Assembly: GCA_023258955.1 (NCBI GenBank)
Contig: JAHFRE010000004.1
Span: 1 to 64,000 of the forward strand
Length of the DNA stretch: 64,000 bases
Direction of reading: 5' to 3'
From: Sterolibacterium sp.
Lineage (GTDB): Bacteria; Pseudomonadota; Gammaproteobacteria; Burkholderiales; Rhodocyclaceae
The notes under the pieces were generated by a model. It ran no database searches. It was given only the letters and a program-made list of their open reading frames with translations, and was not told the DNA's origin. Of this stretch, positions 1 to 64,000 are shown one piece after another. Made by a program: the position numbers and the translations under genes. Every line of letters starts with the position of its first letter. Position 1 is the stretch's first letter.

Positions 1-1270
1 CCGTCGCTGCGCTGGCGGTGTCTGCCACGAACACGGCGGTTGCCGTTGGGACGTCTGCTCCTGTTGCCGCCTCCGTCAGCGCCGCAACAAAGAGCGCCAA
101 TGCCGCCGGGGCGTCCATTGCCGTGACCATCTCAGATTGGGGGGCAATGCCCCCCGCATTGGCGGCATCGGCTGCATCCAAGCCAGCCATGGCTGCGGTC
201 GCCGCCGCAACAAATCCAGCCGCCGCAGCCGGCAGATCAGATCCGGCAGCGACCTCGCTGACTGTAACGCCCTGTGGCCCGACCCCGTCCGTGGCGTCGC
301 CAGCAGCTACAGCTTCGGTGATCGCACTGACCAACAGTGCGGTGACAGTTTCGGCATCTGCTCCACTCACCGTCTCGCTCATGGCACTCACGAACGCTGC
401 TGCGGCAATGATCGCATCCGCCGAATATGCAGACTCAGCTTGCGCACCGACAAATAGCGCAGCAGCAGCCAAAACGTCAGCAGCAGTTGCGCTTTCTGCT
501 ATTGAAGCGACGGCAACACTCCCGCCAGTTGCAGCGTCCGACGCACTTGCCGCTTCTGTTCCCGCAGAGGACGTGACATTCTGGCCAATAGGTGAATCTG
601 TACCACTTGTGGCTTCCAATCCCGTTGCCGAAGTCACATTTGCACCAACAGGTGCATCAGCACCGGCCGCCGCCTCCGATTCCACAGCGCTTGTGACGAA
701 GGTTGAAACAGGGGCGTCTGCGGCTGTCGCACCCTCGGGAATCGAGACAGGCTGCGCGCCGGATGTGGAGTTCGCATCAGCAGCCGTAGTCGGTTCAGTA
801 ATCGTCGCACTCTCTGGCCCTACTCCGTTTGTTGTATCTGCAAGCGCCCCCGATTCGCTAAGTAAGGTGGCAAAACTCGCCGACACCACGGGTGCGTCTC
901 CACCAGTTGCAGTTTCTGTATCAGCAACGCCAAACGCGAATAAAGAAACAGGAGAATCCCCCGTATTTGCAATCTCTGATTCAGTGCCAACAAGGATCGC
1001 CGTCGCCGCTGGCACCTCTGATCCCGATGCGGATTCAATTTCGGTTGCGCCTGTGACATAGGTCGAGTCCTTTACATCTGTCCCGGCTCCGATTTCGGCT
1101 ATCGCCTGCGGAGAAGAGAATGCACCCACTGGTACGTCAGCACCTGTAGCAGCCTCCAAGCCAACCATAGGGACGATTGCGGTTGATATCAGCCCATCTG
1201 TGCTTGTTGCCGCCTCTGGCATCGCCACCGTGTAGCCGCCCGCAGGGCTGTCAATCGCGGTCGCAGCCTC
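1..1270 (-). repeat. Tandem 60-bp repeat encoding 20-residue E-A-A-T-G-A-D units
   Basis: Read on the minus strand, the 3' part of the giant tail gene has a strict 60-base period. Each unit begins with Glu, followed by small residues, Asp at position 7, and then a hydrophobic stretch with Val/Phe/Ala. About 21 units are visible and the array leaves the window. Units diverge at the base level but keep Glu-1 and Asp-7. Such repeats are expected to form an extended stalk or beta-solenoid (inference). Confidence 0.8.
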
Positions 1271-4200
1271 AGCGCCCCACACGGTTGTTACCCAATTACC
1301 CATGAGAGTGTCAGCATTACCGGCCATCTGGACGATCATCATCCAATCGTTGCCGTAGGTGCTCCAACTTCCACCGCCCGTTGCAGTGGTCGTGCCGCCG
1401 TACTCAGTAGTCGCAGAAGAAGCGATGCCGCCCGTATTGCACAGAACGGCAACGAGGTGATTATTGGCACCATCCCAATCGGCGCCAGTGTGAATGCAGA
1501 TGTAATACCAAGTCCCACTCGACAACACGGCACCACTAACCATGGAGAAGTCGAACGAATACCATGTGTCAGTTGTTGTTAGGCTCGACCAGGGAAGAGG
1601 AACGGATGCGATCTGTGCCGTTGGAATGCCACTTGGCCCGCCACCGGCCGTTACCCAAAGCTCTATGCTTCCTGTCGCGGTTGGTGTTACAAGGCCCCAT
1701 CCCTGTCGCATGCAAAACAGCACGGCACCCAGTTGTCCTGACGCAGTTGCTTGGAACGTGTGGCCCGACCTACCATCACCACCGATCCAGTAGTCAGATG
1801 AACCAACGCGGGAAATAAGCTGCGTGTAATCGTGTTGGACCGGGCCATGTACGGAATTTGACTGATCCCCATAGAAAGTCACTATCGTCGAGGCGCTGTC
1901 AGAACAAGCCGCCGCCTCATTCGCGTTCATTCCCGCGTTATAGTCAGACGCATCAACGCCTGCCAAGGCCTCTGTAATGGAGACAAGCGTCAAACCACCA
2001 ATGCCGTTGGCGGCATCTTGCGGCGTCACGTATTCAACAAGTATTCCCGGCGAGTAGTTGCTTTCCGCGTACCACGCTACGCCATTCTGATTCCAGATCA
2101 CTGCCATTGGCGACGGCATGCCCCAATACTGGGCAAGCAACGCAAACTGATCGTTGGTCCCTGTCCAATCTGACCCGCGATAGAAGACCACCGCATAGCC
2201 GACCCCAGCAGTCACATTCGCCCCACTTACCGCAGTGAAATCTACGCAAAACAGTCCGGATGTTGGAGCGGATGCCTGGGTGAACGTCAACGACGCCAAT
2301 TTGGTACTTGGCATCGCCGAAATCGAATTGCTCGCCAACTGCCAAAGTTCAACTGTACCCGGCTGTGCCGGTGGATTGGAATGATTGTTCTTGTAGACGT
2401 AAGCAGTGACCGGGCCAAGGTGCGCCGTAACAGAGGCGATGAAAGTCACCCCGTAGCCATAGATGGTCGAAGCGCTGTCGAGGTATTTGACATAGGGCGC
2501 GCCATTGCCATACGCCAACGACGACGCAAGGGCATTGTTGGACATCGTCTCGGGGAGGTAGCAGGACGTCGGCAGCTTGCCGTCGCCCGCATCTGCCGCC
2601 CCCACAACAGTGAATGGAACTGTGGGCGATGTAAATCCGCTATTGGCGTAGCGAGCAATAGTCGAGACGCGAAACTCTTGGACGTAGATCGTGTTCATCC
2701 CGTCCGCGTTGACCAACCCAAATACACTAGCGCTACCGGACAAATCGTAGTCATGGGCCGCGACATTCGTCCCGACCAACGTAGGAGAACCGTCTAAGAA
2801 GAAGTAGGCGCTTGTTCCATCGCACTGGACTGCAATATGGTGCCAAGCATTCGTCGAAATCGCTGGGGCCGTGAAATAGCTACCCGAACTGCCGGTATAA
2901 ATACTACTTGACGCGCCGGACGTTACCTGAAGCATCGCGGATGCCCCAGTAGACGTCTCCATCACAATCGCGTTAAAAGTGACTGTCGTGTACACCCAAA
3001 ATTCTATCGTCCAAATCTTCCCTAAATTGGCGGGTGCTGGCAGCGTTTGCGTTACAGGGAAATATATCAACCCGTATCCCGGCAGCGTCAGGCTTGTCGC
3101 AAACCCCAGTGTCGTATGAGTGCTTCCGAAAGTTCCAGAAAAGGCCGGACCACCGCAAGCACTCGAACCATCAGCACAGTGGTACAAGAGGTAAGTATTC
3201 GCGTCCGGCGTTCCGCGCTCGAGAATCCAATGCGGCGAGGAAGCGGTCACCGCCCCGTTGTCGCTCCCAGTCGTTGCTTCGGTATCGGTTACTGCGAAAG
3301 GAACGCCGCCGACAGAAACATCGCTCAGCGATATCGATTCGCTATCCACCACGCCATAGGTTGATAGCACAGCAACAGCGTCAGCGCCCATTACGGCTTC
3401 AAGCTGATTTTCGGCTCCACCCATGGCACCCTGCGGGTCTGCCGCAGCAGCCGCCTCGGTCTGCGTTGGGTTCCAGGAAGTATTCGGAGTGGCAACCACA
3501 TCGGCACCCGTCGCCGCTTCGGTGAGGCCTCCTTGCACCGGTGCTGCCATCGTGTCACTGGCGGCGTAGTAGCTCAACGGCGTCGTTGGCGGTGTAAACC
3601 CGCTGTTGCTGTACTTGGCCGCGCGGGTCAGAATGACTTCATCAAGATAGGCGGCGTTGCCAGACGGCCCCGTGTACCAAGCCCAATTCACACAAGGTGT
3701 CAGGTTGAGTGCGAACTTGCCGGCACCTGTATTATTTGTCAGGGTAACCGCGGTTCCGTTCACGAAAAAGCAGAGCATCGTTCCGTCGAACTGCAAGCAG
3801 AGGTGATTCCACGCCGCATTGTTCAGAGCGAAGCTGCCGACACCCACCCCGACGAACAGCCCCGTGCCATAGGTACTGGTCGCGGATACGAGGTTAAAGC
3901 CACCAATGCCATTACCCGGATAGAAGAAGTAGAACCAGTAGCTCGACGTGGTGGCCGGGTAATACCAACATTCATACGTCCAAACAGGGATCGTCTCTGT
4001 GTGGTTCGCGAGCGGCGTATATTGATAGGCGTTGCCGGCGCTCCCGAAGGAAAGCGCGTAGCTGCCAAACTTTACAATGCTGTTCTGGATCGTCGCCGCT
4101 CCGGCGAGGGCCTGAGAACCGTTCCCGGCCAGGTCCCACACGCCGCCCTCAAAATTGCAGTACAGGGCGATTGCTGGGTCGCCCAGCGGCTCCATTTGAG

Positions 4201-5893
4201 CGCCGTTCGCTGTTGCCACGCTGGTTACGCTATCAACCAGCGTCAGGTGCTCTTCCTGGTACCCGCCGTTGAACGCGTCTGAGGCCTCAAGCGTGCCGCC
4301 GGTTGCCTCGGTTTGCACCACGCCCGTAATTCCTGTTGGCTTGGGCAGGCTGTCAGTGGCCGTCGCCGTTTCGGGTATCGCCGCAGTGATGGGTGAGGCT
4401 GTGACATCCGTCGATAAAATCGGATCAGCAAATACGGCTGTCGGTGGCGTGAATCCACTGTTGGAATAGATTGCGCAGTTTGAAAGGCGAAACTCTTGGG
4501 TGTAGGTGTTATGGATGACCCCGGTATCGTTGTCCTGCCCAAAGACATCAAACGTATTCAGAGCAAAAGGATTCAAACTACCATCCGTGGAAGACACAAC
4601 CGTCGGCACACCGTCCAAGAAGAATATGATGGTCGTGCCGTCATTTTGCACCGCGATGTGATGCCAAACATTGATCGAAATCGCAGGCGCGGTGACCGTC
4701 AGGGCGCTAGCGCCCAACCTGACAGTCACATTGAGCCCGTCGAAACGAATGTACTGCGGGACATACCCAGCCCAGTAGATATAGAACGCATCATTGCCGC
4801 CGGCCGTGGGTTGGACGGCGTTTCGGAAATACCAAAGCTCAACCGTCCAGATGGGCAATGACGTTTGCGGAAGTAACGATTGGGCGCCCGTGTAAATTCC
4901 GATATTTCCGAAACTCCACGAGCCGCCCGTGTACTTTTGCCAAGCGCTATTCTGTAGCCCAAATAGCGTCTGTGTCGACGAATAGGCAAATGATCCGGGA
5001 CAACCTATCGCCACGGAGTCATTGGACACCGTGCCGGATGACGTAGACAGATGATTGTGGAGTACGGTTTTGCCATCCCACGTTGGATTCGTGCTTAACT
5101 CAAAGCTGAATACGCCATCCAAAAAACTGCCCACCGGACCATCGGCCGCTGTCGCTGATTCGGTCGTAGCAACAGTCGTTGAGAACGTTCCAACCTCGGC
5201 ATCTACCGCACCTTGCGTCGACCCGGTAACCACAACCTCGATGTCGTATGACCAGGTGTCAGCGGCCCATCCGGTGGGATAGGACGCAGCCGCGGTGTAA
5301 CCGCTGGTGGAAATACTCGGCGAGACGTTGCCAGAGGCATCGAAATACCCCATCGTCTGATTGCTGTTGTTACTGCCCCAATCGCTGCCATGACACCAGA
5401 CCGCTGCGTACCATGTACCCGCCGTCACTGTTGCACCGGATACCTGGCTAAAGTCAAAGGTGATCAGCCCCGGCGTTGTGCTGAGCGTCATCAGGTTGAA
5501 TGTGATGACGGCAAGCTGAGTCTGCGGAAGCCCCGTCACTGAATTGGCCGTCAGCGAAAACAGCGCAATGCGCCCCAGTTGCGCAGGCACACCCGCGGCT
5601 GAGGTATCTCGATAGCCGCGTAGCGCGATTGACTGAATCTGCCCCGTGACGGTCGCTAGGAACGTCTGCGACTGCCCATACGGCCCGCTACTCGCAACGT
5701 AGCCTCCGCTTGCCGCGACCATTGCGGCGTAGATATTTAGCTGGCCGACTGCCGGATAGACGGCTTCTGTGACGGCGACGCCGTAGGCGCCACTTGCGGT
5801 TAACGCATCGGAAGCATTGGTTGACTCGACGCTGCCGATGAAGTGGATGTTCGCGCTCGATAGCCCTCCCTCACGCGCAAGAAGGAGCCCCAT
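1..5893 (-). CDS. Giant prophage tail/fibre protein with LamG-like domains (C-terminus outside window)
   Basis: An uninterrupted leftward frame runs from an ATG at 5893 through the left edge, giving at least 1,964 codons with no stop, which I checked by translating nearly all of it. Order seen: a beta-rich N-terminal domain (about residues 25-240), three LamG/concanavalin-A-like jellyrolls (about 300-480, 570-780, 895-1100) with the typical W-x-H-(I/L)-x-(V/L)-Q and F-(F/L)-x-D/N-G strands, two more beta-rich modules related to the N-terminal one (about 1140-1300 and 1340-1530), then about 21 Ala-rich repeats of 20 residues. The modules are joined by linkers of the same E-x5-D type. LamG domains bind glycans in many proteins, so a host-receptor-binding tail fibre is the likeliest role (inference). 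It starts 4 bases below the upstream structural gene and belongs to the late operon. The exact tail part is unknown. Confidence 0.85.
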   Translation of the reverse strand, partial: MGLLLAREGGLSSANIHFIGSVESTNASDALTASGAYGVAVTEAVYPAVGQLNIYAAMVAASGGYVASSGPYGQSQTFLATVTGQIQSIALRGYRDTSAAGVPAQLGRIALFSLTANSVTGLPQTQLAVITFNLMTLSTTPGLITFDFSQVSGATVTAGTWYAAVWCHGSDWGSNNSNQTMGYFDASGNVSPSISTSGYTAAASYPTGWAADTWSYDIEVVVTGSTQGAVDAEVGTFSTTVATTESATAADGPVGSFLDGVFSFELSTNPTWDGKTVLHNHLSTSSGTVSNDSVAIGCPGSFAYSSTQTLFGLQNSAWQKYTGGSWSFGNIGIYTGAQSLLPQTSLPIWTVELWYFRNAVQPTAGGNDAFYIYWAGYVPQYIRFDGLNVTVRLGASALTVTAPAISINVWHHIAVQNDGTTIIFFLDGVPTVVSSTDGSLNPFALNTFDVFGQDNDTGVIHNTYTQEFRLSNCAIYSNSGFTPPTAVFADPILSTDVTASPITAAIPETATATDSLPKPTGITGVVQTEATGGTLEASDAFNGGYQEEHLTLVDSVTSVATANGAQMEPLGDPAIALYCNFEGGVWDLAGNGSQALAGAATIQNSIVKFGSYALSFGSAGNAYQYTPLANHTETIPVWTYECWYYPATTSSYWFYFFYPGNGIGGFNLVSATSTYGTGLFVGVGVGSFALNNAAWNHLCLQFDGTMLCFFVNGTAVTLTNNTGAGKFALNLTPCVNWAWYTGPSGNAAYLDEVILTRAAKYSNSGFTPPTTPLSYYAASDTMAAPVQGGLTEAATGADVVATPNTSWNPTQTEAAAAADPQGAMGGAENQLEAVMGADAVAVLSTYGVVDSESISLSDVSVGGVPFAVTDTEATTGSDNGAVTASSPHWILERGTPDANTYLLYHCADGSSACGGPAFSGTFGSTHTTLGFATSLTLPGYGLIYFPVTQTLPAPANLGKIWTIEFWVYTTVTFNAIVMETSTGASAMLQVTSGASSSIYTGSSGSYFTAPAISTNAWHHIAVQCDGTSAYFFLDGSPTLVGTNVAAHDYDLSGSASVFGLVNADGMNTIYVQEFRVSTIARYANSGFTSPTVPFTVVGAADAGDGKLPTSCYLPETMSNNALASSLAYGNGAPYVKYLDSASTIYGYGVTFIASVTAHLGPVTAYVYKNNHSNPPAQPGTVELWQLASNSISAMPSTKLASLTFTQASAPTSGLFCVDFTAVSGANVTAGVGYAVVFYRGSDWTGTNDQFALLAQYWGMPSPMAVIWNQNGVAWYAESNYSPGILVEYVTPQDAANGIGGLTLVSITEALAGVDASDYNAGMNANEAAACSDSASTIVTFYGDQSNSVHGPVQHDYTQLISRVGSSDYWIGGDGRSGHTFQATASGQLGAVLFCMRQGWGLVTPTATGSIELWVTAGGGPSGIPTAQIASVPLPWSSLTTTDTWYSFDFSMVSGAVLSSGTWYYICIHTGADWDGANNHLVAVLCNTGGIASSATTEYGGTTTATGGGSWSTYGNDWMMIVQMAGNADTLMGNWVTTVWGAEAATAIDSPAGGYTVAMPEAATSTDGLISTAIVPMVGLEAATGADVPVGAFSSPQAIAEIGAGTDVKDSTYVTGATEIESASGSEVPAATAILVGTESEIANTGDSPVSLFAFGVADTETATGGDAPVVSASFATLLSESGALADTTNGVGPESATITEPTTAADANSTSGAQPVSIPEGATAADAPVSTFVTSAVESEAAAGADAPVGANVTSATGLEATSGTDSPIGQNVTSSAGTEAASASDAATGGSVAVASIAESATAADVLAAAALFVGAQAESAYSADAIIAAAAFVSAMSETVSGADAETVTALLVSAITEAVAAGDATDGVGPQGVTVSEVAAGSDLPAAAAGFVAAATAAMAGLDAADAANAGGIAPQSEMVTAMDAPAALALFVAALTEAATGADVPTATAVFVADTASAAT

Positions 5894-5896
5894 GGC

Positions 5897-6532
5897 TCAG
5901 TACGCCGGCACTTCGGCCCACGCCATATTGATCGTATATTGATAGACGCCGGCGGTCACAGCGGTGACGTTCTGGAAGACCAGGCCTTCGTTCTGGGCCA
6001 GCACGATCGGGTGATCGCCAGGGCCGTCGATGTCGAGGATCGCTGTGCTGGTTGAACCCAGCGCGATATTCGTCGTCGTCGTGATGAATGGCGCAGCGTC
6101 CAGCGTGCGCGTACCGGCTGTCAGGGTGGCGGCAGCGGTATAGCGCAGATCGCCCAAGGAGGTCCCGCCGTGGCTGGTGCGCTTCTTGAAGCTGTTGCCC
6201 GAAAGTGTGGCCGCCGTGCCGCCCGTGTCTGTCACGGTGTAGGCCCGTGCAACATAGCCCGCGAACTGCGGCAAACCTGCGGTAGACGCCGTGCTGACAT
6301 TGATCGTGATCTGCAAGTAGCGGATCAGCATGAGGAGCGACCCGGAGGTCCAGCGCAGGGAGGCGAGGTTGGCACCTGCAGCAGGGGCGGCAGCGGTCAG
6401 CTGGGAAATCGCCGTTCTGTAATAGCCCCCGGCGCCGAACTCGGTCGGGCGGTCGGTGACCCGCAGCGCGCGCCACGTGGTGCCGTCGACTTCCGCAACC
6501 GTACCGCCATTGCCAATGATCTGAATCGCCAC
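5897..6532 (-). CDS. Prophage structural protein, 211 aa, unknown function
   Basis: Starts with GTG at 6532, with an AGGAG Shine-Dalgarno 7 bases upstream that overlaps the end of the preceding gene. The protein is rich in Thr, Ala and Gly, has alternating beta-type hydrophobic patterns and no signal peptide or membrane segment. It ends 4 bases before the giant tail gene, so it is co-translated in the late operon and probably is a virion component such as a tail or fibre-attachment protein (inference from position). I do not recognise the family. A long overlapping frame in the same region is a shadow. Confidence 0.75.
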   Translation of the reverse strand: MAIQIIGNGGTVAEVDGTTWRALRVTDRPTEFGAGGYYRTAISQLTAAAPAAGANLASLRWTSGSLLMLIRYLQITINVSTASTAGLPQFAGYVARAYTVTDTGGTAATLSGNSFKKRTSHGGTSLGDLRYTAAATLTAGTRTLDAAPFITTTTNIALGSTSTAILDIDGPGDHPIVLAQNEGLVFQNVTAVTAGVYQYTINMAWAEVPAY

Positions 6533-6533
6533 T

Positions 6534-6707
6534 TCACTGCTCCTGTATCTGCGAACGTCCTACTTGGCGCGGCTCTACGGTAAATTGCCCACCGGCAGGC
6601 AGTCCGTTGCGGGTGATCCCGATAAATACCAAATCGACCTGATATTTTTCGAGGACTGCTTGAATCTCTGCTTCTGCCGCATCCTTCGCGAAGCTTTTCT
6701 GGTTCAT
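6534..6707 (-). CDS. Small prophage protein, 57 aa, unknown
   Basis: Begins at the ATG at 6707, which shares its A with the TGA stop of the upstream gene (TGATG), so translation is coupled; an ATG at 6722 is the alternative. The product is a short, mainly alpha-helical protein rich in Glu, Ala and Lys in its first half, with a beta-like second half. It lies in the late structural operon between two virion-type genes. No family recognised. Confidence 0.6.
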   Translation of the reverse strand: MNQKSFAKDAAEAEIQAVLEKYQVDLVFIGITRNGLPAGGQFTVEPRQVGRSQIQEQ

Positions 6708-7039
6708 CAGTTCCATACCCATGCGACGTTGTAGGCACCATAGGTGTCTGCCTGTTGGTCAGGCAGGCCACCATAGGCGGTCTTTGTACCGAACACTTGG
6801 ACGTCGCCGGGATAGCCATAGATGGTGAAGCCGGTCCCGGCCACGATGTTTCCGACGGTTACCCGAATGGGGTCGACGCGCATTTCATCAGCCGAGTGGT
6901 CGGTGCCATCGGCGGGCAGAACCCACGCATCAACCAGCGAACCGGCCGTGATGCCTGTCTGACCGATGACAGCGACGCTCGCCTCTTGAGAGCCTGGAAA
7001 ACTTCCGAAGTTGAGCGTCGCTGTGCCTTGGGCGCCCAT
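6707..7039 (-). CDS. Prophage structural protein, 110 aa, unknown
   Basis: Small, beta-rich, Gly/Thr/Val-rich protein with Trp near the C-terminus. It lies 3 bases downstream of the 97-aa gene and is stop/start-coupled to the 57-aa gene below it. Its place between capsid and tail genes suggests a head-tail or tail component (inference). No Shine-Dalgarno of note precedes the ATG, so it probably relies on re-initiation after the upstream stop. Family not recognised. Confidence 0.65.
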   Translation of the reverse strand: MGAQGTATLNFGSFPGSQEASVAVIGQTGITAGSLVDAWVLPADGTDHSADEMRVDPIRVTVGNIVAGTGFTIYGYPGDVQVFGTKTAYGGLPDQQADTYGAYNVAWVWN

Positions 7040-7042
7040 GGC

Positions 7043-7336
7043 TTAGGTGCTCTGCGCGGACGCAGCAGCGTGAGCGGTAGCAGCTGCAGCTGCAGTGGCG
7101 GCCGCCGCCGCAGCAACTTCAGCATCCACCGGCGCGCCAACGGTCTCAACGGTCGAATCCGCTGCAAGCTCCGATTCAACGAAGTAGCGGCTGTGGATAT
7201 TGCCCTCGGGATCGGCCCACTCGACGCAATACTGCACGTCGCCGGACTCCTGATCGACCGAGAAGGACTGCACCTTGCCAGAGAGCACCTGCACGACCTG
7301 ATGGACAATCGTGCCTTTGGGGAATTTTGAAGCCAT
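7043..7336 (-). CDS. Prophage protein, 97 aa, with Ala-rich tail
   Basis: ATG at 7336 is preceded by GAGGAG. The first 60 residues look like a compact beta domain (fold resembling small KOW/SH3-like proteins, weak impression only); the last 30 residues are almost pure Ala with Thr and His. Located in the late structural operon. Function unknown; a small virion or head-tail accessory protein is possible. Confidence 0.65.
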   Translation of the reverse strand: MASKFPKGTIVHQVVQVLSGKVQSFSVDQESGDVQYCVEWADPEGNIHSRYFVESELAADSTVETVGAPVDAEVAAAAAATAAAAATAHAAASAQST

Positions 7337-7349
7337 ACTTGCTTCTCCT

Positions 7350-7934
7350 CTACATGCTAGCGGTGTACGTGACGTTCAATGTGTCCCCATTGGAGACTGT
7401 CTTGCTGCCGCCCGTAAAGGCGCCGCAGGAATACAGGACGCCCGACGTGTTATCAATGGTCGTCACCGCGCCTGAGCCAAAGACCAGGAAGCAGCCGCCG
7501 ACCGTGCCACTCGAGGTGATCGCAAACGAGACAGCGGCGCTTGTGGCTTTGGAGCCTGCTGAGGCACTGGACCAACTCGGGGTCTTGCGCGGACTGGTAT
7601 AGGTTGGCGCATTGGTAGCACCGACTTCCAGCCACGTCGTCTTGCTGGCCATCGTGTCCGTTACCGTGCAACTTGAGGCGGAGCCGTTGGCCAGGCCCAT
7701 ATAGACGGCAGCGGTGTAGGCAGAGCCGGCGAGAAACGTGTCCAACGCCAGGTTCTTGCCGACGTTGGTGACGATGTTGTCGGCGGTGTCTTCCCACTTC
7801 ACCTGGCCGTCCGGGCCAACGCACTGGACGCTATAGACGCCGATGACGCCGGCCTTCTCGACAACACTGCTCTGCGAGGCAATAGCGCTGTCGGTCGCCG
7901 CGTTGCCGGCGGCGATTCCATTATGAGTTTGCAT
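7350..7934 (-). CDS. Prophage structural protein, 194 aa, unknown
   Basis: I chose the ATG at 7934 because AGGAGAA lies just upstream; the frame stays open for a further 69 codons upstream but that stretch is Arg/Pro-rich out-of-frame sequence of the next gene. The protein is Ser/Thr/Ala/Gly-rich and beta-type, including a stretch resembling tail proteins that carry Ig-like or jelly-roll folds. It lies 13 bases upstream of the 97-aa gene. Likely a virion protein; family not recognised. Confidence 0.7.
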   Translation of the reverse strand: MQTHNGIAAGNAATDSAIASQSSVVEKAGVIGVYSVQCVGPDGQVKWEDTADNIVTNVGKNLALDTFLAGSAYTAAVYMGLANGSASSCTVTDTMASKTTWLEVGATNAPTYTSPRKTPSWSSASAGSKATSAAVSFAITSSGTVGGCFLVFGSGAVTTIDNTSGVLYSCGAFTGGSKTVSNGDTLNVTYTASM

Positions 7935-7944
7935 CTCGTTTCTC

Positions 7945-8175
7945 CTAGGGGGTAGCAGTCGAGTCGGCAGCGGCTTTGCCCTGCGCGCGGTCGGCCTTCT
8001 CCGCGGCAGGTTTCTCGGCCGCGCGAACATCAATGACCTCGGCGATGCCAAGTGCGACGTGGCGCTCTGCATCCTCGTGGAGCGGATAGGTCTGGCCCGC
8101 CTGATACTTGGCGAAGCTCGTGCCGCCCGCATCGCAGTCAAACCAGGTCTGCGAGTACATCAAAGCCTTGGGCAT
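7945..8175 (-). CDS. Small prophage protein, 76 aa, unknown
   Basis: ATG at 8175 has GGAG 7 bases upstream, which beats an in-frame start at 8208. The first 50 residues are conserved-looking with a central region rich in aromatic residues; the last 25 residues are Ala/Lys/Glu-rich and probably disordered. It lies between the 148-aa and 194-aa late genes. Function unknown. Confidence 0.65.
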   Translation of the reverse strand: MPKALMYSQTWFDCDAGGTSFAKYQAGQTYPLHEDAERHVALGIAEVIDVRAAEKPAAEKADRAQGKAAADSTATP

Positions 8176-8242
8176 GTCGGTCTCCAAAATGGGTCGGGGC
8201 ACCCACAAGTGCCCCGGACTCGGTTACAAGGTGTGGCACGGC

Positions 8243-8689
8243 CTAGACGATTTGGACGACGCCGGCCTGGTTGAAGGCGTCCGCCGTGGCATAGCGTGGC
8301 GTGAAGCCAAGAACTTGCGCTGCCACTTGGCTTGCCGCCGTGCCGACCGTGATTGACAGCCGCACATAGGCAAAGCCATTGAGGTTGTCCAGATCTTCAC
8401 CTCGAAAATTGATCAGCGCCTGCTTGTTGTCGCCAGAGGCCTTGACGATCTGGGTGATCGCCTTGCCGGTGACGTCCTTCACACCGGTGCCACTGTTGTC
8501 TTGCGCCTGCTGGATCTTGGCGTCGATCGTGGCACCGGTTCCCAGCACGCCCGTTTCAATGGCAGCCAGGAAGTTGTGGAAGTTCGCCACCGGGATCCAG
8601 CCAGTCGTAGCACTCCCGGCAGCTTGGCTGACGGGATCGATGGTGGCGAGGACCGTGACGATCTCGCTCGGTTTTGCATTCGGGTACAT
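8243..8689 (-). CDS. Prophage virion-associated protein, 148 aa
   Basis: ATG at 8689 with AGGAG upstream. Immediately downstream of the capsid gene in transcription order, where HK97-like phages encode capsid decoration or head-completion proteins. The sequence suggests a mixed alpha/beta fold (Ala-, Val- and Gln-rich), with a central region that could bind another subunit. I infer a head accessory or head-tail adaptor role from position only. Confidence 0.7.
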   Translation of the reverse strand: MYPNAKPSEIVTVLATIDPVSQAAGSATTGWIPVANFHNFLAAIETGVLGTGATIDAKIQQAQDNSGTGVKDVTGKAITQIVKASGDNKQALINFRGEDLDNLNGFAYVRLSITVGTAASQVAAQVLGFTPRYATADAFNQAGVVQIV

Positions 8690-8748
8690 GAGGAATCTCC
8701 TATGAAGTCTGTCGAGACAGGCACATGCTCGGTGCCCATCAAACTTTC

Positions 8749-8762
8749 AGCCCGCCAGGGCT
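8749..8762 (-). terminator. Weak hairpin after capsid gene
   Basis: AGCCC/GGGCT stem with a 4-base loop, 27 bases below the capsid stop codon on the minus strand, followed by a short A/T-rich run. Too weak to be sure that it terminates transcription; it may only lower read-through into the distal late genes. Confidence 0.3.
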
Positions 8763-8788
8763 TGCTCCCCGCCAGGGGCCGCTAGGAC

Positions 8789-10132
8789 TTAGCGGGAGCC
8801 GAGTTGGATGAAGGGCGAGAGGGTGCTGCTGCCCTTGGCCGGGTTGATGGGAGCGACGATCTTCGGCTGGCCGTCCATGCGGAAGGTGGTGCGGAAGGCC
8901 GTGAGGTCCGCATCGAAGTAGAGATGCATGGAGGTGGCCGTCTGCATCCCGCCCGCCTTGGTGATGGTCTGGTAGTAGGAGAGGTCGGCCAGGATCACGT
9001 CGCCTTGGCTGGAGAAACTTGCCGCATGCTGGGAGACGACGATCGGGCGGCCGAGCAGGATCCCGTAGGGATTGCCTTGGATGCCGCCGCCACTACCGGT
9101 CATGCAGCCGCAGGGCAGGTAGATCGGGTAGTTGCCCAGGGTAAGGGTGAAGAGTGCCGGCAGAACATCGTTGTTGATGATCCAGACCGCCTTGTTGTAG
9201 GACCCGGCAGGCAGGCGCGAGACCATCTTGGCGAGGTTGGCCGGCAGGAGCGTTGCCGTGGCCTGGCCGGATTCCTTGGCAACCGTGACAATCGCCGGAC
9301 TGGAGATGCATCCGATGGGCACGCCAGCGCCCGCGCCAAAGAGGATGGCCTCGTTGGTCTTCCAACGGATCGAGTCGGCGATCTTGCCCGGGAGGTAGCT
9401 TGCCAGGGCGTTGGCGTCTTCGAGGAGTTCATCGGTTGTGGGCACCAGCGCCATGAGTTTCTTAAGGCGGAGCGTCGCAAGACCCAGGGCGAGCTTGGTG
9501 GATACGGCCGTGGCCGCCTCTCCCTGCCAGAAGGCACGGATGCCGTTGGTCCCCCAGGGGGTGGTCTCGTCCTTGGGGAAGGCCATGCTGTTGCCGTTGA
9601 TCTCGACTTCGTCGGTGAGCGGCAGCAAGGAGTCTTCGCCCAGGGAGAGGGTGAAGATGTCTTTGGAGAACTCCGGCGGCACGAAGAACCCGCCGTCCTG
9701 GCCAGCACCTTCGTTGCTGTAGGTCGAGGGCGCGGCGGCACCGATCAGGAGACGCGGATCCGGCGTCTGGCCGAACTTCTCGGCGCGATAGACGGCCTGC
9801 ATGAATTCGCCAACAGACTTGAAGCCGCGCTTGGGATCGGACTCGACGTTCTCGGTGATGATGATGCCGATGGCCTCCTGCACACCGATCTGCGCTTGCG
9901 CGGCAATGAGTTCTTGCTCGACATCAATCTGGGCCTGAATGCGCTCGATTTCGTTGGCGCGGCCGCTGGCCTCGAGACGGCACTTGTCGAACGCAGCTTG
10001 CTCGTCGGTCGACAGGTCACGATTTTCTGCAGCGGCAGCGTCCAGGAGCACGCTCGCTTGCTTCAGAGATTCGGCCTTGTCAGACACCAATGCCGACTTG
10101 CGGGCTTGCAGCTCGCGGAGTTTCTTACTCAT
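8789..10132 (-). CDS. Major capsid protein, HK97 family
   Basis: 447 residues. The first 90 or so are a charged, coiled-coil delta-domain-like region (Lys/Glu/Ala-rich) that acts as internal scaffold in HK97-type capsids. The rest shows the HK97 capsid pattern, including the segment naming the active N-arm (around residue 130 onward), an E-loop region, and a conserved C-terminal beta region with G-x-P-I-x-V-S type motif around residue 350. ATG at 10132 is preceded by GGGAG. It lies downstream of the portal and S49 protease genes, the normal head-gene order, and the protease presumably removes the N-terminal delta domain. A 460-codon frame on the opposite strand is only its shadow. Confidence 0.93.
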   Translation of the reverse strand: MSKKLRELQARKSALVSDKAESLKQASVLLDAAAAENRDLSTDEQAAFDKCRLEASGRANEIERIQAQIDVEQELIAAQAQIGVQEAIGIIITENVESDPKRGFKSVGEFMQAVYRAEKFGQTPDPRLLIGAAAPSTYSNEGAGQDGGFFVPPEFSKDIFTLSLGEDSLLPLTDEVEINGNSMAFPKDETTPWGTNGIRAFWQGEAATAVSTKLALGLATLRLKKLMALVPTTDELLEDANALASYLPGKIADSIRWKTNEAILFGAGAGVPIGCISSPAIVTVAKESGQATATLLPANLAKMVSRLPAGSYNKAVWIINNDVLPALFTLTLGNYPIYLPCGCMTGSGGGIQGNPYGILLGRPIVVSQHAASFSSQGDVILADLSYYQTITKAGGMQTATSMHLYFDADLTAFRTTFRMDGQPKIVAPINPAKGSSTLSPFIQLGSR

Positions 10133-10147
10133 GTGGATCTCCCAATT

Positions 10148-10170
10148 GAAAAACCCGCACAGGGCGGGTT
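10148..10170 (-). terminator. Rho-independent terminator between protease and capsid genes
   Basis: On the minus strand a perfect 7-bp stem AACCCGC/GCGGGTT with a 5-base loop runs into a T run (TTTTTC). It ends only about 15 bases before the capsid Shine-Dalgarno, so it sits in the late operon rather than at its end. It may attenuate capsid transcription and be passed by phage antitermination (inference). Confidence 0.7.
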
Positions 10171-10291
10171 CGATGGACAGTCTTAGCCCGCCTGATGGCG
10201 GTATGATTCAAAGGTGCGACCGACGGGCCGCAAGATGCTGCCGGTCTAACTCAACGGAGTTGGGCCGTGATTGCGATTTCTGGGTGGCCGA

Positions 10292-10528
10292 ATGCGTATC
10301 CGCTCCCGCCTTGGTGACGCCATAGCCCGCTGGTACAACGGCACCTACATCCTCTACGTCAGCCAGCGCGATTTCCGCGTACTCCAACGCGGCGGCTACT
10401 ACAGGCGTCACTGGACTGCGAGAAGGGCCCGTTCGATAGTGAGGTTCCATATTCTGTATGGGGGGACCTTCTGGGCCATCGTTATCGCAGTGCTTTTCAC
10501 CTACATTGCGGTTCGTGCATTCCAGTAG
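10292..10528 (+). CDS. Small membrane protein on the opposite strand, 78 aa
   Basis: Encoded against the late genes, between the protease and capsid genes. The first 55 residues are strongly basic with many Arg and Tyr, followed by one transmembrane helix at about residues 58-77. An in-frame TTG at 10271 would add 7 residues. Its opposite orientation and isolated position suggest a moron-type gene that could be expressed from the lysogen, but no promoter is clear. Function unknown; could be a chance frame. Confidence 0.45.
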   Translation: MRIRSRLGDAIARWYNGTYILYVSQRDFRVLQRGGYYRRHWTARRARSIVRFHILYGGTFWAIVIAVLFTYIAVRAFQ

Positions 10529-10546
10529 GCCTCACGCGATCCCTGG

Positions 10547-11704
10547 TCAGTAGAGCAAAGCGAGATCGTTCTTCCGCGCGCTTAGGCGGTTGGCGGATGC
10601 AGCCGGCGCAATGTCACAGGCCGGCTCTAACGCCGCTTCCACCTCAGCGTTGGCCTCGGCCTCAACCACGGTGACCGCGGCCACGACCTCGTGCGCAACA
10701 TCTTCCACGATCTCAGGCACGGGCTCGACTACTGCCGCGACAGCCGGCGCGGTCACCAACTCTGTTGGTTCCGGTGCCATGGCCGCGGCCACTGCAACCG
10801 GTGGCGGGATGTCGGTAGATGCGCTGGCACCGCGGCTTGCGCGCGCCGACTTCTGGATTTTTCGAACAAGATCATCAAAGGACATCACACCGTCGACCAT
10901 GTCCTGCGACAGCGCATCCGTGGCAGACACGCACCGGCCCTGCCCCATGCCATCACGGACCTGCGCCACGCTCACGCCTCTGCCACGACTCACCGCCTTG
11001 GTGAACATGGCGTAATAGCCATCCACCGATTGCTGGATAGCGGCGCGCGCCTCGTCGGACAAGGGTCCATAGGGGCTGGCTTCGGTCTTGAATTTCCCGG
11101 CGGAGATCAACTGAACGTTGATGCCCTCAAGCTCGAGCGCCTGGCTGATGTCCTGGTGCGCGGCATAAACGCCGATGCTCCCCACTTCACCGCCCGGTGT
11201 GACATAGAGTTCTGACGCGGCAGACCCGATCCAGTATGCGGCCGAGGCCGCCAGGCTATTGGCAATGGCGACGATGGGTTTTTTGCCGCGCGCCTGGTAG
11301 ATTTGGTCGGCAAGTTCGCTCACGCCGTAGACGGACCCGCCGGGCGAGTCGATGTCGATCAATATCGATCCGACGGTGTCGTCGTTCAGGGCATCCTGCA
11401 GGGCGGCCGCGAACGCTTGGGTGCTCACGCTGCCGGGCCCGGAGACATCATCGACCATATTGCCGCGCTGCGTCACCACGCCGTACAGCGGCAAGACCGC
11501 GATGCCGCCGCCACCTGCCCGGCTGTTGGCCAAGGCGCGTGCGGATCTGGCTTCGCGGTCGGCGGCAATGCCCGTCATGACGTCGTCGGTGGGCTTGATG
11601 TCCTGCGACCAGCGCGAGATGACCCCAGAGAAGACTTGAAGCCGCTCGGGCGTCAGCGCCCAGGGTGTGGACAGGAACTCGGAGACCAGGAGTGCATGTT
11701 TCAT
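10547..11704 (-). CDS. S49-family prohead protease (SppA/ClpP fold)
   Basis: 385 residues. The domain at about 65-290 shows the SppA hallmarks: D-I-D-S-P-G-G-S at 117-124, the nucleophile Ser154 in L-A-A-S-A-A-Y, and the general-base lysine in A-G-K-F-K at 202-206. The last 110 residues are Ala/Val/Glu/Pro-rich and probably act as scaffold or are cleaved off. In phages of this type the enzyme matures the capsid protein. It starts 2 bases after the portal stop and precedes the capsid gene. Start ATG at 11704 follows AAAGG. Confidence 0.92.
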   Translation of the reverse strand: MKHALLVSEFLSTPWALTPERLQVFSGVISRWSQDIKPTDDVMTGIAADREARSARALANSRAGGGGIAVLPLYGVVTQRGNMVDDVSGPGSVSTQAFAAALQDALNDDTVGSILIDIDSPGGSVYGVSELADQIYQARGKKPIVAIANSLAASAAYWIGSAASELYVTPGGEVGSIGVYAAHQDISQALELEGINVQLISAGKFKTEASPYGPLSDEARAAIQQSVDGYYAMFTKAVSRGRGVSVAQVRDGMGQGRCVSATDALSQDMVDGVMSFDDLVRKIQKSARASRGASASTDIPPPVAVAAAMAPEPTELVTAPAVAAVVEPVPEIVEDVAHEVVAAVTVVEAEANAEVEAALEPACDIAPAASANRLSARKNDLALLY

Positions 11705-11706
11705 TT

Positions 11707-13299
11707 TCAGCCTTTCAAGTTGGTACCCAGGGTGACAAGGCTTGCCAGAGCGCGCGGCTCAATCGTGGCCAGGGCCGCCTCAATGCCATCATTGATGGGT
11801 GTGGCCAGCATGAACTCGCAGTGCCCGCGCGCCGCGTCTAGGGTGACGCCCAGCGATTCAGCAACGTACGCGGCGTGGTCCATATAGAAAGCTCGGGCAG
11901 ATCCGGTCAGGTTACCGCCCCGCTCCCAGGCTCGCGTCAGTGCCGCCGCTTCCTTCCGGGCAATTCGGGTCGCCACGGCGGTGACGACCTCCCGCAGCCG
12001 CTGATTGGTCGCAGCGTCATCATCACCGCTGTCCTCCGGCATCGACTGAGCAGGACTGCCCGGCGCAGCCGACGGCGCAACCGACGGCGCAGCCCCTTCT
12101 TCCTCTTCGGCCCAGGATTCCTCGACCATGTTGAGCGGCCGCAGCGGTTCGTCCAAACCATCGAGCGGATTCATGTTCTCCGCGACGCGCGCTTCGTTGC
12201 GGGTGAGCCACCCATCCAAGATGCCCGAGTGGTAATAAGCCGCGCGCGCAGCGCGGTCCCCGCGCAGGAGGTTGGCAAAGTCAAACTCGACTTCGAGGCC
12301 TTCCTCGTCAAAGAGGAGATCCGCCTCAATCGCCGCTTCCCACCGCTCAGCCCACGGCGTCATCGTGTGCATGATGAATTCGAGGGACTGATGCTCGATA
12401 TTGCTGAACGTGGCCCGGTCCAGATCCGCAATCATGTGCGGCGGGACGCGAAACACCCGGGCGACGTCGGTGATTTGGAACTTCCGCAGTTCCAGGAACT
12501 GGGCATCCTTATTGGTCACACCGACCTCGTGGTACTTCATCCCGTTTTCTAGGACCAGCATCTTGCCCCGGTTAGCTCCCGCCTGCGCTGACTGGAAGTT
12601 CTCCCGAAATACTTCCTTGGCGGTCTTGTCCTTAAAACTACCCGGGAACTCCACCCAGCCGCCGGTCGGCTTGGCGTCATTGGCAAAGAAACGAGCACCA
12701 TAATCCTGGGCAGCCAACGCCATGCCAAAGTTCTCCCGCGCGAGCTCAATGGGACTCAACCCCAGGAGCCCATCGCTGGAGAGTCCCTTCAAGTGCCAGA
12801 TCTCGCCTCGCGGCACCGGGCGAGCGGCACCTTGCCGGTCAGTGACCCGGTAGCGGTAGTCGCCGTTGTCCAGAAGTTCAATGCTGATCTTGTCTGGATG
12901 GACCGGAATCAATTCGGCAATCTCTCCGCGGCTGTTACTGATGATCTGGTTGTACGCATTGCCGCGCAGGGCCAAGTGCCCCTGCATCATCTCCCGCCAC
13001 TCGAAGGCGTTCTGCCAACGGTTCGGTCGCTTGGCGAGCAGCGCGTAGAGCCAGTGGTCGGTGATCCGGTCCTTGCCCCCATCGGGTCGCTGCCGGTAGA
13101 GCACAAAGGGCAGCATAGCCAGGGTCTCGGACAGGATCCGAACACACGCGTACACAGCTGACAGACGCATGGCGCTGTCGGCCGAGACCCGCGCGCCACT
13201 GGCGGTGCGCGACGTCACCGGCGTGAACCAAAAGTCGCCCCACGGGGAGCGATCGTCGGCCGCAGCCCGGAACGGATTCAGGAAGCTCAGGAGCCCCAT
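11707..13299 (-). CDS. Portal protein, HK97 family
   Basis: 530 residues. Typical features are the N-terminal A-V-Y-A-C-V-R segment near residue 50, the R-G-N-A-Y region, L-S-P-I-E-L-A near 180 and the R-V-P-P-H-M stretch near 290 that defines Phage_portal proteins. The portal dodecamer forms the DNA entry vertex and docks the terminase. The last 130 residues include a Ser/Ala/Pro-rich linker and an extra helical domain. The ATG overlaps the terminase stop (TGATG), so the two are translationally coupled. Confidence 0.93.
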   Translation of the reverse strand: MGLLSFLNPFRAAADDRSPWGDFWFTPVTSRTASGARVSADSAMRLSAVYACVRILSETLAMLPFVLYRQRPDGGKDRITDHWLYALLAKRPNRWQNAFEWREMMQGHLALRGNAYNQIISNSRGEIAELIPVHPDKISIELLDNGDYRYRVTDRQGAARPVPRGEIWHLKGLSSDGLLGLSPIELARENFGMALAAQDYGARFFANDAKPTGGWVEFPGSFKDKTAKEVFRENFQSAQAGANRGKMLVLENGMKYHEVGVTNKDAQFLELRKFQITDVARVFRVPPHMIADLDRATFSNIEHQSLEFIMHTMTPWAERWEAAIEADLLFDEEGLEVEFDFANLLRGDRAARAAYYHSGILDGWLTRNEARVAENMNPLDGLDEPLRPLNMVEESWAEEEEGAAPSVAPSAAPGSPAQSMPEDSGDDDAATNQRLREVVTAVATRIARKEAAALTRAWERGGNLTGSARAFYMDHAAYVAESLGVTLDAARGHCEFMLATPINDGIEAALATIEPRALASLVTLGTNLKG

Positions 13300-15857
13300 C
13301 AGATCAGCATCAACTCATAGCTACTATCGATCACGACTGTGTCCTCCTGCTTTCCGATCGCCACACCCATCGCCATGGCCAGGGCAACGACTCCATCAAT
13401 GCGACCGGTCGTCTTGTGCTTGTCGAGCTTCCGGTTGCCAGCCGGATCCTTCGCCACAATGGCGTTGGCCGCGCACATGGAGAGCACCGGGTGCATGCCG
13501 TGAGCGACGCGCCCATTCAGTAGTTCGGACTCCAAGGTATCGAGCGCCGGGCTCATGTCCTTGTAGCCCTGGCCGTATTCGACCAATGGCAGGGTGATGC
13601 CCAGGCTGTCCAATTCCTTTCGCAGGAGCTCGATCCGCCAGCGGTCGTAGGCAATGGCGCGCACGTCCAGCATGCCGAGGATGTTCCCGATGTTCTGGGC
13701 AACGAATTCGTAATCAACGGTTGCACCGGGCGTTGTCCGCAAGTAGCCTTGCCGCACCCACAGATCGTAGGCACATCGATCGCGCTTGGCCCGGTCCATC
13801 AATCCCTGCTCCGGTGTCCAGAAGTGCGGCGTGACATGCCAGATACCATCAATCCGGCCGACGATCACCAGCGCGGTGAGGTCGGTCCGGCCAGACAGAT
13901 CCAGACCACACCACACCGCTGTGGATCCATATTCCGCCACCGGCGCTGCGCAGGACTTCCAGACATCGACCGAGATGAACGGACTGACGATCGACACCCG
14001 CTGATTCAGGCACAGGTTTCTAAACGTGTTCTCCGCGCTCGGCATCCGCGAGGCCTGCTTTGCCTGCTCAGCCAGATCGTCCAAGTTACGGAAGATCCCC
14101 AGCGCCGGGTTCGCAGCGCGCCAGGCTTTCTTGTCCAGTAATCCCGCATCCTTTGGCGCGGAGTAAACGTGGGATACGATCCGCGGGTCGGCAGATCGCT
14201 CGGCGTCATCGAGCCATTGCGAGAACAGGTCGGCGTCATCGGCCGCCTGGGTGCTAATGGCAATCAGGAGTGGCGCCGAGTGCGCGCCCTGCGCCGTTGT
14301 GATCGCATCGATAAAAGCGTCTTGCGGGCCCTTGACCTGACCCACCTCGTCCAGGATCGCCAGGATCGGCGATAGGCCATGCGCCGTCGTGCCCTCGGCT
14401 GACAACGCGCGATACTCGACGTTGCGCGCCAAGCCAATCAATCGCTTGCCGCTAGGCACGATGCGTACGAGGCCTGACAGCGTTGGCGACAACTGCACCA
14501 TCTTTGCCGCGTAGTTGAAGACCTGCCCCGCTTGCTCCCGGCTCCGGGCGCCGCTCACGATCTGGCTGTTCTGCTTGGCCTCGGGCCCCACCAGGTGGGC
14601 CAGCATGATGCCGGCGATCAGGGCCGTGTTATGCGTCGGCGTAAACCCGTCGCCGGCCAGGAACAGACCCGATGGTGAGTCGACCTGGATGCAGCGAACG
14701 GGAACACTCTCGACCGGATCAATGGCAACAATATAGTTTCGCTCGTTGCGCGACCGAGCAGGCTTATCCTTCAGCCGCTCGGCCTTCCGACTCAGCCGAA
14801 AAACCGGTCGATCACGGAAAGCCCAGAACTGGATTCGATAGTAGGGACCGCAGTCCTTGCCATAAAGCTGCGCGCGATCTTCATGCATTGATGCCTTGAA
14901 GCCAAGGCCGCGAATCAAGTGGAGAATATCTTTCGCCAGTTGCTCGAACACACTGACAATCTCGCATTGCCCGGCCTTGCTGGCATACCCATCGGTATCC
15001 ATCAACCCTTGCAGCAGTGCCATGCGCTGCGCGATGGACGCCCGCTGATACGCGGCAGGGATATGCTTGTTGCCAAGTACGCCAAGCGTGCGCAAGCGCT
15101 TCTTGACGCAGTCCTTGGTCGGACTCTTCACGCCGTCAGATAGGCCCCAGCGCGCTGCCGTCGGGCAATCTCTGACTCGCCTAATGGCTGTCCCTTCATC
15201 CGCCATCTGCGCGGCAATGAACGTCCCGTCAGCAACCGACTTGGTGATGTAGGCTCCATTACTATCGCCATCGCTCAACCAGGCCCCCAAGGTATAGGGC
15301 GGCAGGAGCAATTCGGCGGTGGGGCACTCAACGGCCTGTGCGATATCTACCGAGTAGTTGCGTTCTCGGTGGCTGGCTCTCGAATAGGGCAAGATGACGT
15401 CAGCCCTCATTGCCTCCGTCGTCAATGTCATCCGCCGTCCTTTGCGGCGGCGACTGTAGACAGTCCACTGATGGTCAGCGTCTGCAATGATCTGCGACCC
15501 ATCGGCAAAGCGCACGCGGTAACAATCTCGCTGGTACTGAACCGGTGTCGCGAAGGTCACGCGGCACGGCTTGCCGCACTCATCGAAGAGAACATCGCCC
15601 TCTTGGATGTCGCCCATCGTGATCCAACCCGACGGAGTCGGGAGCCGGGTATCCAGAGCAAGCGCTTTGCCGTTCTTCCTGGCGATGCTCAGGTAACCCC
15701 TGCGGGTGCCGCGAGCATTGTCGTAGATCTCCCGGATAAAGCGCTTCTGGAACGGGGCTAGCTCGATCTTCTGGCCGACGTGCTCGCCCTCAGGCACGGG
15801 GCAGTAGGTTTCGACGAACGCAATTACACGATCGCCTCGCTTCCTCGGCCTGGCCAT
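13299..15857 (-). CDS. Large terminase subunit (TerL) interrupted by an intein
   Basis: 852 residues as encoded, about 506 after splicing. The exteins form a Terminase_1-type motor: the ATPase P-loop A-R-K-N-G-K-T (interrupted between K64 and T411 by the intein), the Walker B strand ending I-L-D-E, and a C-terminal RNase-H-like nuclease with D-L-S-G-R-T-D and a further acidic site. TerL translocates DNA into the prohead and cuts it. ATG at 15857 has AGGAG upstream. The small terminase gene is not adjacent but 3.4 kb away, with other genes in between. Because the insertion breaks the P-loop, packaging must depend on protein splicing. Confidence 0.95.
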   Translation of the reverse strand: MARPRKRGDRVIAFVETYCPVPEGEHVGQKIELAPFQKRFIREIYDNARGTRRGYLSIARKNGKALALDTRLPTPSGWITMGDIQEGDVLFDECGKPCRVTFATPVQYQRDCYRVRFADGSQIIADADHQWTVYSRRRKGRRMTLTTEAMRADVILPYSRASHRERNYSVDIAQAVECPTAELLLPPYTLGAWLSDGDSNGAYITKSVADGTFIAAQMADEGTAIRRVRDCPTAARWGLSDGVKSPTKDCVKKRLRTLGVLGNKHIPAAYQRASIAQRMALLQGLMDTDGYASKAGQCEIVSVFEQLAKDILHLIRGLGFKASMHEDRAQLYGKDCGPYYRIQFWAFRDRPVFRLSRKAERLKDKPARSRNERNYIVAIDPVESVPVRCIQVDSPSGLFLAGDGFTPTHNTALIAGIMLAHLVGPEAKQNSQIVSGARSREQAGQVFNYAAKMVQLSPTLSGLVRIVPSGKRLIGLARNVEYRALSAEGTTAHGLSPILAILDEVGQVKGPQDAFIDAITTAQGAHSAPLLIAISTQAADDADLFSQWLDDAERSADPRIVSHVYSAPKDAGLLDKKAWRAANPALGIFRNLDDLAEQAKQASRMPSAENTFRNLCLNQRVSIVSPFISVDVWKSCAAPVAEYGSTAVWCGLDLSGRTDLTALVIVGRIDGIWHVTPHFWTPEQGLMDRAKRDRCAYDLWVRQGYLRTTPGATVDYEFVAQNIGNILGMLDVRAIAYDRWRIELLRKELDSLGITLPLVEYGQGYKDMSPALDTLESELLNGRVAHGMHPVLSMCAANAIVAKDPAGNRKLDKHKTTGRIDGVVALAMAMGVAIGKQEDTVVIDSSYELMLI
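14628..15665 (-). other. Class 3 (WCT-type) intein with LAGLIDADG endonuclease inside TerL
   Basis: Residues 65-410 of the TerL reading frame. It begins with Ala65 instead of Cys/Ser and ends His409-Asn410 before Thr411. Block B ends H129-Q-W131, block F carries Cys389 (V-R-C-I) and block G has Thr408 before His-Asn: together the Trp-Cys-Thr set that defines class 3 inteins, which start splicing from the block F cysteine. Two LAGLIDADG motifs, L-G-A-W-L-S-D-G-D (190-198) and L-L-Q-G-L-M-D-T-D-G-Y (281-291), show a full homing endonuclease domain, so it may still be mobile. No frameshift or stop is seen. Confidence 0.9.
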
Positions 15858-15997
15858 CCGGTGTCACTCCTGCGAAAAGGCGCGACGGCCCAGGAAAACC
15901 ATCAAGAAGCGAAGCAACGACTACAAGCAGATAGCGCTTGACTATCCATCGGAACGAAGCGTTCATGGCGCTGTCATCAACTCGCCAGGAGCCGCAA

Positions 15998-16204
15998 ATG
16001 ACCCACACCACCGACCCAATTGATCGCCTGACCCAAGGAGTCGATCTCAAAGAACTGGTCGCCGGGATGGTCAAACAGTGTGGAAAGACCCCCGACGAAG
16101 TGAAATACGTCATCCCCGATTGCGAGCAGCCCACGAAGCTCTTGGTCTTGTTCACAGACTCGACCTACATGGAGATCGAGCTCACCTATCCACAAAACGC
16201 CTAA
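15998..16204 (+). CDS. Small hypothetical protein, 68 aa
   Basis: ATG at 15998 has AGGAG 8 bases upstream, better than the in-frame ATG at 15938. It is a small acidic alpha/beta protein without a signal or membrane segment. It runs opposite to the late genes and is followed about 100 bases later by the DUF3489 gene on the same strand, probably as one small transcription unit. Function unknown; likely cargo inserted between the HU-like and terminase genes. Confidence 0.6.
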   Translation: MTHTTDPIDRLTQGVDLKELVAGMVKQCGKTPDEVKYVIPDCEQPTKLLVLFTDSTYMEIELTYPQNA

Positions 16205-16305
16205 GACCGCTCGCCCCAGGCGCTTACCGTCGAGGCGCCTGCAGCGAGAAGTCCGGCCACACGGCCAACCCGCGCCTCGGGGAAGTGCAGGGGCGGAGAA
16301 TCCTC

Positions 16306-16815
16306 ATGGCCAAACTCAGCGCCACCCAAACCGCAGTCCTCGAACTTGCCGCCTACCGTCCGGAAGGCGACATTGAGCCCCTGCCGCCCACCTTGCGCGG
16401 TGGCGCCAAGCTGAAGGTCATCGCTGCGCTTTATGGCCTTGGCCTGATCACCAAGAAGAACCGCCTCACCGAAGCCGGCTACGCGGCCGTGGGCCGCAAG
16501 CGGTTGGCGCCTGCACCGGCAGCCCCGGATCCAGCAATCGCGGCCGCCGTGGCAACGACACAGGGCGCGGGCAAGCGGGAGACGCAAGACGCCTCCGCAC
16601 CCATCCGCCGCACACGCGATAACACCAAACAAGCCACCGTTATCCAGATGCTCGGACGGCCGGAGGGCGCGACCATTCGCCAGATCTGCGACGCAACGGG
16701 CTGGCAAGCTCACACGGTACGGGGCACGTTTGCCGGCGCGTTCAAGAAGAAGCTGGGGCTCAACGTGATTTCCGAGAAGACCGACCAAGGCGATCGCGTC
16801 TATCGTGTGAGCTAG
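16306..16815 (+). CDS. DUF3489 domain protein
   Basis: 169 residues. The C-terminal 60 residues match the DUF3489 pattern: N-T-K-Q-A-T-V-I, then R-P-E-G-A-T-I, and T-G-W-Q-x-H-T-V-R-G near residue 130, a winged-helix-like DNA-binding fold. The N-terminal part also resembles a small helix-turn-helix; an Ala/Pro linker joins them. Such proteins are frequent in proteobacterial mobile elements; their targets are unknown. ATG at 16306 has GGAG upstream. It converges on the HU-like gene across a shared terminator. Confidence 0.85.
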   Translation: MAKLSATQTAVLELAAYRPEGDIEPLPPTLRGGAKLKVIAALYGLGLITKKNRLTEAGYAAVGRKRLAPAPAAPDPAIAAAVATTQGAGKRETQDASAPIRRTRDNTKQATVIQMLGRPEGATIRQICDATGWQAHTVRGTFAGAFKKKLGLNVISEKTDQGDRVYRVS

Positions 16816-16824
16816 CCCCAAGCA

Positions 16825-16852
16825 AGAAGGGCGACCCTCGGGCCGCCCTTCT
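16825..16852. terminator. Bidirectional hairpin between DUF3489 and HU genes
   Basis: Perfect 9-bp outer stem AGAAGGGCG/CGCCCTTCT with an inner GC-rich extension, placed between two convergent stop codons. T-rich bases flank it on both strands, though without a long T run. Likely serves both genes. Confidence 0.65.
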
Positions 16853-16873
16853 CAGATTGATTCGCTGTCGCGA

Positions 16874-17203
16874 TTACTTCTTCTTGGCGACCGCCTTCTT
16901 GGCAGCCGGCTTCTTCGCCGCAGCCTTCTTACCCGACACCGCAGCCTTGAATCCAGCGCCCGCCTTGAACTTCGGCACCGTGCTCGCGGCAATCTTCATC
17001 GCGGCACCCGTGGCGGGATTCCTGCCGGCACGCGCCGCGCGCTTGGTTGCCGAGAAAGTCCCGAAGCCGACCAGCGCCACATCGCCGCCCTTGGCAACGG
17101 TTGTCGTGATGATCTCAACCAGGGCATCAATTGCCTCGCCCGCCGCCGCCTTGGTGGCGCCGGTCTTCTTCGATAGGGCTTCAACCAGTTCGGATTTGTT
17201 CAT
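16874..17203 (-). CDS. HU-family DNA-binding protein with basic C-terminal tail
   Basis: 109 residues. The first 90 form a standard HU/IHF domain: dimerising helices, G-F-G-T-F near residue 46 and the DNA-binding arm with R-x-G-R-N-P-A-T-G. The last 18 residues are Lys/Ala/Pro repeats (K-K-A-A-A-K-K type), like a histone H1 tail. HU bends and compacts DNA. Located in the late region between the MTase and terminase genes, so it could help prophage DNA packaging or replication; a host copy is less likely by position. A second IHF-beta-like gene lies at 37 kb. Confidence 0.92.
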   Translation of the reverse strand: MNKSELVEALSKKTGATKAAAGEAIDALVEIITTTVAKGGDVALVGFGTFSATKRAARAGRNPATGAAMKIAASTVPKFKAGAGFKAAVSGKKAAAKKPAAKKAVAKKK

Positions 17204-17239
17204 CTTGAGCGTCCCCCCTCTTTGTGTGGAAAGGCGCGA

Positions 17240-18523
17240 TTATGGCACCGTAATCGAAGAGTCAAAAGGGGTTCCGTCACTTCGCGTCGCTTTTTTTCCG
17301 GTCCATTCCTGCCAGCGCTTGACGATCACGTCGCAATATTTCGGGTCCAATTCCATCAGCCGTGCATGGCGACCGTGCTTTTCGGCTGCAATGGCAGTCG
17401 TCCCGCTCCCGCCAAAGAGGTCCAGGACGATATCCCCGCCCTTGGTGTTGTTCAACATCTGGTACTCGAACAGGGCCACCGGCTTCATGGTCGGATGGAT
17501 ATCATTGGTCCCGGGTTTGTCGAACTCGAGGATGGTCGTCTGCTTCCTGTCTGCCGCCCACAGGTGCCCTGCACCGTCTTTCCAGCCATAGAGGCAAGGC
17601 TCGTGTTTCCACTGGTAGTCCTGCCGACCCATGACCAATTGGGACTTCTTCCAGATCAGGCACTGGCGAACGGTCAAGCCAGCATCCCTGCAGGCGCCGC
17701 GGAAGTTGTAGCCTTCGGAGTCGCTGTGCCAGATGTAGAACACGGCGCCGGGCTTCAAGACCGTGGTTGCCGTCACCAAGGCGTCCCGCAGAAACTTGCG
17801 GAAGGCGTCGTCCGACATGTCGTCGTTCAGGATCGTCTGGGTATTGCGCTTACCCCCGTCGACCTTGTTCTTGTTTCCGGCGTTGCCGCCGGCACCGCCA
17901 TAGGCCACGTTGTAGGGAGGGTCCGTGATCAGCATGTCCGCCAAGGCGCCATCCATCAGCGCGTTAACCGCATCAACGCTGGTGCTGTCCCCACACATCA
18001 AACGGTGCTTGTCGAGGATCCACACGTCACCCAAGAGCGTCACTGGCATCTGCGGTGGCTCGGGGCTCGCGTCGTCATCCGTGAGCCCCGCGGGCACTTC
18101 CTCGACCGCCAGCGCCGCCAGTTCCTCCGCCGTAAAGCCGGTCAGATCCACGTTGTAGCCGGCGGCGACCAGGTCGGCCAATTCGCAGGCCAACATCGCG
18201 TCGTCCCAGCCGGCGTTCAGCGCCAGCTTGTTGTCGGCCAGGATGTACGCGCGCTTCTGGGCATCAGTCCAACCTTCGGCAACCATTACCGGACACTCTT
18301 CATATCCCAGTTTTCTTGCAGCGAGTATGCGGCCATGTCCAGATAAAATTCCGCCGTCAGGACTAATGAGCACCGGATTCGTCCACCCCCATTCCTTCAT
18401 CGACGCTGCGATCTGCGCTACCTGCGCATCGCTATGTGTTCGAGCATTCTTGGCAAATGGTATCAACGCATCGATTGAGCGTCGCTCCACTCGGTCGGCG
18501 GGCCACTTGTTATGTGTGAGCAC
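17240..18523 (-). CDS. DNA methyltransferase with N-terminal ParB-like domain (beta class)
   Basis: 427 residues from the GTG at 18523, which has AAAGG 9 bases upstream; an ATG at 18541 is the alternative. The first 110 residues are a ParB/sulfiredoxin-like domain with the G-H-G-R motif. The rest is an N6-adenine or N4-cytosine MTase with motif IV D-P-P-Y coming before motif I F-G-G-S-G-T, the beta-class order. Such ParB-MTase fusions are common in prophages, where methylation protects phage DNA from host restriction; no partner restriction gene is nearby. Its start overlaps the 3' end of the HNH gene. Confidence 0.93.
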   Translation of the reverse strand: MLTHNKWPADRVERRSIDALIPFAKNARTHSDAQVAQIAASMKEWGWTNPVLISPDGGILSGHGRILAARKLGYEECPVMVAEGWTDAQKRAYILADNKLALNAGWDDAMLACELADLVAAGYNVDLTGFTAEELAALAVEEVPAGLTDDDASPEPPQMPVTLLGDVWILDKHRLMCGDSTSVDAVNALMDGALADMLITDPPYNVAYGGAGGNAGNKNKVDGGKRNTQTILNDDMSDDAFRKFLRDALVTATTVLKPGAVFYIWHSDSEGYNFRGACRDAGLTVRQCLIWKKSQLVMGRQDYQWKHEPCLYGWKDGAGHLWAADRKQTTILEFDKPGTNDIHPTMKPVALFEYQMLNNTKGGDIVLDLFGGSGTTAIAAEKHGRHARLMELDPKYCDVIVKRWQEWTGKKATRSDGTPFDSSITVP

Positions 18524-19157
18524 GAGCAGACCTTTCTGCATTGGCGCGACGCGAAGCCGCGAGCATGTTTTCCCAGCACATGGATTTTGCCGCTTCGCGC
18601 TGATCGGATGGGACGTGCTTCCAGCTATCGCCCCGAACAATCAGGCGAATATTGGCAACCGAAACTCCATATTCAATGGAAAGATCCAACGATCCCTCAC
18701 CCGATGCGTAACGTTCGATGATGTCAGTGACGGCGAACTCGTCAAGCCTTGCCATAGCATTCCTCGTCCCAATAGAAGCTGTTCCATGCCGCACCTTGTC
18801 GGCGGCATTCTCTATTGGCGTTTTCCATGCCAGATTTTCCGGCCGGTTATTTGCCGTATGCCCGTCAAGATGTGCAGCTTCATGTCGCTCTGATGGGGGC
18901 TCACCGTGAAATGCCAGACACACCGCTCTATTGACTTGTGGATATGAACCACCATCCGCATAGAAGCACCAATAAGTTTGACCACACCCATTAGACTTTG
19001 GCTTCAACCGAAGAATTCTTCCTCGATGGAATCGGGTCATCGGCCCCCATCTCCCAACAAGGTCAAGAATTCTGTCGACCGACCTGATGCGGCCCAATGT
19101 TGACGCCTCATACCCCGGATGACCCGGTATGCCTTTCCAGATTTCCATGGTGTCCAT
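18510..19157 (-). CDS. HNH homing endonuclease with NUMOD4 domain
   Basis: 215 residues. N-terminal NUMOD4-like segment (about 4-35, W-K-x-I-P-G-H-P-G-Y-E-A-S pattern) then an HNH_3 nuclease core near residues 75-115 (V-C-L-A-F-H and H-x-D-G-x-x-x-N-N-x-x-x-N-L motif). The C-terminal part carries a small DNA-binding module typical of free-standing homing nucleases of phages. Two possible ATGs lie at 19157 and 19148. It sits between the small terminase and MTase genes and overlaps the MTase start by 14 bases, as expected for a mobile nuclease that inserted there. Confidence 0.88.
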   Translation of the reverse strand: MDTMEIWKGIPGHPGYEASTLGRIRSVDRILDLVGRWGPMTRFHRGRILRLKPKSNGCGQTYWCFYADGGSYPQVNRAVCLAFHGEPPSERHEAAHLDGHTANNRPENLAWKTPIENAADKVRHGTASIGTRNAMARLDEFAVTDIIERYASGEGSLDLSIEYGVSVANIRLIVRGDSWKHVPSDQREAAKSMCWENMLAASRRANAERSARAHT

Positions 19158-19244
19158 TCATGTTGTCCGAATGGGCCAAAGGCAGGCGGCGGACATCCGC
19201 GCTTCGGGGCAGCCCTAGCCAGTGATCTTCTGTTGCCGCAATAC

Positions 19245-19265
19245 TTCCGGGCGTTGCGCCCGGAA
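19245..19265 (-). terminator. Strong hairpin directly after the small terminase stop
   Basis: Perfect 9-bp GC-rich stem TTCCGGGCG/CGCCCGGAA with a 3-base loop, touching the terminase stop codon on the minus strand. No T run follows, so it may act as a transcript-stabilising or rho-independent-like stop rather than a classical terminator. Confidence 0.45.
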
Positions 19266-19724
19266 TTACCTCGCAATCAAATCGTCGGTGCCATCGATTA
19301 GGTTGCGAAACCCGGTCTGGGCAAAGCCCGCGGCGTTCTTGGTCCGTGGATCGGTTTCCGTCTGCGCAAGACTCAGGCTGCGGATGATTGCCAGCTGCTG
19401 GCGCTGCAGCGTGTCGATGATGGAGATCAGCGGGTTCGGGATCGGCGTCCCCCGCGGGTTCTTGACGACCGGCCCGCTCTTGTCGAGCAGGATTTGGTGC
19501 CTGCGGATGTCCGACTCGACGCGCACCGCCTTGGCTAGCAGCACCAGGTCCAGATCCCGCCAGTCCCCCTGCAGGCGCGCGTGGGTGAATTGCCGCCAGA
19601 TGACGAGCTCAAACTCGTCCCGCAGGACCACGCCTTCGGGTAGAGGTACGTCCCTCGATACCTCGCCAGCAGCAGCCACCGCGGCGGTCACCGAGTTTCG
19701 GCCCAGCCGTTGAATTTTTGCCAT
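19266..19724 (-). CDS. Small terminase subunit (TerS), P27-like
   Basis: 152 residues from the ATG at 19724 (GAGAG upstream). The central region with the N-P-L-I-S-I-I-D-T-L-Q-R-Q-Q stretch near residue 105 and the helical layout match phage terminase small subunits of the P27-like group. TerS recognises the packaging site on phage DNA and loads TerL. It lies downstream of the HNH packaging nuclease; TerL, however, is 3.4 kb further on. Confidence 0.75.
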   Translation of the reverse strand: MAKIQRLGRNSVTAAVAAAGEVSRDVPLPEGVVLRDEFELVIWRQFTHARLQGDWRDLDLVLLAKAVRVESDIRRHQILLDKSGPVVKNPRGTPIPNPLISIIDTLQRQQLAIIRSLSLAQTETDPRTKNAAGFAQTGFRNLIDGTDDLIAR

Positions 19725-20000
19725 GTCGTTGCTCTCTTGCCAACACGCCCGAGCTATGGCACGCGCGCGCAGCGCGGGTGAAGGGCGCGATAAAACCAGC
19801 CCGCATCCCGCTTTCGGCAGGCCCATCCCCGAGAACCCAGAATGATCAACACCTTGGCGGGTCAGGCGCCACAGGCGATTACGCGCCAGCGTCGAGCTAC
19901 CGCACTTGTGGCGTTTTTCCGTAAGTTTTTTAACTGCGTTGGACCCGAGCGGTCTAGCGCCGGCCAACTGTGGCTATTCATTGCCCCCTGGGGTCCTGGC

Positions 20001-20384
20001 TTAGCCGTGCGGCTTATTCCAGTGATGATTTGGATCGGTCGGATGTCCGCTTGCATCGCACCCCGGTCGCTTGCCCGTTGCTTCCTCCCGACGCTTCGCG
20101 GAATCATGGCAGGGCTTGCAAAGCGGCTGATGATTTTCCATATTCCAGAACAACTCCATGTCGCCGCGGTGCGGCACGATGTGGTCAACAACACTGGCTG
20201 CGGTGAGCCGGCCAATCTCCTCGCAGTAGCAGCACAATGGATGCTGGCGAAGGAACCAGACGCGGTATTTCTGCCAGCGCGCGCCATAGCCGCGCTCAGT
20301 TGCGCCACGGCGATCATCCATAGCCTTCGGCTGACCAGACTTGTCGCTGAGACGCTGTCCAGCGCGCTGTGTTGGACTTGGCAT
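20001..20384 (-). CDS. HNH endonuclease of the packaging module
   Basis: 127 residues. It shows the HNH signature: two Cys-x2-Cys-type zinc ligands (C-x-C near 51-54 and C-x2-C near 90-93), V-D-H-I-V-P-H, and the C-terminal N-x-Q-P-L-C-x-x-C-H. Phage HNH proteins of this type, such as HK97 gp74, assist terminase cleavage. Encoded just upstream of the small terminase. Start by context; upstream in-frame starts are less convincing. Confidence 0.9.
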   Translation of the reverse strand: MPSPTQRAGQRLSDKSGQPKAMDDRRGATERGYGARWQKYRVWFLRQHPLCCYCEEIGRLTAASVVDHIVPHRGDMELFWNMENHQPLCKPCHDSAKRREEATGKRPGCDASGHPTDPNHHWNKPHG

Positions 20385-20427
20385 GGCATTCCCCTATCGT
20401 TCCTAGCGTGGCCAGGCAACGGGTCTC

Positions 20428-20456
20428 TTGCATTAAATATATCGTTTTGATATAGT
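20428..20456 (+). promoter_or_regulatory. Sigma-70 promoter of the HigBA operon
   Basis: TTGCAT (-35, 20428-20433) and TATAGT (-10, 20451-20456) with exactly 17 bases between. The toxin ATG starts 6 bases after the -10 box, so the mRNA is probably leaderless or nearly so; no Shine-Dalgarno is visible. Confidence 0.7.
20438..20454. promoter_or_regulatory. Likely HigA operator (inverted repeat)
   Basis: TATATC-GTTTT-GATATA, a perfect 6-bp inverted repeat with a 5-base spacer that overlaps the -10 box of the toxin-antitoxin promoter. Toxin-antitoxin operons are normally autorepressed by the antitoxin through such palindromes (inference). Confidence 0.6.
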
Positions 20457-20461
20457 GCTGC

Positions 20462-20764
20462 ATGCACATCATCTCGCTAAAGATGCTCCGCGACTTCTGG
20501 CACAAGCATCCTGACGCCGAGCAGCCCTTGCGGAACTGGCATACCGTGACGGAGCATTCTCGCTTCGCAGACTTTGCCAGTTTGCGGCAAAGCTTTCGTA
20601 GTGCAGATTACGTTGCGCCTTATACAGTGTTCGATGTCGGTGGCAACAACTATCGCGTCGTTACCGTCGTGCGCTACAGGGACGGCAAGGTCTTTGTGCG
20701 GTGGGTAATGCCGCATCGTGAGTACGACAACTGGTGCAAGCTATACAGGAAAGGCAAGGTGTGA
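20462..20764 (+). CDS. higB: HigB-type toxin (mRNA interferase)
   Basis: 100 residues. The pattern, with the N-terminal M-H-I-I-S, the W-x-K-H segment near residue 13, the central Y-R-V-V-T-V-V-R and the C-terminal W-V-M-P-H-R-E-Y-D, matches the HigB_toxin group of RelE-like ribosome-dependent mRNA nucleases. It cleaves mRNA in the ribosomal A site and is neutralised by its partner. Followed 2 bases later by the antitoxin gene in the toxin-first order typical of higBA. The pair runs opposite to the phage late genes and may stabilise the prophage or block other phages. Confidence 0.88.
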   Translation: MHIISLKMLRDFWHKHPDAEQPLRNWHTVTEHSRFADFASLRQSFRSADYVAPYTVFDVGGNNYRVVTVVRYRDGKVFVRWVMPHREYDNWCKLYRKGKV

Positions 20765-20766
20765 CC

Positions 20767-21195
20767 ATGACAACTGTCGCCGCAAGTCTCGACATCAAGG
20801 CGCTGCAAAGGACCTGGGCTGCGTTTGATCGTGTGGCTCACCTGCGTCCAATCCGTAGTGACGAAGAATACGAGCACACCGTTGCGCTCATGAACTACCT
20901 GCTGGACGTCATCGGTGATCTAGAGGATCACGCGCTGTCTGGATTACTTGATCTTGTCAGCGAATTGGTGGAGGACTACGACACAGACCACTTCGCCATT
21001 GAAGCCTCCGAGCCCAGAGATGCGTTGCGCTACCTGATCGAGTCGCGTGGCCTTAAGCAAGGAGACCTGGCTGAGATTGTTCCGCAGAGCAACCTGTCCG
21101 CAATTCTGTCTGGTAAGCGCAAGATCAGTGCAACCCTGGCCGGCAAGCTTGCCAAGTATTTCAATGTTAGCCCGGCACTCTTTGTACCGGCCTGA
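20767..21195 (+). CDS. higA: HigA-type antitoxin, XRE-family
   Basis: 142 residues. An N-terminal dimer/toxin-binding region of about 85 residues precedes a helix-turn-helix domain near 88-135 (G-L-K-Q-G-D-L-A, then S-N-L-S-A-I-L-S-G-K-R-K). It neutralises HigB and probably represses the shared promoter through the inverted repeat at 20438-20454. ATG at 20767 sits 2 bases after the toxin stop. Confidence 0.9.
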   Translation: MTTVAASLDIKALQRTWAAFDRVAHLRPIRSDEEYEHTVALMNYLLDVIGDLEDHALSGLLDLVSELVEDYDTDHFAIEASEPRDALRYLIESRGLKQGDLAEIVPQSNLSAILSGKRKISATLAGKLAKYFNVSPALFVPA

Positions 21196-21288
21196 AGGCT
21201 CGATGATCAGCGCACCCCGGTCCCACCGCCGTACGATAATCTGCGTCATCAGTAATTCAGCCGAACCTTCCACTGGTCACACTGCAAA

Positions 21289-21708
21289 ATGGATGAAAAG
21301 TACCTCTTGGGCATTCCGGAAATCGATGCCCAGCATGAAGAGATCAGCCATTTGGTAAGCTCGCTCCAAGGGGTCATCACCCAAAAGGGTCAGCGGCATC
21401 TCGTCCATCAAGCGTTGAAACGGTTGCATCAGATCCTCGTGACCCACTTCACTTTCGAAGAGGCCTTCATGGGCATGGTCAGCTACGACGACCTGCCTCA
21501 GCACAAGAAGATGCACAAGGGCGTGCTGAACGTCTTCGAGAACTACTTTGACCATCCACCAGAGCCCGCCGACTATGAGATCCTTGGGAAGATGATCTCA
21601 GACAAAGTACTCGGCCACGTCATGGAACACGACCTCAAGATGACGGAGGCGGTCAAGCTCTATCTGAGCAAGAACGCGAAGACACGAAGCGAGACGCAGC
21701 GAGCATAG
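21289..21708 (+). CDS. Bacteriohemerythrin (O2-binding diiron protein)
   Basis: 139 residues, the usual length of single-domain hemerythrins. All seven iron ligands are present: H16 in I-D-A-Q-H, H53 and E57 in H-F-x-x-E-E, H72 and H76 in H-K-K-M-H, H110 and D115. The protein binds O2 reversibly in the cytosol and is used for oxygen sensing or delivery. Its place inside a prophage, downstream of the toxin-antitoxin pair and on the same strand, suggests cargo (moron) status. No Shine-Dalgarno is obvious. Confidence 0.92.
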   Translation: MDEKYLLGIPEIDAQHEEISHLVSSLQGVITQKGQRHLVHQALKRLHQILVTHFTFEEAFMGMVSYDDLPQHKKMHKGVLNVFENYFDHPPEPADYEILGKMISDKVLGHVMEHDLKMTEAVKLYLSKNAKTRSETQRA

Positions 21709-21746
21709 GCCAACTGACTCGGTCGATGCAGCGCTTGGGCCGGCCG

Positions 21747-21947
21747 CTATTCGGAATATCTGCGAAAGTTCTCGAGTTCGAAGCCAGACTCGAATTCACA
21801 GGCTCTGCGTTTCATGTCATCGAGCACCTCGACCACGGCGATGCCGAGCGTAACGATCCTGCGCTGCCTGGCTTGGCGGTTCCGTGTCGCCGTACGCCGT
21901 GCGATTCCATTCAGGGATGTCTTGCGAGCACCGCCGCCATTGGGCAT
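21747..21947 (-). CDS. Small basic prophage protein, 66 aa
   Basis: The ATG at 21947 has GGAGG 5 bases upstream, which supports it strongly over the upstream start at 21959. Basic and Arg-rich at the N-terminus, helical C-terminal half. It directly follows a terminator-like hairpin. No family recognised; a DNA- or RNA-binding regulator is possible. Confidence 0.55.
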   Translation of the reverse strand: MPNGGGARKTSLNGIARRTATRNRQARQRRIVTLGIAVVEVLDDMKRRACEFESGFELENFRRYSE

Positions 21948-21964
21948 GGGACCTCCCATAGAAA

Positions 21965-21995
21965 AAGCCCCGCGACCATCACGGTGGCGAGGCTT
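21965..21995 (-). terminator. Terminator-like hairpin before the 66-aa gene
   Basis: Imperfect stem AAGCCTCGCCACC/GGTCGCGGGGCTT followed on the minus strand by TTTTTC, and then almost at once by the Shine-Dalgarno of the 66-aa gene. Same layout as the terminator ahead of the capsid gene. Confidence 0.55.
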
Positions 21996-22153
21996 AGGGA
22001 CTTTGGGAGCGAATGGTGCGGGCAGCTATCTTGCTACGCGTAGCACTCGCCAGATCATATCCGGCATCCTACCCAAAAATCGCCTGAAATGTTGCACGCC
22101 AAAACCTGCGAAACTTGCCAGGGCTTCTAACTGGAGGACACTCGCGACAATCA

Positions 22154-22579
22154 TTACCCTCCCTGGCTCTTTGCTTCAGGGCGATTCATCGGCGCCACTG
22201 GCGCGGCAGCTTTCAACTGGCCGGCAATCACCTGCAGCGCCTTCTGCCACCGGCGCCACGCCGTGACGCGATTGCACGCGAAGCGGCGGCTGATGACGCA
22301 CCACCCGTACTGCCTGGCCCGCATCCAAACCAAGTGGCGCTGTTCAACCTCGAGCCATTGCACCCATCGCATCACCTCCAGCATCCGGTCAATTGCCTTG
22401 GGCGTCGGCGGCAAGGGATGGTAGCGGGGCTTTTCCTCCGGATAGGTCTCCCACTCGTCGCGGACAAACGCCGGCCACACGTTGAAGTAGCCTTGCACCT
22501 CGATGCGAGGCAGGCGCCGTCCGGTATCGACTGCCTCGGCGAACCGGGCCGCGACATCGTCGACCGTCAGGCTAGCCAT
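22154..22579 (-). CDS. DUF6362-type prophage protein
   Basis: 141 residues from the ATG at 22579, which has GGAGG 8 bases upstream. The C-terminal half carries the W-V-Q-W-L-E-V-E-Q-R-H-L-V-W-M-R stretch followed by a helix-turn-helix-like segment (R-R-F-A-C-x-R-x-T-A-W-R-R-W) that I associate with DUF6362. Likely a DNA-binding protein of the early/middle region. Overlaps the upstream 66-aa gene by 8 bases. Confidence 0.65.
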   Translation of the reverse strand: MASLTVDDVAARFAEAVDTGRRLPRIEVQGYFNVWPAFVRDEWETYPEEKPRYHPLPPTPKAIDRMLEVMRWVQWLEVEQRHLVWMRARQYGWCVISRRFACNRVTAWRRWQKALQVIAGQLKAAAPVAPMNRPEAKSQGG

Positions 22580-22772
22580 GGCGCTTTCCTCCATAGAGCC
22601 GCTCACCCAAGCGGCGAATGAACTCGCGCTCCACAAAGTCCAGGCGCTCGTCGCTCTCGGCCACGACAAGAATGTGCTGCGCTTGCCAGCCTTCGCGTTT
22701 GATCACGTCCGGATCCGTCCGTTGCGTGGAGCGGCCGAGGGCGCAGCGGTACGGCGGTGTCAGGCTCTTCAT
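22572..22772 (-). CDS. Small prophage protein, 66 aa
   Basis: ATG at 22772 overlaps the stop of the RuvC-like gene (ATGA), so the two are translationally coupled; its own end overlaps the DUF6362 gene. Helical, charged protein with a possible helix-turn-helix-like centre. Unknown function. Confidence 0.6.
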   Translation of the reverse strand: MKSLTPPYRCALGRSTQRTDPDVIKREGWQAQHILVVAESDERLDFVEREFIRRLGERLYGGKRHG

Positions 22773-23242
22773 TTCACCGCCACCTGCATCTCGATGGCCC
22801 AGTGCAGGAGAGCGAGGGCATCAGCCTCGTTGTAGTCAGATGGGCTGCAGCCACGATCAATCGCCGCCGCCATCATCTCGTCCTTGCTGGCATTGCCTTT
22901 GCCGGTCGCATGCTTCTTGATCGTGCCCACCGGCACGCCTTGATAGGCGATCTGGTGGTGCTCGCACCACGCCGTGAGCGTTGCCAGAAATCCGCCGTAG
23001 GCGTGGGCCGCATCGACACCAGCATGGCGGCGAACTTCTTCAAAGAACAAGGCATCGATGCCGTCGGCGGACTGCTTGATCTCGGTTAGCCAGCGCTTAA
23101 AGCGGAGGTACCGCATCCCGCCGCCTTCGAATCGCTGGGGTTTGAAGCATTCGGCGCCGCTGGTGACGCTGCCGTCGTGTGTGGCCAAAGCCCAACCGCA
23201 GGTCGTGCCCAGATCTAGGGCGAGAATCGTTGTTGCTGTCAT
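22769..23242 (-). CDS. RuvC-like Holliday-junction resolvase
   Basis: 157 residues with the RNase-H fold of RuvC: an N-terminal A-L-D-L-G-T-T strand with Asp10, F-F-E-E-V near residue 66 and a C-terminal N-E-A-D-A-L-A-L-L motif near 138. These supply the acidic residues that bind Mg2+. It resolves branched DNA after recombination or before packaging. It lies at the end of the replication operon, about 145 bases below the primase-helicase gene. Confidence 0.85.
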   Translation of the reverse strand: MTATTILALDLGTTCGWALATHDGSVTSGAECFKPQRFEGGGMRYLRFKRWLTEIKQSADGIDALFFEEVRRHAGVDAAHAYGGFLATLTAWCEHHQIAYQGVPVGTIKKHATGKGNASKDEMMAAAIDRGCSPSDYNEADALALLHWAIEMQVAVK

Positions 23243-23387
23243 GTTCGTCAGTCCTCTTTCTGGCGGTCTGACGCAGCCGACTCTGTGTACCCTATTACTT
23301 GTCTCCTGTGTAGTAGACCGGTAATAGAGTAGCTAAGTCGGCTGCGTCAGTCCTGTGTCAAATCAATGGGTAAGATGGGGTGCCCGA

Positions 23388-25709
23388 TCAGTCGTTGGCA
23401 TAGGGATAGCGCTGCTGCGGTGGTTCCTTCAGGCCAATGCCCTGAAACCCTCGCACCCCGACGCTGTTGCGCCATTTCTGCACCCCTTTGCTCAGCAAGA
23501 GATCCGAGAAACGCCGCTGCGTGCCGACAAACTCACCACTGGCATCCGCCCACGATTTCCAATCGTTGAAGAGTTCGGCGGTCAGCGACCTGGCGGTAGC
23601 GACTGACATACAGCGCTCTTCGATCCATCGCCCAACTGCATCCTCCGCTTCGAAATACTCTGCCGTTGCTCGCAAAACCGACTCGGGCGGGCGCAGACCT
23701 TCTCTCTGCCACGCGAGACACCCGGCCAGTGCCCAAGCGAGTATCCCGTCGCGCTCGGTCAAGAGCTTGGTCGACAGTTGCCGGTCGCGTCGCTCGGCCG
23801 GAATAGTCACGATGAATGGCACCAAGTGCATGCGCCGCTTCATCGCCTCATCGACGTTGCGGATCGAGGGCTTGTGATTGCCTGAGATCACCAGCTTGAA
23901 CTGCGGCGAATAGGTAAAGTAGTCTTGGCGCATGAAGCGCGCAGATACCCGATCGCCACCCGTGATTTCCTTGATCTTGGCCTCGTTCCAACGACGCCCC
24001 TGCTCGGTCTCGGTGGCTGTGACCAATCGCGCGCCGCGCAGTCCCGCCAGGTCGGTCGGATGTCGTTCGGTGCGGGTTTCCATGAAAGTCTCCATCGGTG
24101 CGTTGGCGGCGCAATCGCCGAGCAGGGTGAATAAAGTGTTCACGAACACGGACTTGCCGTTGGCACCCGTGCCGTAGAGGAAGAACAAGGCGTGCTCCTG
24201 CGTCGAACCGGTCAGGCAATAGCCGGCCACCCGCTGCAGATAGGCCTGAAGGTCCAAGTCGCCGTCGGTGATCTGCCCAAGGAATACGCGCCACTGTGGG
24301 CACTCGCCGCGGGGTGTGGCCGTCGTGATCTTTGTCATCCGATCCACTCGCTGGTGGGCGCGCATCGAGCCTGTACGCAGATCGACCACGCCACCCGGCG
24401 TATTCAAGAGCCAGATGTCGGCATCCCACTCATCCACCGTGGCAGCGTGCGTGGGTTCGGCCCGTGCAATGCGCTCAACCGCAGCAATGGTCGACGCGCT
24501 TGCAAGCTTGGCTTTGAGGCGTGGGCTATCCGCCTTCATCGATGTGGCACGGCACACCCCCCGGGAGAGATGGTTCACGAACAGCACCTGATCCTCGTTC
24601 CAGCGCTGCCCGGTCCACACCAACCACTTATTCCACTGGGCGCAGTAACGCCAATCCTGTCCGTAGCGACGGGTAAAGACACTGGCAATGCCATCTTCCG
24701 TGCCCCAAGTGACGCCAGCCATCAATTCGCTGGATGTGTCTTCGGGCAAGGGCGCTTCCATGTCACGCACCACCGGCATGCGCTGGCCCGCCACAATGAA
24801 GCCCGTGACGTCGAACGGCGGTGGATCATCATCGCTGCGCTCCACAAGCGCCTCGGCCAACGCATCCGCTGCATCCCAGCCTTCCCGCTTCGTGTCCGGC
24901 GGCATCAGGATGTCGCAGCTGGTGCATCCAGCGGCCAGCGCAGCGTTGGCCGCCGCTTCGGCGTAGGCCCAACCCGGTTTGTCCTTGTCGGGCCAGATGA
25001 GCACCGCCTTGCCGGCCAGCGGCGACCAGTCGGTCTTGTCCACCGGGGCATTGGCGCCGTGCATGGCGGTCGTTGCGCAAATCCCGAAGTCGATCAATGC
25101 CTGGGCGCACTTCTCACCTTCAACCAGCACGATATTCTGCGACGCTCGCATGCCCGGTTGGTTGTAGAGAGGGCGCGGCTCAGGAGGCGTCATCTTGCGT
25201 CGCCGCGCATCCCAGGGCCGGAACTCCTTCCTGCCGCCGGGCGGGTCATAGCGGTAGACGACTGCGATCAGTTTTCCGTGCTCGTCTAGGTAATCCCACT
25301 TGGCGGTCGCGGGACCCAGGTCATCGGTGGGCGCTTCCTTCTTGGTTGCTCGGGGTGGCGCCGAGCGAGCCCGGCCAAGGAGATCGGCTCCGCGCTCGAT
25401 GACGGTGGGGAACGCGGCATGGACGTCGACGGCGAAATGAGCCGCGATGAGATCGAAGATATCCCCGCCCTGCCCCGTGGCCCTATCCGTCCACAGGCCT
25501 GCCTTGTCGTGCTCGAGCACCACCTCAAGGCTGTCGCCCGGGCTACCCAGGACGTCGCCCACGACAAACTTGCCGTTGCGCTTCTTGCCGGCTGGAAAGA
25601 GAGTGAACAAAACCGCCTCGAGCCGCGAGAGCAGTTCAGCGCGCAGTTCATCCAGATCGGTGTCCCGGCAAGTCGTATTGCTATCGGGGTCGTCGTTGAA
25701 GTCGATCAT
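23388..25709 (-). CDS. Phage primase-helicase, D5/P4-like
   Basis: 773 residues from the ATG at 25709, which overlaps the upstream stop (ATGA); the frame stays open further upstream but in a spurious way. TOPRIM-like primase segment at about 190-260 (V-E-G-E-K 196-200, P-D-K-D 240-243), D5_N region about 400-490, and an SF3 helicase with Walker A G-T-G-A-N-G-K-S at 513-520. The enzyme makes primers and unwinds DNA at the phage origin. No zinc-finger primase head is visible, as expected for this type. Confidence 0.93.
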   Translation of the reverse strand: MIDFNDDPDSNTTCRDTDLDELRAELLSRLEAVLFTLFPAGKKRNGKFVVGDVLGSPGDSLEVVLEHDKAGLWTDRATGQGGDIFDLIAAHFAVDVHAAFPTVIERGADLLGRARSAPPRATKKEAPTDDLGPATAKWDYLDEHGKLIAVVYRYDPPGGRKEFRPWDARRRKMTPPEPRPLYNQPGMRASQNIVLVEGEKCAQALIDFGICATTAMHGANAPVDKTDWSPLAGKAVLIWPDKDKPGWAYAEAAANAALAAGCTSCDILMPPDTKREGWDAADALAEALVERSDDDPPPFDVTGFIVAGQRMPVVRDMEAPLPEDTSSELMAGVTWGTEDGIASVFTRRYGQDWRYCAQWNKWLVWTGQRWNEDQVLFVNHLSRGVCRATSMKADSPRLKAKLASASTIAAVERIARAEPTHAATVDEWDADIWLLNTPGGVVDLRTGSMRAHQRVDRMTKITTATPRGECPQWRVFLGQITDGDLDLQAYLQRVAGYCLTGSTQEHALFFLYGTGANGKSVFVNTLFTLLGDCAANAPMETFMETRTERHPTDLAGLRGARLVTATETEQGRRWNEAKIKEITGGDRVSARFMRQDYFTYSPQFKLVISGNHKPSIRNVDEAMKRRMHLVPFIVTIPAERRDRQLSTKLLTERDGILAWALAGCLAWQREGLRPPESVLRATAEYFEAEDAVGRWIEERCMSVATARSLTAELFNDWKSWADASGEFVGTQRRFSDLLLSKGVQKWRNSVGVRGFQGIGLKEPPQQRYPYAND

Positions 25710-25939
25710 TGCCCACCCTCCGCTACGGGCGGCCGCTGGTACTTCGCCGACCAGGCCTTGAGCTCGGAGAGGCGAAACCGAACGAGCCCGCCCAAGAGGT
25801 AGTGCGGGATCTGCCGGGCCGCGCGCATCTTGCGATCGGCGAACCAGTAGTAGGGTAGGCTGAAGGCACAGGACGCCTGCCTCGCGGTGATCATCGGTTC
25901 GTCGCTCGCGGCACCAGCGACCTTGGCTTCTGTGTTCAT
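25706..25939 (-). CDS. Small helix-turn-helix protein, 77 aa
   Basis: ATG at 25939 and stop at 25706 overlap both neighbours by ATGA, so it is coupled in the early operon. The core, Y-Y-W-F-A-D-R-K-M-R followed by P-H-Y-x-x-G-G-L-V-R-F-R-L-S-E-L-x-A-W, is the winged-helix pattern of MerR/excisionase-like DNA-binding proteins. It might be an excisionase or a replication regulator. Confidence 0.75.
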   Translation of the reverse strand: MNTEAKVAGAASDEPMITARQASCAFSLPYYWFADRKMRAARQIPHYLLGGLVRFRLSELKAWSAKYQRPPVAEGGQ

Positions 25940-26673
25940 CGTTCGATCCTCCAACAACGGTCCTGCCAGGCGCACATCCGGCATTCGAAATGGGTCTGCT
26001 CGGCAAAGGAGCGCGGCAGTAATTCACCGGCGTCCGTGGCAGTGATGACCTTGGCCGCCCTGTCCGACATGCGCTGGGCAAGGCCTGCATCAAAGGGCAC
26101 GAGTTCGGCGTAGATGTCCATCGTGTCGGCATTCACCGCCGTGAAGAGCGCCGGATGCTCGTGCAATTCGAGATACGCTTGGTACAGCGCGACCTGTGCC
26201 GCATAGACCGGCTTTGACACTGCGAGCCGGTTCTTCTCAAGATCGCGCCAGGACTTGCCGCAGAGGCATTTGTTCTCCCACAGGCAGGGATAGCGAAAGC
26301 CGTCGGGGCCGCCGACAATAACGCCGTCTGCGTGTCCCTGCAGGCGATCGTTCGCCGCCGAGAAACCAAATTGCTCGCCGCGACTATTGCGGGTACGCAG
26401 GTCGAAGCCCGCGTTACGCAGCCACGTCACCATGCTGTCCTCGTTCACATGGCCGCGTTCGAAGATGCGCAAGATTCGCCCTTGAAATTCACGGCCATAG
26501 TCAACCGGTGCCTGTGAATACTCATACTGCAGGGCCCGCTCGCACGAGACCCCGAGGCGAGATGCCCCAAGATAGGTGCGCACCACTTCTTTCGCCCGAG
26601 CGTTCTGCAAACCGGCATCAATGAGTGCCGTCAGCTGGCCCGAGACGGATGAGGCCGAGTTGAAATCCATCAT
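25936..26673 (-). CDS. Cas4-like PD-(D/E)XK exonuclease with Fe-S cysteines
   Basis: 245 residues from the ATG at 26673 (GGGAGG upstream, ATGA overlap with the preceding gene). The nuclease core has Asp116 in G-H-A-D-G and E133-N-K135. Cys44 near the N-terminus and C231-x2-C234-x5-C240 at the end form the four-cysteine set that holds a 4Fe-4S cluster in Cas4/AddB-type nucleases. Together with the Sak4-like ATPase and possible ssDNA-binding protein of the same operon it probably makes a phage recombination system. No cas genes or CRISPR array are nearby. Confidence 0.85.
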   Translation of the reverse strand: MMDFNSASSVSGQLTALIDAGLQNARAKEVVRTYLGASRLGVSCERALQYEYSQAPVDYGREFQGRILRIFERGHVNEDSMVTWLRNAGFDLRTRNSRGEQFGFSAANDRLQGHADGVIVGGPDGFRYPCLWENKCLCGKSWRDLEKNRLAVSKPVYAAQVALYQAYLELHEHPALFTAVNADTMDIYAELVPFDAGLAQRMSDRAAKVITATDAGELLPRSFAEQTHFECRMCAWQDRCWRIER

Positions 26674-27134
26674 GGCGTCGCCTCCCACGGCAGATCGTCC
26701 TCAAGATCAGCAAAGGGATCCATGACCGGCGCCGCGATGCCGCGCACCGGCGGAAACCGGAGGGCCTCGTGGTGCTCACGCATCGCGTCCGTATAGCAGG
26801 TGACGATGGCTTCGATCACCTGCAGCGCCTCGGCTTCCGAGTAAGCCCCGAGGGGCTTCTCGAAACCGATTTCACCGGCGGCCTCGCCGAAGGACTTGAG
26901 ACAGGCCTTCATCGAGGCCACTTCCAGATCAGACGGATCGACCATGACGATCTCCTTCTCGTAGTCCTTCGCCTCGACCCAGTTGCCGTACAGTCGGTGA
27001 AACGCGTCCTGGCACCGCCGACTGCAAAACACCCAGTCGAGCGGATAGCGCTTGGGGTCGGCAATCTTGAAGCGACCATCCGAGTGACCCAGCCCGCGGG
27101 CCTCGCGAGAACACACCCAGCATTTGCCGCTCAT
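26670..27134 (-). CDS. DUF6511-like zinc-binding prophage protein
   Basis: 154 residues. The N-terminal 50 residues carry a C-x2-C ... C-x3-C arrangement (C-W-V-C near residue 5, F-C-S-R-R-C near 36) typical of a small zinc ribbon, then a helical, acidic part. I associate the pattern with DUF6511, found in phage early operons. ATGA overlap on both sides. Confidence 0.65.
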   Translation of the reverse strand: MSGKCWVCSREARGLGHSDGRFKIADPKRYPLDWVFCSRRCQDAFHRLYGNWVEAKDYEKEIVMVDPSDLEVASMKACLKSFGEAAGEIGFEKPLGAYSEAEALQVIEAIVTCYTDAMREHHEALRFPPVRGIAAPVMDPFADLEDDLPWEATP

Positions 27135-27343
27135 GCATGGGCACCTCCCGAGCGTGCGGACCGCCGGCGACGAACCGTGTGCTCAGCGCAATGCGCATCC
27201 AGCGCGACGAAATCGCTCTTGATCGTTGTGGTCTCGATCGTCACACCGACCGGGTGGCTGCACTTGGCAATGCGCAGACCACCAATGTCGGTAGCGGTGG
27301 ACCTATTTAGAAAGCTGCAACTGCCGCAGCGTGGGGTTGCCAT
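27131..27343 (-). CDS. Small Cys-rich prophage protein, 70 aa
   Basis: ATG at 27343 with GGAG upstream; its stop overlaps the next ATG (ATGA). Four cysteines (C-x2-C near the start, two more later) hint at a zinc finger; the C-terminus is Arg-rich. Function unknown. Confidence 0.6.
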   Translation of the reverse strand: MATPRCGSCSFLNRSTATDIGGLRIAKCSHPVGVTIETTTIKSDFVALDAHCAEHTVRRRRSARSGGAHA

Positions 27344-27363
27344 GGGCGTCTCCGCGAAACGGC

Positions 27364-27990
27364 TTACTGTGCCCATGTGGGCTTACCGGCCGGTGCCGAA
27401 CGCTGCTGGCCCGCGTTTGCGGGTGGGGAGGCAGCCGCTGGTGTCGCCGCTGCCGGTCCCCCTGTCGCGCGCGATGCCCCACCCATGAGGGCGGCGTAGT
27501 CCTTGTGGTCCGGTTCAACCGCGAGCTTCACGACATTGCGGTCTTCCCCCTTGGCATCCTTTTCAACATCGACGCGCGCGAGAAACTCGATGCCGTCGAG
27601 CTCGTTAAATCCCTGGATGCGCCGGGCAGCGGCAGCCTGCGGTGAATTGTCCTGGGGGAGGACGTTGCGGGCGCTATTTAGGATTGCCCGAATCATGCTG
27701 CGGCCCATCTGGCCCCAGGTCGGACCCTTGCGCGACTGCAGGCCAATGTTCGACCACATCTTGCGCTTGGCGTGGGGTCCTTCCAGCACGACAAACTCGC
27801 AGGCGAGATAGACGCTGCCGGTGTCAAAGCTCTCGGTCGCGTAGCCGCCAGTCCAGCCTTGGGCGACATCATCGTAGCCGCCGGGCTTGATCGTCATGCG
27901 CAGGCGCAAGAGCGTGCCCTTGGGGATGAGGTCGAAGGCGCCTTGCTGGGCCTCGGCGTCGTTGAAGTCCTGCCAGGTGTTCTGGTTCAT
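27364..27990 (-). CDS. Putative phage ssDNA-binding protein
   Basis: 208 residues from the ATG at 27990 (AAGGAG 6 bases upstream; an in-frame start at 28041 is weaker). The first 150 residues have the beta-rich pattern of OB-fold-like phage recombination/replication proteins, with the segment G-T-L-L-R-L-R-M-T and the Y-L-A-C-E-F-V-V-L stretch. The last 45 residues are Ala/Pro/Gly-rich and end with an aromatic-rich tip, as in SSB-like proteins. It follows the Sak4-like gene. Name by context; not proven. Confidence 0.6.
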   Translation of the reverse strand: MNQNTWQDFNDAEAQQGAFDLIPKGTLLRLRMTIKPGGYDDVAQGWTGGYATESFDTGSVYLACEFVVLEGPHAKRKMWSNIGLQSRKGPTWGQMGRSMIRAILNSARNVLPQDNSPQAAAARRIQGFNELDGIEFLARVDVEKDAKGEDRNVVKLAVEPDHKDYAALMGGASRATGGPAAATPAAASPPANAGQQRSAPAGKPTWAQ

Positions 27991-28013
27991 GTTGTGCTCC
28001 TTGAATGGGGTAA

Positions 28014-28820
28014 TCAGGGCTGCGGCAATTCGCCGAGGCATTTTTGGATGAGCTTGCCCAGGTGCGGCTCCTCAACGGCGTCGAGTCGCCCGCTCCGGTC
28101 CTTGCTTGGGTAGCCATAGGGGTTGTCCGCTCGGGTGACAAAGCCGCGGTAGGGGGTGCCGTCATCGGCTTTGAGGACAGCCAACGTCACGACTTCGTCG
28201 AGGACACCGGGCAACTCCAGTGCGGTCTTACTGCCCTCCAGTTGCAGGTGGTAGAAGCGCCGGTTGTAGTCGTCCGTCTTCTCTTCCAGGATGGCCACGT
28301 AGATGACGTGCTTGTCCCTCACATGCTGGAGGTGGGTGAGCGCGGTGATCATTTCCTGACCGAGCAACCCGTAGGCGCCCCGCGTGTCCGGCTTGCCGTT
28401 TTTCTCCGAGTACGCCTGTGGCTGAGCCTTGCACCATGAAAAACACAGGCGAGACAGCACGGTCAGCGAGTCGACAAAATAGAACGCGTACTTCGCCAGC
28501 TGCGCCGGATCGCCATACTTCTCGCAGACATGCCGATAGTGCGCGTCCGAAAAGGCCTGGTCGGCCGTCGCCGTCGGCAACGGTCCCGCGAGAAACACGA
28601 CCAGATCGCGAAACTCGTTCCAGGTTCTGGGGCGCACCGAGTCGCCGGGCCAATCCTTGACCGACAGGTCGCCAGCCTCAAGGTCAACAAACAAGGTGGA
28701 TTCGGCAGGCAGGGTCTTGAGCTGGGTGGTCTTCCCCACACCGGGGAAACCCACCAGCCCGACCTTGGCACTGTGCCGCTCCTTAAGCCGCTCTTCGGCT
28801 GAAATGATGGGCAGTGTCAT
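28014..28820 (-). CDS. Sak4-like phage ATPase (RecA-fold, AAA_24)
   Basis: 268 residues; the ATG at 28820 shares its A with the upstream stop (TGATG). Walker A G-F-P-G-V-G-K-T-T at about 23-31, Walker B F-V-D-S-L near 113. Short RecA-type proteins of this kind serve as single-strand annealing or recombinase proteins in phages. It sits next to the possible SSB and Cas4-like nuclease genes, a usual partnership. Confidence 0.85.
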   Translation of the reverse strand: MTLPIISAEERLKERHSAKVGLVGFPGVGKTTQLKTLPAESTLFVDLEAGDLSVKDWPGDSVRPRTWNEFRDLVVFLAGPLPTATADQAFSDAHYRHVCEKYGDPAQLAKYAFYFVDSLTVLSRLCFSWCKAQPQAYSEKNGKPDTRGAYGLLGQEMITALTHLQHVRDKHVIYVAILEEKTDDYNRRFYHLQLEGSKTALELPGVLDEVVTLAVLKADDGTPYRGFVTRADNPYGYPSKDRSGRLDAVEEPHLGKLIQKCLGELPQP

Positions 28821-29569
28821 CACGCAGCCTCCTGCAGCAGTTGGCCCACCTCTGGCCGCCAGAGGATCTGGTAGCCAGAATGTCCGTTGCGGGAATACGG
28901 TAGGGCTTCGCCCCAGGCACGGCCGGCCTCCGTCAGTTCCCACTCGTCACGGTCGTTGCGCTGCTGAAGACCCAGTGCCGCCAACCGCAGGTTGACCGCG
29001 CGTGCGCCAAGTCCCACTTGTTCGCCGAGTTTGGTCGGGTTGATCGCCGCCAGCGGATCGTTGCAGGCCGGCAGCGCGCGGCGCATGGTCTCCACGGAAA
29101 GTCCGGTGTTTTCGTGGATGCAGGTGAGCGTCGCCGCCATCGCGATGCCATGCTTGACGCCCGGCACCTTGGTCATCGCCTCACCGATCATCAGAATCGC
29201 GCTAACGCGATCCTGGGTTGGGGCCGGCAGCGCACGGGTGGGACCGGGGACCGCATAGGATCCGGTCTTGCGAATGGATGGCAGAACTTCATGAGTCACC
29301 CATCGTTTGAACCGCTTCGCCTCGGGTTTGCGGCTGCCGAGCACCAGGTTGTAGAGGCCGGACTCATTGACCACGGTCATGTCCTGCGGTCCACCAGGGG
29401 TGTGAATTGAACTCACACCCTTTTCATCGTCGTCTAAACGCTCCAGTGCCTTGCGGTCGAGGCTTAGCGTAGACAACACGTCAGCCGCAACAAACATGGC
29501 TTCACCGTTGCCACCCATGCAGACACGTACGTTGTGGGACTCAAAATTGAAGGCGACGATCTGGTTCAT
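28820..29569 (-). CDS. BRO-family antirepressor
   Basis: 249 residues. N-terminal BRO domain (about 1-110) with the typical F-V-A-A-D-V, L-D-D-D-E-K-G and E-x-G-L-Y-x-L-V-x-x-S-R-K-P-E-A-x-x-F-x-x-W-V-x-x-E-V-L-P motif, then a C-terminal helix-turn-helix/KilA-C-like part. Such proteins inactivate phage repressors or steer gene expression. Located early in the replication operon. Confidence 0.92.
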   Translation of the reverse strand: MNQIVAFNFESHNVRVCMGGNGEAMFVAADVLSTLSLDRKALERLDDDEKGVSSIHTPGGPQDMTVVNESGLYNLVLGSRKPEAKRFKRWVTHEVLPSIRKTGSYAVPGPTRALPAPTQDRVSAILMIGEAMTKVPGVKHGIAMAATLTCIHENTGLSVETMRRALPACNDPLAAINPTKLGEQVGLGARAVNLRLAALGLQQRNDRDEWELTEAGRAWGEALPYSRNGHSGYQILWRPEVGQLLQEAA

Positions 29570-29856
29570 TTCGTCACCTCCGCGGCGATGTCACCGATCC
29601 GGTCGGCGCCGAGATAGCGGCGCTGACGGGCATAGGCAAGTACATCCTCAAGCACCAATGCGCGGTGTGAGAGGCTGGAGCGCTCCGTGTTGACCGACTG
29701 CAGGCAGAATACGATCTCGTCGACTGTGGCCTCGAGCAATGGTTTGACGACAACATTGCCTTCCCGGTCCAGATAACGTATTTCCGCTGGCAGTTGCTCG
29801 CTGGAAAAGCTGACGCATGCGCGGCGGAGTTGCTCGATCAAGTCTGTTACTTTCAT
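29566..29856 (-). CDS. Small prophage protein, 96 aa
   Basis: ATG at 29856 with AGGAGGT 7 bases upstream, overlapping the preceding stop (ATGA). Helical N-terminus, acidic, with a hydrophobic centre; no signal or membrane segment. Unknown. Confidence 0.7.
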   Translation of the reverse strand: MKVTDLIEQLRRACVSFSSEQLPAEIRYLDREGNVVVKPLLEATVDEIVFCLQSVNTERSSLSHRALVLEDVLAYARQRRYLGADRIGDIAAEVTK

Positions 29857-30338
29857 TCCGATACCTCCTGGTTCATGGCCAGGCTGAACGACGCCTTGCC
29901 GGGCTTGGTGGTTCTGGCGGCGGCGAATTGCTCTTTCAGCGCCGGTGGCCAGTTGTTGAAGCGGGACTCGGAGACCGAGAGGTCGACGTCCATGTAGTCC
30001 TGGATGCGCTCGCCGGCGCCGACGATGCGCTCGGCGATTTCCGCCAAACGCTTCTGGTCCCAGGAGACGCGTTTCGGTAACTCGAAGGTCACCTTCAGCG
30101 GACCGTCGGTCAGATGCGATACGCCAAAGTCGCGACCTGACTCGACGAGGGCCGAGCGCCCCAGCGTGCCGTAGCGACTGTCCAAAGCAGCGTTGAGGCG
30201 CTCGCGGGACTGCTTGACCCAAGCAGCCAGATCAGCCAACGCGACGTCGAGTTCCTGCAGGCGCTGGTGGGGCAAGGCGACAATTTGCGCGACGGACAGG
30301 TCGGGCAGGTCGGCAGGGGATATCATGAGATCGTTCAT
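29853..30338 (-). CDS. Prophage protein, 161 aa, unknown
   Basis: ATG at 30338 with AAGGGG upstream. Mostly helical in the first half with a Leu/Ala-rich coiled-coil-like region (about 20-55), then an alpha/beta half. It resembles small Gam-like or replication-accessory phage proteins in composition only; I cannot name a family. Co-transcribed with the BRO gene. Confidence 0.65.
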   Translation of the reverse strand: MNDLMISPADLPDLSVAQIVALPHQRLQELDVALADLAAWVKQSRERLNAALDSRYGTLGRSALVESGRDFGVSHLTDGPLKVTFELPKRVSWDQKRLAEIAERIVGAGERIQDYMDVDLSVSESRFNNWPPALKEQFAAARTTKPGKASFSLAMNQEVSE

Positions 30339-30347
30339 GGCCGCCCC

Positions 30348-30617
30348 TTACGCGTAGGCACGAGCGGAGGTAGAGTGGCGGGATACGCGCCGCTCAAACG
30401 CCTCGATCTCGGCAATGGGATAGATGACACGGGCCCCGAGTTTCAGGAATGGGCAGCCGAGTTGTTCCTGCCGCCAGCGGCGCACGGTGCGCACGCTCAT
30501 GCCCCAGCGGCTGGCCAGCTCGTATTCGTCGAGCGCGAGTTTTTCTGCGACGTCGCGACGACGCGAAGCGCTGCCTCGGTCGCGGCTATCTTGAAGAGAA
30601 TGGGATTGCTTTTGCAT
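30348..30617 (-). CDS. Helix-turn-helix protein, MerR/AlpA-like, first gene of early operon
   Basis: 89 residues. ATG at 30617 with AAGGAG upstream. Winged-helix core: E-L-A-S-R-W-G-M-S-V-R-T-V-R-R-W-R near residue 34, then L-G-A-R-V-I-Y-P-I-A-E-I-E-A-F-E, the excisionase/AlpA pattern. As the first gene of the leftward replication operon it may control this operon or act as excisionase. Its RBS lies in a hairpin loop. Confidence 0.85.
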   Translation of the reverse strand: MQKQSHSLQDSRDRGSASRRRDVAEKLALDEYELASRWGMSVRTVRRWRQEQLGCPFLKLGARVIYPIAEIEAFERRVSRHSTSARAYA

Positions 30618-30619
30618 TT

Positions 30620-30650
30620 GCGGTTGCTCCTTTTAGAAAGATGCAACCGC
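30620..30650 (-). promoter_or_regulatory. Stem-loop masking the ribosome binding site of the early operon
   Basis: Perfect 8-bp inverted repeat GCGGTTGC/GCAACCGC with a 15-base loop that holds AAGGAG; the ATG of the first early gene lies 2 bases below the stem. The RNA hairpin could limit translation of that gene. Confidence 0.55.
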
Positions 30651-30666
30651 GATACTCCGGATCCTT

Positions 30667-30708
30667 TAGCCTACGTTTGACCCATGCAATAGCCTATGGA
30701 TTAGCCTA
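30667..30708. promoter_or_regulatory. Three TAGCCTA repeats (candidate operator) ahead of the early operon
   Basis: TAGCCTA occurs at 30667-30673, 30690-30696 and 30702-30708, in the 95 bases between the end of the 313-aa gene and the first replication gene. Such a cluster is typical of a repressor binding region; the related TTTAGGC motifs in the XRE promoter hint that the same protein might act at both (inference). Confidence 0.5.
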
Positions 30709-30712
30709 TGTG

Positions 30713-31654
30713 CTATTGGCGACGCAGGCGATAATTGCCGCGGGGTAGAAGCCTGTCGATGCACAGCTCGCGTTTCTCCCTGCCACCCATCGCCTTGTCG
30801 AGCGTCGACAAGGAAGAACCCGACTGCGCCATCACGTCTTCCGTCCAACGCAACGGCGCGCCATCACGCGCCTTCCAGAAGATGGAGATGATCTTCTTCT
30901 GGTACCCTTTGAAAGTCACCGGCTGTGCAAGGTGCCGGAGCATGAGACGACCACTCGCCTCATCGAACCACTCGGGACCAAAATCGCCTGCATCCGCCGG
31001 CATGCCGCTCAAAATTCGCCCCAGCGCGTCGAGGTTGAACAACTCCTGGCCGTCGTGAACGTAAAGGAGATCGTCAATCGCTCGCAGTTCGCGCCGTAGC
31101 GGAAGCGTGATTTCCGGCGCGACAGGGGTCAGCACGATGCCACCATCACCCAACAGGGGATCGGCAAGCTTTGCCACAATGACTCCGTCCGGCGCCGCCT
31201 GCAACGCCCGCCCATAGAAGATCGACACCGAGACCTGCGTGGTGCCAATGCGCAAGGCACCGAGGTACCACAGGTGCTCTGACACCAAGCAACGCCGCTG
31301 CGTGGTGGCGGTAGGCCTGATTTTGAGCAAAGCGGTCACGTGATCGAGGACTGCGTCCAGATGTATCCGGTAGATCGCGATCTCATCCAGAGGGCGTGTC
31401 ACGATCCGGCCATGCTGCTGTGGACTACGGTACGTGTAGGTCTTGGCATCGGCGTCAGCCTCCACTTCGACTTCCTCTTCTGAGTCGAGGAAGGGCACCA
31501 TGACATGCGTCAGATGCCCGTCAGGCACCAGCCAATGGTGATGGTCTTGTATGGCGTCGCTGGTGCCGACATCCATGCCAAGGATGGGGTCCAACACCGT
31601 CGGTAGGCGTTCCAGAAGGAACAGGAATCGACGCAACATGATCGTTGGTGCCAT
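30713..31654 (-). CDS. Unknown protein, last gene of the XRE/ImmA operon, 313 aa
   Basis: ATG at 31654 overlaps the previous stop (TGATG). An acidic stretch near residues 60-68 follows a hydrophobic N-terminal segment; the middle is alpha/beta. The last 80 residues look like a winged helix (about 245-310) ending in G-N-Y-R-L. I cannot assign a family. It is always coupled to the 489-aa protein here, so the two probably act together. Stop codon is next to the TAGCCTA cluster. Confidence 0.8.
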   Translation of the reverse strand: MAPTIMLRRFLFLLERLPTVLDPILGMDVGTSDAIQDHHHWLVPDGHLTHVMVPFLDSEEEVEVEADADAKTYTYRSPQQHGRIVTRPLDEIAIYRIHLDAVLDHVTALLKIRPTATTQRRCLVSEHLWYLGALRIGTTQVSVSIFYGRALQAAPDGVIVAKLADPLLGDGGIVLTPVAPEITLPLRRELRAIDDLLYVHDGQELFNLDALGRILSGMPADAGDFGPEWFDEASGRLMLRHLAQPVTFKGYQKKIISIFWKARDGAPLRWTEDVMAQSGSSLSTLDKAMGGREKRELCIDRLLPRGNYRLRRQ

Positions 31655-33123
31655 CAGAACTCCTGGAGAATGCCAAGCCGGACGAGCTGCGCCATCACCA
31701 GCTTGCGGTCGTCCTCGGTCTTGGTCCTGTCGTTCAAGCCATGCGGCACGGTGATCTGCACCACAATGTTGTGTGCCTTGCGGTTTGGCTGCCGGGCAAC
31801 GCGGATGGATAGGGTCACCTGCACCACGTTGAATGGCGTCAGGTCCTTCATCTTGAAGGTGGTGCGAGCGACTGCATAGATATTGCGATCTTCAAACTTG
31901 TCGCGCTGCACGGCCAGGTAATTGGTGATGCGCCGTTCCGTTGTCCTTCCATTGCGACCGCCGTTAGTGAAGCGGCGATTCTCGGCGTCAGCGATCTTGA
32001 GGTGAATGATGTCAATGCGCTCGACTTGGTCAAGCTTGTCTACTGTCAGGCGCTTGAGCATCGCCTCGCTAGCAAAGGCGCTGAGGGAAAATTCGCGGAT
32101 GGGCAAGTTGGTGATGTCGCCGCCTTCGGCTAGCACTGTTTCACGAAACATCTTGGCAAGATCGCGTCGCACTTCGCGGTCGTCGCTGAATACGCTCAGC
32201 GCCCCGGATGTGGGCTCGAAGGAAAAGCGAATCGAGAGGGCTGCCAGGTCATCATGCGCCACGACTTCACCGTCCTCAACCTTACGGTAATGCGCTTCCG
32301 AGCCATTGAAGGTCACTGTGATGGTGTGCAAGAGAACATTGGCCTCGCCGTCCTCGTCTTCGGCATCCCCGTGACGCCTGGCGTGGCTCAAGTCCCGACG
32401 CGTGAAGTGCTCGACAATGACCGCATCGGCTGGCGCCTGCGGATAGAGGGCCAGAACTTGCTGCGTCAGGGTTTGCTTGGCTTTGGCGTCGACAATAGGT
32501 GTCGCGCCCTTCGGCCCCTGGTAGTGGCTGGAGTAGGCTTCGCTCTTCCACTGGCGGTTCATCACTTGCACACGTTCAGCATTGTCGAAACGGGTATTTC
32601 GGTCTCGATCGGCTTCGGAATACTCCTGTTCCAGAAAGAGGTACAGCGCACGGCCGTAAGAATCATCATGGCGCGCGAGGACCGGCGCGTCGTTGGCATC
32701 GTTGGCATCGAGGAGCGAGAGAACGGCCTGCTTGCCGTACTCGTCGTCCAGGAGCACGATGCGCTCTGCGGCGTGCTCGAGCCGGCTGCGCGTATTGGAC
32801 GCGGTGGCGGCCACCAGGTTGAAGAGGGCTTTTCTCGCTGCCGGCGGCAACGCGCCCTTGGCCTTGTCTATCGGGAGGGCAAACTCCGCTGGAAGCGTGA
32901 CGCCCTCGTTATTCAGGAGACGTCTCACCAGCGCAACCGATTTTGCCTTACGCATGAGTTGGACAAAGTTCTCCATGTCGGACAGGATGGCTGGGCCGCC
33001 ATCACCGTCTGACTTGGCCGCGCTGGTGCCCATTGCGGTTGGCTTTGGGGCGGTGACTCCGGGCGCCGTACCACCGACGCTGTCGTCCGCTGCTTCTTGC
33101 TGTTGTTGTTTTGCCGACGCCAT
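31654..33123 (-). CDS. Unknown protein of the XRE/ImmA operon, 489 aa
   Basis: ATG at 33123 with AAGGG upstream. The first 45 residues are low-complexity (Gln/Ala/Gly). The middle is helical; the last 200 residues are beta-strand-rich with many Arg and Lys residues, suggesting nucleic-acid or protein binding. No catalytic motif is visible by eye. Coupled to the 313-aa gene downstream; 113 bases separate it from the ImmA/IrrE gene upstream. Family unknown. Confidence 0.8.
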   Translation of the reverse strand: MASAKQQQQEAADDSVGGTAPGVTAPKPTAMGTSAAKSDGDGGPAILSDMENFVQLMRKAKSVALVRRLLNNEGVTLPAEFALPIDKAKGALPPAARKALFNLVAATASNTRSRLEHAAERIVLLDDEYGKQAVLSLLDANDANDAPVLARHDDSYGRALYLFLEQEYSEADRDRNTRFDNAERVQVMNRQWKSEAYSSHYQGPKGATPIVDAKAKQTLTQQVLALYPQAPADAVIVEHFTRRDLSHARRHGDAEDEDGEANVLLHTITVTFNGSEAHYRKVEDGEVVAHDDLAALSIRFSFEPTSGALSVFSDDREVRRDLAKMFRETVLAEGGDITNLPIREFSLSAFASEAMLKRLTVDKLDQVERIDIIHLKIADAENRRFTNGGRNGRTTERRITNYLAVQRDKFEDRNIYAVARTTFKMKDLTPFNVVQVTLSIRVARQPNRKAHNIVVQITVPHGLNDRTKTEDDRKLVMAQLVRLGILQEF

Positions 33124-33236
33124 GTCGTCCCTTCCATATATCTTGCGCGTTTAGCGAACGCGCAACGCTTCGGGCCTTAAATCGCCGGCTCGTGGCCGGC
33201 GCCAGAATTGCCGGGGCCCGACCCGGCATTCCAAAA

Positions 33237-34070
33237 TCAGTTGGCGGGATCGCCCCCAAGTAACCCGTAACGCTGCATGCGCACGCGAATAAAACGGCCA
33301 TGCACACCGAAACACACGCCAATCGCCTTTTGCAGATACTCCATATCCGCCAATCCGAGTTTGCCTGCTGCCCGCAGCGTCGGCTGGCCAGCGAGTGCCC
33401 CGCTCGCGAGCCCTGCGTATTCAAGATTCACATCGTAGATTGGCGCAAGTTCAGTGATCGCATGCACTAGCCGATCGCGCGGCACAAGCAGCGCGCCCAT
33501 GAATTCATTGGCCCTGAGTTCGGCGAAGCGAAGCGCATTCTGTCGCCCGCGATTCATTGTCACCGATAGGAAATCCTGAGCTGCATCGGATCCGAGATGC
33601 GCGACATCGCGGGTAATACTACGGTAAGCACGTGCGCGCCCTGCGGGCACATCAAAGAGTCCGGGGCCCGCTGCGGCCGCATGGATCCAACCAGGGGCAT
33701 CGAACACCGCATGGCCGAGTTCATGGCCAAACGTGCTCAAGACCAGCTCTTCCGTGATATCGCCACCCACCGGTGAAACAGAAACTGCCGCATGGTCCAC
33801 GCCTGCACCCGCGTCGAACTCGCAGATGCCTAGTACTGGCAACCCATCCTCGTCAGTGACAGGATGTTCAGTGTCTACCCAGAGGTCGTACTTGAGGTTA
33901 TTGACCTGCAGTCGAGTGATACCGCGAAGAACATCCATTGGCATCGCATCGGCGTCGGCATGCAAGAGTTGGCTGCGCGCCTGTTGCGCAACCACTTCAA
34001 CTTCAGAATGTTTGAGAAAGCTCGGCTGTAGGCTGTTCCCAGCCCGATAGCCGAGCGTAAGCTCGGTCAT
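33237..34070 (-). CDS. ImmA/IrrE-family metallo-endopeptidase
   Basis: 277 residues. The zinc site G-H-E-L-G-H lies near residues 114-119 and the third ligand region A-E-L-R-A-N-E-F near 184. ImmA/IrrE proteases cleave XRE-type repressors after a stress or signal, relieving repression. It starts 2 bases after the XRE gene, the classic arrangement of a repressor and its own protease. Confidence 0.9.
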   Translation of the reverse strand: MTELTLGYRAGNSLQPSFLKHSEVEVVAQQARSQLLHADADAMPMDVLRGITRLQVNNLKYDLWVDTEHPVTDEDGLPVLGICEFDAGAGVDHAAVSVSPVGGDITEELVLSTFGHELGHAVFDAPGWIHAAAAGPGLFDVPAGRARAYRSITRDVAHLGSDAAQDFLSVTMNRGRQNALRFAELRANEFMGALLVPRDRLVHAITELAPIYDVNLEYAGLASGALAGQPTLRAAGKLGLADMEYLQKAIGVCFGVHGRFIRVRMQRYGLLGGDPAN

Positions 34071-34072
34071 GG

Positions 34073-34351
34073 TCAGGCCTTGGTTGAGGGTCGCTTGCGA
34101 TAGGCGCGCACGACCGCGCCCACATTCTGCTGCATGTCGGGTGGCAGCCTGCTCGCCTCGACGAACGCTTCATCTGCGTCGAGTCCGAGTAGTTCAGCAG
34201 CCTTTGTAATCAGCGCATCCTTTGGCGCCTTCTCCATCTCGCGTTCGATACGCGACCAATAGGCGGGGGAAATGTCGAGTTGGCGGGCGAAGTCGTTCAG
34301 CGCAATATTGGCTGCCTCTCGCTTCCCCCGAATGTATGCGCCGAAACCCAT
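34073..34351 (-). CDS. XRE-family repressor, first gene of operon
   Basis: 92 residues from the ATG at 34351 (an in-frame TTG lies at 34369). Helix-turn-helix near residues 20-55 with L-N-D-F-A-R-Q-L-D-I-S-P-A-Y-W-S-R-I-E. It probably represses its own promoter and is inactivated by the ImmA/IrrE protease encoded next to it. Could be the prophage immunity repressor, as no other CI-type gene is visible in the window. Confidence 0.88.
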   Translation of the reverse strand: MGFGAYIRGKREAANIALNDFARQLDISPAYWSRIEREMEKAPKDALITKAAELLGLDADEAFVEASRLPPDMQQNVGAVVRAYRKRPSTKA

Positions 34352-34386
34352 AGTGCTGTCGTCGCCCAACTTGATTGATGTCGATC

Positions 34387-34422
34387 AGTTTAGGCCATTT
34401 TAGGCGCCGCGTCAACTAAACG
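34387..34422 (-). promoter_or_regulatory. Promoter and operator of the XRE operon
   Basis: On the minus strand TTGACG (34415-34410) and TAAACT (34392-34387) are 17 bases apart. GTTTAG and TTTTAG motifs (34388-34403) and an inverted CTAAACG (34416-34422) overlap or flank the boxes, as expected for autorepression. Confidence 0.65.
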
Positions 34423-34500
34423 CGCAATTACCCGTTTTACTCGCCTTGGCCTTCCTGTTCAGACCATTGCACCTAGCATCTGTGGGGTTCGCACAACTTC

Positions 34501-34701
34501 ATGGACACCACAATGGCCGCTGAACATACTCTCCCCCAATCTCTGCCACCGCGCGAGCGTGCCAAGGAAGTGGCCTGCATTATTGCCACCGCCATCGCGC
34601 GCAGCTATTCAGCCGTGCCCGCCGAGAGCGAAGTTCCACTTGGCTTCTCCCCAGGGAAGAGCGTTCATGACAACTCCTCTTTACCTGGAGTTGAGCAATG
34701 A
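34501..34701 (+). CDS. Small protein of the recombinase cassette, 66 aa
   Basis: ATG at 34501 or 34513. Its stop overlaps the DUF2924 ATG (ATGA). Helical, without known domains. Small ORFs like this stand ahead of DUF2924 and a large serine recombinase in many proteobacterial elements. Function unknown. Confidence 0.65.
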   Translation: MDTTMAAEHTLPQSLPPRERAKEVACIIATAIARSYSAVPAESEVPLGFSPGKSVHDNSSLPGVEQ

Positions 34702-35150
34702 ACACGATACCCCAACCGCAATCACTGGCCACCCGCGTCGCGGCGCTCTCGTCCCTTTCGATGAAGGAACTGTGGGTGCTGTGGGACAGGTTCTTCCCTC
34801 GCCGCCCCAGCCATCACAACCGCAACTATATTGAGGGCCGCGTCGCCTACAAACTGCAGGAGGACGCGCTCGGCGGAATCGACCCGCGGGTGCGTAAGCA
34901 GCTGATCAAGATCGGCGAGGATCAATCGAAGATCCCCGGCCGCAATGCAAGCGAGATACGCATCGTTCCAGGAACCGTCATGGTCCGCGAGTACAACAAC
35001 CGCGAGCACCGCGTGACTGCGCTGGCTGATGGCCTGTTTGAGATTGAGGGCAAGACCTTCAAGAGCCTATCGGCTGCTGCTCGAAGCATCGTCGGCTGCC
35101 AAGTTTCGGGACCGGTGTTCTTCGGCTTGAAGCAGAGCGTGCGCAAATGA
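34698..35150 (+). CDS. DUF2924 domain protein
   Basis: 150 residues. The N-terminal part L-W-x-x-F-F, then R-N-Y-I-E-G-R-V-A-Y-K-L-Q and the C-terminal G-K-T-F-K-S-L-S-A-A-A-R-x-I-V-G match DUF2924, a small DNA-binding-like domain nearly always next to large serine recombinases. Its stop overlaps the recombinase ATG (ATGA), so the two are coupled. Likely a recombination accessory or directionality factor (inference). Confidence 0.88.
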   Translation: MNTIPQPQSLATRVAALSSLSMKELWVLWDRFFPRRPSHHNRNYIEGRVAYKLQEDALGGIDPRVRKQLIKIGEDQSKIPGRNASEIRIVPGTVMVREYNNREHRVTALADGLFEIEGKTFKSLSAAARSIVGCQVSGPVFFGLKQSVRK

Positions 35151-36511
35151 GTGGCCCGATCACGCCTAAGCGCTGCGCCGTCTACACCCGTGTATCCACC
35201 GATGAGCGCCTTGACCAGAGCTTCAATTCCATCGACGCGCAGAGGGAAGCTGGACAGGCATTCGTCGCCAGCCAACGCGCCGAGGGCTGGGTACTGGTTC
35301 CTGACGCTTACGACGACGGCGGCTTCTCCGGCGGCAATATCGAGCGCCCTGCCCTAAAACGCCTGCTCGCTGATATTCAGGCCGGCAAGGTCGACGTGAT
35401 TGTCGTCTACAAGATCGATCGCCTCACGCGCAGCCTCAGTGACTTCGCCAAGATGGTCGACGTCTTCGACCAGCACGGCGTCAGCTTCAGCGCCGTCACC
35501 CAGCAGATCAACTCCGCCACATCCATGGGCAGGCTGATGCTGAACGTCCTGCTCTCCTTTGCCCAGTTCGAGCGTGAGGTCACTGGCGAGCGGATCCGCG
35601 ACAAGATTTCGGCGTCCAAGAAGAAGGGCATGTGGATGGGCGGTTTTCCGCCGCTGGGCTATCACGTCAAGGATCATCTGCTGATCATCAACGAGGCTGA
35701 GGCGGTTACCGTGCAGCGCATCTTCCAACGCTTCGTCGAATGCAGATCTAGCACCGCTGTCAGCCGGGAGCTGGCATTGGATGGCGTAACCACCAAGGCG
35801 TGGACAACGCTGGGTGGGAACGTACGGGCGGGTGCCCCCATGAACAAACAGTACCTTTACAAGGTGCTGCGCAATCCCGTGTACGTTGGTGAGATCTGCC
35901 ACAAGGGTGCCGTCCATGCGGGCCAGCACGAACCGATCATTTCCCGAAAACTATGGGATCAGGTTCAGGCCATTCTGGCCGAGGACGCCAAGGCGCGCAT
36001 GGGCGCCACGCAGACGTCTCGCAAAACTGACGCCCTGCTCCGCGGTCTGCTGTATGGCGCCGGCGGCGAGAAGTACTACGTCACCTTCTCCCAGAAGCCC
36101 TCCGGGAAGCGATACCGGTATTACGTTCCGCAGACAGACCGGAAGTTTGGCTACCGCACCAGCGCTACCGGCGCAATTCCCGCCGACCAGATCGAGGAAG
36201 TTGTTGTGAATATGGTCATTGACGCCCTGCAATCGCCTGAGTCGGTCCAGACCGTATGGAACCACGTGCGGTCGGAATACACTGGGATCGACGAGCCGAC
36301 CGTTGTACTCGCCATGCGCCGGCTGGCTGACATCTGGAAGCAACTATTCCCAGTAGAGCAGGTCCGAATTATCAATTTGCTAATCGAGCGAGTCACCCTA
36401 CTCTCCGACGGCATCGACATCGCCTGGCGCGACGTCGGCTGGAAGGAATTGGCCGGCGAACTGGCGCCCGAGTCCATCGGCGGCGAGATGCTGGACTTGG
36501 AGGCAGCGTGA
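35147..36511 (+). CDS. Large serine recombinase (prophage integrase)
   Basis: 454 residues. Resolvase domain (about 8-160) with the nucleophile Ser17 in Y-T-R-V-S-T-D-E and D-R-L-T-R-S near 87; recombinase domain (about 165-290) with G-x-x-P-x-G-Y; a C-terminal helical part. Large serine recombinases integrate and excise phage genomes without host factors. As the last prophage-type gene at the right end it is probably the integrase. No zinc-ribbon cysteines are seen, unlike some members. Confidence 0.93.
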   Translation: MSGPITPKRCAVYTRVSTDERLDQSFNSIDAQREAGQAFVASQRAEGWVLVPDAYDDGGFSGGNIERPALKRLLADIQAGKVDVIVVYKIDRLTRSLSDFAKMVDVFDQHGVSFSAVTQQINSATSMGRLMLNVLLSFAQFEREVTGERIRDKISASKKKGMWMGGFPPLGYHVKDHLLIINEAEAVTVQRIFQRFVECRSSTAVSRELALDGVTTKAWTTLGGNVRAGAPMNKQYLYKVLRNPVYVGEICHKGAVHAGQHEPIISRKLWDQVQAILAEDAKARMGATQTSRKTDALLRGLLYGAGGEKYYVTFSQKPSGKRYRYYVPQTDRKFGYRTSATGAIPADQIEEVVVNMVIDALQSPESVQTVWNHVRSEYTGIDEPTVVLAMRRLADIWKQLFPVEQVRIINLLIERVTLLSDGIDIAWRDVGWKELAGELAPESIGGEMLDLEAA

Positions 36512-36984
36512 ATCGGTCGAGCAAAAAGTTGGTTCCTAACGGCCAGCCCCATGATCGCCGCCACCCGCTGGATAATGGTGGTGCGAAAATCACGACCTTC
36601 GTTCCGCTGCAGTTCAAGAAGCGTGGCGTCAAGAAGGTCCTCGTCGCACCAGCGGGCGTGAGCGAACCGGTGGCGTATTGTGCGGCGCCGCCCATGGCAC
36701 CGCAGCACGACTCCGTGCTGCTCCGTGCCCTCGGCCGAGCGTACTACTGGCAGCAGTTGCTGGACAGCGGCACGGTGGCCGACACGGCAGAGATTGCCGA
36801 GCGCGAGGGCATCATCAGGAGCACGGTGTCCCAGGTGCTGCGACTGGCCCTGCTATCGCCTGATGTTGCTGAAGCGGCGGTTGCTGGGACACTGTCGGCG
36901 ACAGTGTCGCTGGAAAGATTACTATGGGCGCCGCTGCCGCGGGAGTGGAAGGAACAGAGGGCATACTTGCAAACGATTCAGTAA
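36508..36984 (+). CDS. Small protein downstream of the recombinase, 158 aa
   Basis: GTG at 36508 overlaps the recombinase stop (GTGA). Basic N-terminus, then a likely helix-turn-helix in the C-terminal half (A-E-I-A-E-R-E-G-I-I-R-S-T-V-S-Q-V-L-R). Proteins of this type follow DUF2924-recombinase pairs in other genomes. It converges on the IHF-like gene with a 12-base gap; the prophage border is probably near here. Confidence 0.75.
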   Translation: MNRSSKKLVPNGQPHDRRHPLDNGGAKITTFVPLQFKKRGVKKVLVAPAGVSEPVAYCAAPPMAPQHDSVLLRALGRAYYWQQLLDSGTVADTAEIAEREGIIRSTVSQVLRLALLSPDVAEAAVAGTLSATVSLERLLWAPLPREWKEQRAYLQTIQ

Positions 36985-36996
36985 GCAGGCGAAGAA

Positions 36997-37284
36997 TCAG
37001 CGCCCACTCTGATCTACCCGCTCTTGCAGTTCCTTTCCAGCCTTGAAGTGCGGCACCGACTTGGCCGGGACCTGCACCTCCTCCCCGGTTTTTGGATTGC
37101 GGCCAATTCTGGCAGGACGACGGTTAACCTTGAAGGACCCAAAGCCGCGGATCTCGACCCTTCCACCGGTGGCTAGTGCCGACGTCAAGGCGCCTATGAT
37201 CGTGTCGGTCGCGGCCCTCGTATCCGCCAGGGTAAGTTGCTTGAAATGACGGGCGTGCTTATCGACAAGGTCTGAGCGGTTCAT
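36997..37284 (-). CDS. IHF-beta-like DNA-binding protein
   Basis: 95 residues from the ATG at 37284. HU/IHF fold with I-E-I-R-G-F-G-S-F near 45-53, R-x-G-R-N-P-K-T-G-E and F-K-A-G-K-E-L-x-x-R-V-D at the end, close to IHF beta subunits. IHF bends DNA at sites of recombination and transcription. It lies just outside the serine-recombinase cassette and converges with it; may be a chromosomal gene flanking the insertion, or phage-borne. Confidence 0.9.
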
Positions 37285-37810
37285 TCGTGAATTGTAACTT
37301 GCCGGGACAATACGGTTGACTTGCAAAGCCCAAATGTCAAGGCATCTATTTATATAAATGGGTGGCGTTTCCTGACTAACGGCGCATGATGATTTTGTCG
37401 CCGACCACATAAGGCCGGAGCCAGCGTCGGCAAGGCGCGACATCAAAGGACTATCACCATGAAAATGGTTCCCCCGATTAGCCAAAATCCTTTCGTCTTT
37501 CGTCCTACCGTTGCAAGCCCCACGGCCTATTCCCCGAACCCCGTGGTGCCAGCGGCTGCGGGTGGAGGCGTAATGCAGGCTGCAGTCAAGGCGATATACG
37601 TCAGGGCAAATGTTCTGCCGGCCTACCACTGGGCAGCTGGTGCAAAAGGACATGCGCCAGCAATAGCGGCAACGGAAGTAAAATCGGAGTTTATTGGCCC
37701 GCGGAGTTGCGCCAACGATTCGCATTAGACCGAATCTTGTCCTGCGGCGATTCTAGCCAGTCGCCTTGCGGCGATGTAAAGCGCTGCTTTTTCTGCGCAT
37801 CACGAAACCG
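37285..37810. other. Intergenic stretch with one doubtful small frame
   Basis: No confident gene. A rightward 89-codon frame at 37459-37728 (Pro/Ala/Val-rich, no Shine-Dalgarno, no known domain) is more likely chance than real. I see no tRNA; an attachment site core cannot be picked out without the other end of the prophage. Confidence 0.5.
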
Positions 37811-38086
37811 CTATGGTTGATTTGCCTTCAGGAAAGCACAGTTTGGCGACCACCCCACTTTTTGGTCGCACACATACAATTTTTCGCGGCGGCACACTTC
37901 GCATAGTTGCTGCTTGACATTATCCAATGCGGGGTCGGTCGCTGGAACATATCGTGATGTATCGCGAGCGAGAACAAATATTCTCGCCAGCCGGTCTCTC
38001 GCGTTGGCGGGCTTTGCTATCTCCGTTTGCCAATTATGAATTGCGTTCGCAATCTCGCTGGCATGTTTTCGGTTCCAGTCAGTCAT
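37811..38086 (-). CDS. Hypothetical protein, 91 aa
   Basis: ATG at 38086 with GGAGG 5-6 bases upstream. Helical, with four Cys residues in the last 30 (C-x2-C and two more), which might bind a metal. No family recognised. Confidence 0.6.
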   Translation of the reverse strand: MTDWNRKHASEIANAIHNWQTEIAKPANARDRLARIFVLARDTSRYVPATDPALDNVKQQLCEVCRREKLYVCDQKVGWSPNCAFLKANQP

Positions 38087-38129
38087 GTTCCCTCCAAGCA
38101 AACACGTTCCCTGACGTTAAATAACTGAC

Positions 38130-38504
38130 CTACCGATTCACTAGCACGACATGAATAGGATGGGTGATATGCTCATCAATCAATCTTCGAAGTTCAGGCA
38201 ACGTCGCGCCAATCGATTCGGTGCAGTTTGACATCGCCTTGCCGCATAGCTTGACGACTGCCTCCATTACCATGACGCTGTGCTGCTCATATGAACCCCA
38301 ATGCTCATTCAGCGGCGAAATTCTTGCGAGCAGTTGGCGCTCTAGTTCAAGGTGTGGCACGACTGCATCAAAAAGATCCGCAACCAACTCATGCGCCAAG
38401 TTGGATGTAATTGGCAGGTGACTATGCGCATCAAGCCGCCTGATCGCGTCCCGAATGCGAATATGCTGCAGCTCGTTGCTATTTGGTAACAATGGGACGC
38501 TCAT
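38130..38504 (-). CDS. Hypothetical protein with a hemerythrin-like pattern, 124 aa
   Basis: Four-helix composition with a H-x-x-x-E-R segment (V-P-H-L-E-L-E-R near 50), a further His near 74 and an E-H-I-x-H segment near 111. This resembles hemerythrin-like metal-binding proteins, but the ligand set is incomplete, so the match is only suggestive. It lies about 40 bases upstream of the 91-aa gene on the same strand. Confidence 0.55.
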   Translation of the reverse strand: MSVPLLPNSNELQHIRIRDAIRRLDAHSHLPITSNLAHELVADLFDAVVPHLELERQLLARISPLNEHWGSYEQHSVMVMEAVVKLCGKAMSNCTESIGATLPELRRLIDEHITHPIHVVLVNR

Positions 38505-38868
38505 TTAACGACATTGCAATATTGGGATTTTCTAGCGCATCATTACACCGGGCTGAATTCGCGAAGAAGCCGCAAGAGCTTTCTAACATGATGCCGCCTG
38601 AACGGGTGTTCCGAATTGGTACGTCGTACGAATTTAGATTGCACTGCAATACTCTGACGACTCTCTCGATCGAGGACCCGCTCGCATTCCGCCATCTCAG
38701 CGAATGCTTGCGTCGATCTATACAGCCATCCAAACGCAATCGGTAGAAAGGGTGATTTCAGATACTTGCAATTAGACGCTCAAGCCTACAGCTATGACTT
38801 TTGTTCCAGCGTCGCATCAGCGACCGCCCAGTCGGGTGGACGGCTTCAAATAGCATCGACGGACTGAA
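38505..38868. other. Intergenic stretch, no gene seen
   Basis: Both strands hold overlapping 86-87-codon frames that are antisense to each other and lack a ribosome binding site or known motif. I see nothing I can support. Confidence 0.5.
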
Positions 38869-40614
38869 TCAAATTGCGTAGCCTTTTTCTCTGAACAGCG
38901 TCAAGCAAGCGTCAACAACAACGGAGTCGTACTTTTCCCCACGCCCGCGCTCGATCTCCGCTAGCGCTGCGTCGATTCCCAGTGCTGCCCGATAGGGTCG
39001 ATGCGAGGCCATCGCCTCAACGACATCCGCCACTGCAAGAATACGAGCTTCGAGCAACATGGCATCGCCTTTGAGACCTCGCGGATAACCGCTACCATCC
39101 ATGCGCTCGTGGTGCTGCAGCACCATGTCGGCCACCGGCCAGGGCCACTCCACAGTCTTTAACACATCGTAACTGGCCTGGGCGTGTTCCTTGATAAGCA
39201 GGAACTCAGTCGGGCTAAGTTGGCCGGGTTTGGCAAGAATCTCCGAAGGAACGGTAATCTTGCCGATGTCGTGCAAATACCCTGCGACCCGCAATCCTTC
39301 CTGTCGGCTCTGTTCAATCCCGAGTACACCACTAATGGCAACGGCAATCTCCGCTACCCGTCGCTCGTGACCTGCCGTGTAGGGATCCCGCATTTCGCTC
39401 AACGTCGTGGCGACCTCCACAGTGCTCATGAACGCCTTTTCAAGCATCTTGACCTGTTGTTGTATCAGTTCGTCAGCACGCTTCTTCTCGGAAATGTCTT
39501 GCAGCATGCCGATGATTGCCGGCCGGTTACCAAAGGTCGCCAGGCTGCTATGCACGCCGACCTCGATGCTTGAACCGTCCTTGCACATAGCGGTAAAAGT
39601 GTAATTAATGCTTGGTATTTCGCCTGCAAGAAGACGGCGATGAAACTCGGCGACGGTCTTTCTGTCGTGGTCCGCGATCATCGGCAGCGGGTCTTTGCCA
39701 ATCAACTCGAACGCAGAACTGTAACCGCGTACCTCCGCAAAGCGCGGATTGACGTAAACAAATTTGCCATCCTGAATGATGAAGATGCCGGCAATCGACT
39801 GCTCAACTAGGCAACGGAACCGTTCGCGCGCCGCCAACTGCGCTTTTTCCGCGTTCTTCTGATCGGTAATGTTGCGCGAAATGCCGAGTACCGTAGTGAC
39901 AACTCCACCATCCGAGAACTCTGGAACAGCACGCCACTCTAAAGTAACCAAGCCAAGCGCGCTTTCCCATTCAAAGACTTCAGTTTGCGGGCTCTTCGTC
40001 TCGAAGCAGCGATCAATAGCCGTCTCCCACAACACACATAGATTCTCGGGAAAGCCCAATTCACGATGGGTCTTGCCAATGAATTCGTCTGCGGACATAC
40101 CGGCTGCCTTTAGGCAGCCTTCATTGGCGTAGACATGCCGATGCTGGCGATCGTAACGCATCAGGAAGTCGGGCACGTTGTCGGCTATGGAATGATAATT
40201 GTTCTCGCTTTCCTTCAGTTGCTCTTCCAACTGCTTGCGATTGGTTATGTCTCTAGCAATAGCGTAGTTCAGCCCTTCTTCCCTATTGAGGTAATTGCGC
40301 CAAGACAACCACCGATACGAACCGTCCTTGCAAAGATAGCGATTTTCAAAGTCGACCATATAGCCGGGATGGGCTAGCGTATTCATAACGTCCAGTGTTG
40401 CCTGCCGGTCATCTGGGTGAACAAAAGCGATATATGGTTTTGACAACAGTTCCGTCTCGGTATATCCGAGTGTCTTCTTGAAGGCAGGATTCACTTTCCT
40501 AAAGTAGCCCTTTAAATCGGCAATGCACATCAGATCGCTTGAGACGGTAAAGAACTTGCAATACTGATCGCGTTCTAGTTCCACGTGTTTATGCTCACTG
40601 ACGTCTTTGTGCAT
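38869..40614 (-). CDS. PAS-PAS-PAS-HD-GYP phosphodiesterase (N-terminus likely truncated)
   Basis: 581 residues. Three PAS/PAC units (about 18-130, 135-258, 265-385) then an HD-GYP domain with H448-D449 and H-H-E-R-M-D-G-S-G-Y-P at about 501-511. HD-GYP enzymes hydrolyse cyclic di-GMP; the PAS units sense a ligand or redox state. The first residues (M-H-K-D-V-S-E-H-K) look like the end of a PAC motif, and in-frame codons above the ATG (R-T-I-G) continue that motif before a stop, so a further N-terminal PAS has probably been lost. No transmembrane segment. Confidence 0.9.
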   Translation of the reverse strand: MHKDVSEHKHVELERDQYCKFFTVSSDLMCIADLKGYFRKVNPAFKKTLGYTETELLSKPYIAFVHPDDRQATLDVMNTLAHPGYMVDFENRYLCKDGSYRWLSWRNYLNREEGLNYAIARDITNRKQLEEQLKESENNYHSIADNVPDFLMRYDRQHRHVYANEGCLKAAGMSADEFIGKTHRELGFPENLCVLWETAIDRCFETKSPQTEVFEWESALGLVTLEWRAVPEFSDGGVVTTVLGISRNITDQKNAEKAQLAARERFRCLVEQSIAGIFIIQDGKFVYVNPRFAEVRGYSSAFELIGKDPLPMIADHDRKTVAEFHRRLLAGEIPSINYTFTAMCKDGSSIEVGVHSSLATFGNRPAIIGMLQDISEKKRADELIQQQVKMLEKAFMSTVEVATTLSEMRDPYTAGHERRVAEIAVAISGVLGIEQSRQEGLRVAGYLHDIGKITVPSEILAKPGQLSPTEFLLIKEHAQASYDVLKTVEWPWPVADMVLQHHERMDGSGYPRGLKGDAMLLEARILAVADVVEAMASHRPYRAALGIDAALAEIERGRGEKYDSVVVDACLTLFREKGYAI

Positions 40615-41091
40615 GCCGATAGTCCTATTTCCTAGTTACTGCCCCGCAATAGCATTAATTAGGAGCGCCTACAACATACTCTAATTGCGCCGCTAGTTCT
40701 TGATCAAGATCACGGTGGAAATCGATTTTCTGCGCCGACCCGAATTGGTCCGTTTACCCAAGGGCCATGGCGTCGATCATCTCGTGGGCGATTTGCAAGC
40801 CAGCCTGCCTGGATAAGGTTTTGGTGATTTGCCGTGCCAGGTCATCACTCAGTTCGCAAACACGCTTTCGCATTGTGACCGACATGCTGCGCTTCGCTCT
40901 AGACAACCACTCAGCGGCCAGGATCGCCCCTTGTACTCTGGTGAGCCACATTTCGTGCTCATAGAAACGGTGAGCCGCTCTGCCACGAGAGCAAAGATCA
41001 AGGCGACGCATACGCCGCGGTCGGCTTCCAATGGGGAGTAGGATTGCATTAACGGTATACTGCGCTCTCAAGACAAATTGGGAAACCACGA
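40615..41091. other. Intergenic stretch with a doubtful frame
   Basis: A leftward 111-codon frame at 40754-41089 would be divergent from the HTH gene at 41092. Its first half is Arg-rich and unconvincing; only the last about 45 codons look protein-like and helical. I do not call it a gene. The in-frame stop above the HD-GYP gene lies here too. Confidence 0.4.
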
Positions 41092-41520
41092 ATGGCCAAC
41101 ATAGCCTCTGTACTCAAAGAAGAGATCTCCCGGATAGCTCGCAAGGAAATCCGTACTGAAACTGCCCGCCTTCAGAAATCGTCGGCCCAATATCGATCCG
41201 ATATTGCCGCCCTGAAGCGCCGCGTGGCTGCCCTCGAGAAAGACGTGGCCCGCCTCGACAAGCAAGCCGTCAAGAAGACTGTTGCGTCATCAGTCTTCGA
41301 GGATGTCGGCCGTGTGCGGTTCTCCGCGAAGGGGTTTGCCACGCTCCGGCAGAAACTGGGGCTCTCAGCAGCCCAGATGGGAACCCTGATCGGCGTGTCG
41401 GCACAGACGGTTTACAACTGGGAGGCCGAGAAATCTTCTCCGCGGCAATCGCAAATGGCGGCCATTGTGGCAGTCAGGGGGATCGGGAAGAGGGAGGCCA
41501 TGGAGAGGTTGGGGGTGTAG
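41092..41520 (+). CDS. HTH XRE protein with N-terminal coiled coil, 142 aa
   Basis: About residues 1-60 are charged and heptad-like (coiled coil), then a helix-turn-helix around 85-130 (L-R-Q-K-L-G-L-S-A-A-Q-M-G-T-L-I-G-V-S-A-Q-T-V-Y-N-W-E). A similar gene type occurs widely in betaproteobacteria as a small regulator. Targets unknown. Confidence 0.85.
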   Translation: MANIASVLKEEISRIARKEIRTETARLQKSSAQYRSDIAALKRRVAALEKDVARLDKQAVKKTVASSVFEDVGRVRFSAKGFATLRQKLGLSAAQMGTLIGVSAQTVYNWEAEKSSPRQSQMAAIVAVRGIGKREAMERLGV

Positions 41521-42157
41521 CAGTTGGCACTATATGTCTGCCTTGTCTTCTGGCATTCCTAGTGCCCTCGCACAAACCTCTCTAGTCGTTGGGTAGGTGT
41601 GCCCCCCTCTGGGGGGCATAATGCAAATCCGCCTTGTACGAACGCGGATACTTTACATGCCGAATTGCTGATTTAGTTTCAAGCGGTTTGTGCATGTACA
41701 AATGTGACCGTAGCCAAAATTGTTCTTGCTGCTGCAATGCAGGCCAGGCGGTGCGATTACGAACAACGTGCCTTCTACTTGGCTGCCAAAGAAAATGTCG
41801 ACAGCGCAAACTGGCGCTTCAAGCTTACCAGGTGGTGGCCGTGGGCACGAGCATGCAGCAATCGCCTGTAGCTTTGCGTCCGGCACAATTGGTATGTCCA
41901 TCGCCAGCGGTCCCTCAGCCTAACTGCAACTGCGTCGGCTAGACTGCCAATCGCAAACTTTCCGTCACTCTCAATTGTTCTACCGTCGGGCATAAAATGG
42001 GTCCCAGACATTGTGCGCATAGGCTCCACCATGCTCCCAGCCTCCCGGCTAATCATATTGCTGGCAGCGCCTGCTCGACAGCGGCGCCGTTACCGATGTC
42101 GTCGGGATCGCAGAACAGGAAGGCATCTACAGACGAACTGAAAGTGAGGTTTAGTGC
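41521..42157. other. 637-bp stretch without a confident gene
   Basis: Small leftward frames at 41653-41901 and 41775-42056 overlap each other and could be a frameshifted remnant of one protein, but neither has a family match or good start. Nothing else is visible; the 3' end of the RND gene closes it. Confidence 0.45.
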
Positions 42158-44557
42158 CTATCGCTGCTGGCTTGCAGAACTAGTTCCGAAGCGTTCTTGT
42201 TCCAAGACGGCAAGACGATGCTTGCAGAACACAAACTCTGGCTGGAAGATGTATATGATCGACGGAATCAGCAGTAGGGCCGACAAGGTAGAAACGCCCA
42301 GCCAGATGCTCATCAGCATCGCCATCTCGGCCTGAAAACGCAGCGATGAGATGGTCCACAACAATACGCTGATGATCAACACCAAGGCGGTGACTAGAAC
42401 GCCCGCACCGGTGCTGTGCAGGGCAATGGTGACGGCGGTGACGGCATCCTTGCCAAGTGCCAGTTCCTCCTTGATGCGATCGGCGATATAGAACGAATAA
42501 TCAACGCCCAAGCCTATTCCCAAGGCCGCCACCGGCACTGTGTTGATGCTCATACCTATACCCATCCAGGCCATGACGCTGAAGGTGATGGTGTTGGAGA
42601 GGATCACCGGCACCATGAAGACCATGCCCGCCACCGAGGATCGGTAGGTAGCGGTGCACAGAATCACCAGCACGACCAGGGCCAGGGCGATAGCCTCGAT
42701 CTGGCCAGAGAGAATGATCTCGTTTACCGCCGCCATGACTCCGATAACGCCGCCAGCGAGTTGGTAGCTGCCCTTTGTCAGCGGATTGGCGGCGACGAAT
42801 TCCTTGATGCGTGCCACCGCCGTGCGTATGGTCTCGCCCTGACGGTCGCGAAAGAAGAGCATAATCGCGCCGTTCTCGTAGCTGTTGTCCACGAAGCGGT
42901 CAAGGTCGCCCGGCTCGGAGACCGACTCGAAAAGATACATCAACGAACCATTGACCGTCTCGTTGGCGCCCAGTTCCTGGTAGCGCGGGTTGCCCTCGTG
43001 CATGATGCGGTTGATCGCCGGCACCAAGTCGGCCACCGAGAGCGTCGCGCCGATCTCTGGCTGGGCGCTCATGAAGCGCTGGAAGCGGTTGATGTTGGCC
43101 ATTACCTCGCCATCCTTCAGGAAACCACGATTGCCCTCGTCGCCGACAACGACGAACATGCGGTCCACGCCCTGGAACTTTCTGTTGATGGCCGCCGAGC
43201 CTTCGTTGTAGACCGAATCCGGCCATAGAATGGGTGAGCCTGGATTGGCATCGCCGATCTTCAGTTTGAAGGCGTATAGGCCGGAGCCGACAAAGACCGC
43301 CGCAGCTATGCCGATCACCGCATAGCGGGCGCGACTGGTGACGATGCGCGCGCACATTGCGAGGAAGGCGTGTAGTAGAGGTGCGACGTTAAGTTTGTGT
43401 GCGTAGCCCTTAGGGTGGCGGCCCCACGAGAGCAACACAGGCGTCAGCACGACGGCGCTGATGGAGAGGGTGAACACCCAAACCACCGACAGCAAAGTCA
43501 GCTTCTGCAGCAAAGGGATTGGACTCAGCGCTACCACTGCCATGCAGCCCGCGTCGGCGATGACGCCGAGCATGCCGGGGCGGAACATGTCGGCTAGGGC
43601 CAGACGGGCAGCGTGTTCGCTACTCTCCTTGCCACAGGCGATAGCGTCGACCTCCTCGTCGAAGCGGTTGACGATCTGCACCGAGTGCGACACCGCTCGC
43701 GCGCTGATGAGCACTGCGACGACAATCACCAGCGGCTCGAAGTGGATGCCGAGGAGCTTTGTCACGCCCAGCGCCCAGATGGCGCTGACCACGCCCGCGA
43801 GCAGGGGCAGGAAGGTGTTGCGCCAAGTGCGGTTAAAAAGGAACAGCAGCACCAGCACAAGGGCTACTGTGGCCAGCACCAGGTGCATGGTCTCAGGCAG
43901 GTAGTAATTGACCCAGCCGAATAGCATTGGGTCGCCGACGACGCGCACCCGCACCTTATCGTCGCGCACCTGGTCGACGACTTGATTAATCTCGTGGAAG
44001 ACGGTACCGTAATCGACTAGGCGGTCGATGAAGTCGACTGTGATCAGCGCCGCCTTGAGGTCAGTGGAGACGTAACTGCCGTAGACTAGCGGATTGCGTA
44101 ACACGGCGTCTCGGAGTGCGCTGATCTCCGGCTCGGTCTTGGGTAGGTCGGGCCACATCAGCGGCTTGGTTTCGACGCCGTCGGTTGACGACTTAATCTC
44201 CTTCAGCTTCTTCGAGGCCAAAGAGATGATCTGGAAGGAGTTGACCGCCGAGACCGTGCGCAGGTCCATAGTCAGCTTCTGCACCTTTTCCAGCACTGCC
44301 GACTGGAATATGTCGCCGTCGTTGACCTCGACCATGATGGTGACGATATTCGAGCCGCCGAACGTGCTCTTGAACTTCTCGTGCGTCTTGACGTAGGCAT
44401 GCGAGGATGGAAGCATGTCGGCGAATACCGTCTTTACTTCAGTATTTACCGCAAAATACGTCAGCACCGCGGTGAACAGCCCTAGCAACGAAACGACCCA
44501 CACCCGTTTACGGATGCAGAACACAGAGAACTTTGCTACCCAGCCTGTTTCAATCAT
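42158..44557 (-). CDS. RND-superfamily transporter, MMPL type
   Basis: 799 residues. Signature of the hydrophobe/lipid-exporter group: one N-terminal helix (about 18-37), a large periplasmic loop, six-helix bundle at about 225-405, a second loop and second bundle at about 630-780 (12 helices in all), with the G-x-G-V-D-Y-S motif near 693. Such proteins move lipids, steroids or other hydrophobic compounds across the inner membrane. Directly followed by no other gene; its partner YCF48-like gene lies 15 bases upstream in transcription. Confidence 0.9.
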   Translation of the reverse strand: MIETGWVAKFSVFCIRKRVWVVSLLGLFTAVLTYFAVNTEVKTVFADMLPSSHAYVKTHEKFKSTFGGSNIVTIMVEVNDGDIFQSAVLEKVQKLTMDLRTVSAVNSFQIISLASKKLKEIKSSTDGVETKPLMWPDLPKTEPEISALRDAVLRNPLVYGSYVSTDLKAALITVDFIDRLVDYGTVFHEINQVVDQVRDDKVRVRVVGDPMLFGWVNYYLPETMHLVLATVALVLVLLFLFNRTWRNTFLPLLAGVVSAIWALGVTKLLGIHFEPLVIVVAVLISARAVSHSVQIVNRFDEEVDAIACGKESSEHAARLALADMFRPGMLGVIADAGCMAVVALSPIPLLQKLTLLSVVWVFTLSISAVVLTPVLLSWGRHPKGYAHKLNVAPLLHAFLAMCARIVTSRARYAVIGIAAAVFVGSGLYAFKLKIGDANPGSPILWPDSVYNEGSAAINRKFQGVDRMFVVVGDEGNRGFLKDGEVMANINRFQRFMSAQPEIGATLSVADLVPAINRIMHEGNPRYQELGANETVNGSLMYLFESVSEPGDLDRFVDNSYENGAIMLFFRDRQGETIRTAVARIKEFVAANPLTKGSYQLAGGVIGVMAAVNEIILSGQIEAIALALVVLVILCTATYRSSVAGMVFMVPVILSNTITFSVMAWMGIGMSINTVPVAALGIGLGVDYSFYIADRIKEELALGKDAVTAVTIALHSTGAGVLVTALVLIISVLLWTISSLRFQAEMAMLMSIWLGVSTLSALLLIPSIIYIFQPEFVFCKHRLAVLEQERFGTSSASQQR

Positions 44558-44572
44558 TGCTCTGTCCTTCAG

Positions 44573-45754
44573 TTACTTGCTAGCGAACGCCCGCCAGGTG
44601 CGCCCGGTCCACTCACCGACGCTGGCGCCGGCGAGATAGGTGTGGCCGTTGGTGACGACAATGCGTGTGTGCCAGGCCATGTCGCGAGGGCTAATGCGCC
44701 CGGCTTCCCAAACGTCGAAGTCCTTGGACCCGCACACCCAACCGCCCTGGTCGCCGACGGCATACCAGACCTGCTCCTTTTCATCCCAAACCGCGTCAAA
44801 AAGGTGCTCGCTAGCGTCCTCAGAGATGTGCGGTTTAGCCAGTGCCGCGGCGCCGCTGGCAGTGTTCGCCGATGTCAGGCTCTCCACCGGGCGCTTGGCG
44901 TGCTGCAGCTCTTCCCAGGTCTTTCCGCCGTTTCTGGTAGCGAGCAGCAAGCCCTCCAATCCAACGGCTAGACCGTTGTTGATGTCGCGGAAGGCGATCG
45001 CCATCAGGCTTACCTTCACCGTGCTGTTCACCGCCTGCCAGGTCTTGCCGCCGTCGCTGCTCTTCATCATGCGACCGGCCTCGCCGACTAGCCAGCCATT
45101 ACTGCTGTTGATGAAGCTGATGTCGTTCCAAGCGGTATCTTCCTCGACGCGGCGTCGCTCCCAGGTTTGGCCGTAGTCGGTACTCTCCAGTAGCGCACCC
45201 ATCTCGCCGACAGCCCAGGCGCGCCCATCGGCAAGAGTCTTGACGCGCAGCAACTTGTTCGAGACCTGGGACAGTGGCACATACTTGGACTCGGTCCAGG
45301 TCTTGCCGGCGTCGGCCGTGGTGATCACAACATTATTGTTCCCGACTGCCACGGCGCGATGCGTATCCCAGGCGGCTACGTCCTGCAGGTGCTGCACCGT
45401 GGGTGTCTTCTGCACCGCCCAAACTTTGCCGTCATCCTCGCTGCGCACCACCTTGCCGTTGTTGCCGACGATCCAGTACACGTGCTCGGCCGGCGCAGCG
45501 AAGCCGAAGAAATTGTCACTGCGCTCCAGCGCCGGCGGCTGCACGGTTGTGCCGACGGGCTGCGGCTTGAGGAACAAACCAGCCCAGAGTAGCACGGTGA
45601 TGATCAGCCACGGTATCGCCGAGAGCCCTGCCGTAAGAAAGCCTCTTGATGGAAGGCAATCACCGCTACTCACTATGTCACTGGCCTGGACTTTGGAACT
45701 CAACATAAAGGAACGCCTTCCAATCTCAGCAATAGAAAGTTTCAAGGACCTCAT
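44573..45754 (-). CDS. YCF48-like BNR-repeat protein, membrane-anchored
   Basis: 393 residues from the ATG at 45754 (45814 and 45706 are possible). One transmembrane helix at about 45-65 holds a periplasmic beta-propeller built of repeats such as S-x-D-G-G-K-T-W and T-x-D-A-G-K-T-W, the photosystem-II-assembly (YCF48)/BNR type. In bacteria these sit next to MMPL-type RND genes and appear to serve them as partners. Same operon as the transporter. Confidence 0.85.
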   Translation of the reverse strand: MRSLKLSIAEIGRRSFMLSSKVQASDIVSSGDCLPSRGFLTAGLSAIPWLIITVLLWAGLFLKPQPVGTTVQPPALERSDNFFGFAAPAEHVYWIVGNNGKVVRSEDDGKVWAVQKTPTVQHLQDVAAWDTHRAVAVGNNNVVITTADAGKTWTESKYVPLSQVSNKLLRVKTLADGRAWAVGEMGALLESTDYGQTWERRRVEEDTAWNDISFINSSNGWLVGEAGRMMKSSDGGKTWQAVNSTVKVSLMAIAFRDINNGLAVGLEGLLLATRNGGKTWEELQHAKRPVESLTSANTASGAAALAKPHISEDASEHLFDAVWDEKEQVWYAVGDQGGWVCGSKDFDVWEAGRISPRDMAWHTRIVVTNGHTYLAGASVGEWTGRTWRAFASK

Positions 45755-46165
45755 GACGATAATCTCAAAATGCGAAACACGCAGAGCGAAATGGGGACAA
45801 GACGTTATCCACATTTGAATAACATCAACGCCAGCGCCGTTGTTGCGCTAAGGATACCCATCAGCCCCACGACAAATGGATAATCCTTCGCCATCAAACG
45901 ACGACCTCATATAACGCTTGTCAGGCAAGCCACTATTCCCGATCAGATTGCCTTCGCCTGCTAGCGATACCAATGAGTAAATATGAATTCTTCCGCCAGG
46001 ATCGCAGGTTCGCAAGCCTGATGGATGCGCCGAACACCATATATGGTCTCTGACAAAGCAGGGTACGTCCCTCGACATTGCAATTTGTGAAGGCGTACTA
46101 GCGGGCTTGACTTGCGTACAGGACTTCTTCCCTATACCGACGTAACTTCGTCTGGTACGCATCTA
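45755..46165. other. Intergenic region ahead of the YCF48-RND operon
   Basis: No confident gene; a 104-codon leftward frame at 45848-46162 is not convincing. The promoter for the YCF48-RND pair should lie here, but no box pair stands out. Confidence 0.5.
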
Positions 46166-47281
46166 TTATCTGTCACCCGGTCTAATAACTACATTGGTAA
46201 ATCCCCCATTCCTTTTTTCCACGGCAGCCAGGGCTTCGTTGATGTCGTCTAGCCTGTATGTTTCGTGCACAAAGGCCGACAAATCCAGAATTCCAGTGTC
46301 CGCCATTGCCGCCATATCCTGCCCTTCTGCTGGAGTAAACCAGAGAGAGCCAATCAATGAGTGCTGCTGACACATTAGGGGAAATGGATCTACTGGGATG
46401 GGATCAGCAACGCCGCCAATCGACACGGCTTTGCCGCCACGCCGAAGGCCAGACATAGCCTCGACTACATTGCGCGGAAACGCGTTTGGCCCAAGCGCCT
46501 CAATCACAACATCTACACCCATCCCCCCCGTTGCGTGTTTCACAACAGTCCCTGACGCCACATCACCGAGAACAACCACTTGAATTCGGTTTTGGCAAAG
46601 CGCCTTTGTCCGTGCTAATAATTGCGCATTTCGTCCTGTGATAAATATTTGTCGCGCACCCATCGCAATAGCAAGAAGCGTAGCACCTAGGCCTAGCGTG
46701 CCTGTAGCACCATCAATAAGGATGGTTTGACCTGGAGCAAAATTTGCCTTACGAAGCGCAGCGTACGCTGTACCGAGATAACCGAAGCGAGCCCCTTGGT
46801 CGAATGAAACACTTTCAGGTAGCTTCACGAGGTTTGCTGCAGGTGCAGTTAGAAACTCTGCAAATCCACCGTATGGATAATCTTCATAAATTTGCTGAGA
46901 CCCGGGGCCAAAGCCGAAATATCCTTGAAACGTGTATGCTGGGCAGTTGGTGTTATCGCGTCGGCGGCAAGCTTCGCAAGTTCCGCATGACAGGCCCGGG
47001 TTCACATAGACACGATCGCCCACCTTTATGTCACGGACTGTGCTGCCAACTTCTTCAACAATTCCTGCTGCATCTAGTCCAAATATTGCTGGAAGTGTTG
47101 GAAGTGGGAGAAACGGAAACCATGTCGGGTAATTCGCGACAACGTTGTGCAAATTCGGTACCACACCACAGGACATGACCTTTACCAACACATCCGTCGG
47201 GCGAGGCTTTGGCACTGGCACCAGGTCCACTTGAAAAGTATCACCAACCTCATGCAGCCGCGCTGCTCGCATCATCACCAT
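46166..47281 (-). CDS. MDR-family dehydrogenase, structural-zinc type
   Basis: 371 residues; the ATG at 47281 has GGAG 6 bases upstream (47293 is the longer option). GroES-like N-terminal and Rossmann domain (G-A-T-G-T-L-G near 190). The structural zinc lobe has four cysteines (C-G-T-C-x2-C-x7-C near 99-113). The usual catalytic-zinc G-H-E is replaced by G-L-D, so the enzyme may lack catalytic zinc. Probably NAD(P)-dependent oxidation of an alcohol or reduction of an enone in the local pathway. Paralogue of the gene at 51.4 kb. Confidence 0.88.
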   Translation of the reverse strand: MVMMRAARLHEVGDTFQVDLVPVPKPRPTDVLVKVMSCGVVPNLHNVVANYPTWFPFLPLPTLPAIFGLDAAGIVEEVGSTVRDIKVGDRVYVNPGLSCGTCEACRRRDNTNCPAYTFQGYFGFGPGSQQIYEDYPYGGFAEFLTAPAANLVKLPESVSFDQGARFGYLGTAYAALRKANFAPGQTILIDGATGTLGLGATLLAIAMGARQIFITGRNAQLLARTKALCQNRIQVVVLGDVASGTVVKHATGGMGVDVVIEALGPNAFPRNVVEAMSGLRRGGKAVSIGGVADPIPVDPFPLMCQQHSLIGSLWFTPAEGQDMAAMADTGILDLSAFVHETYRLDDINEALAAVEKRNGGFTNVVIRPGDR

Positions 47282-47609
47282 TGACGTCTCCATATGTCTT
47301 GATTTATTGCGTCGAGAGGCATCTCAACGTTGACACAAGAATGAAACATTCGATAATTCGCAACTACGGATCTATATCAATAAGAGCAGATACAGAATAG
47401 CTACTGATCGAATTGAAAAACCCCATGAGTCATGCCTGCCGTCCGTCCTACATTTACCATCATTCAGAGAATGACAAGCCTGGCACCTCAAATAACCTTG
47501 AGAAAACATCACAAGAAGTTGCGCCGAGCATGCATTACGAGAACGACAGAAAGAAAGGGGGAAATCTGAACTACAGGCCATCTTCATGGCCTGTAGTGAT
47601 TGTCGATAA
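47282..47609. other. Intergenic region with the terminator of the DUF1302-DUF1329 operon
   Basis: No gene seen. A strong hairpin at 47571-47596 follows the DUF1329 stop. The rest should contain the promoter of the dehydrogenase gene at 46.2-47.3 kb, but none is clear. Confidence 0.5.
47571..47596 (-). terminator. Terminator after DUF1329
   Basis: Perfect 9-bp stem CTACAGGCC/GGCCTGTAG with an 8-base loop, 13 bases below the stop, followed by a T-rich stretch on the minus strand. Confidence 0.75.
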
Positions 47610-48890
47610 CTAACGACCTGCTGCCTGAAGAACGTTCAACGAAACATCCTCCTCTTTTGCTCCCCGTGGATTCGTCAACCAAGTCGGTGTCTCAACAAGG
47701 AAAACGGTTGCATGGTAACGCTTGAAATCCACAATCAATCCACTCGTACTGCGCACCTCTAGGTACCCATCATCAGCCTTGTTGGGATAAGAATGAAACT
47801 CCATGAATTTCCAAAACTCACCCTTGCGGTCATACGCTTCGGCATAATAGATCCGTGGATACTTGGTCTCCATATAGAGAATCTTCTTGCTATAGGGGTG
47901 CTCTGGAGGCGTCTCCGCTTCGACAACGTACACTTCACGTGGCTCATAAAGATCGTTGTTCAAATTCCAAAATGGCTTCGCATTTAGGTCAAGAACTGGG
48001 TAACGCTCCGCGTCCGTTGCTCCCTTACGATTCCAAAGAGGTTGCTTTCCATTGGCCACAGCAAGAATCCACCGCTTACCAAGAAGCTTGTAGCTCTTGT
48101 ACCAAGAGGGTCTGGCATGAAATGCCTCCAAATCATCTTGAAGCTGGTCCGTACCGCCGATCGGATCCATCCATGCACCGCCTGAGAGACGCCGCACCCT
48201 TCGCACTGCGGGAATATATGCCCACACGTCATCTACTGCTGCGGAGTCATGGCGGACGGTGAATGTACCTAGCCCCTTAATATCCTTTGGCTCCTTAAAG
48301 AAGAGAAGCTGCTTACCAAGTACTGTACCGTCACCCTCTATATGCTTACTCCCGTTCGAGAGACGCCCCTTCATCGAATACCTTGTGTATTCGGCGATTT
48401 GAGCACTATGAATGCCTTTGCTGCCGTCAACTAACAAATATGTGAAATACGGGTCGACGGAGACATCACCTGCGTTTTGCCCGTAGTACCAATTCCAAAT
48501 CAACTTCTCCGCTGCAGACGGATCTTCCATCTTAATTTCTGGAAAGGGCTCCCCAGCACCCCATCCATCCACTTGGCGTGTCTTTGGATTGAGTGATGCT
48601 CTACCAATATTATCCTTCGACGCTTTGATCCAAGTTGGATCCAGGGGTATTTCCTTTGAATGCGCCAATGTAATTTTCATTCCGCTGGTACGAATACGCC
48701 ATTCAATCTTTTCGGAAAGCATGCTAGCTATTGTCTTTCCCTCGAATGTTTTCAGCTTAATGCTATCCAAGTTCTCGACCGAAATAGTCGTTCCTGGTGC
48801 AAGATCCTCTGCACGCGCTTCACTCCCAATTATCGTGATTAACATGCACGCCAGGGCGGCACTAGTTACCCTAAATAGTTTGCGGTTCAT
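47610..48890 (-). CDS. DUF1329 outer-membrane/periplasmic lipid-transfer-like protein
   Basis: 426 residues with a signal peptide (about 1-27, cleavage after A-R-A). Typical DUF1329 region with Y-I-P-A-V-R-R-V-R-R-L near 225 and D-P-I-G-G-T-D near 242; the fold is LolA/LppX-like and could carry a hydrophobic ligand. It is 15 bases below the DUF1302 gene, the pair being found together across hydrophobic-compound degraders. Confidence 0.92.
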   Translation of the reverse strand: MNRKLFRVTSAALACMLITIIGSEARAEDLAPGTTISVENLDSIKLKTFEGKTIASMLSEKIEWRIRTSGMKITLAHSKEIPLDPTWIKASKDNIGRASLNPKTRQVDGWGAGEPFPEIKMEDPSAAEKLIWNWYYGQNAGDVSVDPYFTYLLVDGSKGIHSAQIAEYTRYSMKGRLSNGSKHIEGDGTVLGKQLLFFKEPKDIKGLGTFTVRHDSAAVDDVWAYIPAVRRVRRLSGGAWMDPIGGTDQLQDDLEAFHARPSWYKSYKLLGKRWILAVANGKQPLWNRKGATDAERYPVLDLNAKPFWNLNNDLYEPREVYVVEAETPPEHPYSKKILYMETKYPRIYYAEAYDRKGEFWKFMEFHSYPNKADDGYLEVRSTSGLIVDFKRYHATVFLVETPTWLTNPRGAKEEDVSLNVLQAAGR

Positions 48891-48905
48891 TATTTCCTCG
48901 CTATC

Positions 48906-50411
48906 TCAGAATTGATAGGTTGCGCTTACGAAGAGCTGATCGTTGTGCTTGAAGTAGCCGAACAATGCTGAACTTCGTTCGGTTGCAGCATTGGAAGGAG
49001 TGCGATCAGCGTTACTCCAAAATAGGTCCACTTCGGCTTTGAACCGCCAGCTATTGTTTGGTATCCAAGACACGCTGGGAACAAAAAAGCCGCCCCCATA
49101 CGTCACATCGCTACCTAGAACGAATTCAGGAGCAACGGTGCCGTTCGCATAACTCAGAGCGAAGATACCTGTGAGCAAGGTGGAATGTTCCTTCCGTGCT
49201 TGTCCCTGTCCGACTAAGTTAACAATTTGCTCGCTCACTTTGAAGTTGCGAATCCAACTGTCAAACAGTTGCAGCGAGAAGAATGCGGGCTTCTCCGCAC
49301 CGAGTATGGACTGTGAAAATGCTAGCGACTTATCCATGCGCACCATAGTGCGAACAACATCCTTCTGAATAACGCCATTGAAACCGGGTAAGCCAACATA
49401 GTTGGTGTAACCGAAGTTATATGCATAGTTTTTCAAATATGCGAGTTCTGTACTGAAGACGGCATCGGCATCTGGGGAGTAGCCACTTGCGGTTAAGCCG
49501 TAGACGTCAATCATCGGGTAGATGATTTCTCCTAATTGCCCCTTTGTAGTCCTCGTCTGGAAAGGGGTCATGTTTGATCCGGGAAACAGGTTCGCGGGGC
49601 TCACAACTGGGTCTGGATTGAACGTCTTTAGGTAGGCAACCGAGTAGTTGAGTCCTTGCGCTACACCTGTCCACCGGAAACCGCCAGTACCATCTTTGTA
49701 ATTGCCCGAGGGGTGTTCAAAGTTGTATGGCGTGACATTTCGAAAATCAAATCCCTTATACGGCTGATTCGCCCAACGACCACCGAAAAGGTCATATGTA
49801 TTGCCGATGTCTTGCTTTCGATCCCACCCCGGTCGATATAGCGTCTGCAACGCGCCATCGACCTCGGGGAATTGAATGACCATGTTGGCCATCACAACGG
49901 GCTTTCTTAAGTCTTCATTGGCAGGCTCAAGAAAACTGCGCCATGTATAGTCAAATCCATTAACCACGTCCATGGCCTGAAAGAAATCAGACTCACCCCA
50001 TGCGACTTGCTGTTTGCCCAGTTTGAATTGCGTTCGATCTCCTACTTTAAAATCAAGGTACGCTTCTCGTAGTTCCGACTGTTTGTAGACACCGGTTAAC
50101 GTTTTCCCATCGTACGATGAAGCACCCAATTGCTCCAACCTACGCAAATAGGGAGTATCTTGCTCACGTACTACTCTTGCTTTGGCAACCAAGACAACGC
50201 CATTTTTCTCAGCCTCCATGTCAAGACGCAGGGACGACCGGGACATCGACAGATCATACTTGTCGTTCTGACGCGTTTCGATTGGGTTGGACAGATTAGC
50301 GGACAATGCTTGTTGGAGAGAGCCAGTCACCTTGACGCCATCCTCTGCGAACGCTGCCACCGCTCCACATATTAGGAAGATGCCTCCAAAAGCCCTCGAA
50401 AGCACTTTCAT
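48906..50411 (-). CDS. DUF1302 outer-membrane beta-barrel protein
   Basis: 501 residues from the ATG at 50411 (GGAGG upstream). Signal peptide about 1-22 (A-F-A-E); then many alternating beta strands and a terminal Y-Q-F, as in outer-membrane barrels. DUF1302 proteins likely form uptake channels for hydrophobic substrates. Forms an operon with DUF1329 downstream. Confidence 0.92.
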   Translation of the reverse strand: MKVLSRAFGGIFLICGAVAAFAEDGVKVTGSLQQALSANLSNPIETRQNDKYDLSMSRSSLRLDMEAEKNGVVLVAKARVVREQDTPYLRRLEQLGASSYDGKTLTGVYKQSELREAYLDFKVGDRTQFKLGKQQVAWGESDFFQAMDVVNGFDYTWRSFLEPANEDLRKPVVMANMVIQFPEVDGALQTLYRPGWDRKQDIGNTYDLFGGRWANQPYKGFDFRNVTPYNFEHPSGNYKDGTGGFRWTGVAQGLNYSVAYLKTFNPDPVVSPANLFPGSNMTPFQTRTTKGQLGEIIYPMIDVYGLTASGYSPDADAVFSTELAYLKNYAYNFGYTNYVGLPGFNGVIQKDVVRTMVRMDKSLAFSQSILGAEKPAFFSLQLFDSWIRNFKVSEQIVNLVGQGQARKEHSTLLTGIFALSYANGTVAPEFVLGSDVTYGGGFFVPSVSWIPNNSWRFKAEVDLFWSNADRTPSNAATERSSALFGYFKHNDQLFVSATYQF

Positions 50412-50829
50412 CGTTGTGTCCCTCCGATTGGGCTGTCGTATACGTTGTGTCATCGCTAGTGTCTCCTCGTCGTTGTCAAAGATCAGTTAAGGATAGAGAT
50501 GTCTGCTTATTACTGACGTGACTAATTGTTATTGCGTCAATTGCACTGGATTGCGATCACAAAAGCAAAACATTGGTCAAAAGTAGAAATAATTGAAAAA
50601 CGTGTCGGGCATTGTTCCTTTTGTAAGGCGTTACGTTTGTGCACGCATACTGCCATCGCTATTGGCACGACCTATTGGGCTAGACTAGCCAGCTGCGAGC
50701 GAACGTGATGCTTCGATGCATGGAGATCCCTGCAGGCGATATCGTCTTCCGTACAAATGAGTTGCATCGGATGTGCGCAGGCGTGTTTTATGATGATCGC
50801 TCACCGCTCGACTACTGTCGCGCCTCTTC
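50412..50829. other. Promoter region of the DUF1302-DUF1329 operon
   Basis: No gene seen on either strand beyond small chance frames. AT-richer than the flanks, as expected for a regulatory region; I cannot fix a promoter with confidence. Confidence 0.45.
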
Positions 50830-51378
50830 TTACTTTTCACGATGTGCGCCCATGAGTACGAAAAGCATTGTTGCCGTGGTGGTTCCAGGATTGCGCCACG
50901 CATGACGAGTCCCATTTTGTATAACCACGTCGTACTTATGGAGCGTTTTTGTCATTCCACTATCGAGTTCGAGGACAATCTCACCCTCCAGCACTACTCC
51001 GTAGTCCACGGTGTCGGTCGTATGCATTCCTGGGTTAGCTATTTCGAATGTTTCGGCAAGACCGGGAAGACGTGAGAAGTACTCCGCACCTGCCGCCGTT
51101 GGATCAAACTCTGGGCGCGTCATAACCGCGTCTGGAGGGAAGTCAACCACCATTAGATTTGTCCCGCCTGGCGGAGGTACAAAGGAGGTCAAAGTGACAG
51201 AGGGATCGTGATCCACCCCGGGATGTGGAATCGACGGATTCGGTAGGGTTTCCCACAGAAGGACATTCCGGAATCCAGGCACATGCTTGAAATCAGCAAC
51301 TCTTGGAGACGGACCATCGGACAATATGATTGACTGTCCATCTTTCGAGCTCCCTGTAACAACTCGCCTGATAAGCAT
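50830..51378 (-). CDS. Cupin-domain protein, 182 aa
   Basis: Single cupin with the second-motif-like stretch G-V-V-L-E-G-E-I near 127-134 and H-K-Y-D-V-V-I-Q-N-G-T-R-H-A-W-R-N near 147-163. The metal-binding His/Glu set is only partly visible. Such proteins occur as small isomerase, dioxygenase-like or binding proteins in catabolic clusters. It lies just below the second dehydrogenase gene (about 48 bases) and may form an operon with it. Confidence 0.85.
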   Translation of the reverse strand: MLIRRVVTGSSKDGQSIILSDGPSPRVADFKHVPGFRNVLLWETLPNPSIPHPGVDHDPSVTLTSFVPPPGGTNLMVVDFPPDAVMTRPEFDPTAAGAEYFSRLPGLAETFEIANPGMHTTDTVDYGVVLEGEIVLELDSGMTKTLHKYDVVIQNGTRHAWRNPGTTTATMLFVLMGAHREK

Positions 51379-51426
51379 CGCTACCCCTTCCGTATGGTTT
51401 GGAATTGCGTTGTTGAGTATTAGTAT

Positions 51427-52566
51427 TCAGTCATGGACTACGACGACATTGACGAATCCACCAGATCTTTGTACAACGGCATTAACGGCCTCATTTACCT
51501 GTTCAAGCTTGAACCGCTCATGATCGAATACTCCAAGATCCAGGGTGCCCGCGCGTACCATTGCGACCATGTCTTCACCTTCCCCTGGAGTGAACCAATT
51601 CGATCCAATGAATGATTTCTGGCGGCACATCAACGGGAATGGATCAAGAGGAATCGGATCCGATACGCCACCTACATTGACTGCACGACCACCTATACGT
51701 AGGGCATTAAATGAGTCAATCACAGTTTGAGGGGAGGCACTAGGTCCGAGTGTCTCTATCAACACGTCCACACCATATCCATTGGTTGCTTCCATAACGA
51801 CTTCTGCAGTTGGGCGCGTCCCGAGAGGAATGGGGACGACGCGATCCACACTTAAGCTGAGTACCCGGTCAAGCATCTCCCTCTTCCGCCCGGTTGCGAA
51901 GACCTTTGATGCCCCCATGGCCAAGGCCAGAATCACTGCTCCCACTCCTAGTGTTCCAGTGCCACCGTCAATTAGGACCGTTTGCCCGACTGAAAACTGA
52001 GCTCTTCGTAGCGCGGAATACGCAGTGCCAAGATAGCCAAATCTAGCGGCTTGTTCAAAGCTTATAGCATCCGATAACTTGACAAGATTGGCAGCCGGCG
52101 CAACAAGGTATTCACCAAACCCACCATACGGATAGTCTTCATAGAGCTTCTGGGACCCGGCACCAAATCCGAAATATCCCATGAATGCATAAGAGACACA
52201 GTAGATGTGGTCGCCACGTCGACATGCTTCGCATGTTCCACATGACAAACCAGGATTAACATATACACGGTCACCTTCCGTAATTCCCGTGTGGACTTGG
52301 CTACCGACGGCTGTCACAACTCCCGCGGAATCTAACCCGTATATTGCGGGTCTTTTTGGTAGAGGCAGGAATGGAAACCATTTCGGATAGTTGGTAACTA
52401 CATTCTTCAGATTAGGAACCACGCCCGCAGCCTTGACCTGAACAAGAACATCCGTAGGCCGTACCTCAGGAATTGGGATCGTATCAATCTGAAAGGGAGA
52501 CCCTACCTCATGCAACCGGGCCGCACGCATAGTTTTACGCACTACTGCAAGCGCATTGTTCGTCAT
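51427..52566 (-). CDS. MDR-family dehydrogenase, paralogue of the 46-kb gene
   Basis: 379 residues from the ATG at 52566 (GGAG upstream). Same architecture as its paralogue, with structural-zinc cysteines C-G-T-C-x2-C-x7-C, but the Cys and His seen in the paralogue near residue 38-45 are changed (A-A-G-V-V-P-N-L-K) and G-L-D again replaces G-H-E, so catalytic zinc is very unlikely. Probably a dehydrogenase or ene-reductase-like enzyme. Divergent from the LuxR gene. Confidence 0.88.
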   Translation of the reverse strand: MTNNALAVVRKTMRAARLHEVGSPFQIDTIPIPEVRPTDVLVQVKAAGVVPNLKNVVTNYPKWFPFLPLPKRPAIYGLDSAGVVTAVGSQVHTGITEGDRVYVNPGLSCGTCEACRRGDHIYCVSYAFMGYFGFGAGSQKLYEDYPYGGFGEYLVAPAANLVKLSDAISFEQAARFGYLGTAYSALRRAQFSVGQTVLIDGGTGTLGVGAVILALAMGASKVFATGRKREMLDRVLSLSVDRVVPIPLGTRPTAEVVMEATNGYGVDVLIETLGPSASPQTVIDSFNALRIGGRAVNVGGVSDPIPLDPFPLMCRQKSFIGSNWFTPGEGEDMVAMVRAGTLDLGVFDHERFKLEQVNEAVNAVVQRSGGFVNVVVVHD

Positions 52567-52911
52567 CGAACTGTCTCCTGATGCTTTTTTTAATTGTCCA
52601 ATTGGCACTACAGCGGTGACATCCACATCAGGAAGCCATCGTGAAGGCGTCTATCGGTCGAGCTGGTTCGTATTGTTGTATGATCGGTAAGGATTTGCGC
52701 CATCATTTCTGGTGGGGCACCCAGGGTAAAACAGCTGGGTCTTACCATACGAAAGTATGGGGTCACGGCTTCTGTATTTGCGCAGCTAATCTCGCAGAGA
52801 TTCCCGTTAGAAAGCGCGACACGTTTTATGATTGATCAGCGAGCCTGCCTCTATGCGAGAGGTGGCTTAAGTGTCACAATTGCAGGGGCGTAATTCTCTC
52901 GACGAGAAACT
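52567..52911. other. Divergent regulatory region between the dehydrogenase and the LuxR gene
   Basis: No gene seen. It should carry the promoters of the dehydrogenase-cupin genes (leftward) and of the LuxR gene (rightward), possibly with LuxR binding sites; I find no clear palindrome. Confidence 0.5.
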
Positions 52912-55665
52912 ATGAAGACCAAGGGCGCTAATATCGACAAGCGGCTTACAGCGCGGGCAGATACGCATAGCCGCAAGTCAGAATCTAAGGAAACGGTACG
53001 GTTGCAGGAAACTGTTGCTGAGGGTGCTTTTCGATCAAATCGTAGAAACACGCCATTGGTGAGACCCAGGCTGTTCAAAGGAGCAGACGCGTCTGAAAGA
53101 AAGCTAATTCTTGTAAGAGCTCCAGCGGGGTTTGGGAAGACCACCTTTCTCGAGCAGTTTCTAGAGTTCCGAACACAAAAAGGTTGCATTTGCGCTTGGC
53201 TGACTCTCGACAGCCGCCACAATGACCAGAATGTATTGATTGAGGATATGTTGGCTGCTATTCAAAGGGCATTGCCGCTACCCCCGTCGTCGTTAGCATC
53301 CGCGGGAGACTCTCAGATTGCGAGACTGCTCGAGCACCTCTCATCAACCAATGGCGAATTCATGTTGTTTTTGGATGAAATCGATGCTATTCAATCTGAT
53401 GATTCTCGAATGGTCTTGGGACTTTTCATAAAAAATACACCACCAGCGATTCGAGTCGTCGCAGCAGGTAGATCTATTCCATTTATTGGGCAGTCGAAAC
53501 TTAGACTTACTGACAATGTCGTTGAACTGAATGACGACGATCTGCGCTTTCGGTTGGACGAGATTTCGGCATTCATAAGCGAGCGGCTTTCTGTTGCAGT
53601 AACATCGACTCAAATTAATAATCTGCACGACAAGACAGACGGATGGGCAGCAGCACTTCAACTGGCCTGTCTTTCAATTAACAGTAATGATCCATCGAAT
53701 CGGTCACTTGAGCAATTCTCCGGCGTATTCGAAAGCATTTTCGAATATCTGCAGGAGGATGTGTTTGACAGACTCCCGCAGGAGACAAAAGCATTTCTGA
53801 TCGACTGCAGCGTTCTTAAGAAGCTGACCGGGGATCTTTGTGGTGCGGTTAGCGGCCAAGGGAACTGCGATTCAATGCTTGCTCAATTGGAATCGGATGG
53901 GCTATTCCTGAAACGGATACCAACAAACGATGAGCGTACCTGGTATTCACTACATGCGATATTTTCGGATTTTCTCAAAAGACAGTTGCGACTTGAAGGC
54001 CGGTCAAGAATGTCGCATTTGTGTGAACGTGCGGCCAAATGGTACGAGTCGGTTAAGCGACTCGCTGACGCCGCTGAGTACTCCAAGCTCGGGGGTCATG
54101 AGGAGATCGCATATGCCTATCTTGAAAGAATTGCTATGTCGTATGTTTGGCAAGGGCAATTTAGAACAGTCATGGGTTGGTGTGAGAACTTGACCGTTGA
54201 ATCGGCCGAGCGATATGAGCAGTTGTTTTGTGCCTACCTATGGGCGGAAGTGCACATAGGTGATCCGGAGAGAGCCAAGAGAAGGCGAGATGACCTTGCC
54301 AAGCTAGCGGAACAGAAAACGGCTATTACTCCATTCTTAGCAGACACCCTTACCTGCCTACCAATACTTATAGCGGCGTCGCTAAAGGATCTTAAGTTCT
54401 TGCATGAGACGGGTCCAGCCACTTTGGCCAATTTATCTAAGGCGGGGACCTTCGAATACGGAACAACCGCGAACTGTTTGGCGTATACATACCTATCAAG
54501 CGGTGAAATGAATCTCGCACGTGAGACTCACGCGCTTGCGAAAAGTGCTTGCAAGACCGAAGAGAGATCGTGGAATTCGGTGTACTGGGCCATGAATGAC
54601 GGCCATCTGCAGTTAAATGAGCTACATCTCGTCAAGGCAATAGAGAACCTTAGCCTTGGCTACGACAGAGCCAGTGTAACCTACAGTGAATTATCGCAAT
54701 CGTGTGCCATTGCGGCAAGCTTTCTAGCAGATGCCTTGTATGAAGCCGGTGATATTGAAAACGCTCAACGACTCATAAGTCAGCATCTGTTTATGATAGG
54801 GGAGAGTATTCATGACTGCATTACCACTGGCTATGTAACAGCGGCACGTCTGGCAGTACATTCTCAAAAATTCGACAGGGCAATAGAGATTCTCCTTGAT
54901 GCAGAAACTATCGGAACCCGAAGGGACTTGCCATCTGTTCTACTCGGCGTTAGATGGCATCGGGCGTGGATTCACTCTATTACAGGAGACCTAAAGGAGG
55001 CTTGTAGGATACTAGAAGAGCTAACGCCGATAGAGATGTTGGAAGATCGCAACCTGATGACCCATGCCGATTCGTGCATTAGAGATATTGTTCGAATTCG
55101 CATCTTGATAAGCGTGAAACGATTTAATAGGCTGGAACAAGAAGTCGACTCGCTGATTGCGAGGGCAACAGCGAGAAAGGAGGGGCGTAGGATGCTGCGC
55201 CTAAAGCTTCTCAAAGCTCGGTTAACTCTAGCTAGTGGAAAACTGCCTGAAGCCAAGAAGCAGATGAGTCAAATTCTTCCCCTTGGACTCAATAATGGTT
55301 TTATGCAATGTTTTTTTGACGAAGGACTTGACGTTGTTGAATTGGTAAGGCAGGTAGCTGGCTCAGTTCAGCTTCACGATGTTATGAGAATTCGACTAAT
55401 GGAGCGACTGCGGCTCACCACGCCACCCAGCAACCGAGCGCTGCCTGCTGGCCACGCTTCTCCGCGCTTGGCTCCGCACATCCAAGATAGATTGACTCAG
55501 AGAGAGACCGACCTCTTGTTGATACTTGAGAAAGGTCTCACTAATCGAGAAATTGCTGACTGCTTTGGTCTGTCCGAGAACACAGTCAAGTGGCATCTCC
55601 AGCATATCTTCGAGAAACTTGGAGTGGCGAATAGAACAGAGGCGTCTTTCTTGATCCGTCAATAG
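52912..55665 (+). CDS. MalT-type LuxR-family transcriptional regulator
   Basis: 917 residues. STAND ATPase region with Walker A A-P-A-G-F-G-K-T-T at 70-78 and L-D-E-I-D near 153, a middle of helical TPR-like repeats (about 370-800), and a C-terminal LuxR DNA-binding domain (about 858-917) with L-T-x-R-E-T and G-L-T-N-R-E-I-A-D-x-x-x-x-S-E-N-T-V-K-W-H. It binds ATP and an inducer, oligomerises and activates genes. Placed beside the catabolic genes; probably their activator. Confidence 0.93.
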   Translation: MKTKGANIDKRLTARADTHSRKSESKETVRLQETVAEGAFRSNRRNTPLVRPRLFKGADASERKLILVRAPAGFGKTTFLEQFLEFRTQKGCICAWLTLDSRHNDQNVLIEDMLAAIQRALPLPPSSLASAGDSQIARLLEHLSSTNGEFMLFLDEIDAIQSDDSRMVLGLFIKNTPPAIRVVAAGRSIPFIGQSKLRLTDNVVELNDDDLRFRLDEISAFISERLSVAVTSTQINNLHDKTDGWAAALQLACLSINSNDPSNRSLEQFSGVFESIFEYLQEDVFDRLPQETKAFLIDCSVLKKLTGDLCGAVSGQGNCDSMLAQLESDGLFLKRIPTNDERTWYSLHAIFSDFLKRQLRLEGRSRMSHLCERAAKWYESVKRLADAAEYSKLGGHEEIAYAYLERIAMSYVWQGQFRTVMGWCENLTVESAERYEQLFCAYLWAEVHIGDPERAKRRRDDLAKLAEQKTAITPFLADTLTCLPILIAASLKDLKFLHETGPATLANLSKAGTFEYGTTANCLAYTYLSSGEMNLARETHALAKSACKTEERSWNSVYWAMNDGHLQLNELHLVKAIENLSLGYDRASVTYSELSQSCAIAASFLADALYEAGDIENAQRLISQHLFMIGESIHDCITTGYVTAARLAVHSQKFDRAIEILLDAETIGTRRDLPSVLLGVRWHRAWIHSITGDLKEACRILEELTPIEMLEDRNLMTHADSCIRDIVRIRILISVKRFNRLEQEVDSLIARATARKEGRRMLRLKLLKARLTLASGKLPEAKKQMSQILPLGLNNGFMQCFFDEGLDVVELVRQVAGSVQLHDVMRIRLMERLRLTTPPSNRALPAGHASPRLAPHIQDRLTQRETDLLLILEKGLTNREIADCFGLSENTVKWHLQHIFEKLGVANRTEASFLIRQ

Positions 55666-55699
55666 GCAAAATTAGAGACGACTATAGGTGGATCACCAT

Positions 55700-55990
55700 C
55701 CCGACGGCCACCCAAATCCCCCCAGCGATGGCCACTTCAAAATCCCCCAGTTGAAGCTAGGCCGATGACATAGTCGGCGCAGCACGGAAGCGACAGGACA
55801 TCATCGCCCCTCGATTTGCGGAGGGGAAGGGGAATGTCTTGAAGCCGCAGAAGGAGCACACTATTGTCACGCTGCTGGAGAACGGGATCTCGCTGCACGA
55901 AATCAACCGCAAGACCGGCATCGACCGCAAGACGGTCAGGAAGATCGCCCAAGCGCTGGCCGGGGCAAATTCCCCCATGGCCACCGGCTT
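55700..55990 (+). mobile_element. IS21-type remnant: terminal repeats and truncated istA
   Basis: Two copies of a G-G-C-C-A-C ... CAAATCCCCC-type terminal repeat (about 55704-55750) are followed by the start of an IstA-like frame (TTG at 55839) with the N-terminal helix-turn-helix T-G-I-D-R-K-T-V-R-K-I. The frame loses its match after about 45 codons and the rest of the element, including istB, is absent. A decayed insertion between the LuxR gene and the 3-hydroxyacyl-CoA dehydrogenase. Confidence 0.7.
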
Positions 55991-56051
55991 GCCGAACAAT
56001 ACCCCCGCTTACAAGTGTTCCAATATGTCTTCGGCAGTTCCGATGACGTAA
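55839..56051 (+). pseudogene. Truncated IstA-like transposase fragment
   Basis: 70 codons; only the first about 50 resemble an IS21-family transposase N-terminus (K-E-H-T-I-V-T-L-L-E-N-G-I-S then the helix-turn-helix). The tail reads into the 3' end of the neighbouring dehydrogenase gene on the other strand. No catalytic DDE domain. Confidence 0.7.
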
Positions 56052-56941
56052 TGTGACAAGTCCCTTGCCTTGGGATTGCGCGGATCGCTCCAGTCGTAGA
56101 ATCCCTTGCCACTGCTCGCGCCATACTCTCCGTTCTTCACCATGCGCATCAGCGTCAGGGGAGGATACATTCGAGGATCGTTGGACGACTGATACATCTG
56201 CAGTGCGACCCGCAGCATGGTAGGGGCGGTGACGAAGTCGTGCAGTTTGAAGGTCCCCTGGGGGTGGCCCAGGCTGGTAAATAGACCGGTGTCCCCGTCT
56301 TGCACCGTGATCTTTCCCTGTTCAAGCAGGCGCACCGCATCAAGCATCTGCGGCACCAGCAAGCGGTTGACCCAGAAACCCGGAATGTTCGGCGCCAGGA
56401 ACGGGGCCTTATTCATGCCGAGTAGCGTCTGGCGCGTGAATTCGATCATCGCGGGAGAAGTCTTGGCTCCAGGGACCACTTCGACGCCTGACATCAATGG
56501 CACTGGATTCATACCATGGGTGACTATTGAGCGGTCCGGCCGGCCACCAGCCAGTGCCATCGGGTCGATGTCGAGGCTGCTGCTGTTCGACCAGAACACG
56601 ACGGATTCGGGAAGTTGCGGCAAGAAATCGGCAAGCACAGAGCACTTCAGCTTCAGGTCTTCGTAGATGACCTCCAAAAATACGTCACAGCCCTTGGCTG
56701 CTTCGATAAACGCGTCCTTCTCTTTGTGGAGAACGATCTTATCCCTTACCTTCGATACAAAGTTCTGGTCTTCGTTCTTGAACTTCTTGGCAACCGTGGC
56801 AGCAAGCTTTTCGCAACCGACGATTGTATTGGCTAGCATCTGAGCGCTTGCATCGTAGCAATGTACGTCGTGTCCGCTCATGGCACACTGCGTAATCCAA
56901 CCGCGCCCCATAATTCCTGTACCCAGAATTGCAAACTTCAT
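56009..56941 (-). CDS. 3-hydroxyacyl-CoA dehydrogenase
   Basis: 310 residues from the ATG at 56941 (GGAG upstream). NAD-binding G-T-G-I-M-G at the start, S-N-S-S-S near 117, T-H-G-M-N-P-V-P near 140 (catalytic His) and the C-terminal helical domain. Oxidises 3-hydroxyacyl-CoA to 3-oxoacyl-CoA in beta-oxidation-type degradation. Last gene of the operon with the URO-D and Liv genes. Confidence 0.9.
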   Translation of the reverse strand: MKFAILGTGIMGRGWITQCAMSGHDVHCYDASAQMLANTIVGCEKLAATVAKKFKNEDQNFVSKVRDKIVLHKEKDAFIEAAKGCDVFLEVIYEDLKLKCSVLADFLPQLPESVVFWSNSSSLDIDPMALAGGRPDRSIVTHGMNPVPLMSGVEVVPGAKTSPAMIEFTRQTLLGMNKAPFLAPNIPGFWVNRLLVPQMLDAVRLLEQGKITVQDGDTGLFTSLGHPQGTFKLHDFVTAPTMLRVALQMYQSSNDPRMYPPLTLMRMVKNGEYGASSGKGFYDWSDPRNPKARDLSHYVIGTAEDILEHL

Positions 56942-57055
56942 ACTCAAACTCCTGTAATGAAAGTCCATCATGAATGAATACTTCTCTGCTCTGTTCCAGC
57001 ATTAGCCCACCCGCGCGCAAATTGTCACTTCGGACAGTGGCTATCTTGGTCACGA

Positions 57056-58321
57056 TCAACTGGCATACTTGCGAGCGGCGTTGAACATTGTTCTGACGTT
57101 TTCTACGGGTGTTTCATCTGGAATTCCGACACCACAATCGAGAATCAGATTGCCTCCACGATTCCAGACCTTTTCAACAAGCAGTTTGACCTGAGCATCG
57201 ATATCGTCTGGTGTGCCGGTCACCATCATCGAAGGCGCTATGCCGCCCCGTAGGGCCACGTGTTTGCCCATCACTTCATAAGCCCTTATAAGGTTATCTG
57301 CACGTTCAAAGAAATAGATGCATTTCCCAGCAGGCACGTCGGCAATGGTTTCGAGTCGCTTAGTGCAATCGTGCTCCCACAGCACCATTGGAATCAAGTC
57401 ATGGTCGATAAGGCTGATCAACAGTCGCCGAAATGTTGGCCACCAGAAGGTTTCAAACTGCTTCTGTGACATGAAGGCATCGGGGGCCCAGTGAATCGGC
57501 AAGAATACGATTGGGTTTCCAGTCATCTTGGCGCCCGACAGGGCCTGGGCTTCCATGTATCCAAAGACCCGGTCTAGTATCTGCAACATCTTGTCCTTGT
57601 GACGGAACATGTCCGTCATCATTCCGGTCGCACCACGCCAGTAATCGGCAACTGAATCATATGCATTGCCCGCGGTGACTCCATAGATCATGGGGTAGCC
57701 CAACGCTGCAACGTCCTGATCGAACTGGGCAGAACGTGAAAGAAGCTTCATCACCTCGTCGGCAGCAGCCATGATCTTGTTCAATGACTCCTTTACCTCG
57801 GGCCGCGCAAAGCCTGCGATGCCGGGCAATATGCGCAATCCTGTCAGCGCCGGCAGTACTGGCATGTTGGCCAATCCCTCGAACGCCGTGGAAATCTGGG
57901 GTAGAACTTTTCTTATATAGAAGCCGGTCGGGTCGCTCAGAAAACCGTCGTAGTCTTGAGGGGTCACATACTCCTTATCAAGGTATTGGAAAGGTTGGTT
58001 GTCTCCAACACCATGGCCAGCCCAGTTGAGGGTCTTGATGCCAACGGCGTCCGCGGCAGGCCCCCAGGCGACATTTGCGAGAAATGGAGCCGCGGCGTCT
58101 GGATCGAACTCGAGGACCGCTTGCTCGCCGATCTTGGCGGTCTTCTCTATGTCATACATAAGTTCCCGATAGCTCACACCACCATACTTGGCAAGCCAAA
58201 AAAAACAGTAGAGTGTAACGGGCATGCGATCCGGCTGTCTGAGGGCGACACAGTCCAGAATGCGCTGCCAGCGGATGTCATACTGCGTCTTGGGCGTAGA
58301 GATTTGCTCGCGAGTACTCAT
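57056..58321 (-). CDS. Uroporphyrinogen decarboxylase (URO-D) family protein
   Basis: 421 residues with the URO-D TIM-barrel pattern (N-terminal R-P-D-R-M-P-V, I-H-W-A-P-D-A-F-M near 285, L-R-G-G-I-A near 360). It is far from haem genes and longer than HemE, so it is more likely a methyltransferase-type member such as those acting on methylated or aromatic substrates. Placed between the Liv genes and the dehydrogenase, so a role in the same pathway is probable (inference). Confidence 0.85.
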   Translation of the reverse strand: MSTREQISTPKTQYDIRWQRILDCVALRQPDRMPVTLYCFFWLAKYGGVSYRELMYDIEKTAKIGEQAVLEFDPDAAAPFLANVAWGPAADAVGIKTLNWAGHGVGDNQPFQYLDKEYVTPQDYDGFLSDPTGFYIRKVLPQISTAFEGLANMPVLPALTGLRILPGIAGFARPEVKESLNKIMAAADEVMKLLSRSAQFDQDVAALGYPMIYGVTAGNAYDSVADYWRGATGMMTDMFRHKDKMLQILDRVFGYMEAQALSGAKMTGNPIVFLPIHWAPDAFMSQKQFETFWWPTFRRLLISLIDHDLIPMVLWEHDCTKRLETIADVPAGKCIYFFERADNLIRAYEVMGKHVALRGGIAPSMMVTGTPDDIDAQVKLLVEKVWNRGGNLILDCGVGIPDETPVENVRTMFNAARKYAS

Positions 58322-58399
58322 GTGGGCGACATGTTGTGGTTTGGCGCTGCGTGTTTCATGCGTTGAAAGTGCGACGTTTGATTCATATCGTATTTTTCG

Positions 58400-59146
58400 C
58401 TACACGCGAACCCCGCACGTACCCAGACCCAAATACGATTCAATGACTCGAGGATCGCCAGCCAGGATTTTGGTCGGCCCTTCCAGCGCCATCTCCCCGG
58501 TCTCCAGAACGTAGCCGTAGTCGGCGATCTGCAGCGCGGCGCGGGCGTTCTGCTCCACCAGCAGGATGCCGACACCGGTGCGCTTGAGCTCGCTGATGAT
58601 GCGGAAGATCTCTTTCACCACCAGCGGCGCCAGACCGAGGCTGGGCTCGTCGAGCAGCAGCAACTTCGGCTTGGCCATCAGCGCCCGGCCGACCGCCAGC
58701 ATCTGCCGCTCGCCGCCGGACAGGGTGCCCGCCTGCTGCGCGCGGCGCTCCTTGAGGCGCGGGAAGATGTCGAACACCCGGCCCATGGTTTCGCCGTGGT
58801 CGCGGGCGCCGCGCCGGTAGTTGACGAAGGCGCCGAGCAGGAGGTTGTCCTCGACGCTCATCTCGCCGAACAGCTCGCGTTTCTCCGGCACCAGATTCAT
58901 GCCCAGACCGACCATGTGCTCGACGGCGGCGCCGTCCTCCGACCTGCCGAGGAAGCTCACCTCGCCGCTGCTCTTGGGCAGCAGGCCCATGATGGCGCAG
59001 AGCATGGTCGTCTTGCCGGCGCCGTTGGGCCCGATCACGGTGACGATCTGGCCGGGGGCCACCTTCAGATTGGCGTGGTGCAGGGCCTCGACCTTGCCGT
59101 AGGCGACGCAGAGGTCTTTCACCTCGAGGAGGGGGGTCGATGTCAT
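58400..59146 (-). CDS. livF: ABC transporter ATP-binding protein, LivF type
   Basis: 248 residues. Walker [10 protein letters not shown] at about 39-47, signature L-S-G-G-E-R-Q near 142, Walker B L-L-L-L-D-E-P near 162. One of the two ATPases of a branched-chain-amino-acid-type (HAAT) importer. Its ATG overlaps the upstream LivMG stop (ATGA). Confidence 0.93.
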
Positions 59147-60942
59147 TCCACACCTCCGAGGTAGGCTTCGAGCACCGCCGGATCGCGCTGCACCTCTTCG
59201 GGCAGACCCTCGGCGATGCGCTGGCCGAACTCCATGACCACCACCCGATCGGCCAGGCCCATGACGAAATCCATGTCGTGCTCCACCAGCAGGATGCCCA
59301 TGCCCTCAGCGCGCAGCCGCCGCAGCAGGTCGGCCAGGGCTTGTTTTTCCAGGTAGCGCAGGCCCGCCGCCGGCTCGTCGAGCAGCAGCAGGCAGGGGTC
59401 GGCGCACAGCGCCCGGGCGATTTCGAGGATCCGCTGCTGACCCAGGGCGAGGCTGCCGGCCTGTTCGAACATCTGCTTCTCCAATCCGACCCGCTCGATC
59501 TGCCGCGCCGCCTCGGCGAGCAGGCGTCCCTCCTCGACCCGCTCCAAGTGCAGCGCCGCCGGCACCACCCCCTTGGAGCCACGCATGTGGGCGCCAATGG
59601 CGGCGTTCTCCAGCACGCTCATGGTCGGCAACAGGCGCACGTGCTGGAAGCTGCGACTCATGCCGCGCTGGGCGATGGCGCGGGCGGTCAGGCCGTCGAT
59701 GCGGCTGCCCAGGAAGACGATCTCGCCGGCGGTCAGTGGGGCGACCCCGGAGATCAGGTTGAACATGGTGCTCTTGCCCGCGCCGTTGGGGCCGATCAGC
59801 GCCAGCACCTCGCCGGCCTTGACTGTCAGCTGCATGTCGTTGCAGGCCACCAGGCCACCAAAGCGCTTGGTGGCGCCGTTCACCTCGAGCAGCAGGGTGC
59901 CGGCGGCCGGCATCTGGCGCCGCGGCAGGGCCTCGCCCTGCGGCGCCTGTCGCTGTCCCTCGCCGCTCTTGACCGGCACCAGGCGCGCCAGCAGCGGCCA
60001 CAGGCCATCGCGCGCCCGCTGCAGCATCAGCACCATGATCACGCCGAAGACGATGGTCTCGAAATTGCCGCTGCTGCCCAGGAGCTTGGGCAGCAGGTCC
60101 TGCAGCCACTGCTTCAACACCGTGATGACGCCGGCGCCGAGCAGGGCGCCCCAGACGCTGGCGGCGCCGCCGATGACAGCCATGAACAGGTACTCGATGC
60201 CCACACCCAGGCCGAAGGGAGTCGGATTGACGAAGCGCTGCAGGTGGGCGTAGAGCCAGCCGGAAACGCAGGCGAACAGCGCGGCGATGAGGAAGATCTC
60301 GATCTTCAGGCGCGCCGTATCCACCCCCATCGCTTCGGCCATCAGGCTGCCGCCCTTCAGGGCGCGGATGGCGCGGCCAGCGCGCGAGTCGAGCAGGTTG
60401 TGGGTGGCCCAGACCAGCGCCAACAGCGCTATCCAGATCAGGTAGTAGAAGGCGCGGCCGCTCTTCACCTCGACCCCGGCCAGTTGCAGCGCCGGGATGC
60501 CGGTGATGCCGGTATGGCCGCCGATGAACTCGAGGTTGCCGAACAGGAAGTAGAGGCTGATGCCCCAGGCGATGGTGCCCAGCGGCAGGTAGTGGCCGGA
60601 CAGGCGCAGGGTCAGGGCGCCCAGCAACAGCGCCACCGCCGCGGTCCCGGCGAGGCCCAGCGCCAGCGCCAGCCAGGGCGAACCGCCGACCAGGGCCAGC
60701 CAAGCGGGCAAATCGCTGGCGGTGGTCAGATAGGCAGTGGTGTAGGCGCCGAGCCCAACGAAGGCCGCCTGGCCGAAGGAGGTCAGGCCGCCGACGCCGG
60801 TGAGCAGCACCAGGCCGAGGGCGACGATGGCGTAGAGGCCGATGTAGTTGAGCAGGGTGACGTAGAACTCGGGCAGGAGCAGGGGACCGGCGCCGAGCAG
60901 GGCGAGGAAGGCGAACAGAGCGCCGCGCTGACTGACGGCCAT
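59143..60942 (-). CDS. LivM-LivG fusion: permease joined to ATP-binding protein
   Basis: 599 residues from the ATG at 60942 (GGAGG 5-6 bases upstream; an ATG at 60945 overlaps the LivH stop). Residues about 1-315 are a LivM-type permease with eight or more helices; about 350-599 are a LivG-type ATPase with [16 protein letters not shown] and L-L-L-L-D-E-P. The two are usually separate. The GC content is distinctly higher than in the genes on either side. Confidence 0.9.
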
Positions 60943-61979
60943 CATTCCTCCTCCTCGACGTGGTGCGTGGTCAGCGAGCGCCACAGCAGCACCGGGATGA
61001 TCAGGGTGAACACGATCACCTCCTTGAAGGCGCTGGCCCAAAACGACGAGTAGGCCTCGAGCAGGCCGACCAGCAGCGCACCGGCGGCGGCCACCGGATA
61101 GCTGGCCAGACCGCCGATGATCGCCGCGACGAAGCCCTTCAATCCGATCAGGAAGCCGGTGTCGTAGTAGATGGTGGTGATCGGCGCGATCAGGATGCCG
61201 GAGAAGGCACCGATCGCCGCCGCTAGCAGGAAGGACAGCTTGCCCGCCATCACCGTCGAGATGCCCATCAGCCGGGCGCCGGTGCGGTTGATGGCGGTGG
61301 CGCGCAGGGCCTTGCCGTAGATGGTGCGGCCGAAGAACTGGTAGAGGGCGGCGATCAAGAGCAGGCTGGAGCCCAGCACCCACAGCGTCTGGCCGCTGAC
61401 CGTGATGCTGCCCAGCTGCAGGGCGGCGTCGCTGAAGCTCGGCGTGCGCGAGCCCTCGGCGCCGAAGAAGAGCAGGCCGAGACCGACCAGGGCCAGGTGC
61501 ACCGCCACCGAGATGATCAGCAGCACCAGCACCGAGGCCTCCGCTGCCGGCTGGAAGGCCAGGCGGTAGACCATCGGCCCGAGCGGCACCACCAGCGCCA
61601 GGGAGAGTAGCACCTGGGCCGCCAGCGGCCAGCCCTCGGGTTTGCCGAGAAAGATCAACACGGTTATCGCCGCCGGATAGCCGAGGTTCCACAGCAGGAT
61701 GCGCGCGATGCGCTGTCTTGCACCGGCAGCCAGCGCTATCTTGAGGTCGATCAGGGCAACGAGGATGCCGGCGCCGGCGAGCAGCCACAGGGTTCCCGGG
61801 GTCTTGCCCGCCTGGAAACTGGCCAGGGTCAGAGCGCCGTAGGCAACGAATTCACCCTGGGGGATGAAGATGACCCGGGTGACGGTAAACACCAGCACCA
61901 ACGCCAGCGACAGCAGGGCGTAGATGGCGCCGTTGGTGATGCCGTCCTGGCCAAGCAACAGCGTGATTTGCAGATCCAT
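60942..61979 (-). CDS. livH: ABC transporter permease, LivH type
   Basis: 345 residues with about eight to nine transmembrane helices and the LivH-type segments G[14 protein letters not shown] near the start and F-V-A-A-I-I-G-G near 285. First permease gene of the Liv set; its stop overlaps the LivMG start. Confidence 0.92.
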
Positions 61980-62211
61980 CCTACGGCCGTCTCCAAATAG
62001 TTGGGCGCTATTACAGCCTCAGCGCCCAATGGAAGGTCCGCGCGTCAGCGCCGGCTCCTCTGCTCTTCTTGATTGGCGATTCCTAGAATGAACGATCCAG
62101 CACAATCGGCTGACTTTCCATTCGATGCCAAACACGGCTGACCATCCTTCAGGATTGCCAGCCGCAAAATTTACGAGGTGATTTGTTGTTCCGATGCCTA
62201 GAGCTGGATCC

Positions 62212-63339
62212 CTATTTGATTAACTTCCAGCCCGCGTTCTCGATTCTAACGAGTACAACGGCGCGGCTATCCACCCCGGTGTGATCGGTCCGGGTCATAC
62301 TGTATACGCCATGGGTCCCCACGAGCTCTTTGGTTGATTCCAATGCGTCGCGAATTGCCTCCCGAAACTCCGGCGTGCCAGGCTTCGACTTCTTTAGTGC
62401 GATAGCAACTGCGCGGTCAGCGAGAAGGTAGGCGTCATACGAATATGCCGAGAAGGCATTGCTACTGCCCGGGCCAAACATGCCCTCGTAAGCCTTGATA
62501 TACTGGAGCGATACCTTTTTTGTTGGATTCGAATCGGGCAATTGATCGGCCACGATAACAGGCCCAGTCGGCACGATTGCTCCCTCAACCGACTTGCCGC
62601 CAACGCGGAGGAAATCCTTGTTAACGACAGCGTGGTTCTGATAGATGGGCCCCTTGTAGCCTCGTTCGATCAACGTGATGTGGGGTAGTGCGCCCGGAGT
62701 GCCTGAACCACCGAGAAGTACCGCGTCAGGTTTGGCAGCAAGCACCTTTAGAACTTGACCCACGACGCTTGTGTCTGTGCGGGCGTAGCGCTCTGCCACT
62801 ACTATCTTTATGCCGGCAGCTTCGGCTTGAGGCGCGAAACCGTTGAAAATCTGGTCTCCGAGTGCATCAGCGAATCCGATGAAGGCGACTGTCTTTACGC
62901 CATTAAGCTTCATGTGATCCAAGTTCGCCTTCATCATGATGGCCATCGACTGGGGCACAGAAAAGGCCCAGGGCGATTTGCCATTGGAACCAGGTAGGGG
63001 AGAAATGGAAATCTGGGGAGTCTTCGTTTCGTTTGCAACGTCCACCACGGCAAGCGCAGTTGGGACGCTAGTTGAGCCAATAATCAGGTCGACTTTGTCT
63101 TCAAGAACCAGTTTCTTGGCATTCGTTACCGCGTTTGTAGGATCGGTGCCGTCATCGAGAACAATGTACTCGACCTTTTCTCCACCAAGCGTCTTGGGAA
63201 GGATGCCGAAGGTGTTCTTGTACGGGATGCCCAATGATGCGCCGGGGCCTGTGGCTCCAACAATAACGCCCACCTTGACGTCCGCCAGGGCTAGTGTCGA
63301 ATAGCCAGCGATCAACGTCACTACAAGTAGTCTTTTCAT
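62212..63339 (-). CDS. ABC transporter substrate-binding protein, LivK type
   Basis: 375 residues with a signal peptide (about 1-19, A-L-A-D). Periplasmic binding protein type 1 fold: V-K-V-G-V-I-V-G-A-T-G-P near the start and D-A-V-L-L-G-G-S-G near 203. Binds the imported ligand; homologues of this branch often bind aromatic or carboxylated compounds rather than leucine. Located between the acyl-CoA dehydrogenase and LivH genes. Confidence 0.9.
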   Translation of the reverse strand: MKRLLVVTLIAGYSTLALADVKVGVIVGATGPGASLGIPYKNTFGILPKTLGGEKVEYIVLDDGTDPTNAVTNAKKLVLEDKVDLIIGSTSVPTALAVVDVANETKTPQISISPLPGSNGKSPWAFSVPQSMAIMMKANLDHMKLNGVKTVAFIGFADALGDQIFNGFAPQAEAAGIKIVVAERYARTDTSVVGQVLKVLAAKPDAVLLGGSGTPGALPHITLIERGYKGPIYQNHAVVNKDFLRVGGKSVEGAIVPTGPVIVADQLPDSNPTKKVSLQYIKAYEGMFGPGSSNAFSAYSYDAYLLADRAVAIALKKSKPGTPEFREAIRDALESTKELVGTHGVYSMTRTDHTGVDSRAVVLVRIENAGWKLIK

Positions 63340-63366
63340 TTTGTCTCCCTCAACTTAAGTAAGGTT

Positions 63367-64000
63367 CTAAAGTCCTATTTGGCGGGCAACGATCAAGCGC
63401 ATGATGTCGCTCGTGCCTCCCCCGATCATCGGGAAATAGGAATCCCGCAGGAACCGTTGTGCTGGGTACTCATTCATGAGGCCGTAGCCCCCAAAGATGT
63501 TTAGCGCCTTTTGGCACACCTCATTGCAGCCATCGCCAGCGATGATCTTGGCTAGCGCCGCTTCAACAATGATCGGTGCATCGTTATCCGCTAGCGCCGA
63601 AGCGTAGTAGGTATAGATTCTCGCCTGTTCCAGTTGCGCAAGCATATCGACAAGCTTGAATTGAACCGCTTGGAATTTCCCTATCGGCTTACCAAATTGA
63701 CTACGCTCGCCGGCGTACCGCACCGCTGCGTCATAGGCGGCTCGGCCCGTGCCCAAGGCAAGTGCTGCTGTAAATATTCGATCGATGGTCAGCGACTTGT
63801 AGGCCTTGAGAAAGCCACCACCCTTTCCATCGCCCAGGCAATGGTCGTCGGGCACGAACATGTCTTCGAAGACCAACTCCGCGGTATCCGAACCACGAAT
63901 GGCGAATTTATGCAGTTTTCGGCCAACAGAAAATCCCTTGCTGTTCTTGCAGTCGACTAGGAACAGTTCTAGGCCCTTGGTTCCCTTGCTCGGATCGACT
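63367..64000 (-). CDS. Acyl-CoA dehydrogenase (N-terminus outside window)
   Basis: The leftward frame is open from the right edge to the stop at 63367, about 211 codons. It shows the C-terminal half: L-D-R-I-type start of the helical domain, A-E-R-x-Q-F-G-K-P-I, Q-x-x-x-x-F-G-G-Y-G and R-D-x-x-x-x-x-I-G-G-G-T-S-D-I-M-R near the end. FAD-dependent alpha,beta-dehydrogenation of an acyl-CoA, the step before the 3-hydroxyacyl-CoA dehydrogenase encoded in the same operon. Confidence 0.93.
   Translation of the reverse strand, partial: VDPSKGTKGLELFLVDCKNSKGFSVGRKLHKFAIRGSDTAELVFEDMFVPDDHCLGDGKGGGFLKAYKSLTIDRIFTAALALGTGRAAYDAAVRYAGERSQFGKPIGKFQAVQFKLVDMLAQLEQARIYTYYASALADNDAPIIVEAALAKIIAGDGCNEVCQKALNIFGGYGLMNEYPAQRFLRDSYFPMIGGGTSDIMRLIVARQIGL

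Follow-up and report, generated by a model that had tools for sequence, protein, structure and literature searches.

Organization of the locus

A set of four minus-strand genes occupies positions 30713–34422 of the window, the whole stretch of 64,000 nucleotides that was analyzed, and, as described in the initial annotation, it encodes an XRE repressor (A), a HELGH protein (B), and proteins of 489 aa (C) and 313 aa (D). The setting is a serine-recombinase prophage, in which the four genes lie directly upstream of an excisionase/early operon. The region contains the following features.

34501–36984, plus strand: divergent integration module comprising a small ORF, DUF2924, a serine recombinase, and a ParB-HTH-like gene (window ORFs and family matches)
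34419–34428, minus strand: operator-like half-site ATTGCGCGTT just 5' of the -35 (tandem-locus comparison)
34387–34415, minus strand: promoter-like site of A-B, TTGACG-17-TAAACT (9 of 12 consensus positions)
34073–34351, minus strand: A, XRE repressor, 92 aa from the ATG at 34351 (PF13560, 4.1e-9; start aligned with relatives)
33237–34070, minus strand: B, ImmA/IrrE (M78)-like metalloprotease, 277 aa, HELGH (HExxH and hhalign; Pfam sub-threshold)
33183–33201, minus strand: stem between B and C, candidate degenerate terminator
33143–33165, strand-neutral: perfect dyad TTGCGCGTT-N5-AACGCGCAA before C, half-site shared with the A promoter
31654–33123, minus strand: C, 489 aa, predicted helical N-terminal domain and double RdgC/CENP-N-like domain (AlphaFold2 pLDDT 86.2)
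30713–31654, minus strand: D, 313 aa, predicted beta-rich N-terminal part and OmpR/PhoB-type winged helix at 219–313 (pLDDT 89.1)
30668–30710, minus strand: three direct repeats, CATAGGCT, CATAGGCT, and CGTAGGCT, at spacings of 12 and 23, candidate site of C-D
30652–30657, minus strand: -10-like GAGTAT, weak and outscored by another hexamer here, located 18 nt from the first base of the last repeat
30620–30650, minus strand: hairpin before the excisionase gene, its loop containing the ribosome-binding site (8-bp perfect stem)
30348–30617, minus strand: E, HTH_17 excisionase-like gene (phrog_66 excisionase, 1.4e-7)
27364–30338, minus strand: early genes, namely, phrog_2480, Ant antirepressor, Sak4 annealing protein, and phrog_2300

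RuvC-like and primase genes also occur among the early genes with Sak4. The four genes had been read as a single leftward unit behind a good promoter. A promoter-like site was confirmed, A and B are spaced by 2 bases, and the C stop overlaps the D start, whereas B and C are separated by 113 bases. Since this gap contains both the stem and the perfect 9+5+9 dyad, the genes appear to form two units, A-B and C-D, instead of a single simple one. A scan of the gap for promoter-like sites returned none. The stem, which was not listed by the terminator scan, may be a degenerate terminator; runs of 6–7 T residues were seen by eye after the corresponding stem in three related loci (L003, L109, and L111).

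The half-site was present at the A promoter in all five tandem loci with at most one mismatch, against a null mean of 0.36–0.52 matches per 4 kb. The dyad before C was found in three of these loci (the window, L003, and L110), and a related form was recognized by eye in L109 and L111. A pattern derived from the dyad had no second match in the 64 kb at up to three mismatches (0.06 expected), a scan that measures uniqueness within the window, not the probability of a dyad arising. A script that looked for perfect inverted repeats in the A-C gaps of divergent loci found them in only three of 15 (L026, L028, and L106).

Repressor A and the M78-like protein B

The XRE helix-turn-helix of A scored above the curated cut-off of PF13560 (37 bits vs. 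27). Its ATG at 34351 matches the starts in L003, L109, and L110, and the ORF call extends to a TTG at 34369 (34073–34369). The HELGH-type protease of the initial annotation was upheld in its motif and profile relationships, but not at the level of a Pfam assignment: the HExxH motif is invariant in 4 of 4 sequences, and a profile comparison by hhalign linked B to M78 relatives at E 8.5e-8 over 37 columns, three of these relatives passing Pfam, whereas B itself missed the PF06114 threshold (13.6 bits vs. a cut-off of 22). On this basis, we refer to B as M78-like. A and B may also be akin to the CapH/CapP families (PADLOC capH, 2.4e-4; capP, 0.015).

Structural features and conservation of C and D

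Profile searches and structure predictions of the two proteins left unassigned in the initial annotation placed neither C nor D of the window in a known Pfam, NCBIfam, or PADLOC family; sequence profiles compared with PDB chains gave nothing below E 0.07. The one useful PHROG match for the two proteins was that of C to phrog_37634, a family of unassigned function, at 1.8e-11. In a Foldseek search, the C model hit RdgC/CENP-N folds with probabilities of 0.90–0.99 and E of 2e-3 to 3e-3, at TM-scores of only 0.18–0.24 (query length), and viral proteins named RdgC or recombination-associated at E 2.5e-4 and 9.5e-4. In a structural comparison, the best Z was 8.0, for CENP-N, and RdgC reached a Z of 6.0 (105 residues, 2.9 A). 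PF04381 was absent from C and from the families found in 46 C members, and hhalign against 10 RdgC sequences gave E 0.76. The predicted fold of C appears to resemble RdgC/CENP-N weakly.

The winged-helix end that had been suspected in one of the two proteins was also suggested by the D model, the residues 219–313 of which aligned with the RstA DNA-binding domain (Z 7.1, rmsd 3.2, 86 aligned), and most of the listed matches were of the OmpR/PhoB kind. The best OmpR/PhoB-type match by Foldseek had E 0.12 and a probability of 0.98, and Trans_reg_C was matched (0.047) in just 1 of 48 D members. Zinc-ribbon cysteines occur in the N-terminal part of many D relatives and are missing from the D of the window. 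Residues 2–218 showed a weak similarity to the Can2/Card1 nuclease fold (Z 5.5, 145 aligned, rmsd 5.0); a nuclease role was set aside in view of this weak Z and unmapped catalytic residues.

The gene set proved to be conserved: with the longest locus kept per C sequence, D followed C in 52 of the 56 distinct loci that had room for it, and C and D were fused in six further ORFs. Among the 47 loci flanked by 4 kb on either side, 37 had a recombinase at most 8 kb away and 35 had excisionase/early genes at most 9 kb away, and C-D is a near-constant neighbor of the latter genes in this phage lineage. The regulators adjoining C-D across loci are XRE plus M78, LexA/S24, or WYL. Searches by tblastn with the C of the window in plasmids and phages, with that of L031 in phages, and with that of L146 in plasmids gave no match, and no relative was found when the C of the window was searched against genome contigs.

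A direct-repeat array precedes the excisionase gene

The three-copy array between D and the excisionase gene, which was overlooked in the initial annotation, is the only one in the window at a threshold of at least 7/8 (16 spacings, both strands). After the exclusion of identical upstream regions and those shorter than 200 bases, arrays of at least 7/8 were found in 25 of 111 long-D regions, representing about six lineages, and in 0 of 2380 shuffles; 68 of the 111 scored below 6/8, and no array was detected in four fused or four short-D regions. An example from another lineage is CCCGTACA.

In 23 of the 25 arrays, the box before the excisionase gene is followed by a -10 that has no -35, the best -10-like hexamer starting 16–20 nt from the first base of the last repeat; the shuffled controls reached a mean of 5.1 and a maximum of 13, and none of 2000 attained 23. 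TTGACA matches were at background. Averaged at the best offset, the -10 score (-2.16) was short of the 99th percentile of the shuffles (-2.05), and the -10 of the window itself is poor and has no recognizable -35.

Proposed induction switch and alternative explanations

We propose that the four genes A to D form the switch by which a serine-recombinase prophage is induced, with C-D activating the excisionase/early operon. We consider this reading to be probable, and it corresponds to the lysogeny switch that was offered initially as an alternative and that fits best. In the lysogen, the repressor A would sit on its own promoter and on the dyad before C, so that C-D stays silent. The protease B, activated by a trigger that is probably DNA damage or single-stranded DNA, would cleave A and allow C and D to be produced; the release of C-D expression by the repressor/protease pair, suggested at the outset, is plausible and agrees with the predicted winged-helix end of D and with the conservation of the gene set. 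C and D may then join as a DNA-binding complex, with the winged helix of D recognizing the array and C clamping or bridging DNA, and this complex would make up for the absent -35 and switch on the excisionase/early operon. In this manner, a two-subunit activator would be held down by repressors of the damage type, which are XRE plus M78 in the present prophage and LexA or WYL elsewhere.

The same observations on the array would be expected if C-D bound there but repressed the early operon as a second, Cro-like or maintenance repressor, and the last repeat ends only about 8–12 nt 5' of the -10. We regard this explanation as rather unlikely because the fixed distance to the -10 in 23 of 25 arrays and the background level of the -35 are as in class II activation, such as that reported for SetCD (PMC4344509), and because the position of C-D beside damage-type repressors fits an output activator.

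The array may also be the site of the excisionase, i.e., the recombination directionality factor, as with other winged-helix factors, with C-D playing a different role. The array stays at the excisionase gene also in loci in which D lies elsewhere (e.g., L128, L133, L134, and L303), and the partial rank correlation between the array and the excisionase given D retained a residual value of 0.18 (p 0.039). That between the array and the D winged helix given the excisionase was 0.46 (permutation p 0.0005), and the Sak4 control gave 0.08. These values refer to 21 of 23 selected, clear-array loci (two near-identical ones removed), which are related to one another, and the permutations ignore kinship. 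The similarity of the arrays correlated with C (0.63) more than with the D winged helix (0.53) or the excisionase (0.35). L117 and L025 do not differ over a stretch of 28 residues in the excisionase helix-turn-helix, yet their arrays (CGCCCGTA and TTGCCCGC) and D winged helices differ. Judged from sequence comparisons across phages, the array appears to track D more than the excisionase, and in L107, C-D and an array lie upstream of a multiubiquitin operon without a downstream excisionase gene; we therefore consider the excisionase-site explanation to be improbable. We read C-D in L107 as a regulator of this defense-type operon.

A role for C-D in replication or recombination, as an RdgC-like RecA modulator or an iteron initiator, appears to be equally improbable. 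The RdgC-like fold of C and the proximity of the repeats to an early region that includes Sak4, a RuvC-like gene, and a primase gene speak for it; however, C does not match the RdgC profile, the arrays keep a constant distance from the -10, and the pair in L107 serves a non-replication operon.

The initial proposal that C-D is anti-phage or toxin cargo released by the protease is highly improbable and a defense role for the pair unlikely: genes reading as restriction systems lie beside some relatives and an HTH_17-PIN pair precedes the fused C-D proteins, but C-D is near-constant beside the excisionase/early genes of the lineage, several restriction-linked loci carry it before an AlpA-like gene and a primase, like cargo-carrying satellites, and PADLOC gave three single weak matches, none convincing, among the 48 D relatives scanned. 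We dropped this candidate because the variable gene slot of the phage lineage is at a different place, flanked by the M78 protease gene and DUF2924 (in L153 placed by its offset from L101).

Comparison with known systems

ICEBs1 is controlled by an ImmR-ImmA switch. Such switches in TnSmu1 and pneumococcal prophages are reported to combine, within a mobile element, an XRE repressor with an M78 protease that comes next (PMC12637031; PMC10233336). The order of A and B and their setting are alike, whereas A-B appears to govern an extra two-protein tier and B is far from the Pfam model. The logic of this proposed tier would be that of SetR-SetCD in SXT/R391, considered here together with AcaCD and FlhCD: a damage-sensitive repressor is reported to restrain two genes, the products of which assemble into an activator complex for xis and further genes, with a box that overlaps a poor -35 or lies directly 5' of it (PMC4344509). 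The proteins are unrelated; C and D are larger, and the repressor is XRE with an M78-like protease here and LexA or WYL in relatives, unlike SetR. The FlhC profile had no match in the D of the window and was absent among 25 of the 31 families listed for 48 D members, and hhalign of D to nine FlhC sequences gave E 0.35, a comparison that covered FlhC, not SetC or AcaC themselves.

C-D of L107 holds a place before an immune operon comparable to that of CapH-CapP, CapW, and CapK-CapS, which are reported to be regulators preceding immune operons, Bub included, CapK-CapS being responsive to DNA damage (PMC13373217). CapK carries a GHKL kinase domain and CapS combines STAS with a wHTH, whereas neither GHKL nor STAS was among the 11 families of 46 C members or 25 of the 31 families listed for 48 D members. 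The similarity among RdgC, TBP, and Chl4/Iml3 has been published (PMC4080450); the modeled fold of C appears to be weakly like those of RdgC and CENP-N/CENP-L, and, in contrast to RdgC itself, C has no sequence-profile match and its TM-scores are low.

More broadly, and with somewhat less than even confidence, we suggest that C-D may represent an undescribed class of two-subunit activators in many Proteobacteria, in which an RdgC/CENP-N-like clamp and a PhoB-like winged helix act on tandem repeats. The pair would stand between interchangeable DNA-damage sensors (XRE plus M78, LexA, and WYL) and outputs such as prophage excision/early genes and the multiubiquitin defense operon, with the boxes diverging so that co-resident elements avoid cross-talk. 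If so, two nameless protein families would acquire a function, an RdgC/kinetochore-type fold would be placed in bacterial transcription control, and prophage induction would have an extra tier, the repressor restraining an activator of the lytic genes, not these genes directly. The joining of one output module to various DNA-damage sensors and its reuse for an immune operon would become testable.

Of the eight regions downstream of D outside the phage lineage, six had no array, L123 had a marginal one with another spacing, and that of L107 was clear. The hairpin before the excisionase gene has another stem sequence in L003, L004, L049, and L111. The fused C-D lineages had no array at the excisionase, and the fused loci L104 and L042 each contained one array-like stretch at another position.

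Four-gene locus and its prophage setting

All four genes of the initial annotation were present in the window as described. A is an XRE protein by profile match, and B, which carries HELGH, was grouped with the M78 (ImmA/IrrE) proteases of relatives by profile comparison, though it fell below the Pfam cut-off. C (489 aa) and D (313 aa) had no family match in Pfam, NCBIfam, or PADLOC, and C matched phrog_37634, the function of which is unknown. The genes that follow downstream encode an excisionase-type protein, an antirepressor, the annealing protein Sak4, a primase, and a RuvC-like resolvase. A DUF2924-serine recombinase module is divergent from the four genes, and past the recombinase are an HU/IHF-type gene and a PAS-HD gene, which we read as host chromosome. 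Since phage early genes occupy one side and the recombinase and then chromosome-type genes the other, the region represents one end of a prophage. A hairpin directly precedes the excisionase gene (30620-30650), as it does in the relatives' loci L003, L004, L049, and L111; its stem is 8-11 bp and its loop of 14-15 nt contains the ribosome-binding site, with pairing kept and the stem sequence varying between the window and these relatives.

Distribution and pairing of C and D

The C family was found in 21 of 200 relatives' genomes, 35 of 399 genomes of the order, 16 of 369 of the class, and 34 of 398 of the phylum, these sets overlapping and each including the window's own genome. Six of the 64 distinct C or fused ORFs, drawn from 80 loci, were C-D fusions. 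Regarding the conservation of the four genes elsewhere, the C-D pair was constant, with D directly after C in 52 of the 56 non-fused loci with room (exceptions: L113, L120, L125, and L124, the last with a D-like ORF after C by eye), whereas the company of A and B varied: XRE plus M78 occurred in 29 of the 47 loci with 4 kb on each of the two sides, the base for neighbor counts. A recombinase was present within 8 kb in 37 of these 47 and an early gene within 9 kb in 35.

The fused proteins of L043, L044, L045, and L046 (about 690-760 aa) follow a pair of HTH_17 and PIN genes and share the strand of the recombinase module; L104, L129, and L130 cover three of these loci in longer stretches. In genome G335 (L080, L112), a six-frame search gave an in-frame TGA in both C matches. 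One single-contig genome carries L101 and L102 about 67 kb apart, as two 11.8 kb stretches, 100% identical, with recombinase, XRE, M78, and C-D, the identity ending shortly after D. The recombinase-XRE-M78-C-D end of L153-L163 is 93-97% identical at the DNA level across genera (Thauera, Dechloromonas, Pseudoduganella, Cupriavidus, Hydrogenophaga, and others), which indicates recent spread over genera.

Proposed control of C-D by A

The initial annotation placed the four genes in one leftward unit; the genes stand, but they look like two units rather than one, with a stem and a perfect dyad between B and C. A pattern derived from this dyad had no second match within the window, and its half-site recurs at the A promoter, immediately ahead of the -35. 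Among five tandem-layout loci (window, L003, L109, L110, and L111), the half-site at the A promoter was present in all, the dyad before C in three, and a related form, by eye, in the other two; the recognition helix of A was identical in the four aligned. Several loci with divergent A and C have, by eye, near-consensus promoters directed at C (e.g., TTGACA-17-TAGAAT, L027), and a scripted scan of 15 divergent A-C gaps detected perfect inverted repeats in three (L026, L028, and L106), that of L028 adjoining the -10. From these sites, we infer that A represses itself and C-D, in which case it would sit on its own promoter and on the dyad before C.

Direct-repeat array before the excisionase gene

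The D-excisionase gap contains three direct repeats (30668-30710), spaced 12 and 23, the sole such array in the window. Among 111 distinct excisionase upstream regions of long-D loci, many of them close relatives, 25 scored at least 7/8 (0 of 2380 shuffles), 43 at least 6 (11 of 2380 shuffles), and 68 below 6; none of four fused and none of four short-D regions reached 7/8. The repeat sequence varies between lineages (CATAGGCT, CATAAA, CCCGTACA, TGCCC[AG]C, TTCGCC, CTCCTACC, and others), and the three C-family copies of the window's own genome have three differing arrays (window, L040, and L026, the latter two at 6/8).

L117 and L025 share an identical 28-residue stretch in the excisionase HTH, yet they carry arrays of different kinds, CCCGTACA and TGCCCGC (6/8), respectively, and their D winged helices are unlike (SQRMQNLFSGN vs. 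ADICKRHK), a split also seen through their relatives. Across 21 loci, the plain correlation of the array was 0.63 with C, 0.53 with the D winged helix, 0.42 with the D N-terminal part, 0.35 with the excisionase, and 0.08 with the Sak4 control; the partial correlation was 0.46 with the D winged helix given the excisionase, and 0.18 with the excisionase given D. These correlations indicate that the array varies together with C-D. OmpR/PhoB/ToxR-type winged helices bind tandem direct repeats, and the predicted structure of D (pLDDT 89.1) appears to end in one (Z 7.1); this winged helix is the natural candidate for the array reader within C-D. Many relatives of D have zinc-ribbon cysteines in the N-terminal part.

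C-D as a putative activator

In 23 of the 25 arrays, the best -10-like hexamer begins 16-20 nt downstream of the first base of the last repeat (mean of 5.1 and maximum of 13 arrays in shuffles), the exceptions being the window and L142. TTGACA matches at the right distance did not exceed background. Counting against this pattern, the best-offset mean of the -10 score (-2.16) was just under the shuffles' 99th percentile (-2.05), the -10 base frequencies were entered by hand, and the arrays represent about six lineages. The geometry matches class II activation, as demonstrated for SetCD at Pxis (PMC4344509), and on this basis we lean toward reading C-D as an activator. The switch logic is already known from SetR-SetCD and ImmR-ImmA, whereas the putative activator proteins C-D, their box, and their reuse appear to be new; no description of C-D was found in a literature search confined to open-access papers and some preprints.

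The predicted structure of C (pLDDT 86.2) resembles RdgC, CENP-N/Chl4, and viral RdgC-type proteins. Since no PDB match reached E 0.001 and TM-scores were low, this likeness may serve as a lead only; the profile comparison with RdgC was negative, and C would thus share the fold at most, not RdgC membership. A similarity among RdgC, TBP, and Chl4/Iml3 is already published (PMC4080450).

Changing partners and other settings

C-D is accompanied by an M78 protein carrying, by eye, its own HTH and by a PIN-like gene in L117, L120, and L149, by HTH_17 plus PIN in the fused type, by a LexA-S24 regulator in L310, and by a WYL regulator in L299. LexA responds to DNA damage. M78-XRE and WYL regulators reportedly respond to DNA damage or nucleic acids in described cases (PMC12637031, PMC10904395, PMC10693628).

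Nine of the 47 loci have neither recombinase nor early genes; several adjoin restriction-type genes, by eye, and in some C-D is ahead of an AlpA-like gene and a primase, resembling P4-like satellites. In L107 (4862-9543), C-D is upstream of a Multi_ubiq, JAB-like, and ThiF operon (JAB match below cut-off), which is preceded by a similar array, with TTCACAC repeats at spacings of 12 and 21 (0 of 60 shuffles) and no excisionase gene at this place. A variable gene slot between the M78 protease gene and the DUF2924 module (L153, about 6664-7538; L031, 2457-3461; L028, 2224-3435) holds an OST-HTH/LOTUS protein and 404-aa and 477-aa unknowns, and is likely the actual cargo site.
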